Source: Gemmatimonadaceae bacterium (GTDB lineage: Bacteria; Gemmatimonadota; Gemmatimonadetes; Gemmatimonadales; Gemmatimonadaceae). From it: a stretch of DNA of 42,641 bases. The stretch's first letter is position 1. Every line of letters begins with the position of its first letter. Positions 1 through 42,641 of the stretch are shown here, in pieces. The position numbers and the translations under genes were made by a program. Under the pieces are notes generated by a model. That model saw only the letters and a list, made by a program, of their open reading frames with translations, did not search any database and was not told the DNA's origin. Where the stretch lies: positions 1-42,641 of the forward strand of contig JALHNZ010000030.1 of the NCBI GenBank assembly GCA_022843265.1, written 5' to 3'.

Positions 1-775
1 ATGCCCAGCAGGCGGCGCAATTCGCAAATGTGGCGCGATGCACATACATCTTCGCCGCCAGCGCGCGGTTGAAACGAATGAACGTGGCCGGCGTGGTAAA
101 GCCGGTGTAGCCCGGCGCCATGTTGAACGGAAACTGAATCGCTCCAGCCGCCGTGAGATCGGCGAGTGCCTCATCCATCAACTTGGTTGCTTCTTCCATG
201 GCCGCGCTGAAGCTCACAAACGGCGCTGGCTCCGCCGTAATCGGGCGGTCAACGTCAATCGGAATGCCCAACTGACCGGTGCGAACGGCGAGACGATGGA
301 TATGCCACGCCTTCATCGTTTTCGCAAAGCCCTGCGACGCGCGCACCTCCGCCTCGGTCATTCCAGACGCCAGCGGAAGGGCCGTGAGATACGTGTTAAT
401 CGTACGAATTGCCGCGTACGGCCCATTCCATGCGCCCGAGTGGCGCCCAGTCGGATCGCCTGGCCCTCGAATCTGTTCGCCCGTTTCGCGCGGGTCGTTG
501 CCAAGCAGATTGTAGCCTTCCCGACCATACAGCGCGTAGAACTGAATCTCGGTGCCGATATCGTTGAAGTTCTGCGAAAAAATGCCCGTAGCAGCCCGCG
601 CAAGAATTGTGCGTGTCGGAGCGCCCGTCAGCGTTTCTACCGTTGGCGCATTGGTGTTCGTGACGTCAAAGTCTCCACAACCAGCGAAGAGCGATGCGCC
701 AGCAATCACGGCCGAGCTAAGCAACACTCGGATTCGTGGACCCGTGCGTCGGGTCATCTCAATCGTCGGTGTCAT
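1..775 (-). CDS. SusD/RagB-like outer-membrane lipoprotein (partial, 3' end beyond window)
   Basis: The minus frame opens at an ATG at 775 and runs off the left edge, giving about 258 visible residues. The N-terminus has a hydrophobic signal (residues about 17-32) ending in a lipobox-like F-A-G-C with Cys33, so the protein is probably lipid-anchored. The mature part (CGDFDVTNTN..., then a YGREGYNLL segment and PYAAIRTIN) resembles the SusD/RagB family, which caps SusC-type receptors and helps capture nutrients at the cell surface. The start overlaps the upstream SusC-like stop by one base (TGATG), which points to translational coupling. A second ATG seven codons in is possible. The substrate cannot be told from the sequence. 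Family call is good from context; full domain content is not visible. Confidence 0.8.
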   Translation of the reverse strand, partial: MTPTIEMTRRTGPRIRVLLSSAVIAGASLFAGCGDFDVTNTNAPTVETLTGAPTRTILARAATGIFSQNFNDIGTEIQFYALYGREGYNLLGNDPRETGEQIRGPGDPTGRHSGAWNGPYAAIRTINTYLTALPLASGMTEAEVRASQGFAKTMKAWHIHRLAVRTGQLGIPIDVDRPITAEPAPFVSFSAAMEEATKLMDEALADLTAAGAIQFPFNMAPGYTGFTTPATFIRFNRALAAKMYVHRATFANCAACWA

Positions 776-3732
776 CAGAAACCCAGGGTGACGTTGAAGA
801 AGAAACTGCGGCTCGGCGGATAGGCACCAATATCAAGATTGTTTCGAATTGCAGCGGCGCCAAAGTTGGCCACTTCGGGATCAAGACCGGTGTAGTTGGT
901 CCACATCCAGAGATTTCGCCCGGAGAGGCTCAGTCGCATGGTCTCAACGCCGGCACGCATTAACTGCCCAAACATGCGCTGGGGCACGTCGAGTCCCACG
1001 TTGATTTCGCGCAGCTTCACGAAACTGCCGTCTTCGATATACGGCTTGATCACACCCTTGAGATAACCCTGGTAGCGCGCCACGCCCTCTGGTGTGCCCC
1101 AGTCTGGCGACGTGCGTGCATCGTCCTGCAAATACCGCGTGAGGTTGATGATGTCGCTGCCCTGTTGCCAATCCAGCACCATGTTGAACGTCATCCGCTT
1201 CCACGTGATGTCATTCACAAATCCCATGCGGAAATCTGGGTTGGTATTGCCCATTTGCGACAACACCGCCGCACGGTTACCGCTCGCGTCGAAGTCGAAG
1301 CCAACGAGTTGCGTAATCGGCTGGCCCACTTCAATCCGCGTACGTCCCAAGTTGCCGAAGCCAGATTGCACTGGGAAGAAAGCGGGCAGCCCCGCAAGAT
1401 CCACCACTTCGTTGGTGTACTTCGTGAAGGTGGCGCGCGTCACCCACGTCGTCGTACCGGACTGGATCAGCGAATAACCGAGCATGGTTTCGATGCCGCG
1501 GTTATTCAGTTTGCCACCATTGAATACCTGGCTGGTGAATCCAGACGACGGGGAAGGCACGCGTGAGAGCAACAAATTCGTGGTGTTGCGATCAAACAGC
1601 GTGAACTCCCAGTTCAATCGGTTGTTGAGTGCGGAACCATCAATACCACCCTCGATTTCCTTGAGTCGCTCCGGCGAAACGTCCGCGAAGCCAGCTGCGG
1701 TGCCCACGGTCACGCCCTGCTGTCCGCCCAACTGCGGAGTACCGAGCGTGGTGAACTTCTGACCAAAGAGCGGCTGATTACCAGTCTCTCCGTATGCGAG
1801 GCGCAACTTCACTTCACTACCGTCGCCGAGCAAATTCAAAATGCGATACGATCCAGCCAGCTTCGGGAACACATAATATTTGTCGACATCACCATTTACG
1901 CTGCTGCGCTCTGCACGCACGCCTGCCTGGAGCAACAGCTTTTCATCGAACAACCGGAGCTCTTCCTGTGCATAGAACGCAAGCGTACGCTCTTCGTTCA
2001 GCGCCTCGGCCGCCGTGATGTTCGTACCCTGATTCACATTGCGCTGACCCGGCAACAGGTTTTGCGTGCGAATCTGGAACGTGTTGAGCTGGCGATCCTC
2101 GTACTGCAGGCCAAACGATGTGGTCGCGCCCCAGCCGCCGGGCGTGTAGCTGTGCACGCCGTTGAGATTCCAGTTTACAAAGCGACTGCGACCACCACTT
2201 TCGATCGACTCGCCAGGTAGCGCCTGCGGTCGTTCAAAAAACAGGTCATTGGGTGTCCACACGTCATTGGACTGGTTGAACACATCCAGTCCACCGGCCG
2301 CGATCAAACGCAGACTCTGACGCTCGGTTGTCCACGTGTTCCACCCAAGCGTCGCGCCACCAGTAAACCGATTTGTCTCCTCGTGATTGACGCCGAGCTC
2401 GGTGAGCTGCAAGGGATTGGACTGTACACCTACAGTAGGCGCGACGAAGGTTCCGTCAGGATTGCGGCTTTCAAAGTTGATGAAACTCGGGATGTAGGAG
2501 ATCGCGTAACCGTGACAGCCGAAGTTGTTGCAGTTGTTGTTCCACCCGCGATCATTCTCGTTGCGCGCGTACACGCTGGACACTTTGAGATCGAACTTCG
2601 ACCCGAGTTCCTGGTCCACGTTCACGCGCAATGACTGCCGACCGGCGCCCGTGTTCAGTTCCGTTCCTTCTTCACGGCGATTGTTGGCCGAGATGAAGTA
2701 ACGGGTGGTCGCCGTACCGCCGCTGAGATCCGCGATCGTTTCGTACGAGAGATCGCGCTGCCCGTATACCTGTCCATACTGGTCAAAGTACGGATTCGCA
2801 TTGCCCGCAAAGAACGGAGCGGCCGCCGCACCAAAACGCGCTACGGCCGAGTCCTGCGTCCAGCGACGTGACTCAAGGAGTCGAAGCGGAGAGTTTACAC
2901 CGAAGCGCTGGGTAACGTTGACCTTGGGCGCGCCCGCCTGACCACGCACCGTGGTGATCACCACGACACCATTTGATGCCTTGGAGCCGTAGATCGACGA
3001 GGCTGCCGCACCCTTCAACACCTCGATTGACGCAATATCATTTGGATTAAGATCTGCGATTCGATTGACGGCGTCAGCTTCTGTCGTGGCGCTCGCCGCC
3101 GCGTTGGCGAGTCCGCGACCGCTTGGAATACTCGCGTTCGAATAAATCACACCATCTACTACGAAGAGCGGTTCGAATCCGCCGAGAATGGTGGTGTTGC
3201 CGCGAATCTGCATTTGAATGCCGCCGCCAGGAGCGCCGGAATTTGTTTGCAGGTTTACGCCAGTAATCTTGCCTGCGAGCGCGTTCAGTGCGGTCGGCGA
3301 CGTCACGCGTGAAATGTCTTCGCCGGACACGTACGCGATGGACGTCGTCGCACTACGCCGTTCGATCGTTGTGGCCTGACCCGTGACGACCACTTCACTC
3401 ATCTTGAACACGTCAGCGGCCATGGAAATGTCCATGGTGGACACACCGGCCGCGACGGCTGCTTCCGTCCGCGCGTAGCCGACGGCCCGCACCTGCAAAC
3501 GCACCGCTCCGGCCGGAGCAGCAATGGAGTACCGTCCATCATCGCCCGTTCTTGCCATACCTGACTGTGGAGCGCCCAACACTGAAACAACGGCGTCGGC
3601 GATCGGGGCGTCCGAGCCAGTTTTGGTCACGCGACCGGTGATTCTCCGGTCTTGCGCGATCAGGCTCGCTGGCGCGAGGAATAACAAGAGCAGGGTGCCG
3701 AATCCTGCCCGCCACTGCACGCTTGTGCGCAC
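775..3732 (-). CDS. SusC/RagA-like TonB-dependent outer-membrane receptor
   Basis: A 985-residue protein. I chose the GTG at 3732 because AAGGAG lies about 6 bases upstream and the next residues form a signal peptide ending ASLIAQ; the open frame continues upstream to 3984 but looks non-coding there. After the signal comes a carboxypeptidase-regulatory-like domain (ITGRVT... to about residue 90), then a plug domain with the SusC-type pattern (LNALAGKITGVNLQ, QIRGN, PLFVVDGV, then IEVLKGAAASSIYGSKASNGVVVITT), and a long beta-barrel ending in an aromatic F (NVTLGF), as expected for outer-membrane barrels. It would import a ligand using TonB energy together with the SusD-like partner encoded directly downstream. 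The ligand is unknown; SusC homologues in this kind of bacterium need not be glycan-specific. Confidence 0.92.
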   Translation of the reverse strand: MRTSVQWRAGFGTLLLLFLAPASLIAQDRRITGRVTKTGSDAPIADAVVSVLGAPQSGMARTGDDGRYSIAAPAGAVRLQVRAVGYARTEAAVAAGVSTMDISMAADVFKMSEVVVTGQATTIERRSATTSIAYVSGEDISRVTSPTALNALAGKITGVNLQTNSGAPGGGIQMQIRGNTTILGGFEPLFVVDGVIYSNASIPSGRGLANAAASATTEADAVNRIADLNPNDIASIEVLKGAAASSIYGSKASNGVVVITTVRGQAGAPKVNVTQRFGVNSPLRLLESRRWTQDSAVARFGAAAAPFFAGNANPYFDQYGQVYGQRDLSYETIADLSGGTATTRYFISANNRREEGTELNTGAGRQSLRVNVDQELGSKFDLKVSSVYARNENDRGWNNNCNNFGCHGYAISYIPSFINFESRNPDGTFVAPTVGVQSNPLQLTELGVNHEETNRFTGGATLGWNTWTTERQSLRLIAAGGLDVFNQSNDVWTPNDLFFERPQALPGESIESGGRSRFVNWNLNGVHSYTPGGWGATTSFGLQYEDRQLNTFQIRTQNLLPGQRNVNQGTNITAAEALNEERTLAFYAQEELRLFDEKLLLQAGVRAERSSVNGDVDKYYVFPKLAGSYRILNLLGDGSEVKLRLAYGETGNQPLFGQKFTTLGTPQLGGQQGVTVGTAAGFADVSPERLKEIEGGIDGSALNNRLNWEFTLFDRNTTNLLLSRVPSPSSGFTSQVFNGGKLNNRGIETMLGYSLIQSGTTTWVTRATFTKYTNEVVDLAGLPAFFPVQSGFGNLGRTRIEVGQPITQLVGFDFDASGNRAAVLSQMGNTNPDFRMGFVNDITWKRMTFNMVLDWQQGSDIINLTRYLQDDARTSPDWGTPEGVARYQGYLKGVIKPYIEDGSFVKLREINVGLDVPQRMFGQLMRAGVETMRLSLSGRNLWMWTNYTGLDPEVANFGAAAIRNNLDIGAYPPSRSFFFNVTLGF

Positions 3733-3814
3733 GTGTGCTCCTTCGAATGGAAAGGGGGGGGTCCTGCGGGGGGGCGTGCAACCGATGTCATGACCGGACT
3801 GCGACCGGAAAAGG

Positions 3815-3834
3815 AGGTACCAGCGGCGGTACCT
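3815..3834. promoter_or_regulatory. Hairpin upstream of the SusC-like gene
   Basis: AGGTACC and GGTACCT flank a 6-base spacer (AGCGGC), a perfect 7-bp stem about 85 bases upstream of the GTG start at 3732. Each arm contains the self-palindromic GGTACC, so it could also be a pair of operator half-sites. It may lie in the leader of the SusC transcript or in its promoter. No U-tract follows, so it does not look like a terminator. The function is a guess. Confidence 0.3.
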
Positions 3835-3952
3835 GTCCGTTACGGACTTGTTGCGTGCGCCATATTGGCAAACAAAGTGCGCAACGGCAAGAGGGGTGGG
3901 ACCAGTGGCGGTGCACGTGCGGTGATTACACGCCAACTGTGTAACTTTGACT

Positions 3953-4201
3953 ATGCCTTGGATTCGATTGGTTTTTGCACTCACGCTGCGGGCTCTCGTA
4001 AACCCGGCGTTGGCGGTGGACCTGCTGCGTGTTGCCTGGCGCTTCCGACTGCGCGGCTGGTGGCATCGCTTTCCGTTCTTGCCACTGCCCTCTCTGCGCT
4101 ATGTACGCTGGCGCATGTACACCGCGTACGGGGACGAAGCGTTTGTCCCGCCAGTGCACGACGTGATCGCCTACGCCCGTTGGACCGGACGTCAGCCCTG
4201 A
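3953..4201 (+). CDS. Small membrane-associated protein of unknown function
   Basis: About 82 residues from the ATG at 3953 (an ATG/TTG two codons earlier is possible). The N-terminal third is hydrophobic (WIRLVFALTLRALVNPALAVDLL), followed by a strongly basic, aromatic segment (FRLRGWWHRF, YVRWRMYTAYGDE) and a short acidic end. It reads like a single amphipathic or membrane helix with a cationic tail. I do not recognise the family. It sits 43 bases upstream of queG on the same strand and may be co-transcribed. There is no Shine-Dalgarno sequence; TAACTT lies 5 bases before the ATG, as in leaderless transcripts. Coding usage looks like its neighbours. Confidence 0.6.
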   Translation: MPWIRLVFALTLRALVNPALAVDLLRVAWRFRLRGWWHRFPFLPLPSLRYVRWRMYTAYGDEAFVPPVHDVIAYARWTGRQP

Positions 4202-4244
4202 ATGACGAGCCGGGTGATCGTTTGGCCCAACCTGGTACGCGCCG

Positions 4245-5405
4245 TTGCGTGATGGGGCTCAGGCGCCTGTACTACGTGACGGATTTCGCACGCGCCTGCA
4301 GGGTGAAGCGTACGGACTCGGCTTTGATCTCGTCGGCATAACCGATCTCGGCGCTCCCGATTCGGTCGCGCACTTTGATGCGTGGCTCGACGCCGGCTTG
4401 CACGGCGAGATGGATTATATGAAACGCGGCGCCGACCTGCGGCGTGATTCGCGGTTGCCACATCCCGGCGCCACGCACGCGATTGTGGTGGGCATGCACT
4501 ACGGCGGCGGCACGCCGAGCGGTCCGGTCGCGCGATATGCGCGGGGTGATGACTACCACGAGCTCATGCGGAAGCGACTGCGCGGGCTGCACGCCTGGCT
4601 TGTGGATGAGCTCGGCGTGGCCGTTGACGCGCGTCCGTACGTCGACAGTGGTCCGCTGCTGGAGCGTGATCTGGCGCGACGCGCCGGACTGGGCTGGTTT
4701 GGCAAGAACACCATGCTGATCAATCCGGAGCAGGGTTCGTGGTTTTTTATTGGGGCGCTGGTTGTAGACGTTGCCCTGCCTGTTGACGCGCCGTTCAGTG
4801 CTGATCGTTGTGGGACGTGTACGCGTTGTCTTGATGCGTGTCCGACCGATGCGTTTGTCGCGCCGCGTGTGCTCGATGCCACGAAGTGCATCAGTTACCT
4901 CACGATCGAGTTGCGCGGTGATATTCCGGACGAGTTGCGACCGTTACTTGGTGAGCATGTGTATGGATGCGATGTGTGCCAGGAGGTGTGTCCGTGGAAC
5001 GTGTCGTTTGCGCGGGCACTGCGTGAGCCCGCATTTGCGGCGCGCGCAGTGCTCAGCGGCGAAGACGCGCGCACATTGGCGTCCGAGTTGCTCACACTCT
5101 CGCAGTCGGAGTTTTCTGTCTCATTTAAGGGATCAGCAATGAAGCGCGCGAAATCTCGCGGACTAAAGCGCAATGCTGCTGTTTCTCTCGGCAACATCGG
5201 CAATGCGGATGACATTCCAACGCTGCTCGCCGCGCTGTCGGATGCTGAATCGCTCGTTCGGTCGCACGCGGCGTGGGCATTGGCGCGCATCGCCTCTCCC
5301 TCGGAGCTCCCCGCATTGCGTGCCCGATTCGCGATCGAAGCCGACGCGTCAGTTCGTGAGGCGTTGTCCAAGGCTATCGACAAGCTCACGCCTTTCGCCC
5401 TGTGA
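4245..5405 (+). CDS. queG: Epoxyqueuosine reductase QueG
   Basis: A 386-residue protein. QueG reduces epoxyqueuosine to queuosine in the wobble position of GUN tRNAs, using cobalamin and two [4Fe-4S] clusters in the cytoplasm. The sequence shows the N-terminal catalytic domain with Asp134 in YVDSGPLLER (the proposed proton donor), then a ferredoxin-like part with C189-x2-C192-x2-C195-x3-C199, C215, and C242-x2-C245-x3-C249 (CDVCQEVCPW). A C-terminal HEAT-like repeat (about 305-380) matches the long form of the family. The start is the TTG at 4245: an in-frame stop lies at 4215 and no other common start codon precedes the conserved FDLVGI. No strong ribosome binding site is seen, so the start is less sure than the function. 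Confidence 0.95.
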   Translation: MRDGAQAPVLRDGFRTRLQGEAYGLGFDLVGITDLGAPDSVAHFDAWLDAGLHGEMDYMKRGADLRRDSRLPHPGATHAIVVGMHYGGGTPSGPVARYARGDDYHELMRKRLRGLHAWLVDELGVAVDARPYVDSGPLLERDLARRAGLGWFGKNTMLINPEQGSWFFIGALVVDVALPVDAPFSADRCGTCTRCLDACPTDAFVAPRVLDATKCISYLTIELRGDIPDELRPLLGEHVYGCDVCQEVCPWNVSFARALREPAFAARAVLSGEDARTLASELLTLSQSEFSVSFKGSAMKRAKSRGLKRNAAVSLGNIGNADDIPTLLAALSDAESLVRSHAAWALARIASPSELPALRARFAIEADASVREALSKAIDKLTPFAL

Positions 5406-5566
5406 AATACTGCGCCTTGCAGATCAAAGCAGCGGGATAGAGTGACTTTTGGGAGTGAGTGTACAAACCCTTTTGCATTTTTGTTGTTTCCCTCCGATTT
5501 CCGTGCATCGCCCGCCTTCCATGAGTCAGGGTGCGCGGCTGTGCTCGGCGATTTCGCCGGCACGAC

Positions 5567-6346
5567 TTATCGCCAGAGCCTGAGGCCTGCCACAAGTCGC
5601 GCTTCCCCGGCCGCCCCACCCGCTTGCCGCGCGAACTGTGCCGTGCGTCCATAACTCCGGTCCCACACCACACCGATGTAGGGCGCAAACTCGCGGCGTA
5701 GCTCGATGCGCGTTCGCAAACCGAACGAGGTGCTGCTGACTCCTCGTCCGATGCCGAACGCAATTTCATCGCGCAGTGACACCGCGGACTCGAGGCGGGG
5801 CTGCAACACCAGCCGCTGCGTCAGGTACAGGTCGTACGACACGGTGAGATCGAGCGACACATTGCCGCCCGTCGTCACGAACATGGACGGCTCCACTTCA
5901 AACCAGCCCGGGGCCAATCCTTGCAAGCCCGCAACCGCGCCCACGCGTGTGGCGGCGCTGCCGTCTTCATTTGCTTGGTCCATGCGAACGCCGAGCTGCG
6001 CATCCCACCACGGTGATACGAGTCGACCGTACAGCAACTGGTACTCGCCATGCACGCCGCCGCCGCGTGTTGCGACGCCTCCGTCGGCCTTCGCCCAGAG
6101 ACGGTTCACCGCGCCTCCTGTCCACGCCAGCAGGTCGTAGTTCACGGCGCGATTCACACTGGAAGGTGCATACTCCAGCACCTCCGAGAGCACAAACGTC
6201 TCTCTCCCCCACGACATGTTGTGCGCGCTCGTATGAGGTAGCGTATCGACTTCTTGCGCAGCCAAGGGGCCGCTGCTCGCGATCACGAATGCGGCGATGA
6301 GCACAGGCGCAGCGAAGAAGCGCGCGATGCGATTAGACGGCATCAT
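5567..6346 (-). CDS. copB: Copper resistance protein B (outer-membrane)
   Basis: A 259-residue protein with a signal peptide (to about residue 30, GPLAAQ) and a body rich in alternating beta strands, ending LRLWR. The CopB/PcoB pattern is clear: YDLLAWTGG, a LWAKADGG-like strand, QLLYGRLVSPWWDAQLGVR, SMFVTTGGNVS, and APYIGVVWDRSYG. CopB works with the periplasmic oxidase CopA in copper tolerance and is thought to bind or pass copper at the outer membrane. The Met/His-rich N-terminal region found in many CopB proteins is nearly absent here (only HTSAHNMSWG), so this is a short form. Its ATG lies 14 bases inside the end of copA, so the two are translated from one message. Confidence 0.9.
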   Translation of the reverse strand: MMPSNRIARFFAAPVLIAAFVIASSGPLAAQEVDTLPHTSAHNMSWGRETFVLSEVLEYAPSSVNRAVNYDLLAWTGGAVNRLWAKADGGVATRGGGVHGEYQLLYGRLVSPWWDAQLGVRMDQANEDGSAATRVGAVAGLQGLAPGWFEVEPSMFVTTGGNVSLDLTVSYDLYLTQRLVLQPRLESAVSLRDEIAFGIGRGVSSTSFGLRTRIELRREFAPYIGVVWDRSYGRTAQFARQAGGAAGEARLVAGLRLWR

Positions 6347-8189
6347 GATGTCCCTCGTGTCCGCTCGCTGCTCTGCTCACGCGCACTTCGCGAAACATCC
6401 CAACTTCCATGTGGTACAGCACGTGACAATGAAATGCCCATCGGCCAAGCGCGTCGGCGGTCACCAGCAACGACACGCGCTCTGCGGGCTTCACGTTGAT
6501 AGTGTGAATGCGCGGACTGCGGTTGCCGTGGCCGTTCTCCAGCTCCATCCACATCCCGTGCAGATGCATGGGGTGATTCATCATGGTGTCGTTCACCATT
6601 GTGAGGCGTATCCGCTCGCCGTACGTCAGCTCAATCGGCGAAGCCTTATCGTACGGGATGCCGTCGATAGCCCAGGTGTAGCGTTCCATATTGCCTGTGA
6701 GATGCAGCTCGATCTCGCGAGTTGGAGCACGGAACTCTGTCCATGGCTCTGCGGAGCGCAGCTCTGCGTAACGCAGCACGCGGCGACCGTCCTCGCCGAG
6801 GCCGACGCCGGGCTCGTCAAGGCGACTCTTCGTGCTCATTGGCACCATCGCGTTGCCAACCCCGTGCGTTTCCGGGCCGTGAGGCGTTTCAACGGGCAGG
6901 GTACCCGGTGCGCGCAGGGTAGATGTCGAAACCGTGGACATATCGTGACCCGCGTGCGCGTCCGCGGTCGCCGCCGGCGCCTTCGCCGGCATGGCGTGTC
7001 CCATCGCGGCGTGGTCCATCCCCGCCATGGCACCATGGTCCATGCCCATATCGGCCATGGTCAGCAGCGGACGACGGCGACGAGCAGGAAGCGCGGCGAC
7101 GACACCGGCACTACGTGACAGCATGCCGGCGGTGAACCCACTCCGGTCCATCGCTTCCGCGTACACGCCATAGGCACGGTCATCGGGCAACTGCACGATC
7201 ACGTCGTACGTCTCGGCGAGTGCGATGCGGAACTCGTCGGTCTCCACCGGCTCGACCGGCTGGCCGCTCACCTGGACCACTGTCATTGGGACGCCAGGAA
7301 TACGCACGTCGAAGTACGAGCCGGCCCCAGCGTTGATGACGCGTAACAACACGCGCTCACCGGGCATGAACTCGCCCGTCCACGGTGCTTCCGCCGCACG
7401 CCCGTTTGCAAGGAAGCTATACGTCGCGCCCGTCACATCGGCGATGTCCGTGGGGTTCATGCGCATGCCCGCCCACATCACGCGATCACCCACTGCGGCT
7501 GAAAGCCCGTCGCGGGAGACATCACGGAAAAAATCAAAGACGGTGCGACGCTGAAAATTGTACGCGTCGGGCTGCTTCTTGAGTCGGGAGAGCACTCTGT
7601 ACGGACTCTCGAATGTCCAGTCAGAGAGCACGAGCACGTGCTCACGGTCGTACGTGGGTCCGGTTCGCTCCGCGGGCTCAATGATGAGTGCCCCATAGTG
7701 CCCGAGCTGCTCCTGCAGACCCGAGTGGCTGTGGTACCAGTACGTACCGGCCTGATTGATCGCAAACTTGTATTCGAAGGTTTCGCCGGGACGAATGCCC
7801 GCAAAACTGAGTCCGGGCACGCCATCCATCTCAGGCGGCAAGATGATGCCATGCCAATGAATAGAGGTGTCTTCAGAGAGCGTGTTCCGAACGCGGATTA
7901 CCGCCTGTTCGCCTTCGCGGAATCGCAGCACCGGTCCCGGCACGGTTCCGTTGATGGTGACTGCTTTCGCGTTGCGACCGTCCAGTCGCACGACCGTTTC
8001 CGCGATGGTGAGGTCGTACTCGCGCACGTTGTTCGGCGCCGGGGACAGCGGTCCCAGGCCGGAGTCGAGCGGGGCATCGGGCGGCGTTGCTCGCAGCGGA
8101 GAGGTCAGGGCGGAACCCGCGCCAATGACGGCGGCCGTGCTCAAAAACCGCCGACGGGAAACATGTGAAGACAAGCCTAAGTCGTTCAT
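6333..8189 (-). CDS. copA: Multicopper oxidase CopA (copper resistance)
   Basis: A 618-residue periplasmic oxidase of the CopA/PcoA family, which oxidises Cu(I) and binds copper. It begins with a twin-arginine signal (SRRRFL, residues 11-16) followed by a hydrophobic stretch. All copper-ligand motifs are present: HWHG (111-114), WYHSHSG (H153, H155), HPMHLHG (H539, H542, H544) and HCHVLYHMEVGM (H587, C588, H589, H593, M598). A Met/His-rich loop (about 380-400, repeated GMDHGAM-like units) and a second His cluster near 412-416 mark the CopA type. The ATG at 8189 overlaps the stop of a 32-codon reading frame upstream, and the 3' end overlaps copB. Expression is probably driven from the copper-responsive promoter near 8740. 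Confidence 0.95.
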   Translation of the reverse strand: MNDLGLSSHVSRRRFLSTAAVIGAGSALTSPLRATPPDAPLDSGLGPLSPAPNNVREYDLTIAETVVRLDGRNAKAVTINGTVPGPVLRFREGEQAVIRVRNTLSEDTSIHWHGIILPPEMDGVPGLSFAGIRPGETFEYKFAINQAGTYWYHSHSGLQEQLGHYGALIIEPAERTGPTYDREHVLVLSDWTFESPYRVLSRLKKQPDAYNFQRRTVFDFFRDVSRDGLSAAVGDRVMWAGMRMNPTDIADVTGATYSFLANGRAAEAPWTGEFMPGERVLLRVINAGAGSYFDVRIPGVPMTVVQVSGQPVEPVETDEFRIALAETYDVIVQLPDDRAYGVYAEAMDRSGFTAGMLSRSAGVVAALPARRRRPLLTMADMGMDHGAMAGMDHAAMGHAMPAKAPAATADAHAGHDMSTVSTSTLRAPGTLPVETPHGPETHGVGNAMVPMSTKSRLDEPGVGLGEDGRRVLRYAELRSAEPWTEFRAPTREIELHLTGNMERYTWAIDGIPYDKASPIELTYGERIRLTMVNDTMMNHPMHLHGMWMELENGHGNRSPRIHTINVKPAERVSLLVTADALGRWAFHCHVLYHMEVGMFREVRVSRAASGHEGHHDAV

Positions 8190-8284
8190 ATAAAGGAATG
8201 CGCAGGAGTGCAGTCCACCCAGAGGATCGTGCTGCCGTTAGCGGCGATCACGAGCCAGTTGATGCCACCAAGTGATGTGAACAT
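8186..8284 (-). CDS. Possible 32-residue hydrophobic peptide between the metal chaperone and copA
   Basis: An ATG at 8284 opens a 32-codon frame whose TGA (8188-8186) overlaps the copA ATG as ATGA. The peptide is hydrophobic with a single Cys near its end (MFTSLGGINWLVIAAN..., then ILWVDCTPAH). It starts 31 bases after the stop of the HMA gene. The coupling geometry matches other junctions in this window, and third positions are mostly G or C. It has only a weak ribosome binding site and no family I recognise; it may be a leader peptide that helps copA translation, a small membrane protein, or chance. Confidence 0.3.
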   Translation of the reverse strand: MFTSLGGINWLVIAANGSTILWVDCTPAHSFI

Positions 8285-8315
8285 AGGCGATGTCTCTGTG
8301 TGAGTAGAGAAGCGA

Positions 8316-8684
8316 TCAGTTTGAGGAGCAGCAGCTACCGTTTGACGCAGCTTGCGGAAGGCCTGCCTTGGCGTCAGTTCCGGCGCCCGCGCTGAAGGCG
8401 GCCTGATATCCCGCGTCGCGGATGGCCTCGATCAGAGCGGCTGGGCTCGCGCCGTCTGGAGCGAGGGTCACTGTTGCCTTGCCGATGCGGACGTGTTCGA
8501 CAGCCACACCGGGGAGCGACTCCAGCGCCGCGCGGACAGAGGTGACGCAATGACTGAACGTCATGCCACCAATCGTGAGGTCGAGGCGTTGCGCCCCATC
8601 AGTCGTGGGCTGCTCAGTGCGCACATCCGTCGGCGCGCAGTGGGACGCGGAGGCCGGGAAGCTGGTCGAGGTCGGGGGGGTCAT
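8316..8684 (-). CDS. Heavy-metal-associated (HMA) domain protein, likely copper chaperone
   Basis: A 122-residue protein with one ferredoxin-like HMA domain at about 34-98 (LDLTIGGMTF..., AALESLPGV, VEHVRIGKATVTL, IEAIRDAGYQA). HMA domains carry Cu(I) or similar ions between P-type ATPases and partner proteins. The usual GMxCxxC metal site is GMTFSHC here, so the first cysteine is Phe44 and only Cys46 remains, preceded by His45. A flexible tail ends in GSCCSSN with vicinal Cys118-Cys119, which could supply the missing thiols. The N-terminal 30 residues are low complexity and include one Cys16. It heads the copper unit behind the promoter at 8740-8768. A role for another metal cannot be excluded. 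Confidence 0.85.
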   Translation of the reverse strand: MTPPTSTSFPASASHCAPTDVRTEQPTTDGAQRLDLTIGGMTFSHCVTSVRAALESLPGVAVEHVRIGKATVTLAPDGASPAALIEAIRDAGYQAAFSAGAGTDAKAGLPQAASNGSCCSSN

Positions 8685-8722
8685 GGCAGTTCTCCTGATG
8701 AGGGGAAAGGGCAGCGGATCGC

Positions 8723-8768
8723 ATACCCTAGTGGGGTATATGATAGATACCCCCTCCCCCTATGTCAA
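8723..8768 (-). promoter_or_regulatory. Promoter overlapping a CsoR-like operator for the copper operon
   Basis: On the minus strand TTGACA (8768-8763) and TATCAT (8745-8740) are separated by exactly 17 bases. Directly downstream of the -10 box is a perfect interrupted palindrome, ATACCC-TAGTG-GGGTAT (8723-8739), covering the likely start of transcription. A further ATACCCC half-site lies in the spacer. This TACCC/GGGTA pattern matches operators of CsoR-family copper repressors. A copper-free CsoR would block this promoter and copper would release it. No csoR gene is visible in the window, so the regulator must lie elsewhere. Confidence 0.75.
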
Positions 8769-8904
8769 GAGTCACTGTGAGCGTGGCCGAGCCGGCACGG
8801 ACTGCTCGAGGGCCCGCCGCCCCGCTCCTACTCAATAAATCCGATCGTCGCTTCAAGACGTACGCACCCCACGCAGTGAACTCCTTCCTCTTGAGGCCCT
8901 CATC

Positions 8905-9396
8905 ATGCGCCATCGTCTGCTCGTCCTCGCCAGCGCCGTTTTGCTCGGCGCAACCGCTGCCTGCTCGTCATCAGACGTAGTAGCGACACCGGGAGATCCA
9001 TCATTCGTTCGCCTTCCCGGAAGTTCGGTAGGCGGCAAGCCGCTTGTCGCCACACTTACCGGCGCGGCCGAAGTCCCGGGCCCCGGCAACGCCGAGGGTA
9101 GCGGCTCGGCCATTGTGTCGATCAATCTTGGCAAGGGAGAACTGTGCTACCAGCTCAACGTTGCGGGAATTGGCACCGCAGCAGCAGCACACATTCATGA
9201 AGGAAGCGTGACGGAAGCTGGTCCGGTCAAAATCCATCTTGCCGCTCCGGCCTCTGGCAGCTCGAAGGGGTGCCTCACCAACGTCGCCCCGGCCTTGCTC
9301 GAAGAGATCAGCAAAAACGCTCAGGACTATTACGTAAACGTGCACACTGCCGCATTCCCGATGGGCGCGGTGCGCGGGCAGCTTGGAAACCGATAA
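8905..9396 (+). CDS. CHRD-domain lipoprotein
   Basis: A 163-residue exported protein. Residues 1-20 form a lipoprotein signal ending in TAAC (Cys20), so the protein is probably lipid-anchored. The rest is a CHRD domain: VATLTGAAEVPGPG near the start, GSGSAIVSIN, LCYQLNVAGI, AAHIHEGSVTEAGPV, and the closing YYVNVHTAAFPMGAVRGQL. CHRD domains occur in chordin and in many bacterial secreted proteins; the bacterial function is unknown. Two cysteines (in ELCYQL and KGCLTN) could form a disulfide. The gene is divergent from the copper operon across a 220-bp gap, so shared regulation is possible but not shown. No strong ribosome binding site is close to the ATG. Confidence 0.85.
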   Translation: MRHRLLVLASAVLLGATAACSSSDVVATPGDPSFVRLPGSSVGGKPLVATLTGAAEVPGPGNAEGSGSAIVSINLGKGELCYQLNVAGIGTAAAAHIHEGSVTEAGPVKIHLAAPASGSSKGCLTNVAPALLEEISKNAQDYYVNVHTAAFPMGAVRGQLGNR

Positions 9397-9408
9397 TCAG
9401 AGAGCCTG

Positions 9409-9455
9409 CTGCATGAGCATGGCGTTGCAGACAGCGCTCGCCATGCGTCATGCAG
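9409..9455. terminator. Strong stem-loop after the CHRD gene
   Basis: CTGCATGA-GCATGGCG (9409-9424) pairs with CGCCATGCGTCATGCAG (9439-9455), giving about 16 base pairs with one bulged base and a 14-base loop. It starts 12 bases after the CHRD stop. No U-tract follows on either strand, so it is not a classical intrinsic terminator; it could protect the 3' end of the message or end transcription with Rho. Confidence 0.45.
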
Positions 9456-9480
9456 TGACCGCGATCGCACCAACACGTCC

Positions 9481-9801
9481 ATGAACATCTCACACAACCA
9501 GTCGCTGCAAGCCATTGCCGAGTACAACCTCGTCGAGCCTTCAGAGCAAGACGCGCGGGCCGCGTTGCAGCGCGTGTTCGGCGCTGCCGATGGCGAGTCT
9601 CGCTGGTTGCAAGCATGCGCCGAGTCCGGGCTGCGCTCCGGACTCGTGCGCCCGGGCGACGAACTCGAACGGGCCGCATCTGCGTTAGGCCTGCAGGGCG
9701 GCGCGACCGCGGCTGTTGCCCGCTCAATTCTTATTCGCATGCGCACGTTTTATCGTATTGCGTCGCGCCTCAACAATACGTCTGCAAGAGCCAGCTCATG
9801 A
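9481..9801 (+). CDS. Unknown protein coupled to a GAF-domain gene
   Basis: 106 residues from the ATG at 9481. It looks mostly helical: a charged N-terminal half (LVEPSEQDARAALQRVFG, ESRWLQACAESGLRSG), then ERAASALGLQGGATAAVARSILIRMRTFYRIASRLNN. The end resembles a short helical bundle with a basic amphipathic helix. I recognise no family. The last four bases are shared with the next gene (ATGA), so the two are almost certainly translated together and likely act together. No signal peptide or transmembrane helix is evident. Confidence 0.6.
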   Translation: MNISHNQSLQAIAEYNLVEPSEQDARAALQRVFGAADGESRWLQACAESGLRSGLVRPGDELERAASALGLQGGATAAVARSILIRMRTFYRIASRLNNTSARASS

Positions 9802-10325
9802 GCGCCGATCCATTGTACGCCGCGCAGCGCCTGCAAGAGATCGTTGATCTCGATCTGCTCTCGAGCGAAGTGGACCCCATTCTTCAGGACGTGGCGGCGC
9901 GTGCTGCAGCGCACCTTTCATTGCCGGTGTCGCTGATCAGTGTCGTGCTCGACGAGGCACTTCACGTGGCCGCATCGCACGGACTGGACGGTCTCTGGCT
10001 TGGAGAGACGGGCGGCCACCCGGTGGAGTGGTCGTTTTGCGCCACATCTGTGCGAACACGAGAGGCGTTCGTCGTCGAGAGCGCGGTAAACGATCCGTAC
10101 CACAGCACAAACCCGCTCGTAGTGCAAGACGGTGTGCGTTGTTACGCCGGCGTGCCGCTGATTTCATCGCGCGGATTCGTCCTCGGCAATCTGTGCGTAG
10201 TAGGACTTCAGGAACGCCAGTTTACCGAGATGGAAATCGACGCGTTGCGTGAGTTGGCAGCGTCCGCCGTACAGCGAATCGAGGCGCGCCGCGTTCGGTC
10301 CGTCGAACCAACGGAGCGCAGCTAA
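9798..10325 (+). CDS. GAF-domain sensor protein
   Basis: A 175-residue cytoplasmic protein consisting almost entirely of a single GAF domain. The family pattern is clear: ARAAAHLSLPVSLISVVLDEA, then FCATSVRTREAFVVESAVNDPYHSTNPLV, GVRCYAGVPLISSRGFVLGNLCVVGLQERQFTEMEIDALRELA. The HxxNPLV...VRCYAGVPL segment is typical of stand-alone or kinase-linked GAF domains that bind small molecules or sense redox state. There is no output domain, so it must act through a partner, most simply the 106-residue protein it overlaps. The ligand is unknown. Confidence 0.85.
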   Translation: MSADPLYAAQRLQEIVDLDLLSSEVDPILQDVAARAAAHLSLPVSLISVVLDEALHVAASHGLDGLWLGETGGHPVEWSFCATSVRTREAFVVESAVNDPYHSTNPLVVQDGVRCYAGVPLISSRGFVLGNLCVVGLQERQFTEMEIDALRELAASAVQRIEARRVRSVEPTERS

Positions 10326-10342
10326 CGAGCGCGTTTCATCCG

Positions 10343-10570
10343 CTACCGCCCCGCCGCCTCAAGTTGCGCCAGTGCCGTCGCCACTCGCGCGCGATCCGCG
10401 GCGAGCCGCGCGACAGGATCTGGACGGAGCGCCAGGAAATGTCGATACGCGCGGACTGCTCCAGCGCGGTCTCCGGTGAGCGCCGCCAGACGCCCTTCTT
10501 CGCGCAGCATGGTGCGAAACCGATCCGTGCTAATAGTGCGCGTCCGGTCAGCCGCTAGCACCCTCTTCAC
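10343..10570 (-). pseudogene. Orphan TPR-like C-terminal fragment (or small gene)
   Basis: A 75-residue frame from a GTG at 10570 that overlaps the SDR stop as GTGA. The segment EEGRLAALTGDRAGAVRAYRHFLALRPDPV followed by a charged helix looks like the last tetratricopeptide unit at the C-terminus of much larger TPR or kinase proteins. Standing alone, a single TPR-like hairpin is unlikely to fold as a repeat protein, so I read it as the remnant of a longer gene whose 5' part was replaced. The 4-bp overlap means a real small gene cannot be excluded. Confidence 0.4.
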
Positions 10571-11319
10571 TGCGCGAGATACGCCCCATCCAGCGGGTAG
10601 TACGCGCCCGTCGCAAAACTCGCGCGATCACTGCTCAACCACACGACCAACTCAGCCACTTCTTCAGCCCGACCGAGTCGGCCGATCGGGTGCAATGTGA
10701 CAAGTGCGTCGCGTGCTTCCTGCGGCAACGCTTCGAGCAGCGGCGTGTCGATATACGCTGGACCAACCGCGTTGATGCGCACACCCTGCGACGCGTAGTC
10801 GAGCGCGGCGGCGCGTGTGAGACCAACGACTCCATGCTTGGCCGCGACGTAACCGGCGGCGCCGGCAGTTCCTACCTGTCCAAGAATGGACGCGATATTC
10901 ACGATCGAACCGCCACCAGCGGTGAGCAGATGCGGGATCTGCGCGTGCATCGCGTAAAACACACCGGACAAGTTGACATCGATAACCGCCTTCCAACCGG
11001 CGACACTCAAATCGCCAACGGGATTCAACTCACCACCAATGCCCGCATTGTTTACCGCAATGTGCAATGGACCGAACCGCGCGACGGCCGACAGCACGAG
11101 GGCCTCGTGATCCTCTGGCTTTGAGGCGTCGGCACGCACGAATGCTGCACGTGCACCAGGCGTGGCTTGCTCAATCATCTGCACCGTTTCAATGCCGGAC
11201 TCTTCAGTGATATCCGACACGATCACGTGTGCGCCCTCGCGCGCGAAGGCGATGGCAATGGCACGACCGATTCCCGAACCGGCGCCGGTGACGATGGCGT
11301 TCTTTTCCTGAAGCATCAT
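10567..11319 (-). CDS. Short-chain dehydrogenase/reductase (SDR)
   Basis: A 250-residue classical SDR. It has the nucleotide-binding TGAGSGIG (residues 11-18), VSD after strand beta-2 (which favours NAD over NADP), a conserved D before alanine (RADAS), NNAG, the catalytic Ser in NIASILG, and YVAAKHG with the Tyr-x3-Lys pair. The C-terminal PLDGAYLAQ matches the usual PVDGGY end. The substrate cannot be deduced; members of this group act on alcohols, sugars or acyl chains. It starts 6 bases after the stop of the hydrophilin-like gene upstream, so they probably share a message. Two ATGs in a row (11319 and 11316) leave the start uncertain by one codon. Confidence 0.9.
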   Translation of the reverse strand: MMLQEKNAIVTGAGSGIGRAIAIAFAREGAHVIVSDITEESGIETVQMIEQATPGARAAFVRADASKPEDHEALVLSAVARFGPLHIAVNNAGIGGELNPVGDLSVAGWKAVIDVNLSGVFYAMHAQIPHLLTAGGGSIVNIASILGQVGTAGAAGYVAAKHGVVGLTRAAALDYASQGVRINAVGPAYIDTPLLEALPQEARDALVTLHPIGRLGRAEEVAELVVWLSSDRASFATGAYYPLDGAYLAQ

Positions 11320-11325
11320 GAGGTT

Positions 11326-11583
11326 CTAGTCCCCAGCTTCTTCAGTGTTGCCGGTCTCCTTCGCCAACCGGGATTTTTCACTCTTCTTTTCCGCGTCATC
11401 GTGCTGCTCGCGTTTCTCAAAGAGCCGATCTTTACCCGCATCATCATGACGCGCGATTTTTTCCGGATCGTGTCCCGGGCCGCTGCCATGCTTTTCTTTC
11501 GTCGCCTTTGCTGCCGCTTCGGCTTCGTCGGCTTCCTGCGTCAGCTTCTTGTCGCTGGCGTCGTGCTTGTAGTTCTCGCTCAT
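11326..11583 (-). CDS. Hydrophilin-like, highly charged small protein
   Basis: About 85 residues from the ATG at 11583 (the open frame extends to 11643 but that part looks non-coding). The protein is almost wholly hydrophilic, rich in Lys, Glu, Asp, Ala and His (KLTQEADEAEAAAKATKEK, GHDPEKIARHDDAGKDRLF), with no cysteine and a single Phe. It is probably disordered or a long charged helix. This resembles bacterial hydrophilins or LEA-like proteins that accumulate during drying or stress, but that is inference from composition. It lies just upstream of the SDR gene with 6 bases between them. Confidence 0.65.
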   Translation of the reverse strand: MSENYKHDASDKKLTQEADEAEAAAKATKEKHGSGPGHDPEKIARHDDAGKDRLFEKREQHDDAEKKSEKSRLAKETGNTEEAGD

Positions 11584-11695
11584 GGCATGCTCGTGGCTGA
11601 AGGGTAGGAATGTGCTCCTCTTGATCCTACCCGACACGAACACGCCCGGCTGCCATGTGTGTGCGAAACATCACTCGCTTCGCGATGCAAATGAT

Positions 11696-12118
11696 TTACT
11701 GCGATTCCAGTTGGGCGCGAATCTGATCTTCCTGTGCTCGCAGCTCCGGCGTGAACTCTTCGCCGAAGTCATCTGCTTCGAATACCGGGCGTAACTCCAG
11801 CTCGCCGCCGCTCGGCATGGGATTGGGGCAGCGACGCGCCCACTCAACGGCTTCGTCCATGGACTTCACGTCCCACATCCAGAAGCCGGCGATCAGTTCT
11901 TTCGCTTCAGCGAACGGCCCGTCAATAACGGTGCGTTGCGTTCCAGAGAAACGCACGCGCTTGCCTTTGCTGCTGGGGTGCAGTCCCTCGCCGGCCTTCA
12001 TAATGCCGGCGTCCACAAGTTGCTGATTGTAGTCGCCCATGGCGGCCATGAGTTCGGTGCTCGGCATTTCGCCGGCTTCGGATTCCTGGGTTGCTTTGAC
12101 GATCACCATAATGCGCAT
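11696..12118 (-). CDS. YciI/DGPF-domain protein
   Basis: A 140-residue protein of the YCII-related/DGPF family: MRIMVIVKA at the start, AMGDYNQQLVDAGIMKAGEGLHPS, then TVIDGPFAEAKELIAGFWMWDVKSMDEAVEWARRCP, and a Glu-rich end with RPVFEADDFG. The DGPF motif and the WARRCP segment are the hallmarks. The family is a ferredoxin-like fold of unknown activity, often encoded near sigma-70-like ECF factors in other genomes, though not here. It stands alone between the hydrophilin gene and the long palindrome at 12179. Confidence 0.9.
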   Translation of the reverse strand: MRIMVIVKATQESEAGEMPSTELMAAMGDYNQQLVDAGIMKAGEGLHPSSKGKRVRFSGTQRTVIDGPFAEAKELIAGFWMWDVKSMDEAVEWARRCPNPMPSGGELELRPVFEADDFGEEFTPELRAQEDQIRAQLESQ

Positions 12119-12178
12119 TGTTTGTCTCCGAGATTGATTGAGGTCTGCAAATTGTTGTCACTTGCTTCAGCGTGCTGT

Positions 12179-12399
12179 CTGATTCGGTCATTCGGCCCTT
12201 CAGCCGGAGCCCACGGCCATTTGGCCTTTCGGCCTCGTAGTTTCGTACAGCGGCACGTAGCACCAGTGTCGGTTTGCCGTGATTACCCCGCGCGGGATCC
12301 TCCGCGCAGCACATGCGTTCCGTGCAGCCTTTCGAAACGGTAAGGCCGAAAGGCCAAATGGCCGTGGGCTCCGGCTGAAGGGCCAAATGACCGAATCAG
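12179..12399. repeat. 221-bp imperfect palindrome with 57-bp arms
   Basis: The 57 bases at 12179-12235 and 12343-12399 are reverse complements with one mismatch (CATTCGG against CATTTGG). The 107-base middle has a weaker inner pairing: 12240-12257 against 12321-12338 match at 14 of 18 positions. The whole could form one long hairpin. It ends 15 bases from the stop of the ubiquitin-fold gene and lies 60 bases from the YciI start. There is no open frame of note inside. It resembles a MITE-like or large REP-like intergenic element; a double-sided terminator role is also possible. Confidence 0.8.
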
Positions 12400-12414
12400 G
12401 AACTGCAACCGCAC

Positions 12415-12711
12415 TCACCCCCCCGCCATCGCTCCAACCACCAGCAATGGCTCACTGCCATCAGCCACACGCGCCGGCAGCGCCTTATCCGCCGACTTCA
12501 ACGACCAATCCTCCTCACACGCAAAAAACCGTACGAACGCGCGCCGTTGCTGCGTGACATGATCGCGGATCGTACCGCGCAACATGGGATACTGCGCTTC
12601 AATCGCGTCCACGACCGTACGCACCGTCACGTCGCCCTGCACCGCAACGGTGATCTCACTCCCCACGCGCGCAATTACGCGCAGCGGCGACGGCAGCACG
12701 ACACGGATCAT
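12415..12711 (-). CDS. MoaD/ThiS-like ubiquitin-fold sulfur-carrier protein
   Basis: 98 residues from the ATG at 12711. The beta-grasp pattern is [54 protein letters not shown] and [15 protein letters not shown]. It ends in a free Gly-Gly, as needed for C-terminal adenylation and thiocarboxylate formation by an E1-like enzyme. Such proteins carry sulfur for molybdopterin, thiamine, cysteine or thio-modified metabolites. The start overlaps the propeller stop by one base (TGATG), so the two are translated together. It is closer to the stand-alone MoaD/CysO-like group than to classical MoaD; no molybdopterin-synthase MoaE is present in the window. Confidence 0.85.
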
Positions 12712-13823
12712 CACAGCGTTTGCACTTCCACGGAAAGCACCGATGGCAGATCGTGCACGATCGGCATCCAATGATCGCCGGAATCGCTCGAGACATACAC
12801 TTGTCCGCCCGTCGTGCCGAAATAGATGCCGCACGAATCGCAGTCATCCACCGCCATCGCATCGCGCAGCACATTCACATAACAATCCTGCGGCGGCAAA
12901 CCGTTACTCAGCTCCTCCCACACATCGCCGCCCGTGCGACTGCGATACACACGCAGCCTGCCGTCGGGCGGAAAGTGGTGTGCATCGCTGGTAATCGGCA
13001 CCACGTAAATCGTTTCGGGCTCGTGCGCGTGCACCGCGATCGGAAATCCGAAATCGCTGGGCAAGTTGCCGCTGACTTCGTGCCATGAATCCCCGCCGTT
13101 GTCGCTGCGCATCACGTCCCAGTGTTTCTGCATGAACAAACGCTGCGGATTGGACGGATGCATGGCGATGCGATGCACGCAGTGGCCCACGTCGGAATCC
13201 TGATCGGGAATCTCACCTGAGCGCAGTCCCTTGTTGATTGGCGTCCACGACACGCCACCGTCGTTGCTGCGGAATGCACCGGCTGCGGAAATCGCCACGT
13301 AGATGCGATCGGCATTGGTTGGATCGAGCACGATCGTGTGCAAACACATGCCGCCCGCACCAGGCTGCCACTGGGGCCCTGAGCCGTGCTCACGTAACCC
13401 CGACAGCTCGTGCCAGCTCGCACCGCCGTCGGTGGACTTGAACAACGCCGCGTCTTCCACACCGGCGTAGACCGTATCACGCTCCGTGAGCGACGGCTCG
13501 AAATGCCACACGCGTTTGAACTCCCACGGATGGGGTGTGCCGTCGTACCACATGTGCGTGCCGGGAATGCCGTCGTACGTAAACTGATTGTCCATCGTAT
13601 TCCACGTCGCGCCGCCGTCATCAGACCGCTGGATCAGTTGGCCAAACCAGCCGCTCGATTGCGACGCGTAAATGCGATTGGGATCAACCGGTGAACCTTT
13701 CAGGTGGTACATCTCCCAACCGGGAAAGTGCGGACCATCCACCTTCCATTCCGTACGCGCTTCATCGGACGTCAGAATGAACGCACCTTTGCGCGTGCCT
13801 ACCAGCACCCGTACTCGACGCAT
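12711..13823 (-). CDS. BNR/Asp-box beta-propeller protein (exo-alpha-sialidase-like)
   Basis: A 370-residue protein with repeated Asp-box turns of the form S-x-D-x-G-x-x-W: near residues 66 (RSDDGGATW), 129 (KSTDGGASW), 185 (RSNDGGVSW), 239 (RSDNGGDSW), with degenerate ones near 294 and 345. This gives a six- or seven-bladed propeller of the sialidase/VPS10-like type. It has no signal peptide, so it is probably cytoplasmic and not a secreted glycosidase. No sialidase catalytic triad is obvious. The downstream ubiquitin-fold gene overlaps by one base, and an E1-like enzyme lies divergently, so a role as scaffold or target in a sulfur-carrier pathway is an inference. Automatic labels of sialidase should be distrusted. 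Confidence 0.85.
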
Positions 13824-13933
13824 GGCTTCTCCTTGGGGGGTCAGGGCGAGATCATAACCTGCGTGTCAGCATCGCGACACTGCACCGCAACGCACCCGTT
13901 GCGGATTTCTGCAGCCTCGCCCAGCCTTCAGCT

Positions 13934-15088
13934 ATGACCTTGTCGCTTACGGCCGACGAATTTCGACGTTACGACCGACATCTGCTGCTGCCCGGCGTTG
14001 GCGTTGCGGGGCAGACACGCCTGAAGGCCGCGCGCGTACTCATTGTGGGTGCGGGTGGGCTTGGCTCACCCACCGCGCTGTATCTGGCCGCGGCCGGCGT
14101 GGGCACGCTCGGGCTGATTGACCACGATCTGGTCGACGAATCGAACCTCCAGCGTCAACTGCTGCACGGCACGCGGGATGTCGGTCGATCGAAACTCGAC
14201 TCGGCGCGTGACCGGCTACACGATGTGAATCCGCACGTGCAGCTGGAAACACACGATGCCTGGCTCACCGCGAACAACGCGATGAAGTTGATCGGCGCGT
14301 ATGACATTGTCGTTGACGGCACCGACAACTTTGCGACACGCTATCTGGTGAACGACGCCTGTGTGCTGCTGGGCAAGCCCAATGTGCACGGATCAATCTT
14401 TCAGTTTGATGGCCAAGCGTCAGTGTTCGCCACCGCAGACGGGCCATGTTATCGCTGCCTCTATCCTGAGCCGCCGCCGGCTGGCTCTGTACCCAACTGT
14501 GCCGAGGGCGGCGTGCTGGGCGTGCTGCCGGGATTGATCGGCACGATTCAGGCCGTCGAAACCATCAAGCTGATCCTTGAACTCGGTGATTCGCTCGCCG
14601 GTCGCCTGCTCATGATCGATACGCTCGGTATGCACTTCAGGCACGTGCGAATCTCACGAGATCCGGCTTGTCCCGCCTGTGGTACACGCACCATCACGAA
14701 GCTCATTGATTACGACGCATTCTGTGGCACACCATCGCTCGACGCGCAGTCGTCGCGCGCCGCTGCAGAGGACGCCGTGCGTGAAATTTCAGCGGAACAG
14801 TTGGCCACCAGGCTGGCGCGCGCTCACGATTTCGAACTCATCGACGTACGCGAACCGCACGAGGCGGCGGTAGCGCGCATTGAGTCGGCGCGGCTGATAC
14901 CGCTCGGATCGCTCGAAGGCCGCATGTCCGAGCTCGACGCCACGCGAGAAGTCATTGTGTTGTGTCAGAGTGGCAAGCGCAGTGCCACGGCGGCCCGTCA
15001 GCTGCAGGCTGCTGGATTCGCGCGCGTTTCGTCGCTCGCCGGTGGGATGAACAGCTGGAATCACCTCTGGAATGCACTCTTGCCCTGA
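13934..15088 (+). CDS. moeZ: MoeB/ThiF-like E1 adenylyltransferase with C-terminal rhodanese domain (MoeZ-type)
   Basis: A 384-residue two-domain enzyme. The E1-like part has the ATP-binding GAGGLGSP (39-46), DHD and the R-finger in ESNLQRQ (69-75), DGTDN, the zinc-binding C172-x2-C175 and C246-x2-C249, and Cys189 in NCAEGGVLG. The rhodanese domain (about 285-380) holds the active cysteine Cys344 in CQSGKRS. MoeZ-type enzymes adenylate the Gly-Gly end of a sulfur carrier and then load sulfur on it from the rhodanese persulfide. The carrier is very likely the ubiquitin-fold protein encoded divergently, 1.2 kb away. It could also serve MoaD or ThiS elsewhere. The gene symbol is given for the domain layout. 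Confidence 0.9.
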   Translation: MTLSLTADEFRRYDRHLLLPGVGVAGQTRLKAARVLIVGAGGLGSPTALYLAAAGVGTLGLIDHDLVDESNLQRQLLHGTRDVGRSKLDSARDRLHDVNPHVQLETHDAWLTANNAMKLIGAYDIVVDGTDNFATRYLVNDACVLLGKPNVHGSIFQFDGQASVFATADGPCYRCLYPEPPPAGSVPNCAEGGVLGVLPGLIGTIQAVETIKLILELGDSLAGRLLMIDTLGMHFRHVRISRDPACPACGTRTITKLIDYDAFCGTPSLDAQSSRAAAEDAVREISAEQLATRLARAHDFELIDVREPHEAAVARIESARLIPLGSLEGRMSELDATREVIVLCQSGKRSATAARQLQAAGFARVSSLAGGMNSWNHLWNALLP

Positions 15089-15115
15089 GCCGCAACACTC
15101 GCGCACCTTTGTGGC

Positions 15116-16606
15116 GTGACCACTCCCTCCGACAAGCGCGCGCCTGGCCTCGTCGAGTCGATGCTTCCCATTCTGGTACTGATCGGACTGCTCGCCAGCT
15201 CCGTGTACCTGTTTGGTGATGGCTCCTCGTCGGGCCCCAATCAACTCGCTCTCATTTTCGCCGCCATGATCGGCGCGCTGCTCGGCTGGCGCAACGGCTA
15301 TTCGTGGAAAGAAATGCAGCAAGGCATCGTGCACGGCATCTCGCTGTCCACTGGCGCCATACTCATTCTGCTCATGGTTGGTGCGCTTATCGGCAGCTGG
15401 ATTCTGTCTGGCACCGTGCCCACCATGATTCACATGGGACTCTCGATTCTGAGCCCCGCGTGGTTCTACGCTGCCGCCGTGGTGATTTGTGCGGTCGTGT
15501 CGCTCGCCACGGGCAGTTCGTGGACAACCGCCGGTACTATTGGTGTGGCGCTGATTGGAATCGCAACCGTGCAGGGATTGCATCTCGGCCTCGCAGCCGG
15601 TGCGATTATTTCCGGTGCGTACTTTGGCGACAAAATGTCGCCGCTTTCCGACACCACGAATCTTGCGCCGGCCATGGCGGGGACGGATCTGTTCACACAC
15701 ATCAAACACATGGCGTGGACGACCACACCCAGCATTCTCATTGCCATCGCGCTCTTTGCCGGGGCGGGTTTGTGGCTCGGCGGGGCAACAGACGCGCCTG
15801 AAATCGCGGCGATGCAGTCACAGCTCGCCACGCAGTTCAATGTGAGTTGGGTGATGCTGCTTCCCGCCGTGGTGGTCATCACGCTTGTTGTGCGCAAGGT
15901 GCCCGCGTTTCCCGCACTGCTCATTGGTGCGCTTACCGGAAGCGTGTTTGCAATCCTGTTTCAGCGTGACGCGGTGTTGCGTTTTGTGGGGGAGACGGAT
16001 CTCACCAGTGTGCTGGCACTCATCAAGGGCGCGTGGACCGCACTGTTCGATGGCTACACGTCAACGTCCGGCAACGCCGCGCTCGACGAACTGCTCACGC
16101 GCGGCGGCATGTCGGGCATGCTCAACACCGTGTGGCTCATTCTCACCGCGATGACGTTTGGTGCGGTGATGGAAACCACCGGCATGCTGCAGCGTATCGC
16201 CGCCGCAATTCTGAGTTCGGTGCGCGGAACGGGCAGCCTCATCGCCGCCACGATCGGCACGGCGATCGGCATGAACATCGTGGCGTCGGATCAGTACATC
16301 GCGATCGTACTGCCGGGACGCATGTTCCGTGCGGAGTACAAACGTCGCGGGCTGCGCGCTAAAAACCTGTCGCGCGCGTTGGAAGACGGCGGTACGCTCA
16401 CGTCCGCACTCGTCCCATGGAATACGTGCGGTGCCTTCATGGCGGGTACGCTCGGCGTCGCCACGTTTACGTATCTGCCATTCGCGTTTTTCAATCTGAT
16501 CAACCCGCTGATTTCCGTGATCTACGGGTTCACGGGATTCACGATTGAAAAGCTGGAACCGGGTGAACTGGAAGAAGACGACGTGGCTACCGCGGCGGCG
16601 GCGTAA
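15116..16606 (+). CDS. nhaC: NhaC-family Na+/H+ antiporter
   Basis: A 496-residue integral membrane protein with about 11-12 hydrophobic segments. Family marks are GSSWTTAGTIGVALIGI, ISGAYFGDKMSPLSDTTNLAPA, the repeat-like half GMSGMLNTVWLILTAMTFGAVME, IGTAIGMNIVASDQYIAIVLPGRMF, and RALEDGGTLTSALVPWNTCGAFMA. NhaC proteins exchange cytoplasmic Na+ for H+ and some exchange malate or other ions. The start is the GTG at 15116, 27 bases after the moeZ-like stop; it lacks a strong ribosome binding site. The 3' end overlaps the convergent cyclophilin gene by 20 bases. Confidence 0.92.
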   Translation: MTTPSDKRAPGLVESMLPILVLIGLLASSVYLFGDGSSSGPNQLALIFAAMIGALLGWRNGYSWKEMQQGIVHGISLSTGAILILLMVGALIGSWILSGTVPTMIHMGLSILSPAWFYAAAVVICAVVSLATGSSWTTAGTIGVALIGIATVQGLHLGLAAGAIISGAYFGDKMSPLSDTTNLAPAMAGTDLFTHIKHMAWTTTPSILIAIALFAGAGLWLGGATDAPEIAAMQSQLATQFNVSWVMLLPAVVVITLVVRKVPAFPALLIGALTGSVFAILFQRDAVLRFVGETDLTSVLALIKGAWTALFDGYTSTSGNAALDELLTRGGMSGMLNTVWLILTAMTFGAVMETTGMLQRIAAAILSSVRGTGSLIAATIGTAIGMNIVASDQYIAIVLPGRMFRAEYKRRGLRAKNLSRALEDGGTLTSALVPWNTCGAFMAGTLGVATFTYLPFAFFNLINPLISVIYGFTGFTIEKLEPGELEEDDVATAAAA

Positions 16607-17195
16607 ATCTCCGAACACCGGTGATCACCACCGGTGGCGTGAGATTCTGCTCCAGGTGCGGTGCGTACTGAATGGCCCGCACCACATTCATACCGCTGGT
16701 CACGCGACCAAAGGCAGCGAATCCCTGCCGGTCCGGATTTCGCGTCCCGCCTTCATCGAGTGAAGGCTGATCGCCAATAGTGATAAAAAATGCCGACGTG
16801 GCGGTGTTTGCTCCCGCCCGCGCCATGGAGAGCGTACCGTCTGTGTGCCGAAGCCCGGTGGTGTTGGTGCGCTCCAGCGGAATCGGCGCGTAACCTGAAT
16901 CCCGCTGTGAGCTGCGCGCGCGGGCCTGAATGACCTCAATGCGTACGCTATCGCGCGGCTGATTCTGAGGCGTGACGGTGCGATGAAACGCGCCGCCGCT
17001 AAAGCGACCTTCGTCCACGTACCGAAGGAAGTTTGTCACCGTGATTGGAGCGCGCGCACTGTCAAGCTCCGCCGTGATGTCACCACGGTCGGTGCTGATG
17101 ACAACGGCCACAACACCACGTGTGGATGCTCCGGGCTGCGCCAATGTTTCGCTCGCGGTGATCACCAGAAGCAAAGCCACATTCAGCCAACGCAT
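16587..17195 (-). CDS. Exported cyclophilin-type peptidyl-prolyl isomerase
   Basis: A 202-residue protein from the ATG at 17195, chosen because AAGGA lies 9 bases upstream and the first 20 residues form a signal peptide (MRWLNVALLLVITASETLAQ). The cyclophilin core is clear: VVISTDRGDITAELDSARAP, NFLRYVDEGRFSGGAFHRTV with the catalytic FHR, GTLSMARAGANTATSAFFITIGDQPSLD, and FAAFGRVTSGMNVV. It would speed proline isomerisation during protein folding in the periplasm. The usual QGGD loop is altered to a longer QNQPRDSVRIE segment. It lies 10 bases after the stop of the metallo-hydrolase gene, so the two share a message. Confidence 0.92.
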   Translation of the reverse strand: MRWLNVALLLVITASETLAQPGASTRGVVAVVISTDRGDITAELDSARAPITVTNFLRYVDEGRFSGGAFHRTVTPQNQPRDSVRIEVIQARARSSQRDSGYAPIPLERTNTTGLRHTDGTLSMARAGANTATSAFFITIGDQPSLDEGGTRNPDRQGFAAFGRVTSGMNVVRAIQYAPHLEQNLTPPVVITGVRRFTPPPR

Positions 17196-17205
17196 AACCC
17201 GATCC

Positions 17206-18426
17206 TTATCGAAATTGTGAGACGCCACTGGACCACGCCGGCGCTTCAACCACGGTTTGCCACGGTACCATGGGCCACCAGCGCGACTGAGTGCCGAGCG
17301 ATCCTGGTTCCACGGATTCTCCCGGTCTTGGCGTGGCAACCGAAATCCCCGCCGCGTCGGCCGCAACGAGCACGCGTTCAATTGGCTCCGTCCAGCCGTG
17401 CAGCGCCAGATCAAATAACCCCCAGTGCACCGGCAACAACACCTTGCCCCGTACCAATTGATGCGCGCGTACCGCCTGCTCCGGCCCGAGATGCACATCG
17501 GCCCAGAGCGCGTCGTACGCACCGGCTTCGATCAATGTGAGGTCGAACGGGCCAAGCCGCGTTCCAATCTCCGACATGAACTCATCGAGTGATGTATCAC
17601 CGCTGTAGTACACGCGGTGTTTCTCCGAAGTGATAGCCCATCCACTCCACAACGTGGCGCCCGCGTCATTCACACCACGACCCGAAAAGTGACGAGCGGG
17701 CGTGGATGTGAGGGTAATCCCGCCCACAACGGTTGTGTCCCACCAGTCAAGCTCGCGGATACGCGCTGATGGCACGCCCCAGTGTTCCAGGTGTGCACCA
17801 ACGCCAAGTGGCACCACGAAGAGCACGTCACGCGGTAACAACTGCTTGATCGTGGGCATGTCGAGATGATCATAGTGATCATGAGAAATCACGACCGCGT
17901 CGATCGGCGGCATCGCATCAAGCGCGAGCGGCGGCTGGTAGAACCGTTTGGGTCCAAGAAATGTGAACGGCGACACACGTTCGCCCCACACCGGATCGAT
18001 CAACACGCGTTGTCCGTCGATTTCGAGCAGGAGTGTGGAATGACCGAGCCACGTCACGCGCAACCCGCTCGACGGAGGCGAGGAAAAATCCGCGGCTGTT
18101 CGCTCGACCACGGGAATGGGTTCGGCCGGAAATCGGTAGTCCGACCCGCCGAAGAAAAACTCGCGCAGTATCTCGCCGTACGGCCCGTCCACGCGCGGCA
18201 GTCGATTGCGAAAGGCACCGTCGTTCCATTGCGGCGACTGTTCGATGCGTGCGAGTCGCTGCCCAAAGGGGCGAACGCCAATGGCGTTCCGGGCGAGCGC
18301 CCACAGAACACCGGCGGATGATAGCAGTAGCAAGAGGAGCGCCGCAGATGCGCGCAGCAACAATCGCACCGTTCGCGACCGACCGCGAGACCGAAAGGCG
18401 CCAGTGCCAGCGCGTGAGTTGCTCAT
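17206..18426 (-). CDS. Membrane-anchored metallo-beta-lactamase-fold hydrolase (NAPE-PLD/UlaG-like)
   Basis: A 406-residue protein. Residues about 20-46 form an N-terminal transmembrane helix after a basic stretch, so the body (from about 120) is probably in the periplasm. It has the metal site H182-x-H184-x-D186-H187 (SHDHYDHLD), H246 (PARHFSGRG), D277 (YYSGDTS) and H334 (LLPVHWGLFDLALH). The pattern TWLGHSTLLLEIDGQRVLIDPVW with RFYQPPLAL matches the group that includes human NAPE-hydrolysing phospholipase D and bacterial UlaG-like lactonases. The substrate is unknown. It reads away from the nitrilase gene with 25 bases between the two starts. Confidence 0.88.
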   Translation of the reverse strand: MSNSRAGTGAFRSRGRSRTVRLLLRASAALLLLLLSSAGVLWALARNAIGVRPFGQRLARIEQSPQWNDGAFRNRLPRVDGPYGEILREFFFGGSDYRFPAEPIPVVERTAADFSSPPSSGLRVTWLGHSTLLLEIDGQRVLIDPVWGERVSPFTFLGPKRFYQPPLALDAMPPIDAVVISHDHYDHLDMPTIKQLLPRDVLFVVPLGVGAHLEHWGVPSARIRELDWWDTTVVGGITLTSTPARHFSGRGVNDAGATLWSGWAITSEKHRVYYSGDTSLDEFMSEIGTRLGPFDLTLIEAGAYDALWADVHLGPEQAVRAHQLVRGKVLLPVHWGLFDLALHGWTEPIERVLVAADAAGISVATPRPGESVEPGSLGTQSRWWPMVPWQTVVEAPAWSSGVSQFR

Positions 18427-18451
18427 TCGGTGAATCTAGCGAGATTTGCGG

Positions 18452-19408
18452 ATGCCCACGATTCCAATCACGCCGGTCCGAGCGGCCGTTGTGCAATGCG
18501 CGCCGGTGAGCTTTGACCGCGACGCAACCATCGCCCGCGTGCGCGAACACACGGCCGCCACCGCGGCCGGAGGTGCGACACTCGTGCTTTTTCCTGAAGC
18601 CTTTGTCAGCGCGTACCCACGCGGCCTCACATTCGGCACCGTCATCGGCAGCCGCTCCGCCGAGGGTCGCGAATGGTATCGCCGATACTGGGAATCCAGC
18701 GTTGATGTTCCGGGTCCGCACACGGCACAGCTCGGCGAGATCGCACGCGAACACCGTGTGCATCTGGTGATTGGTGTGATCGAACGCGACGGTGGCACCC
18801 TCTACTGCTCGGTTTTGTTTTTTGCGCCAGACGGCGAATTGCTCGGCAAGCATCGCAAACTGATGCCCACTGCAGCGGAACGACTGGTGTGGGGGCAAGG
18901 CGACGGCAGCACCATGCAGGTGCACCACACTGCCGCCGGCATACTCGGCGCCGCGATTTGCTGGGAGAGTTACATGCCTATGTATCGCATGTCACTCTAC
19001 GGACAGGGCGTACAAATCTATCTCGCGCCGACCGCAGACAGCCGTGAGTCGTGGATCGCAACCGTGCGACACGTCGCCATGGAAGGACGGTGTTTTGTGC
19101 TTTCAGCGAATCAGTTCGCCCGACGCACCGATTATCCGCCTGACTATCCACTGGATGCGAAGATTGCACTTGGGCTCGCGCACGACGCCATTCTGACAGC
19201 CGGTGGAAGTTGTATCATCAATCCGCTTGGCGACGTGCTCGCCGGTCCTGTGTATAACGAAGAAGCTGTATTGTTTGCCGACCTCGACCTTGGCGACACC
19301 GTTCGCGGCAAGTTCGATTTTGATGTCAGCGGACATTACGCACGCCCTGATGTCTTTGAGCTCCGCGTAAACACCGCGAGCACAAAGGCAGTTGAGCACT
19401 ACCCCTGA
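18452..19408 (+). CDS. Nitrilase (carbon-nitrogen hydrolase)
   Basis: 318 residues from the ATG at 18452 (a TTG two codons earlier is possible). The catalytic triad is visible: Glu49 in LVLFPEAF, Lys136 in GKHRKLMPT and Cys170 in GAAICWESYMP. The segments GREWYRRYW, HRVHLVIGVIERDGGTLYCS and GGSCIINPLGDVLAGP match true nitrilases, which turn nitriles into acids and ammonia, more than amidases. The natural substrate is unknown; similar enzymes act on aryl- or alkyl-nitriles and cyanide-derived compounds. It begins a close run with the exporter gene 12 bases downstream, so substrate or product export is plausible. Confidence 0.9.
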   Translation: MPTIPITPVRAAVVQCAPVSFDRDATIARVREHTAATAAGGATLVLFPEAFVSAYPRGLTFGTVIGSRSAEGREWYRRYWESSVDVPGPHTAQLGEIAREHRVHLVIGVIERDGGTLYCSVLFFAPDGELLGKHRKLMPTAAERLVWGQGDGSTMQVHHTAAGILGAAICWESYMPMYRMSLYGQGVQIYLAPTADSRESWIATVRHVAMEGRCFVLSANQFARRTDYPPDYPLDAKIALGLAHDAILTAGGSCIINPLGDVLAGPVYNEEAVLFADLDLGDTVRGKFDFDVSGHYARPDVFELRVNTASTKAVEHYP

Positions 19409-19420
19409 CTGGAGAAACGT

Positions 19421-19741
19421 ATGGCGTGGTTCGTGCTCGTATTGGCCGGACTCTTTGAAATCGGCTGGGCCGTTGGCCTCAAGTACACGGAAGGCTTTAC
19501 GCGACTCTGGCCGAGTGTGCTGACGGCGATCGCCCTGGTGACCAGCATGGGACTGCTCGGGATTTCCCTGCGCACGCTACCGCTGGGCACCGCCTACGCC
19601 GTGTGGACGGGAATCGGCACGCTTGGCACGGGCATTCTCGGCATCGTACTGTTCAAGGAACCCGCCACGGCCGCGCGATTGGTGTGTATGTCACTAATCA
19701 TCGCGGGTATTGTCGGACTCAAGGTGGTAACTCCAAAGTAG
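19421..19741 (+). CDS. gdx: Small multidrug resistance exporter, guanidinium type
   Basis: A 106-residue SMR protein with four transmembrane helices and the essential Glu13 ([18 protein letters not shown]). The sequence [14 protein letters not shown] and [25 protein letters not shown] are close to E. coli SugE, so it belongs to the Gdx subgroup that exports guanidinium in exchange for protons, rather than the EmrE-like multidrug subgroup. It works as an antiparallel dimer in the inner membrane. The leader region has no space for a guanidine riboswitch upstream of the nitrilase gene, so it is probably expressed from the nitrilase promoter. The assignment rests on sequence marks. Confidence 0.92.
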
Positions 19742-19761
19742 TGTCAAGTACCATTCAGCCT

Positions 19762-20601
19762 ATGAACGATACGAACGTCTTCGCGCGCTATAATGTGCGC
19801 TCGCAGGGTGCGGGCCCCGTCACGCTGCTGTTTGTCCATGGTTTTGGCTGCGATCAGGCCATGTGGCGCTTTGTTGCACCAGAATTTGCGGCGCAGCAGC
19901 GCGTCGTCACGTTTGATCTTGTGGGGCACGGCGGCACCGGTATCGCGCATTATGACGAAACGCGTCATGGGTCGCTTCACGGCTACGCAGATGATCTGCT
20001 CGAGGTAGTACACGCGCTGGACGCTGAACGTTTGATTGTGGTCGCACATTCGGTGAGCGCTACGATTGCGCTGTTGGCGTCGGCGCGTGAACCCGAGCGT
20101 TTTGAGCGATTGGTACTGGTGGGCCCTTCGCCCTGTTACGTGAACCATCCGCCAGACTACATCGGGGGATTCGAACGCGAGGACCTTGAAGACATGCTCG
20201 AGACAATGGCAAAAAACTACACGGCGTGGGCGGGTGCACTCGCTCCCGTCATCGTGGGCAACGCCGATCGACCGGAATACGCACAAGAGCTCGAAACAAG
20301 CTTCTGCGCCATTGATCCCGACGTCGCGCACCAGTTTGCAACGGTCACTTTCCTGTCTGATCATCGTGATGACCTACGCGCCGTTCGCACGCCGTCATTG
20401 ATTTTGCAGTGCCAGGATGACGTGATCGCGCCAGACACCGTTGGCACGTTTCTGTCTGAACAGCTTCCTCACGCAACGTTATATCGAATGGCAGCCACCG
20501 GACACTGTCCTCACCTCACGCATCCAACGGAGACGGTCAGCGCGATCCGCACATATCTTGCGTCCGCTCCCGGCGTACCCCTGCCGCTTGGTGGTCGGTA
20601 G
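19762..20601 (+). CDS. rsbQ: RsbQ-like alpha/beta hydrolase
   Basis: 279 residues from the ATG at 19762. The match to RsbQ of Bacillus is strong along the chain: FVHGFGCDQAMW, GYADDLLEVVHALD, VVAHSVSATIALLAS, LVLVGPSPCYVNHPPDYIGGFE, FCAIDPDVAHQFA, FLSDHRDDL, SLILQCQDDVIAPDTVG and GHCPHLTHP. The triad is Ser97, Asp220, His248, one position after the Bacillus residues. RsbQ is needed for the PAS phosphatase RsbP to sense energy stress, apparently by acting on an unknown small molecule. Here the partner gene starts at the base after the stop, and it is a PAS histidine kinase in place of an RsbP phosphatase. The D14/KAI2 hormone receptors of plants share this fold. Confidence 0.92.
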   Translation: MNDTNVFARYNVRSQGAGPVTLLFVHGFGCDQAMWRFVAPEFAAQQRVVTFDLVGHGGTGIAHYDETRHGSLHGYADDLLEVVHALDAERLIVVAHSVSATIALLASAREPERFERLVLVGPSPCYVNHPPDYIGGFEREDLEDMLETMAKNYTAWAGALAPVIVGNADRPEYAQELETSFCAIDPDVAHQFATVTFLSDHRDDLRAVRTPSLILQCQDDVIAPDTVGTFLSEQLPHATLYRMAATGHCPHLTHPTETVSAIRTYLASAPGVPLPLGGR

Positions 20602-22140
20602 ATGATCGCCGCCCAACGTCGTTCAGAGTCATCTTTTGATTCGGCCGCCTGCGGCCTGGCTGTATGCGCCAGCGACGGTTCGTTGATGCACGTGAACAAA
20701 ACGCTTGCCATGTGGTTGGGTGGAGATCCCTGCGCCACTTCGCAGACCACGTTTGTTCGACTGCTCACCCCGGCCAGCGCGCTGCTGTACGAAATGCACC
20801 TCAAGCCGAGACTGGCGCTCGGCCAGCGTATCGACGGCGCCTTTGTCACGCTAAAGAGCAGGCATGAACGCACCATCCCCGTCGTACTCAACGCGGTGCA
20901 GGACGCCGATGGGCGCGTCGACATTGCCGTGGTCAACGTGCGCGAACGTGAGGAGTACGAGGAGTCCATTCGCCGCGCGCACGCGGAGACCGAGTCCGCA
21001 CGAGCGCAGTTGGCGGATACCTTGCGTGCACTGCGAAGCAGCGAAGCGCTGGTGCGCGCCCAGTTTGATGCCTCACCCATGCCAACCTTCGTGTGGCAGC
21101 GGCTGGCCGATGGCCGGTTCGTGCTCAGCAATCATAACGAATCGGCGCTGCATCTCGCGAGCGATGCGCGGAAGCTTGCCTCGATCACGGTAGCGGGTGC
21201 GTTTGCGGAGCACCCCGAAGTCGCCGACGCCATGCAGGGCGCACTCGACGATCTCGCGGTGACGGAACTTGAGTTGCCACCAAACGCACGAGTACTCGGA
21301 GCAGGACGCACCTTGTTGATGACGGTTGGACCACTGCCGTCCGATCGTGTGATCATGCACGTCCGTGATGTGACCCAGGAACGATTGGCGCAGCAACAGC
21401 AGCTACATGGCCACAAGATGCTCGCGCTGGGACAGCTCGTCGCGGGCGTGGCGCATGAGTTCAACAACGTGCTGGCCGTGATTCAGGGGAACCTTGAGCT
21501 GGTGCGTGAGGATGTGGCACACGTCCTTCCCGAATCCCCTGCGCTGCAGCAGGATCTGGAGATCGTTCAGGACGCGACGCGACGCGCCGTGTCGCTCGTT
21601 CGCCAGCTACTCAGCTTTGGTGGGCGGCATGAACCTCGTGATACCATCGTCGAGTTGAACAGTGTGGTGCGTGCTACCGAGCGATTGTTACGTCCGATTC
21701 TCACCACGTCGATCGAGCTGCACGTTGAGCTCTCCGAGTCGGCACAGGATGTGTACGCCGACGCGGACACGCTGTCGCAGGTGGTCACAAACCTCGTGAT
21801 CAATGCCCGTGACGCCGTCGTAGAACGCGGACCAACGGCGCGCATCGGTATCCACACCTCGCAGGTGCTGCTCGACACGCCGCAGCACGGATTGGAGCCT
21901 GGGTGTTATGCGTGCGTGGCCGTGAAAGACAACGGATGTGGCATGTCGCCCGAAGTACAGGAGCGCGCGTTTGAACCGTTCTTTACCACCAAGCGTGTTG
22001 GAAGCGGCACCGGGCTTGGGCTCTCCATGATTTATGGTGTCGCTCGCGACCACGGTGGGGCCGTCACTATTGAGAGCGATCCGGGACACGGTACCTGTGT
22101 GTCGGTGCTGTTACCACGAGTCGTACCACACGGCACATAG
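20602..22140 (+). CDS. PAS-domain sensor histidine kinase coupled to RsbQ
   Basis: A 512-residue protein with no transmembrane helix. Residues about 11-118 form a PAS domain with a Y-E-M-H segment (LLTPASALLYEMHLKPRLA) and IPVVLNAVQDADGR, as in PAS domains linked to RsbQ-type hydrolases. A coiled coil follows (about 118-150), then a second PAS-like region to about 258. The kinase core has phospho-acceptor His285 (VAGVAHEFNNVLAVIQGN), the N-box (VVTNLVINARDAV), DNGCGM (443-448), FEPFFTTK and GSGTGLGLS (468-476). No receiver domain or response regulator is near. It starts directly after rsbQ with no gap, so the two should be made together. It is likely a soluble kinase that senses the RsbQ product. 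Confidence 0.93.
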   Translation: MIAAQRRSESSFDSAACGLAVCASDGSLMHVNKTLAMWLGGDPCATSQTTFVRLLTPASALLYEMHLKPRLALGQRIDGAFVTLKSRHERTIPVVLNAVQDADGRVDIAVVNVREREEYEESIRRAHAETESARAQLADTLRALRSSEALVRAQFDASPMPTFVWQRLADGRFVLSNHNESALHLASDARKLASITVAGAFAEHPEVADAMQGALDDLAVTELELPPNARVLGAGRTLLMTVGPLPSDRVIMHVRDVTQERLAQQQQLHGHKMLALGQLVAGVAHEFNNVLAVIQGNLELVREDVAHVLPESPALQQDLEIVQDATRRAVSLVRQLLSFGGRHEPRDTIVELNSVVRATERLLRPILTTSIELHVELSESAQDVYADADTLSQVVTNLVINARDAVVERGPTARIGIHTSQVLLDTPQHGLEPGCYACVAVKDNGCGMSPEVQERAFEPFFTTKRVGSGTGLGLSMIYGVARDHGGAVTIESDPGHGTCVSVLLPRVVPHGT

Positions 22141-22151
22141 CGGACTGGCGC

Positions 22152-23117
22152 GTGTCCCATTCGCATGCACGCGAGCGCCTGCTCGCGTTTCGTCGCACGC
22201 TCCCGCCTGCACCGTCGCTCGCGCGTCGTGATGTGTCGGCGCGCGGGCTTTCGTTCGCAACGTGGAGCACGCCACCCGTAGCCAACGCCACACCACTGGT
22301 GTGTGTGAACGGTGGGTTGATCTACGATCATTCGCTGCTCTGGCCGGCGCTCGCTCCGCTCGCGCAGCATCGACAGCTGATTTTGTACGACCAACGTGGT
22401 CGCGGCGCATCCCAAGTCCCGCCCGGTATGGCCGCATCGCGCATTGATTTCGACGCGGGCGATCTGGTCGCGTTGCGCCAGGCAATGGGCATCGCGCAGT
22501 GGCACATGCTGGGACATTCTTGGGGTGGCGGCATCGCCATGCAAGCGGCCGCACTCGACGCAGAAGCCGTGCACGCGCTCGTGCTGGTGAACGCCGTGGG
22601 GGTCAACGGTTCGTGGTTACCGCCGTTGCACGCCGCCGGTGTGGCCCGGCTTGAGCAAACGGGTCAGCACGAGGCCGCAGAACGCTTGCGCGCACTGGAA
22701 ACGGCGGCGCTTCGCGAAGCTGACATCGACGTACACGCCAGTTACACACAGGCGTTTTTCCCAGCCTGGTTTGCGGACCCCGAGTTCGCACGGCGCGCCG
22801 TTCCGCCACGAGGCCAAAGTGTTACAGGAGCGCACGTCGTAGCGCGCTTGCGCCGCGAGGGATACGACTGGAGCGCGCGCCTCAGTGCCCTTCGCGCCTC
22901 CACGCTCGTCCTTCATGGCACGGCTGATGTGCTTCCGCTGAGTGTCGCCGAGCAGACCACGCAGTTGTTCAAATCCTTTGGCGTGTCGGTGCAGTTGCAG
23001 GCACTGGACAACGCCGGGCATAACCCGTTCTGGGAAGCACCGGCCGAGTTCTTCTCGGCAATCACGGCGTTTCTTGCGAGCGTGGATTCACCAACACGCG
23101 CGCCACCAGACCCCTGA
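22152..23117 (+). CDS. Alpha/beta hydrolase (proline-iminopeptidase-like)
   Basis: 321 residues from a GTG at 22152, 11 bases after the kinase stop. It has VCVNGGLIYDHSLLWPALAPLA (oxyanion region), LILYDQRGRGAS, the nucleophile Ser123 in LGHSWGGGIAM, an acid in VLHGTADVLP and the catalytic His in DNAGHNPFWE. The QRGRGAS and HSWGG motifs match the group containing proline iminopeptidases and related esterases. The substrate is unknown. It is the fifth gene of a tight run and may belong functionally with the RsbQ/kinase pair, but there is no direct evidence. No signal peptide is seen. Confidence 0.88.
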   Translation: MSHSHARERLLAFRRTLPPAPSLARRDVSARGLSFATWSTPPVANATPLVCVNGGLIYDHSLLWPALAPLAQHRQLILYDQRGRGASQVPPGMAASRIDFDAGDLVALRQAMGIAQWHMLGHSWGGGIAMQAAALDAEAVHALVLVNAVGVNGSWLPPLHAAGVARLEQTGQHEAAERLRALETAALREADIDVHASYTQAFFPAWFADPEFARRAVPPRGQSVTGAHVVARLRREGYDWSARLSALRASTLVLHGTADVLPLSVAEQTTQLFKSFGVSVQLQALDNAGHNPFWEAPAEFFSAITAFLASVDSPTRAPPDP

Positions 23118-23121
23118 TGCC

Positions 23122-23982
23122 ATGAAGGTTGCCGAACTCCTGCTTGCCGCTCTTGTAGTCACGCTGGCCGGGTTCGTTGCAACACAGGCGCGGGTTGTGC
23201 GCAGCCCCGATTCCAGCGCATCGGCGGGCGTGCTCGCCACCGCAGACTCGGCACACCTGAGCATCACGCGCGATGGCAACAGCGCAGCCGTATCTGCGGG
23301 GACGAATGCCGTGTCCGACAACACCGCGCTATCCAGCGGACGCACATCGGAACGTGTGACATCCACGCCGGAGTACGTGCGTGACGTGCCGCGTGAACCC
23401 GCGCTGCCCATCGCCGACATGCAGCGCCGTCTGGCGCAGGGCGCCGAGGGCACCTACATCGACGAGTTGCTGCGCACGCGCGACTCGCTGCTCTCACGCT
23501 GGCCGGATCGCCTGGGCACTCCACTGCGTGTCTGGATCGGTGACGGGGGCACACTCGACGGGTGGCAGCCGCAGTTCTCTGTAGCGGTTCGCGATGCCTT
23601 CGAGGAATGGAGCAGCGTGGGAATTCCGGTGCGCTTTACGTTCGTGCGGGATTCCGGCGGGGCGGATGTGCACGTGCGTTTTGTCGACCGCTTTGAAGGC
23701 GGCATCAGTGGCCGCACGATCTGGAGCCGAGACAGTGCGTTCTGGCTCGTGTCAGGCAACATTGACCTCGCGGTCTCGCACCCCATGGGCGGCGCCGTCA
23801 CGCTGGCGCAGCTCTACGCCATCTCACTGCACGAGATTGGCCATTTGCTCGGTCTTGATCACATTGACGATCAGTCCAACATCATGGCGCCGCGTGTGCG
23901 AGCGCGTTCGCTCAGTGATGCCGATCGTGCGACGGCGCGGCTGATTTACTCGGTACCCGCGGGCGCGGTGCGCGCGCAGTAG
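23122..23982 (+). CDS. Exported matrixin-like zinc metalloprotease
   Basis: 286 residues from the ATG at 23122, 4 bases after the previous stop. A signal peptide or anchor helix occupies residues 1-21, followed by a Ser/Ala-rich linker to about residue 95. The protease domain (about 133-280) contains VRDAFEEWSSVGIPVRFTFV, DVHVRF, and the zinc motif H237-E-x2-H241-x5-H247 (HEIGHLLGLDH), then NIMAPRV with the Met-turn at 255. This is the matrixin/M10 arrangement. It would cut proteins in the periplasm or outside. No C-terminal targeting domain is present. The gene ends the run and faces the PDZ gene across 308 non-coding bases. Confidence 0.9.
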   Translation: MKVAELLLAALVVTLAGFVATQARVVRSPDSSASAGVLATADSAHLSITRDGNSAAVSAGTNAVSDNTALSSGRTSERVTSTPEYVRDVPREPALPIADMQRRLAQGAEGTYIDELLRTRDSLLSRWPDRLGTPLRVWIGDGGTLDGWQPQFSVAVRDAFEEWSSVGIPVRFTFVRDSGGADVHVRFVDRFEGGISGRTIWSRDSAFWLVSGNIDLAVSHPMGGAVTLAQLYAISLHEIGHLLGLDHIDDQSNIMAPRVRARSLSDADRATARLIYSVPAGAVRAQ

Positions 23983-24018
23983 TGTATCGCGCAGGTGCTC
24001 CGAATGCTGGGGGAACAG

Positions 24019-24163
24019 CGGGCGGGAAGGGCACGAAGGCACGAAGGACACGAAAGCAACTGTTTTGAGGAGAACTACCACCTCAGTCAGTTGCTGTTAC
24101 TCAAAAAATCCTTTGCAGTTGCTCTTCTTCGTGTCCTTCGTGCCTTCGTGCCCTTCCCGCCCG
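24019..24163. repeat. Perfect 36-bp inverted repeat in convergent gap
   Basis: The 36 bases at 24019-24054 are the exact reverse complement of 24128-24163 and are made of GGCACGAAGGCACGAAGGACACGAA-like steps. After a small offset the pairing continues (24055-24062 with 24116-24123). The loop is about 53-73 bases. Such CACGAAGG-rich sequences occur as dispersed repeats in several bacterial genomes. It sits between two converging genes (stops at 23982 and 24291) where it may end both messages. With the tandem repeat that follows, it accounts for most of this 308-base gap; I see no gene in it. Confidence 0.8.
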
Positions 24164-24184
24164 TAGTTCTCCTGCACACCGGAT

Positions 24185-24285
24185 AACGCCGGTGGAAACG
24201 CCGGTGGAAACGCCGGTGGAAACGCCGGTGGAAACGCCGGTGGAAACGCCGGTGGAAACGCCGTGGGAACGCCAGCGGAAACGCC
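24185..24285. repeat. 12-bp tandem repeat (minisatellite)
   Basis: Six identical copies of GGTGGAAACGCC run from 24191 to 24262, preceded by a partial copy (AACGCC) and followed by two degenerate ones (GTGGGAACGCC, AGCGGAAACGCC). The array ends six bases before the stop of the PDZ-protein gene. A 12-bp unit keeps reading frames open, which creates spurious frames with repeated ETPV or FPPA units. Copy number is likely to vary between strains. Confidence 0.9.
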
Positions 24286-24290
24286 GCCTG

Positions 24291-25682
24291 CTACCACCGC
24301 ATCACCACCGTCCGCTCCGCCGCATCTCGCCGAGACACACGCAACGTGAGCGTGCGCGAATCGCTGGCCAGCTCAAAGGCCGTGCGCACATCGCCAACAC
24401 GCCGCACGACCATATCGTTGGCGCGGCGGATAATGTCGCCGTCACGCAACCCCAACTCGGCGGCGGGGGTGCCACGCGGCACCTGCAGCACCAGCACGCC
24501 CTCAGGCAACGTGAGCGCCGAACGCAGCTCGGCGCTCAGTGTTTTCAGCTGCGCACCAAAGAGCATCGCATCGTCGGTGTTGGCGAAAAAACTCATCATC
24601 ACCGGCGGCGTGGGCGTAACCCGCGCTCCCGACACAACACTCGACAATCCCGAAGGCGCAGTGCGAGCAAACGTCGGCTCGCCCTTGAACACCGTGATCA
24701 CATTGATCGAGTCACTCGTGAACGCGATCGTACCGCTCGGCATGACCGGCTGCATGAGTGGCGTACGCTCAAACACAAAACCGGAGCGCACCGGCATGGC
24801 GTCGGGCGCTGGCGGCGTGCCCTGAATCATGGTCGTGCTCGCATACACACGAACCGGATTGGCATCAGTGCGCGGTGCGACGCGCACGCCGAAATCCAGC
24901 ACGCGCCCGCTACGACGAACACGCACCTTGAGATTGCTGTTCGGCGCCAGCAGTGCCGTGTAGTCCACCATACCAACACGCACATCCTGCCCGTTGAATG
25001 CCACGACGGTATCACCCGCCTGCAGCCCCGCCTTTTCCGCCGGCGATCCAGGATCAACGGATTCGATGAGCGGATAATCGCAGTAACTGACGATGTAACC
25101 GGACTGCATCGCCTGTCGCAGCGGCACGCTGGTCAGCGTGACTCCGAAGTATCCGAGCGACACCGAACTGTGCGGACGCGATACCTGCAGGATCGCACCC
25201 TCGACCATGCGCGACACCTGCGGCTCAAGCTCCCGCACTCGCGATCCGACGGCACGCCGCGCCTCCAGCTCTGACGCGACAAACTCACCGCGTCGCGGCA
25301 CCGCAATGACGGCATCCACCACACGCACGAGTGAATCCACTTCGCGACGCAACGAACCGAGCGCCATGCCCGACACACGCGCCGTCCCGTTGGCCGATCG
25401 CAAGGATGCAAGGCGCGTGGCCACATCGAGATCACTGCGCAAACGAATGAGCGCAATGCCTTCCGGCAAACGCGCGAGACGCACGAACTCGGCATCAACC
25501 TGTCCGCACTGACTCACCATCATGGCACTCGGCGATTCCGCACCGCGCGCCGTGACACGAACTGTCGTGTTCTGCGCCGACGCCACGGGCAGTGCCGCCA
25601 GCAGCAGCGCCGCTCCGGCGCCAACGGGCGCAGCACGACGCAGTCGGCTCGGCGCCAGTCGAAAGCTCACAATCGCTGACAC
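24291..25682 (-). CDS. Exported protein with two PDZ domains
   Basis: About 463 residues from the GTG at 25682, two bases after the anti-sigma stop; a GTG at 25670 is also possible. A signal peptide follows (APSRLRRAAPVGAGAALLLAALPVASAQ). The middle part holds a helical region and a first PDZ domain (YFGVTLTSVPL..., SVDPGSPAEKAGLQAGDTVVAFNGQDV). After a spacer comes a second PDZ domain at the C-terminus (EGVLVLQVPRGTPAAELGLRDGDIIRRANDMVVRRVGDVRTAF). No protease domain is visible, so it is not a DegP-type enzyme. The position in a sigma/anti-sigma operon suggests a periplasmic sensing role, for example detecting exposed protein ends. Confidence 0.85.
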   Translation of the reverse strand: MSAIVSFRLAPSRLRRAAPVGAGAALLLAALPVASAQNTTVRVTARGAESPSAMMVSQCGQVDAEFVRLARLPEGIALIRLRSDLDVATRLASLRSANGTARVSGMALGSLRREVDSLVRVVDAVIAVPRRGEFVASELEARRAVGSRVRELEPQVSRMVEGAILQVSRPHSSVSLGYFGVTLTSVPLRQAMQSGYIVSYCDYPLIESVDPGSPAEKAGLQAGDTVVAFNGQDVRVGMVDYTALLAPNSNLKVRVRRSGRVLDFGVRVAPRTDANPVRVYASTTMIQGTPPAPDAMPVRSGFVFERTPLMQPVMPSGTIAFTSDSINVITVFKGEPTFARTAPSGLSSVVSGARVTPTPPVMMSFFANTDDAMLFGAQLKTLSAELRSALTLPEGVLVLQVPRGTPAAELGLRDGDIIRRANDMVVRRVGDVRTAFELASDSRTLTLRVSRRDAAERTVVMRW

Positions 25683-25684
25683 GG

Positions 25685-26494
25685 TCAGAAACGCTCCATG
25701 ACACGATCCACCGGCAACGCCGCGCCGAGCTGCCGCAGCGTAGCTTCGCGCGCCGTGTACGCGGCGAGGTAATACTGATTCAATACCGGGTCCTGCGGCG
25801 CTTCGTACAGCCCCGCACGCGAGGCCATCATCATTTGCTCGAGCGCTGACAAACGCGCGCGAAACACATCCTGTGCGTTGACCGTGCTGTCGTGCGACGC
25901 CAACCACATGGACGCCCGCTGATAATCGCGCTGCGCACGTTCAAGCACGCTCGACGCATCGGCGATGGATGCGAACTCGTCGTCAGTGCTAACCAGTGCG
26001 GCTACCGGAGACAACAAGACACGATCGGGCACCACGTTTGCACCCGCACTCACGCGACCGAGCGCGACACCACCGACCACAAGCACCATGGCAGCCGCCG
26101 CTCGCAGCCACGCCGGCATGCGTCGCGCCGGACCAATCCCCTGACTGGCGGACACCTTGGCGCGTGGCCCAATCGGCGTGCTCACACGCATCGAACGTTC
26201 ATCAATAGCGGTCACGTGCGACGACGCGCTATGCAACACGGGCACTTCATGCTCGCCGCTCACACGCGTGACCAGACCTTCCGCACGCAAGGCCGCCGAC
26301 AATGCCGTCCATTCCGTGAGCCGTGGCGTTTGCTCAGCATCACGCGACGCCTCGGCGAACGACAACGTCGCCAGTCGTTCAAACGCCGCGCGTTCCGCAC
26401 GACACGCGACGCACTGCGCGAGATGCGCGAGTTCTTCTGTCGTGGCCGCGTCGCTATCAAACGCCGCCAACCGCTCTGAATCAAGGTGTGGCAT
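25685..26494 (-). CDS. Zinc-binding anti-sigma factor
   Basis: 269 residues from the ATG at 26494, favoured by GGAAAG upstream; an ATG at 26515 is an alternative. The N-terminal domain has the ZAS zinc motif H24-x3-C28-x2-C31 (AHLAQCVAC), which holds the ECF sigma factor in the cytoplasm. A transmembrane helix lies at about 129-150 (WLRAAAAMVLVVGGVALGR), and a periplasmic helical domain follows with many charged residues (RAQRDYQRASMWLASHD, ALEQMMMAS). The start lies 14 bases inside the sigma gene, so the two proteins are made in ratio. The periplasmic part probably receives the signal, perhaps together with the PDZ protein. Confidence 0.9.
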   Translation of the reverse strand: MPHLDSERLAAFDSDAATTEELAHLAQCVACRAERAAFERLATLSFAEASRDAEQTPRLTEWTALSAALRAEGLVTRVSGEHEVPVLHSASSHVTAIDERSMRVSTPIGPRAKVSASQGIGPARRMPAWLRAAAAMVLVVGGVALGRVSAGANVVPDRVLLSPVAALVSTDDEFASIADASSVLERAQRDYQRASMWLASHDSTVNAQDVFRARLSALEQMMMASRAGLYEAPQDPVLNQYYLAAYTAREATLRQLGAALPVDRVMERF

Positions 26495-27053
26495 AGTTTC
26501 TTTCCGTTCCGACATCTGAAACCTCAAGCAGTGGAGCGAGCAAACGGCGAAGTTTTGCTCGCGCCTTGAACAACTGCGACTTCGAGCCACCGGCCGTAAT
26601 GCCGAGTTCCGTCGCGATTTCTTCGTGCGTGTAGCCTTCTACATCGTGCAGGTAAAACACGGTGCGCGCACCGGGCGCGAGTTGTTTGGCCGCGTCTTCG
26701 ATTGAGGAGGCCAGCATCGACCGCTCTCCCTCGTCATGCTCCACCAGCGCCGAATGCTCTTCGATGGGCGTCTCAATGGTGGCCAATCGTCGCGTGCGAC
26801 GCAGCGCATTGAGCGAACGATTCACCGCCACCCGGTGCAACCACGTGCTGAATTTTGAATCGCCCCGCCACGACGGCAGTGCCCGGAAGATCTGAATCCA
26901 GACCTCCTGTGCCACGTCCTGGGCAAGATCGGGGTCGCCAGCGAGCCGGCGGACAATCGCATCCACGTGCGGGCTGTGCTGGTTCCACAGCATGCGCATG
27001 GCGCGTTCGTCCCCCTCAATCGCCCGGCGTACGATAGCAGCGTCGGTTTCCAT
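26481..27053 (-). CDS. ECF RNA polymerase sigma factor
   Basis: 190 residues from the ATG at 27053. Region 2 is visible (NQHSPHVDAIVRRLAGDPDLAQDVAQEVWIQIFR, then FSTWLHRVAVNRSLNALRR) and region 4 follows (LAPGARTVFYLHDVEGYTHEEIATELGITAGGSKSQLFKARAKLRRLL), with the usual short linker. This is a typical two-domain ECF factor of the RpoE-like type. It is the first gene of the sigma, anti-sigma, PDZ-protein operon and is probably autoregulated; I could not fix its own promoter in the 258-bp gap to the divergent hydrolase gene. The stimulus is unknown. Confidence 0.93.
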   Translation of the reverse strand: METDAAIVRRAIEGDERAMRMLWNQHSPHVDAIVRRLAGDPDLAQDVAQEVWIQIFRALPSWRGDSKFSTWLHRVAVNRSLNALRRTRRLATIETPIEEHSALVEHDEGERSMLASSIEDAAKQLAPGARTVFYLHDVEGYTHEEIATELGITAGGSKSQLFKARAKLRRLLAPLLEVSDVGTERNYATP

Positions 27054-27311
27054 GGGTTCCGGACAATCAGTCACCGTCGGGTCGAATATGGTTGCCCGCG
27101 GCGACAGCGGCGACGGGCTCAAAAACCCGCTCCTGATCCTTCGAGTGAGAGAATCGTGATACAAAGTGCAACGAAAGGGTAAGGCTGGTGTTGCACCAAG
27201 TGACGCTTGTGGGTTGACGGATCACTCGCTTTGCCCCAGTGTGCGGCAGACGGTTTCCCTTCCCCGCCCCACTCGTCTGCATTACAGGCTCCTGCGGTTC
27301 TCTCTTTTCGT

Positions 27312-28766
27312 GTGACGCGCCTCGTGATTCTCCTCTCGGCGATCCTGACATTTGCTGCCGCTGACGTAACGGCCACGCCGGCGCGACGCGCGGGCGATGT
27401 GTTGCCGACGTCGTGGAATGCAGCGTCGGCACGACGCATCGGAGACGGCCTGCCAACGGCGTCTCCGGCCGCGGTGGGCATGTCGGTTGAGCGCATGCGC
27501 GCCATTGACCGTGTGGTGCAGCGTGGCGTCACGGCCGGTGGGTACCCAGGCGCCGCGGTCGTGGTGGGTCGCAAAGGCTATGCCGTCTGGTCACGTGGCT
27601 TCGGCACGCTGGACTGGCGCCCCGGCAGCGCGGCCGTTGAGCCTGATCAGTCGGTATACGATCTCGCGTCACTTACCAAAGTCGTGGCCACAACAACGGC
27701 CATCATGGTGTTGTTCGACGAAGGCAAGATCGATATCAACGCGCCGGTCTCGCGTTACCTGCCCAGCTTCTCGGGCGAACGACGCGAACTGGTCACCATC
27801 GCACATTTGCTTACGCACCGTGGCGGGTTGCCCGCCGGTCTCGAACTCTGGCGTCGCTATCGCACGCCGGCCGAGGCACGCGCGGCCGTGCTGGCCGCAC
27901 CGGTCAAGAACGCTCCGGGCGCCGTGTACGAGTATTCAGATCTCGGCCCCATGCTGCTCGCGTTCGTCGTGGAAGCCGCCTCGGGTCAGTCGTTCGACGC
28001 GTTCACCAACGAGCGCATCTTCGCGCCGCTCGGTATGGACAAAACCGGATTTCGTCCGTCGGCGAGGAGCGCCAGCGTCATTGCGCCAACCGAAGTGAGC
28101 CCGCCGCGCGGTTACCCGCTGCGTGGTGAAGTGCACGACGAAAACGCCTATCGTCTGGGTGGCGTGGCTGGTCACGCGGGGCTCTTCAGCACGGCAGCCG
28201 ACCTGTCGGTGTTCGCGCAGATGCTGTTGCAGGGCGGCCGCTATGGCACGACTCGCATTGTGTCCGACTCGACGGTGGCGCTCTTCACCAAGCGTACCGC
28301 GGGTCGACGCGCCCTTGGGTGGGACACCTGCGAAGGCGCGGGCGGTTGCGGCCAACATCTCACCACCCGCGCATTCGGGCACACTGGCTATACGGGCACA
28401 TCGCTCTGGATCGATCCGGACCACGATATGTTCGTAATTTTGCTCAGCAATCGTGTACACGCGCCCAAGGCGCGTCGCCCGGCCACCGTCATCATGGACG
28501 TCCGCCACGATCTGGCTGACGCCGCCGTGCTGGCCGTAATGGACGATCCCAGCGGCGTTCGCACCATGCCAGCGGCGTTTCGCGCCGACAAGCAGCTCAA
28601 CTGGAACACGCCCGTTCGATCGGCGCGTCGCCCCGTGGCCAAGAAAGCGCCCGTCAAGAAAACCACGGTCAAAAAAGCAACCGCCAAGAAGGCCCCAGTG
28701 AAAAAAGCCCCGGTCAAGAAGGCACCGGCCAAGAAGACAACGACCAAGAGCACGGCGAAAAAGTAA
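27312..28766 (+). CDS. Exported beta-lactamase-family serine hydrolase with Lys/Ala/Pro tail
   Basis: 484 residues from a GTG at 27312, which is followed by a clear signal peptide (LVILLSAILTFAAA); the open frame extends upstream without a credible start. The class C/beta-lactamase fold marks are S120-x2-K123 (DLASLTKVV), Y208-S-D (YEYSDLG) and H357-T-G (FGHTGYTG). Members include esterases and peptidoglycan-peptide hydrolases. The last 40 residues (about 442-484) are repeated K-K-A-P-V/K-K-T units, like the tails of histone H1-like or cell-wall-binding proteins. The tail may bind acidic polymers such as DNA, lipopolysaccharide or polyphosphate. The 258-bp region before the gene holds the divergent promoter area. 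Confidence 0.9.
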   Translation: MTRLVILLSAILTFAAADVTATPARRAGDVLPTSWNAASARRIGDGLPTASPAAVGMSVERMRAIDRVVQRGVTAGGYPGAAVVVGRKGYAVWSRGFGTLDWRPGSAAVEPDQSVYDLASLTKVVATTTAIMVLFDEGKIDINAPVSRYLPSFSGERRELVTIAHLLTHRGGLPAGLELWRRYRTPAEARAAVLAAPVKNAPGAVYEYSDLGPMLLAFVVEAASGQSFDAFTNERIFAPLGMDKTGFRPSARSASVIAPTEVSPPRGYPLRGEVHDENAYRLGGVAGHAGLFSTAADLSVFAQMLLQGGRYGTTRIVSDSTVALFTKRTAGRRALGWDTCEGAGGCGQHLTTRAFGHTGYTGTSLWIDPDHDMFVILLSNRVHAPKARRPATVIMDVRHDLADAAVLAVMDDPSGVRTMPAAFRADKQLNWNTPVRSARRPVAKKAPVKKTTVKKATAKKAPVKKAPVKKAPAKKTTTKSTAKK

Positions 28767-28828
28767 GACGCTGCGGCATCCCGAGCGCGCTACTCGGCAA
28801 TTTCGGCTCTCCTCGCTATCTTTGGGCG

Positions 28829-29266
28829 ATGGAGCATTCAATGACCGATCCAAACATCACGCCGGACGCACCCGCGTCGTCACTCGTTGCACCCAGTGTT
28901 GACGACACAACGACCGCGCCGGAAGCCGCGGCCGACGAAGCGGCGGCCGAAGAAGCAGCGATCCCCGGCGCGTTTACAGCCGACCAAGCGCGCCTTGTGC
29001 TGCGCCGCGTGAAAGACCCCGAGCTGAACCTCAACATCGTTGACCTGGGTTTGATCTACGACGTCAAAGTCGTGGGCAACGATGTACGCGTCGACATGTC
29101 ACTCACGTCGCCCGGGTGCCCGTCTGGACCGGAAATCATGGGTGAGGCCGAGAAAGAGTTGCGCACGTTGCCCGGCATCGGCGAAGCGGTCGTGAACCTG
29201 GTGTGGAGCCCGGCGTGGACCCCTGAGCGTATTGAGCCGCGGGTTCGCGCGTATATGGGGTTCTGA
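28829..29266 (+). CDS. sufT: SufT/MIP18-family iron-sulfur maturation factor
   Basis: 145 residues from the ATG at 28829; an ATG at 28841 has GGAG six bases upstream and may be the true start. The DUF59/MIP18 domain (about 48-145) is clear: VLRRVKDPELNLNIVDLGLIYDV, VRVDMSLTSPGCPSG with Cys97, and LVWSPAWTPERI. SufT helps mature iron-sulfur proteins in the cytoplasm. The first 45 residues are an Ala/Glu/Asp/Thr-rich extension. The gene is 8 kb from the SUF operon, which has no sufT in the visible part. A strong terminator follows 40 bases after the stop. TATCTT lies 6 bases before the ATG, as in leaderless transcripts. Confidence 0.92.
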   Translation: MEHSMTDPNITPDAPASSLVAPSVDDTTTAPEAAADEAAAEEAAIPGAFTADQARLVLRRVKDPELNLNIVDLGLIYDVKVVGNDVRVDMSLTSPGCPSGPEIMGEAEKELRTLPGIGEAVVNLVWSPAWTPERIEPRVRAYMGF

Positions 29267-29305
29267 ACGAGCGCTCGACAACTGGCTCGGTACGGATTGG
29301 CGACC

Positions 29306-29393
29306 GGGCCGCACCCACCCCCGGAATCCGCTCGCGGCTCAACGGCTTCGCCGACAGCCGCTCGCGGACCGGGGGTGAGTGCGGCCCTTTTTT
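29306..29393 (+). terminator. Intrinsic terminator after sufT
   Basis: A 19-bp stem (29306-29324 with 29369-29387, one mismatch) is followed by six T residues (29388-29393). The 44-base loop contains its own small hairpin (CGGC-TTC-GCCG). It begins 40 bases after the sufT stop, so it should end the sufT message. The loop is itself one arm of a larger repeat. Confidence 0.85.
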
Positions 29394-29576
29394 ACGGATT
29401 TGAAGCGGCCGCCGTGGCACGACGTCGCGGGGGATTTTAGCGCAAGAGCCAGCGAGAGCGCGCTGTCGTGCAGCGCCGGCGTCGCCCGCACAACGCCGTT
29501 CACCATCTTGCCAGGTCGCGGCGTCCCGGGTCCGTGAGCGGCTGTCGGCGAAGCCGTTGAGCCGCGAACGGATTCC
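29323..29576. repeat. 48-bp inverted repeat, copies 158 bp apart
   Basis: Positions 29323-29370 and 29529-29576 are reverse complements at 46 of 48 bases. The core reads CGGCTCAACGGCTTCGCCGA with CCGCTCGCGG or a close form on both sides. Each copy is framed by a different outer stem (the sufT terminator on the left, GTCCCGGG/CCCGGGAC on the right), which suggests a mobile hairpin unit, REP-like. The 158 bases between (29371-29528) hold no open frame I can support. Together with the terminators these fill the 428-bp gap between sufT and lspA. Confidence 0.8.
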
Positions 29577-29638
29577 CGGGACGTTGCGACCCTCGCACCA
29601 TGCCCAGTCGCTGCGCGCCAGAACCCGGCACAAACGAA

Positions 29639-29675
29639 AGCCGCCCCGCGGGAGTGAACTCCCGGGAGCGGCTTC
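29639..29675 (-). terminator. Stem-loop after lspA
   Basis: CGGGAGT-GA-ACTCCCG (29649-29664) forms an inner 7-bp stem with an outer AGCCGC/GCGGCT pair. On the minus strand it lies 20 bases after the lspA stop and is followed by short T runs (TTTCGTTTG), so it may end the lspA message. The U-tract is weak. Confidence 0.55.
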
Positions 29676-29694
29676 AACGTTGTGCCACCAGTTG

Positions 29695-30252
29695 TTAGGC
29701 GGTGGCGGCCTGCTTACTGAGACGCTTGGCGCGGCGCTCTTCGCGTACGGCGCGCACGAGTCCGAGGGTGACCGGCATCAGCACGGCCGCACCGATCCAG
29801 AGCGCGACGTCGGCAATGTTGAAGACGATCACGGCGTTCGGGATCGCCATGGCGAGAAAGTCAGGCACGCCGCGCGACTCAACCGCGAGGCTGGTAAGGT
29901 TGCCCGCCGCTCCGCCGGCGATCAGCCCCATCGCCAGCGCAGCACGCGAGTCAACGCGGGCCAGCGGGACAACCACACTCGTCACCAGGGCCACCGTGAA
30001 CAGCGTGGCCAGGATGTTGATCAGCCACGTGTACGGGCCGAGCGAGACGCCGCCCGCCGCGCCGGTATTGAACACCAGCAGGAAGGAGAACCAGTCGGAC
30101 ATCACGAACGTCTGGTTCGCCAGCACACGAACCGCCATTTCTTTGGTCGCCAGGTCGGCGATCAACGCGAGGGCCGCCCAGTATGCGAACTTGCGGCCGA
30201 TGCGGCCGGTGGATTCACTCTGCGTGGCGGTGCGACGTGGCATCGTAGACAT
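29695..30252 (-). CDS. lspA: Lipoprotein signal peptidase II
   Basis: About 185 residues from the ATG at 30252; another ATG lies at 30243. The protein has four transmembrane helices. It cuts the signal peptide of lipoproteins after lipid attachment, in the inner membrane. Family motifs are FNTGAAGG, GGAAGNLTSLAVESRGVPDFLA and VFNIADVALWIG. The two catalytic aspartates (in VPDF and NIAD) are present. However the well-conserved Asp-Arg of the GNxxDR motif is replaced by Ser-Leu (GNLTSL), which is unusual. The N-terminus carries a basic, Ser/Thr-rich extension of about 20 residues. The window encodes several lipoproteins that would need it. The 285 bases upstream contain only the RNase D terminator hairpin and no gene. 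Confidence 0.88.
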   Translation of the reverse strand: MSTMPRRTATQSESTGRIGRKFAYWAALALIADLATKEMAVRVLANQTFVMSDWFSFLLVFNTGAAGGVSLGPYTWLINILATLFTVALVTSVVVPLARVDSRAALAMGLIAGGAAGNLTSLAVESRGVPDFLAMAIPNAVIVFNIADVALWIGAAVLMPVTLGLVRAVREERRAKRLSKQAATA

Positions 30253-30431
30253 GGACTGATCCCGGGAACCGAGTGGAAGGTGCAGCGCCAAATGAAGCGA
30301 GCGCTGCCATTGCCTCCCCCTTCACGCAGTCTCCGTGCCGCAGACCGTATGGATGAGCACGTCTGCAGACTTTCCGTAAGCGCATGCGAGACAGCGACTT
30401 CGTCTTTCTGGTTATCGGAAAACAATCGAAA

Positions 30432-30467
30432 ACCAAGACGCCTTTTTTCCTTTCACCTCGTCTTGGT
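30432..30467 (-). terminator. Intrinsic terminator after RNase D
   Basis: ACCAAGACG (30432-30440) pairs perfectly with CGTCTTGGT (30459-30467) around an 18-base loop. On the minus strand the stem is followed by TTTT and lies 70 bases after the RNase D stop. It fits a short-stem terminator for that gene. Confidence 0.6.
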
Positions 30468-30537
30468 GCGTCTCCGCATCGCCAACTGTCGAGCAACCTC
30501 TACACACGCCAATTCGTGGCGTGCAGTCAACAGTTGG

Positions 30538-31836
30538 TCAGCCTTCGGTGCGATACGGGGAGTCATCGCTCGCGCCAGTCTCGCGAGCGGAGGCGGCGGC
30601 CGGAGCCGCGGATGGAGCTGCGGCCGGAGCCGCGGATGGAGCCGCGGAAGGAGCCGCGGATGGAGCCCCGGCCGGCGCGCTCTTGGCCGACCCGTTGCTG
30701 CTCGCACCCGTGCGAAGCGCCTTCACAAATCCGGGCGCCAGCACTTCCACCTGCCAGCGACGAAGCTCCGGAATGTCGTCGAACGCATCCACGCTCGTCG
30801 GCCTTTTGCGCGCCACGGCCTCCATGCGATCTCGCGAACACAACACGCCCGGATCGAGGCTCAGATCGTCCGCTACCGCATCGCGCACGGTCTTCAGGCG
30901 GCCCACTCGGTCGTCAAAATCAGGATCGCGATCCCAGCGCACTGCTTTCGGAAAACGCGGCAGGTCCGCTTCGGCAACGGCATCGCCGCGACGCAACGCC
31001 TCAAGCAATGCCACCGTGCGCGACTCCGACATGGCGCGCGGAAATCCTTTCACGCGCGACAGCTCCTGCGCATTCGCTGGCGACTGTTTGGCCAGCTCGA
31101 GCAACACTTCATTGCCCGTAACACGGAACGTGGCGCGGTCGAGTTCGCGCGCAATGTCATCACGCCACGCGACCAACTCCTTCAGTCGCGCGAGTTCGCG
31201 ACGCGTGAGATCACGCGCGCCCTTCATCTTCAGGAACGCCTGCGACTCTTCATTCGACCACTGCGTCCCTTCGGCGCGCGCGAACTCCTCCTGCGCCCAG
31301 TGCCAGCGACCAAGCTTTTCCAACTCACCGCGCAAACGCGTCCGCAACTCGAGCAACCATCGTGTGTCGAGCGCCGCGTACTCCAACATATCGGCCGACA
31401 ATGGACGCATGGACCAGTCGGCGCGCTGATGCTTTTTGTCGAGCTTGATGCTGAAGTACTTCTCAAGCAACGCCGCCAGACCAAACGCGCGTAAGCCAAG
31501 CAACTGCGACGCCACACGCGTATCGAACAGCGCGTTCACCTGCCACCCGTAGTCCTGTCGCAGCAACCGCAGATCATAATCGGCGTCGTGCAGTACAACC
31601 TCCACGTTGCGATCCTGGAGCAAACGACCCAGTCGCTCCGGGGTGCCGATCGGCAGCGGATCGATCACGGCGTGGTGATGTTCGGTGGACAACTGCAACA
31701 GATAAATGCGATCGACAAACCGGTGAAAGCTGGCGCCTTCTGTATCAATCGCAATCGCGCGCGGCGAGCCGATTTCTGAGAGAAATCGGTCGACGGCTTC
31801 GGCAGAATCAAGGTAGAGCGGCGCTGCGTCGGGCAC
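30538..31836 (-). CDS. rnd: Ribonuclease D (DEDDy exonuclease with HRDC domain)
   Basis: 432 residues from a GTG at 31836. The exonuclease domain has D31-x-E33 (IDTEGASF), the central Asp in HDADYDLRLL (83-90) and Y153-A-A-L-D157 (YAALDTRWLL), as in RNase D, which trims tRNA 3' ends. An HRDC domain follows at about 210-290 (LKELVAWRDDIARELDRA, NEVLLELAKQSPANAQELS), then a less conserved region. The last 45 residues are AAPS/AAPA repeats encoded by a 12-bp tandem repeat and are probably disordered. The N-terminal start has no ATG option nearby. A terminator hairpin follows the gene. Confidence 0.93.
   Translation of the reverse strand: MPDAAPLYLDSAEAVDRFLSEIGSPRAIAIDTEGASFHRFVDRIYLLQLSTEHHHAVIDPLPIGTPERLGRLLQDRNVEVVLHDADYDLRLLRQDYGWQVNALFDTRVASQLLGLRAFGLAALLEKYFSIKLDKKHQRADWSMRPLSADMLEYAALDTRWLLELRTRLRGELEKLGRWHWAQEEFARAEGTQWSNEESQAFLKMKGARDLTRRELARLKELVAWRDDIARELDRATFRVTGNEVLLELAKQSPANAQELSRVKGFPRAMSESRTVALLEALRRGDAVAEADLPRFPKAVRWDRDPDFDDRVGRLKTVRDAVADDLSLDPGVLCSRDRMEAVARKRPTSVDAFDDIPELRRWQVEVLAPGFVKALRTGASSNGSAKSAPAGAPSAAPSAAPSAAPAAAPSAAPAAASARETGASDDSPYRTEG
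30602..30673. repeat. 12-bp tandem repeat inside the 3' end of rnd
   Basis: Six units close to GGAGCCGCGGAT run from 30602 to 30673 (last base varying: GAT, GCC, GAT, GAA, GAT, GCC). They encode the AAPS/AAPA repeats at the C-terminus of RNase D on the minus strand. The unit length keeps the frame, so length changes are tolerated. Confidence 0.85.
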
Positions 31837-32012
31837 AGGAATCTCGGGAAACGGCGCACGTCGTGCGCGCCTCAGTGCAAGCTATTCGTTCGACGCCGCG
31901 CTTTGCACGGGGCCATCACAATCCCGAGGCTTCTTCTCACCACACGCCTTTTCACACGCAAGTGTGAGGTTTGCCCTTGCCCTTGGCTTTGTGGCACTGA
32001 GGATTACGCCCC

Positions 32013-33680
32013 ATGCCATCCGAACTCCCGCCGCCGTCGGCGACCCCCAACTCAGCGTCCCTACCCAACACAACCCTCCGTCCGGACCCAGAAAGGGACG
32101 AAGCCTCCGACGAGCGCCGAGGCGTCTGGAAATCGCGCGATGTGGCGCGCGGTGCGCTGGTCGTGCTGGGCGTCTGGCTCGCGCTGCAGCTGCTGTGGAG
32201 CGCGAATGCCCTTGTGTTTGTGGTCTTTCTGGGCGTGCTCTTCGGCGTGGCCACGGCGACCGGCGTCGACGTGCTGGAGCGACGCGGTATCAGGCGAGGC
32301 ATCGGCTCGGCCATCATCGTGTTTGGCTCGGTCGGACTGCTCGGCCTGACCTTTTCAATGCTCGCGCCAACACTCGTTGTCCAGGCACGCGAGCTGCAAA
32401 CCGCGCTCCCGGAAGCCATGGGCAAGGCGCAGGAGCTGATCAATAAGCGGGAGTTCGGCTTTCTCGACCCGTTTCTCCGTACGCCGGAAAGCGACAGCGC
32501 CGCCGCCACCGATTCAGCCGCCGCCAAGGATAGCGCTGATTCAGCGAGAACGGCCAAGGCGGCTCCGCGACCGCGTCCTGTTGCACCACCAACGCCAAAG
32601 CTCGACAGCCAGACTCTCGAGGCCGTCCAACAGATCTCGCGCGCCATTGACGACTCGCTGCAGGCTCGAAATCCGCGCGCGCGCTCGGTCGACTCAGGGC
32701 TCTTTCTGCCGGGGCGCCCGGTGCTGCCGAGCGCGCAAACAGGAGACTCGACTGCCTCCGCGCCCACCGCGAGTGTCCTGAGCGAAGTCTCGCCCGAACA
32801 GGCGGCCGCCGAAGCGCTTGAAGCACGCACGCGATTTCTTCGGGACAGTCTGCGGCGTGTCATGCAGGAAAACGTCGCTGCCGCCGAACGACGCGCACGC
32901 CAGGAAATATTGGAAAGCGACGCGATCTCGGGCCCACGTGGACCAACGCGCGGCGAACTGCTCACGCGTCGCATGACGTCAGGGTTGGCTGGTTCATCAG
33001 GACAGCTCTTCTCCCTGGTAACCGGTACCATTGTCGCACTCGGCAGTTTGGTAATGGTGATGTTTCTGGCCATCTACATCGGCGCCGAACCGAAGTTGTA
33101 CGTGCGCTGGATCCTATCGGTCGTGCCGGCAGAACATCGCGGACATGTTGGTGCGGTGTTTGAAGGCATTGCCATGGTGCTGCGCAAATGGTTGGTCACG
33201 CAGCTTGTGGCGATGATTGTAATTGGTGTGGGATCAACCGTGGCGTTGCTGGTCCTTGATGTGCGCGCGCCCTTTGCCCTCGGCTTCATTGCCGGACTGC
33301 TTGAGTTCGTGCCGACGGTTGGACCCATTCTCGCTGCGATTCCCGCTGTGGCGATGGGCTTTATCGACTCGCCGCAAAAAGCACTCGCGGTACTGATCAC
33401 CTACTGGGGAATTCAGTTCGTCGAAAACAACTTGCTGATTCCGGCACTCATGCGCGGCGAGATGGATTTGCCGCCTGCCATCACACTCATTGCGCAAGCG
33501 TTGATGGCCGTGCTGTTCGGCTTTCTCGGCCTGATGGTTGCGGTGCCGCTCACGGCGGCTGTGCTTGTGCCACTGCGCATGTACGCGACAACACAAGACG
33601 TGCGACAGCGCGCACTCCTGCGTGCGCAAATCGAAGAGAGAGACACCATGGCCCAGGATGCCGCGATGAAATCCACGTGA
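32013..33680 (+). CDS. AI-2E/PerM-family membrane protein with large insertion
   Basis: A 555-residue permease-like protein of the AI-2E transporter family (PerM, UPF0118). Transmembrane helices lie at about 46-65, 68-85, 98-120 and in the C-terminal half (333-357 and five more), with family segments such as LGFIAGLLEFVPTVGPILAAIPA and YWGIQFVENNLLIPALMRGEMDLPPAI. Between helices 3 and 4 the sequence holds an unusually long soluble segment (about 150-325) rich in Ala, Ser, Asp and Arg, with a coiled-coil-like part (EALEARTRFLRDSLRRVMQENVAAAERRARQEIL). The substrate is not known; the family includes autoinducer-2 exporters and Na+/H+ antiporters. The gene overlaps the following hydrolase gene by 4 bases. 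Confidence 0.88.
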   Translation: MPSELPPPSATPNSASLPNTTLRPDPERDEASDERRGVWKSRDVARGALVVLGVWLALQLLWSANALVFVVFLGVLFGVATATGVDVLERRGIRRGIGSAIIVFGSVGLLGLTFSMLAPTLVVQARELQTALPEAMGKAQELINKREFGFLDPFLRTPESDSAAATDSAAAKDSADSARTAKAAPRPRPVAPPTPKLDSQTLEAVQQISRAIDDSLQARNPRARSVDSGLFLPGRPVLPSAQTGDSTASAPTASVLSEVSPEQAAAEALEARTRFLRDSLRRVMQENVAAAERRARQEILESDAISGPRGPTRGELLTRRMTSGLAGSSGQLFSLVTGTIVALGSLVMVMFLAIYIGAEPKLYVRWILSVVPAEHRGHVGAVFEGIAMVLRKWLVTQLVAMIVIGVGSTVALLVLDVRAPFALGFIAGLLEFVPTVGPILAAIPAVAMGFIDSPQKALAVLITYWGIQFVENNLLIPALMRGEMDLPPAITLIAQALMAVLFGFLGLMVAVPLTAAVLVPLRMYATTQDVRQRALLRAQIEERDTMAQDAAMKST

Positions 33681-34480
33681 AGATCACACTGCCTTCCGGT
33701 ACGTTCGCGCTCGACGACATTGGCAATGGACTGCCGGTGCTGTTTCTGCACGGATTCCCGCACACGCGCGCCCTGTGGCGACAACAGGTCGCCGCACTTT
33801 CACAACATGTGCGCTGCGTTGCCGTGGACCTCCGCGGCTTCGGCGAAAGCACCACCGATGAACCGTACAGCATTGAGCAATACGCGCTCGACGTGTGTGC
33901 GGTGCTCGATCATCTGGAGATTGAACAGGCGGTGATCGCCGGTCTCTCCATGGGCGGTTACATCGCGATGGGTTGCTGGCGCCATTGTCCCGAACGCGTG
34001 CTCGCACTCTGCCTGCTCGACACGCAGATGGGCGCCGATGATGACGCCGGCCGCGCCAAGCGCAATGCGCTCATGGACCGGGTCCGCGCCGAGGGCGTGG
34101 ACGCCCTGGTTGAAGCCCAGCTCCCCGGCATGCTCGGCCGGACCACCCGTGCCCAGCGCCCATATATCGTGGCCGAAATGAAGGAAATGATGAGCTCGGC
34201 AGGGACAAGCGGTATATTGGGGGCACTAACGGCACTCAGAGATCGCCCAGACGCGACAGACGTCATGTCGACCGTCCGGGTGCCTACGCAGGTGATCGTT
34301 GGTGACGAAGACGCACTTACACCGGTGGCGAAGGCGGAGCAGTTGATTGCGCAGTTACCCGCGGGTACGGCGCGTCGCTTTGACGTGATTGCTGGCGCTG
34401 GACATGCGAGTTGTCTTGAACGGCCATCGGCCGTGAATCATGTGATGCTCGAGTTTTTCGAACTCGTGCAACGAACCTGA
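33677..34480 (+). CDS. Alpha/beta hydrolase
   Basis: 267 residues from a GTG at 33677 that overlaps the permease stop as GTGA. It has the oxyanion HGFPHTRALW, DLRGFGES, nucleophile Ser91 in AGLSMGGYIAM, an acid in VGDEDALTP and His in GAGHASCLERP. This is a typical small esterase/lactonase-like hydrolase. The substrate is unknown. Tight coupling to the AI-2E-family permease suggests they act on the same compound, but there is no direct evidence. Confidence 0.88.
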   Translation: MKITLPSGTFALDDIGNGLPVLFLHGFPHTRALWRQQVAALSQHVRCVAVDLRGFGESTTDEPYSIEQYALDVCAVLDHLEIEQAVIAGLSMGGYIAMGCWRHCPERVLALCLLDTQMGADDDAGRAKRNALMDRVRAEGVDALVEAQLPGMLGRTTRAQRPYIVAEMKEMMSSAGTSGILGALTALRDRPDATDVMSTVRVPTQVIVGDEDALTPVAKAEQLIAQLPAGTARRFDVIAGAGHASCLERPSAVNHVMLEFFELVQRT

Positions 34481-34498
34481 GTCTTGAATCCCACTGTG

Positions 34499-35125
34499 AT
34501 GACGTCTGCCACTACGCCTGCACCTGCCGTAGTTGAACCATGCGCCGCGGAATGCACACGCGCGGCAAAATTTGGCGAAGTGCTATTTCGCAATCGCGGA
34601 TGGATTCCGGTGCCGTTCATTGTGGTGCCGCTGCTGGTGCCAGGCGTGCAGGCGCTCAACACATGGATTATTGCACTCGTGTTGGTGCTCATCGGCGAAG
34701 CGATTCGCCTCGCCGGTGTTGCGGCGGCAGGCACCGTTACACGTCGTCGTTCACGCACGGTGCAACGGCTTGTTGACTACGGCGCGTTTGCGTGGTGTCG
34801 CAATCCGCTTTATGTGGGCAACTGGTTTATCTGGATGGGATTTATCGTCGCATCCGGCGTGCTGTGGTTCCTGCCCGTTGCCGCACTGCTCTTTGCGGTC
34901 GAGTACTACTTCATTGTGCGATATGAAGAAGGCGTACTCGAAAGCATTTTCGGTCAGGAATATCTCACGTACAAAAGCCAAACCCCACGCTGGTTTCCGC
35001 GGCCGCCAAAGAATGCGAGCAGCGGACCACATGCGTGGGGAGAAGCAATTTGGAGCGAGCGCAGCACGGTGCTGCAGTACATCGCGCTCGGCGGGGCGTT
35101 CTACCTCAAAGCCCGCTTCATGTAA
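34499..35125 (+). CDS. Isoprenylcysteine carboxyl methyltransferase-like membrane protein
   Basis: About 208 residues from the ATG at 34499 (a TTG at 34484 would add five). It has four or five hydrophobic helices and the conserved C-terminal half of the ICMT/PEMT fold: RLVDYGAFAWCRNPLYVGNWFIWMGF, AVEYYFIVRYEEGVLESIFGQEYLTYKSQTPRWFP. The RNPLY and E-x2-L-x3-F-G-x2-Y segments bind S-adenosylmethionine in this family. Bacterial members methylate lipids or small molecules and have no prenylated protein target known. It lies 18 bases after the hydrolase stop and faces the ferredoxin gene. Confidence 0.85.
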   Translation: MTSATTPAPAVVEPCAAECTRAAKFGEVLFRNRGWIPVPFIVVPLLVPGVQALNTWIIALVLVLIGEAIRLAGVAAAGTVTRRRSRTVQRLVDYGAFAWCRNPLYVGNWFIWMGFIVASGVLWFLPVAALLFAVEYYFIVRYEEGVLESIFGQEYLTYKSQTPRWFPRPPKNASSGPHAWGEAIWSERSTVLQYIALGGAFYLKARFM

Positions 35126-35139
35126 TCAGTCGAACGCAA

Positions 35140-35403
35140 CTATCGCGTGGGGCGGCCCGGCGGCGTACCGCCCAGAAACACTTCGCGATTTTTTGCGACG
35201 AACGACTTGAGCTGAACCGGAACATCTTCTTCCGGAAAGATGGCGGTGACCGGACACTCTGGTTCACACGCACCGCAGTCGATGCACTCGTCCGGGTGAA
35301 TGAACAACTGATCCGGACCTTCGTAAATGCAGTCGACGGGGCACACGTCCACACAGGACTTGTCCTTGACGTTGATGCAGGCTTCGGTAATGACGTAGGG
35401 CAT
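35140..35403 (-). CDS. fdxA: Seven-iron ferredoxin
   Basis: 87 residues. Cysteines lie at 9, 17, 21, 25, 40, 43, 46 and 50. These match the seven-iron type: C9, C17 and C50 hold a [3Fe-4S] cluster and C21, C40, C43 and C46 a [4Fe-4S] cluster, with C25 free, just as in Azotobacter ferredoxin I shifted by one. The segments CVDVCPVDCIYEG and HPDECIDCGACEPECPVTAIF are typical. It carries single electrons in the cytoplasm; its partner enzymes are unknown. It depends on the SUF system encoded 2 kb away. Confidence 0.95.
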   Translation of the reverse strand: MPYVITEACINVKDKSCVDVCPVDCIYEGPDQLFIHPDECIDCGACEPECPVTAIFPEEDVPVQLKSFVAKNREVFLGGTPPGRPTR

Positions 35404-35502
35404 TGGGAGTTCGGCTCAAGGCTTTCGCTTCAGACCAGCGTCGGACCACGTCACGTTAGTGGGCCACGACGTGCGAAACAAGACGATGCGGAGAGTGCGA
35501 CG

Positions 35503-35808
35503 TCAGCGACGCCACGGCGGCAGCTCACCGCGCTTCAGTTCAGGATTCTCGCGGTAGAGCGTGAAGGTGCGGCCAATCACCTGAATGATCTCAGCGCTCA
35601 TGGCCGGGGCAATTGTTTCCGCTGCTTCGCGCGCGGAGAGTTCACCACCCTTGGCGACCTGGCCCTTCACGAGTTCGCGAGTGCGCAGCACATCGTCGCA
35701 ACTGGCGAGCAGTGTCGGTGTGATGCCGCCTTGCCCGACATGAACAGTGACAGACAGGTGGTGCGCTTCAGCGCGAAGCGCAGCGCGATCCTTACCGCGC
35801 ATGGTCAT
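35503..35808 (-). CDS. yhbY: YhbY-like CRM-domain RNA-binding protein
   Basis: About 101 residues from the ATG at 35808 (ATG 35802 is equally possible; the open frame to 35868 is a longer, less likely start). The CRM domain shows ALRAEAHHLSVTVHVGQGGITPTLLASCDDVLRTRELVKGQV and EIIQVIGRTFTLYRENPE. YhbY binds pre-50S ribosomal particles in E. coli. The usual GxxG loop appears as GQGG. It lies 78 bases downstream of the M23 gene on the same strand and upstream of fdxA. Confidence 0.85.
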   Translation of the reverse strand: MTMRGKDRAALRAEAHHLSVTVHVGQGGITPTLLASCDDVLRTRELVKGQVAKGGELSAREAAETIAPAMSAEIIQVIGRTFTLYRENPELKRGELPPWRR

Positions 35809-35886
35809 GTGAAGAGGGCTACAGGGTGACGAACACGTCGCAGAGACCGGCGGGACCGCGTACGGCACCGCACCAAACAGCGCAAT

Positions 35887-36528
35887 CTACCGATTCGCCG
35901 TGCCGGAATGTACGAAGAACGGCCACGGATTGATGGCGGGGCCATCCCACCATGCGCGCCCGGCGCCACGCAACATGACCTGAAAGTGTAAATGGGGTGC
36001 GTTTGCGGGGGCGTTTCCGGTAGTGCCTACGTAGCCGATTACATCGCCTTTGCGCACCTTGTCGCCCACGGACAGGCCGCGGGCGTGCCGATCCAGATGC
36101 GCGTAATAGTAGACGAATCGCTGCTGCGGATCGGTGGCGTACACAATATTGCCACCAACCGGCGTCGTGCCGAGTCGGCCCACGGTGCCGTCATCGGCAG
36201 CCAGCACGGGCGTGCCTCGTGGCGCCAGCATATCGAGCGCCAGATGCGCGCGCGTGCCACGCCTGGCCTCGTAATCATTGCGCAGCGCGGACGGACTGAG
36301 TCCCTGCACTGGCACCATCAGCTCGCGCTCCCAGAGGGCGTCCAGGTCAATGTCGCGTACACCTTCGCCCAGTGGTCCCGATGCCGCAGGCCGATCTCGT
36401 CCGGCCCTCGGCGCGTCTCGCGTGGGCGTGGGAGCTGTGGACGGCGGCAGCGGAGTCAAACCTCCACCGCATGCGCTCAGCCCCAGCAGCGCCACGGCCA
36501 GAACACATATGGTGGACCGCGAAATCAC
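35887..36528 (-). CDS. M23-family peptidase-like lipoprotein
   Basis: 213 residues from a GTG at 36528. The signal peptide ends in a lipobox LSAC (Cys20), so it is probably anchored to a membrane. After a Pro/Thr-rich linker the LytM/M23 domain shows the zinc ligands His95 and Asp99 (HLALDM), His144 (YYYAHLDRH) and H179-x-H181 (PHLHFQV), so it should be active as a peptidoglycan endopeptidase. The C-terminal segment is NPWPFFVHSG. The start overlaps the upstream membrane-protein gene by 4 bases (GTGA), so they are co-translated and may act together in the envelope. Confidence 0.92.
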   Translation of the reverse strand: MISRSTICVLAVALLGLSACGGGLTPLPPSTAPTPTRDAPRAGRDRPAASGPLGEGVRDIDLDALWERELMVPVQGLSPSALRNDYEARRGTRAHLALDMLAPRGTPVLAADDGTVGRLGTTPVGGNIVYATDPQQRFVYYYAHLDRHARGLSVGDKVRKGDVIGYVGTTGNAPANAPHLHFQVMLRGAGRAWWDGPAINPWPFFVHSGTANR

Positions 36529-36956
36529 CCGTCGGCGGGCTCGGACACGAAGTACGGCTCCAGGAACTGCACCAGATCCTGTACCGTGCGCACCTTGCCT
36601 TTGAGGTCATCCAGGTCGTGCGCACGCGGCAACCGCGCGCTGGCCCGATCGGCGATCACCAGCACCGCGTCTTCAATATCGAGACCGTCCAGATGGTAGA
36701 CCGTGCGCAAATCGTGTCCCGGGGCGACAAAAAAATGCTCATCCGCGTCATCGCCAACGGCCTCACGACGTTCAATCAGGTGTGCGTAGGTCTGCTCGAG
36801 CAGCGCATCGGGAATGCGGCGGCCGGGGAATGACGCCTTGAACTGCGTCAGCCCGTCCTTCACGTGCACGCGTCGGTACGCTTTCGAACGCAGCCGCAGG
36901 ACATAGAACAGTCCGGCCGCCAGCACGATCAGCGCGAAGACAATGGTAGTGCGCAC
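36525..36956 (-). CDS. Small single-pass membrane protein of unknown function
   Basis: 143 residues from the GTG at 36956, with GAGGGCGG just upstream. One transmembrane helix lies at residues 4-20 (TIVFALIVLAAGLFYVL), followed by a basic stretch and a soluble, charged domain (ASFPGRRIPDALLEQTYAHLIERREAVGDDADEHFFVAPGHDLRTVYHLD). The end, IEDAVLVIADRASAR... VRTVQDLVQFLEPYF, has a vague likeness to carrier-protein helices, which I do not press. I recognise no family. It is the first gene of the unit with the M23 lipoprotein. Confidence 0.7.
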   Translation of the reverse strand: MRTTIVFALIVLAAGLFYVLRLRSKAYRRVHVKDGLTQFKASFPGRRIPDALLEQTYAHLIERREAVGDDADEHFFVAPGHDLRTVYHLDGLDIEDAVLVIADRASARLPRAHDLDDLKGKVRTVQDLVQFLEPYFVSEPADG

Positions 36957-37111
36957 TCCGCCCTCTCGAAGTTGTGGCCGCTCCCGCTGCACCGTGTCAC
37001 GAGAATCGGCCAGAAACGCCAGCCCAAGCAACAGTATGCGTTACGTGCAACGCTTTCGCACGGGTATTCGCTGCATCTGCTGGGAACCTGACCGATTCGT
37101 CAACAGTTTCG

Positions 37112-37140
37112 TTGTCGATTACCTATTCCCGACATATATT
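37112..37140 (+). promoter_or_regulatory. SUF operon promoter
   Basis: TTGTCG (37112-37117) and TATATT (37135-37140) are separated by exactly 17 bases. The likely transcription start is 37147-37148, at or next to the sufR ATG (37148), so the message would be leaderless. SufR probably binds around this site, but I could not identify a clear operator palindrome. Confidence 0.65.
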
Positions 37141-37147
37141 ATCTGGT

Positions 37148-37888
37148 ATGCAAGACGTCATTGGTGCGCTGGGCGGGTTCCGAGGGGTGCGGGCGGAGTT
37201 GCTGGTGGTGCTCAAAAAGGAGCAGCCGCTCACGGCGACGGAGCTGGCCTCGCGGTTTGGACTGACCCCCAACGCGCTGCGGCGGCACCTCAAGGTGCTC
37301 GAAGAAGACGGTGTGGTACGGTATCAGCGTGAAGTCCGAGGGGTTGGGGCGCCGGTGTTTGCCTATCGGCTCACCGAAACGGGCGAGTCGGTTTTTCCGC
37401 GTCGTTACGCCTCGGTGCTGTTTTCGGCGCTCGAAGCGCTGCAGAGCGAGCGCGGCGCGAGTTCGGTGGAACGCGTGCTGGCAAGCGAGTGGGACACACT
37501 CGCCGCCGATGCACTACCTGTGCTCGATGGGTTGCCGCTCAACGAACGGGTGCAGCTGGTGGCCGAGTTGCTGTCGGCGCGCGGGTACATGGCCGAGGGC
37601 GAAGCGCTGGACGAACACTGTGCGACGTTGCGCATTCATAACTGTGCGATGTGCGAAGTCGCCTCGCGTTTTCCCGAAGCGTGTGATGTGGAGGCGCGGC
37701 AGTTGTCGCGACTTCTGAAGGCCAAAGTAGAACGACAGGTACATCGCCAGCAGGGTGGTGAGTTGTGCGCCTACAGCGTGTGTACCGCAACAAATAGCAA
37801 CGAGAACAACAACGACGTTCCGGCTGCGATGAGCGCGACTGCGCCCGCCGCACACGGGCTTTCCACGTGGGACGAGGAGCAGGCATGA
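37148..37888 (+). CDS. sufR: SufR-like iron-sulfur-responsive transcription regulator
   Basis: 246 residues from the ATG at 37148. The N-terminal winged helix ([44 protein letters not shown]) is of the DeoR/ArsR-like SufR type. The C-terminal part has a cluster-binding pattern: C158, C166-x2-C169, C179 and C207 ([35 protein letters not shown]). SufR holds a [4Fe-4S] cluster and represses the SUF genes when clusters are enough. The last 30 residues are an Asn/Ala-rich tail. It overlaps sufB by 4 bases (ATGA) and is first in the operon. Confidence 0.92.
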
Positions 37889-39318
37889 GCGCGACCATCG
37901 ACCAATTGGTCAACCGCGAATATCAGTACGGTTTCAGCACCGACATCGAGGCAGAAACACTGCCGCCTGGTCTCAGTGAAGAAACGGTTCGCTTCATTTC
38001 CGCCAAGAAGCAGGAACCCGAGTGGTTGCTGGAGTGGCGCCTCAAGGCGTATCGCCGCTGGCTCACCATGAAAGAACCGCATTGGCCCAACGTCACGTAC
38101 GAGCCGATCGACTACCAGGCGTCGTCGTACTACTCAGCGCCCAAGTCCATCAAGGGTGTGGGTTCACTCGACGAAGTGGATCCGAAGCTGCTCGAGACGT
38201 ATGCCAAACTCGGCATTTCACTCAACGAACAGAAGCGCATGAATGGCGTGGCTGTTGACGCCGTGTTTGACTCGGTGTCGGTGGGTACGTCGTTCCGTGA
38301 AGAGCTGGCGAAAGAAGGCATCATCTTCTGTTCGTTCGGCGAAGCGGTACGCGAACACGGTGATCTGGTGCGTCAGTATCTCGGCACGGTCATTCCGTAC
38401 AGCGACAACTTTTTTGCCGCGCTCAACTCGGCGGTGTTCTCTGATGGTTCGTTCTGCTACATCCCCAAGGGTGTGAAATGCCCCATGGAGCTGAGCACGT
38501 ATTTCCGCATCAATCAGGCCACCACCGGACAGTTTGAGCGCACGCTCATTGTGGCCGACGAGGGGTCGTACGTGAGCTATCTGGAAGGCTGCACGGCGCC
38601 CAAGCGCGATACCAATCAGTTGCACGCGGCCGTGGTGGAAATCATCGCGCTCGACAGTGCCACGGTGAAGTATTCCACCGTGCAGAACTGGTACGCCGGC
38701 GACGAAAACGGGCTCGGTGGCATTTACAACTTTGTCACCAAGCGCGGCAAAGCCATGAAGAACGCCAAGATTTCATGGACGCAGGTGGAGACTGGTTCTG
38801 CGATCACGTGGAAGTATCCGAGCGTGATTCTGCAGGGCGACAACTCGGTGGGTGAGTTCTACTCGGTGGCCGTGGCGTCCAAGATGCAGCAGGCGGACAC
38901 CGGCACCAAGATGATTCACATTGGGCGCAATACAAAATCCAACATCGTGAGCAAAGGCATTTCCGCGATGAAGGGACAGAACTCGTACCGCGGCAAGGTG
39001 CACATTCTCCCCAAGGCGGAAGGCGCGCGTAACTACACGCAGTGCGACTCCATGCTGGTGGGCAATGAGTGCGGCGCGCACACGTTTCCGTACATCGAAG
39101 TGCAGAACAACTCGGCCATTCTCGAGCACGAAGCGTCCACGAGCAAGATTGGTGAAGATCAGATCTTCTACCTCAAGCAGCGTGGTCTCGATGCTGAGCA
39201 GGCGGTGTCCATGATTGTGAGCGGCTTCTGCAAGGAAGTGTTCAAGGAACTGCCCATGGAGTTTGCGCTTGAAGCGCAGCAGTTGCTGGGCATTACGCTC
39301 GAAGGCAGCGTCGGCTGA
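37885..39318 (+). CDS. sufB: Iron-sulfur cluster assembly scaffold SufB
   Basis: 477 residues from the ATG at 37885, with GAGGAG upstream. It is the central scaffold that, with SufC and SufD, builds [4Fe-4S] clusters. The family marks are [96 protein letters not shown], and [17 protein letters not shown]. The C-terminal [20 protein letters not shown] with KELPMEFA is complete. It follows sufR with a 4-bp overlap and is separated from sufC by 62 bases that hold a tight hairpin. Confidence 0.97.
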
Positions 39319-39349
39319 TTCCGCAGGTTTTCTCCTTTTGATTTGAACC

Positions 39350-39363
39350 GGGGCTTCGGCCCC
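39350..39363 (+). promoter_or_regulatory. UUCG-loop hairpin between sufB and sufC
   Basis: GGGGC-TTCG-GCCCC forms a very stable 5-bp stem with a C(UUCG)G tetraloop. No U-tract follows, so it is not a terminator. It lies in the only sizeable gap of the SUF operon (39319-39380) and may protect or uncouple parts of the message. Confidence 0.6.
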
Positions 39364-39380
39364 CCGCACATACATCGAAC

Positions 39381-40130
39381 ATGCTCGAGATTCGTGACCT
39401 GCACGCCGCCGTTGATGGCACGCCGATTTTGAAAGGCATTTCTCTCACCGTAAACGCCGGCGAAGTGCACGCTGTCATGGGGCCCAACGGCTCCGGCAAG
39501 AGCACGCTGGCGCAGGTGCTTGCGGGTCACCCCGCGTATGAAATCACCGGCGGAGAGATTCTGTATCACGGTGAAAATCTTGCGGAAATGGACGCCGAAG
39601 TACGCGCGCAGCAGGGCGTGTTCCTGGCGTTTCAGTATCCGGTAGAGATTCCGGGCGTTTCCAATGCCTACTTCTTGCGCGCCGCGTACAACGCCAAGCG
39701 CAAGGCGAAGGGACTGGACGAAGTGGATCCCATGGAGTTCCTGGATCTGGTTGAAGAGCAACTCAAGCTGGTGGATATGGATCCGGCCATGCTGCATCGC
39801 TCGGTGAACGCAGGCTTTTCCGGTGGTGAAAAGAAGCGCAACGAAATTCTGCAGATGGCAGTGCTCACGCCTACGCTTGCGATTCTCGACGAGACGGATT
39901 CCGGCCTCGACATCGACGCGCTGCGCATTGTCGCCAACGGTGTGAACGCACTCAAGCGTCCTGACAACGCGGCGATTGTGGTGACGCACTATCAGCGTTT
40001 GCTCAACTACATCGTGCCCGACTACGTGCACGTGCTGGCGGGCGGTCGCATTGTGAAGTCGGGTGGCAAGGAACTCGCGCTCGAACTTGAGGCGCGCGGA
40101 TACGATTGGTTGCTGGAGGCCGTCGCGTGA
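39381..40130 (+). CDS. sufC: SUF system ATPase SufC
   Basis: 249 residues. The ABC-type ATPase has Walker A GPNGSGKST (34-42), the signature FSGGEKKR (146-153), Walker B with LAILDETDSGLD (D170-E171) and a switch His in VVTHYQR. SufC-type marks are FQYPVEIPGVSNAYFLR and EGS-like spacing. It powers the SufBC2D complex in the cytoplasm. Its stop overlaps the sufD start (GTGA). Confidence 0.97.
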   Translation: MLEIRDLHAAVDGTPILKGISLTVNAGEVHAVMGPNGSGKSTLAQVLAGHPAYEITGGEILYHGENLAEMDAEVRAQQGVFLAFQYPVEIPGVSNAYFLRAAYNAKRKAKGLDEVDPMEFLDLVEEQLKLVDMDPAMLHRSVNAGFSGGEKKRNEILQMAVLTPTLAILDETDSGLDIDALRIVANGVNALKRPDNAAIVVTHYQRLLNYIVPDYVHVLAGGRIVKSGGKELALELEARGYDWLLEAVA

Positions 40131-41440
40131 ACACGATGATTGCAGCGCCCGCGCTGCTCTCACAGGCCACCGCCGCGTCCGCGTCGGAAGCACCGGAAGC
40201 GCTACGCGCTGAACGTGCGGCTGGTCATCGTGAGTTCGAAGCGAACGGGCTCCCCACCACCAAGGTGGAAGATTGGCACTACACAAGCGTGTCGGCGATT
40301 GCCGAATCCACGTTCGCGCCCATGCAGGGCGACGCGAGTGGTGTCACGGCGGAACAGCTGGCGCCGTACATCTTCTCCACGTCGTGGCCCACGCTGGTGT
40401 TCGTGAACGGCGTGTACGCGCCGTCGCTGTCGCAGACCGACAACTTGCCGGCTGGCATTCGTGTGTTGCCGCTGGCGCAGGCTGTGGGTGAGCTCGGCGA
40501 TGTGGTCACACGTCAGCTTGGCACGTTGGCACCGGCGGCTCGTGATGGGTTCACGGCGCTCAATGCTTCGTTCCTTGGCGAAGGCGTGGTGGTGCACGTG
40601 TCCAAGGAAATGGTCATCGATGTGCCGGTGCACTTGCTGTTCGTGGTGAATGACGCCGGTGTTGGTGGCATGCAGCACCCGCGCATTCTCATGCTGGCGG
40701 AACGGCACGCACGCGCCACGGTCATTGAGAGCTGGGTCGGGCTCACGGACGGCACGTATTTCTCCAATGCCGTTACGGAAGTCACGGTGGAAAGCGGCGC
40801 CACGCTGCACCATCTCAAGGTGCAGCGCGAAGGACGCAACGCGTATCACGTGGGCACGATCGAAGCCCGTCAGGGACGCGATTCGCACTACGTGAACTTC
40901 GCGTTTACCACCGGCGCTCAGCTCTCGCGCACGAACGTGTACACCGTGCTGGATGGTGAGGGCTGTGGCACCACGCTCAACGGACTCACCATGTTGGATG
41001 GTGAGCAACACGGCGATGTGCAAACCCGTATTGAACACGCCCAGCCCAAGTGCTTCAGCCGTCAGATGTACAAGAGCATTCTCGACGACACGTCACACGG
41101 CGTGTTTAACGGCAAGGTGTTTGTGCAGTCCATCGCGCAGCAGACCGACGGCAAGCAGACCAACAACACCATGCTGCTGTCGAAAACCGCGCAGGTGGAT
41201 GCCAAGCCGCAGCTTGAGATTTTTGCGGACGACGTGAAGTGCACACACGGCGCGACCGTGGGTCGTATTGATGAAACGGCACTGTTTTACATGAAGAGCC
41301 GCGGCATTGACAACGACACCTCACGCCAGCTGCTCACGTACGCGTTTGCCGCAGACGTACTCGAAACGATTGAAAATGAAACGATTCGTGATGAGCTCGA
41401 GCGCATCACGATGCGTCGGTTTACGTCAGTTACCGACTGA
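40127..41440 (+). CDS. sufD: Iron-sulfur cluster assembly protein SufD
   Basis: 437 residues from a GTG at 40127, chosen because it overlaps the sufC stop by 4 bases; an ATG at 40136 is possible. SufD pairs with SufB and supports iron entry. Family features are TTKVEDWHYTSVSAI near the N-terminus, the repeated beta-helix core, KCFSRQMYKSILDDTSHGVFNGKVFVQ, QTDGKQTNNTMLLS, and DDVKCTHGATVGRIDETALFYMKSRGID. The C-terminal helices (LLTYAFAADVLETI) are complete. It is followed by sufU after 7 bases. Confidence 0.96.
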   Translation: MNTMIAAPALLSQATAASASEAPEALRAERAAGHREFEANGLPTTKVEDWHYTSVSAIAESTFAPMQGDASGVTAEQLAPYIFSTSWPTLVFVNGVYAPSLSQTDNLPAGIRVLPLAQAVGELGDVVTRQLGTLAPAARDGFTALNASFLGEGVVVHVSKEMVIDVPVHLLFVVNDAGVGGMQHPRILMLAERHARATVIESWVGLTDGTYFSNAVTEVTVESGATLHHLKVQREGRNAYHVGTIEARQGRDSHYVNFAFTTGAQLSRTNVYTVLDGEGCGTTLNGLTMLDGEQHGDVQTRIEHAQPKCFSRQMYKSILDDTSHGVFNGKVFVQSIAQQTDGKQTNNTMLLSKTAQVDAKPQLEIFADDVKCTHGATVGRIDETALFYMKSRGIDNDTSRQLLTYAFAADVLETIENETIRDELERITMRRFTSVTD

Positions 41441-41447
41441 GTCGCGA

Positions 41448-41909
41448 ATGTCGGACCTGCAGGAGCTGTATCAGTCGGTCATTCTTGACCACAACCGCAA
41501 GCCACGAAACTTTGGCCCGCTCAGCGGCGCCACGGGTTCGGCTGAGGGGAAAAATCCGTTGTGCGGCGATCAGGTGGAGGTCGCCGTGCGACTGGATGGT
41601 GATGTGCTGCAGGATGTGAAGTTTACGGGCCACGGGTGCGCGATTTCCAAGGCGTCTGCCTCGTTGATGACGGCGGCGGTGCAAGGCAAGTCACTGGCAG
41701 ATGTGGATGTGTTGTTCGAAAAATTCCACGCGCTGGTGACAGGCCGTATGCCGGAAGCGGAAATCACGAAGGATTCACTCGGGCAGCTGATTGTTTTTTC
41801 GAGTGTGTCGCGCTTTCCGATTCGGGTGAAGTGTGCATCGCTGGCGTGGCATACCCTGAAGGCCGCGATTGCAAGTGATGCACCCGTGGCACCGGTGTCC
41901 ACGGAGTAG
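41448..41909 (+). CDS. sufU: SufU-type sulfur-transfer protein
   Basis: 153 residues from the ATG at 41448. It has the zinc/sulfur ligands Cys39 and Asp41 (NPLCGD), Cys64 (GHGCAIS) and Cys129 (RVKCASLAW), the pattern of SufU rather than IscU. SufU binds zinc and accepts persulfide sulfur from SufS to pass it to SufB. The gene lies between sufD and the Rieske gene, in the usual position for Gram-positive-type SUF operons. Confidence 0.95.
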   Translation: MSDLQELYQSVILDHNRKPRNFGPLSGATGSAEGKNPLCGDQVEVAVRLDGDVLQDVKFTGHGCAISKASASLMTAAVQGKSLADVDVLFEKFHALVTGRMPEAEITKDSLGQLIVFSSVSRFPIRVKCASLAWHTLKAAIASDAPVAPVSTE

Positions 41910-41912
41910 TGG

Positions 41913-42341
41913 GTGACTGTGTTGCCATCGTCGGAGCATTCGAACGATCCGTCGGCGGAGCCATTATCGGAGCCGTTGCCCAGCGAGTTTGAGCGTGCCG
42001 GTTTGCTCGCCGATCTCGAAGATGGGTTGCCGCAGGGTGTCGTGTTGTCGAACGGCGAGCGCGTGTGCGTGGTGCGGCGCGGCCACGAGGTGTGGGCGGT
42101 GCATGATGTGTGTCCGCATCGCGCCTTTGCGCTCTCGGGTGGCGACGCATTAACCGTAGACGGCGAATCAGCGCCGGTGATCGAATGTCCGTGGCACGGC
42201 GCGCAGTTCTCGTGCGCCACGGGTGCCGTGTTGCAGGGTCCAGCCACCGACGCATTGCCCACGTTTCCCGTGCGCATTGTTGAGGGCGAAGTATTTATTG
42301 GAGCGCGACGCGAACCGATCGCGCCCTCGGAGGTTGTATGA
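41913..42341 (+). CDS. Rieske-type ferredoxin in the SUF operon
   Basis: 142 residues from a GTG at 41913, three bases after the sufU stop. A Rieske [2Fe-2S] site is formed by C67-x-H69 (CPHRAF) and C92-x2-H95 (CPWHGAQF), as in small NirD/BphF-like ferredoxins. The first 35 residues are a Ser/Glu/Pro-rich extension. It probably supplies electrons for cluster assembly or is a first client of the system; both are inference. The stop overlaps the sufS start (ATGA). Confidence 0.93.
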   Translation: MTVLPSSEHSNDPSAEPLSEPLPSEFERAGLLADLEDGLPQGVVLSNGERVCVVRRGHEVWAVHDVCPHRAFALSGGDALTVDGESAPVIECPWHGAQFSCATGAVLQGPATDALPTFPVRIVEGEVFIGARREPIAPSEVV

Positions 42342-42641
42342 CAGCAATTTTTACCGCCGTTAACGCGGCGATTACAGCGGCGACGAGCGCAGCGGTGCAG
42401 GCCGCCGCAGGTCATTCGTCGACGCGAGCTTCCCTCGCACCGCGCGCCGATTTTCCGCTGCTCGCGGCGCAGCCCGGTTTGCACTATCTCGATTCCGCCG
42501 CCACGTCGCAGAAACCACAGTCGGTGCTCGACGCCATCACGGGCTTCTACAGCACGGCCAACGCGAATCCGCATCGGGGTGCCTACGCCCTCTCGGCGGC
42601 CGCCACGGACGCCTATCACGACGCACGTCATACCATCGCCC
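42338..42641 (+). CDS. sufS: Cysteine desulfurase SufS (partial, 3' end beyond window)
   Basis: The first 101 residues are visible from the ATG at 42338, with GGAGG upstream. After an Ala-rich N-terminal extension of about 36 residues comes the class V aminotransferase start: FPLLAAQPGLHYLDSAATSQKPQSVLDAITGFY, NANPHRGAYALS, ATDAYHDAR. SufS frees sulfur from cysteine, using pyridoxal phosphate, for SufU. The lysine and cysteine of the active site lie outside the window. Confidence 0.92.
   Translation, partial: MTAIFTAVNAAITAATSAAVQAAAGHSSTRASLAPRADFPLLAAQPGLHYLDSAATSQKPQSVLDAITGFYSTANANPHRGAYALSAAATDAYHDARHTIA

Follow-up and report, generated by a model that had tools for sequence, protein, structure and literature searches.

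The window analysed here is the whole 42.6 kb contig C30 (42,641 nucleotides) of a Gemmatimonadaceae genome, and it carries a gene for an RsbQ-type alpha/beta hydrolase followed at once by a gene for a sensor histidine kinase (Table 1). The two reading frames abut with a gap of 0 bp, the TAG of the hydrolase gene ending at 20601 and the kinase starting with the ATG at 20602, exactly as a preliminary description of this DNA had stated; its assignment of the two products also agrees with Pfam, which finds an Abhydrolase domain in the hydrolase and, in the kinase, two stretches of PAS_4 together with HisKA and HATPase_c. A nitrilase-type hydrolase, SugE, RsbQ, the kinase and a second alpha/beta hydrolase are separated, in that order, by gaps of 12, 20, 0 and 11 bp, spacing which suggests that the five genes form one operon, the second hydrolase probably included. 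The nitrilase-type protein scores 207 bits against its nearest model, TIGR04048 of the Nit6803 family, below the cut-off of 502.6.

Table 1. Features of the RsbQ-kinase locus, in coordinates of the window.
Feature	Position	Strand	Basis
Nitrilase-type carbon-nitrogen hydrolase; first gene of the apparent operon	18446..19408	+	Pfam CN_hydrolase, 4e-55
SugE-type small multidrug resistance transporter; second gene	19421..19741	+	NCBIfam SugE equivalog, score above cut-off
RsbQ alpha/beta hydrolase, 279 aa; ATG to TAG	19762..20601	+	phmmer against PDB, 1wom, 7e-92
Sensor histidine kinase, PAS-helix-PAS-DHp-CA, 512 aa, predicted soluble; ATG to stop	20602..22140	+	Pfam; AlphaFold2 domain layout
PAS1, RsbP-type, putative RsbQ docking domain	20626..20979	+	82.7 bits, RsbP-PAS profile minus own clade
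PAS1-PAS2 linker, continuous helix (residues 116-157), putative signalling helix	20947..21072	+	Model secondary structure, pLDDT about 67-81
PAS2, residues about 162-257	21085..21372	+	Second PAS_4 stretch; PAS-like strands, pLDDT 80s-90s
DHp-CA kinase core	21373..22119	+	HisKA, HATPase_c, CckA 5idj
Second alpha/beta hydrolase, unrelated, non-RsbQ	22152..23117	+	Abhydrolase_1; 11 bp 3' of kinase

The closest solved relative of the hydrolase is B. subtilis RsbQ itself, followed in the same phmmer search by the bacterial protein 3qvm (5e-71) and by the plant D14/KAI2 group at about 1e-52, after which other esterases fall sharply to 1e-13. The preliminary description had likened the fold to that of these plant receptors. 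S97, D220 and H248 do not vary across 11 aligned relatives (A1), nor does a GFGCDQ motif, and Ser97 sits in the nucleophile motif A-H-S97-V; we read Ser97-Asp220-His248 as the putative catalytic triad, the same Ser-Asp-His triad as in the homologous D14/KAI2 hydrolases. The partners of the plant receptors are F-box and SMXL proteins and not PAS kinases.

In the kinase, the AlphaFold2 model gives the order PAS1, helix 116-157, PAS2, DHp and CA, with domains that are mostly confident; their relative arrangement is not reliable because the overall pTM is 0.39. A transmembrane segment was not evident by eye. The H, N, G1, F and G2 boxes are intact, and the predicted phospho-acceptor His285 (codon 21454-21456) lies in A-H-E-F-N-N and is invariant in alignment A3. 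By sequence the nearest solved structure to the kinase core is CckA (PDB 5idj), which is also among its best structural matches, and the DHp-CA core with its H-E-F-N-N H-box is that of CckA and the NtrB-type soluble kinases. Compared with these, the window kinase is predicted soluble, has no receiver domain of its own and would take its input from RsbQ and PAS. PAS2 ends in a DIT-like D-V-T motif and is not RsbP-like (the RsbP-PAS profile gives E = 30 there); it is found in the genus of the window (L049, L050) and is missing from L051-L054.

PAS1, by comparison with other PAS domains, is clearly of the RsbP type. Against a profile built without the window's own branch it scores 80.2 bits, whereas the best PAS that does not adjoin an RsbQ scores 21 bits (two displaced true partners excepted), and in a whole-genome search with the RsbP-PAS profile minus its own clade it reaches the score in Table 1, the next place being at 31.4 bits. 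The preliminary description had proposed this class and had named in advance a placement outside it as evidence to the contrary; at 80.2 bits, where unrelated PAS domains reach no more than 21, the domain falls well inside. The Y63-E-M-H66 and I92-PVVLNAV segments singled out there both lie within PAS1. The domain ends VVNVREREEYE with no DIT motif, and the modelled helix follows. A solved RsbP-PAS structure was sought for comparison and none was found.

Agreement with the residue signature is less complete. Nine residues are characteristic of RsbQ-associated PAS domains, as a 75% consensus and not as an absolute rule; B. subtilis RsbP numbering was carried over via the Sporosarcina homologue L126, with C10, L48, F55, Y59, P62 and P86 aligning without gaps. 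Five positions are kept (C10 as C17, L48 as L55, C56, of the aromatic class, as Y63, Y59, of the H/Y class, as H66, and P86 as P93), L13 is A20, of the hydrophobic class, and A60, L62 and G79 stand in place of Q53, F55 and E72. Of the four positions at which mutation is null in B. subtilis, two differ here: RsbP F55A and E72A both abolish function in that organism, and F55A also breaks RsbQ binding (PMC3183031). Direct RsbQ-PAS contact is consequently less certain here than in Bacillus. Two Sporosarcina loci (L126, L127), with a likely GGDEF output, carry a natural E72A in their RsbP-PAS, the same change that abolishes function when made in the B. subtilis protein.

The combination of RsbQ with an RsbP-type PAS is not new. 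In 2011 Nadezhdin, Brody and Price described 45 RsbQ-PAS modules, in each of which the RsbQ gene immediately precedes one for a protein that starts with an RsbP-type PAS and has a PPM phosphatase, histidine kinase (in Gram-negative bacteria) or diguanylate cyclase output; their work on B. subtilis comprised genetics, two-hybrid and pull-down and showed that RsbQ binds the PAS there (PMC3183031). A predicted 2RsbP/2RsbQ complex has RsbQ touching both the PAS and the linker (PMC12143880). The central idea of the preliminary description, an RsbQ-type sensor rewired to phosphotransfer, is right on the sequence evidence but had already been published, since histidine kinase outputs are among those of 2011; 'rewired', moreover, is loose wording, because kinases are the commonest output among the loci sampled. 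Like the published modules, the window has RsbQ directly upstream, an RsbP-type PAS without DIT at the extreme N-terminus, a helical linker and a kinase output, and an extra PAS is present in some of them; unlike them, it has E72 and F55 replaced in PAS1, a PAS2 inserted in the genus and a CckA-like core. The main text of PMC3183031 names neither kinase subfamilies nor Gemmatimonadota. By gene layout and PAS profile, the window pair is a predicted Gemmatimonas version of the known module whose residue signature agrees in part; what is new relative to prior work is the branch-wide E72G and frequent F55L, common to kinase and GGDEF outputs. The B. subtilis RsbQ-RsbP pair of the sigma-B energy-stress branch likewise joins a hydrolase to an N-terminal PAS with a helix leading to the output domain; there, however, the output is a PPM phosphatase acting on RsbV/RsbW, whereas the window lies outside the sigma-B arrangement and its output is a kinase, so that the downstream chemistry would be phosphotransfer and not RsbV dephosphorylation. 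Two SpoIIE-type domains are encoded elsewhere in the genome.

Conservation of the gene pair is extensive. Among 148 Gemmatimonadaceae genomes, a strong RsbQ, with E of 1.5e-74 or lower, occurs in 29 and an RsbP-type PAS in 29, with both in 28; a single genome (G043) has RsbQ without the PAS, and a single one (G067) has the PAS without RsbQ, at base 190 of a contig, where the upstream gene would be cut off. Two genomes of the same genus that have no RsbQ likewise have no such PAS. Across this and other phyla, an RsbP-like PAS lies directly 3' of the RsbQ homologue in 113 of 117 loci, or 104 of 108 once nine duplicate records are removed; in two of the remainder (L103, L149) the PAS adjoins in another arrangement, one (L113) stops at the contig end and one (L073) has none. 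Near 11 related non-RsbQ hydrolases (24-35% identity) no RsbP-like PAS was found. RsbQ and PAS distances are correlated (r = 0.79 for 102 pairs, while 500 permutations gave no value above 0.13; r = 0.88 inside the phylum set), a value to which shared ancestry contributes. The adjacency of RsbQ and PAS is thus far above chance, and the pair, for which absence from relatives had been named as contrary evidence, is conserved within the family and the phylum and recurs in many further phyla. That the two genes are chance neighbours with no common function is highly improbable, given 28 genomes with both, each gene alone in one genome only, and adjacency that extends across phyla.

Some departures from the usual arrangement were seen. 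At L103:4720-12796, from a Bacillus sp. MAG, RsbQ and the RsbP-type PAS protein are divergent, and CheW, CheA and chemoreceptor-like reading frames, identified by eye, follow RsbQ. In two Paenibacillus species (L117:6824-7315 and L133:6842-7315) the gene after RsbQ codes for an RsbP-type PAS standing alone, about 160 aa long and lacking any output domain; its presence in both species makes a sequencing error unlikely. Natural RsbQ-PAS fusions were also considered, and the long frames at L071, L078 and L155 run upstream of RsbQ and not into the PAS.

The outputs themselves fall into few classes. A search by Pfam for a novel output domain among 95 downstream proteins returned only the classes already published, histidine kinase, SpoIIE phosphatase and GGDEF, one with EAL. 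Outside the Gemmatimonadota set, 68 downstream proteins include 44 with HATPase_c, 11 with SpoIIE and 8 with GGDEF, and within it nearly all are kinases, with two GGDEF. The partner of the window kinase is not encoded next door as in an orthodox two-component layout: a whole-genome Response_reg search found 66 receiver domains, 0 of them on contig C30, in line with the earlier remark that no response regulator is nearby. In six Bacteroidota loci (L097, L111, L114, L120, L130, L144) a stand-alone receiver gene follows the RsbP-PAS kinase by 2-10 bp, and several other RsbP-PAS kinases have a receiver domain of their own, as judged with a receiver profile built from few seeds. These adjoining Bacteroidota receivers are likely the cognate response regulators, and such pairs offer a better place for finding the output.

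Phylogenetic analysis of RsbQ places the window in a supported clade of eight Gemmatimonadaceae (100/93; window, L049-L054 and L082). The PAS position equivalent to E72 is glycine in all eight, whereas among the other 94 compared it is glutamate in 92 and alanine in the two Sporosarcina sequences; at the position of F55, which contacts RsbQ, five of the eight (window, L049, L050, L052, L082) have leucine and every other sequence has an aromatic residue. The output of L082 is GGDEF (a GGDEF-like motif, with two GGDEF matches in its set), and those of the other seven are kinases with the H-E-F-N-N H-box. Since the GGDEF member has both changes, these go with the descent of RsbQ rather than with the type of output; as all lie in one clade, they go back to a single event or a small number of events and do not count as independent replicates. 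The RsbQ proteins of the seven kinase members carry branch-specific residues of their own, including H201 and, in 7/7, A33 and T253; by sequence position alone, A33 and T253 would fall close to the oxyanion loop and to the catalytic histidine. One genome (G036) has two branch RsbQ-PAS pairs, the L051 kinase and, at L082:2226-4663, the GGDEF protein with a receiver gene 3 bp off, an exchange of output within one clade.

Taken together, these findings make it very probable that the pair specifies a bipartite sensing module of the RsbQ-PAS (Q-PAS) kind, the output of which is a histidine kinase. Direct docking, small-molecule sensing and the direction of signalling would follow by analogy with Bacillus RsbQP. 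RsbQ would bind, and probably turn over, a small molecule in its Ser-His-Asp pocket and would dock on PAS1 of the kinase dimer under ligand control; the change would travel along the long linker helix and through PAS2 as far as DHp, altering autophosphorylation of His285 and then phosphotransfer to a response regulator whose gene lies at another place in the genome. Against this count the replacement of F55 and E72, whose change to alanine is null in B. subtilis, by L62 and G79; the partner response regulator, none having been found on contig C30; and the nitrilase, efflux and second hydrolase context, which would also suit a metabolic role for the hydrolase.

That last reading, in which RsbQ is mainly a metabolic hydrolase of a nitrilase-SugE-RsbQ operon and the kinase alone senses the operon's substrate, draws on the neighbourhood. 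All three genomes of the genus that possess the pair also have a nitrilase (65-69% identity) 5' of RsbQ; SugE is kept between nitrilase and RsbQ in L050 (two of the three genus members, the window included) and was not found in the L049 locus; and the second hydrolase stands directly 3' of the kinase in the window and in L049 (67%), the L050 contig stopping inside the kinase. Yet a nitrilase link was sought outside the genus and none was found, so that it is restricted to three Gemmatimonas genomes, whereas the RsbQ-PAS link spans phyla, and the window protein stands much nearer to the signalling members, RsbQ and D14/KAI2, than to hydrolases of catabolism; we regard a mainly metabolic RsbQ as quite improbable. 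Somewhat less improbable, though still unlikely, is that the branch has a decaying or uncoupled module, in which PAS1 has lost RsbQ docking, the kinase answers mainly to PAS2 and RsbQ stays a hydrolase. E72G in 8/8 and F55L in 5/8 members would fit such a loss, as would the gain in the genus of a second PAS whose DIT-like end adjoins the kinase core; but adjacency, an intact triad and co-loss all persist, the substitutions are uniform, unlike scattered decay, and the branch-specific A33, H201 and T253 of RsbQ suggest matched change. Because two Bacillus-relevant residues of PAS1 are changed, the docking surface in the branch is probably modified, and a modified interface is favoured over partial uncoupling.

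It is tempting to speculate further, albeit tentatively, that the branch (window, L049-L054 and L082) possesses a re-formed RsbQ-PAS interface, in which E72G and frequent F55L are matched by RsbQ A33, T101, H201 and T253 near the active-site mouth. Its docking or ligand specificity would then be orthogonal to that of modules of the Bacillus type and would be retained whether the output is a kinase or a cyclase, and in Gemmatimonas the module may report on a nitrile, or something related, on which the adjoining nitrilase acts.

Apart from the branch changes and the nitrilase lead, there is nothing unusual about the pair as an instance of the published module. The conserved operon nitrilase is one concrete chemical lead to the ligand. 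The ligand question for this hydrolase family concerns its plant members too, the compound recognised by KAI2 itself being reported as still unidentified (PMC10504578). With Bacillus-essential residues changed, RsbQ changes to match and two outputs, the Gemmatimonadaceae branch constitutes a natural variant set for mapping the docking surface.
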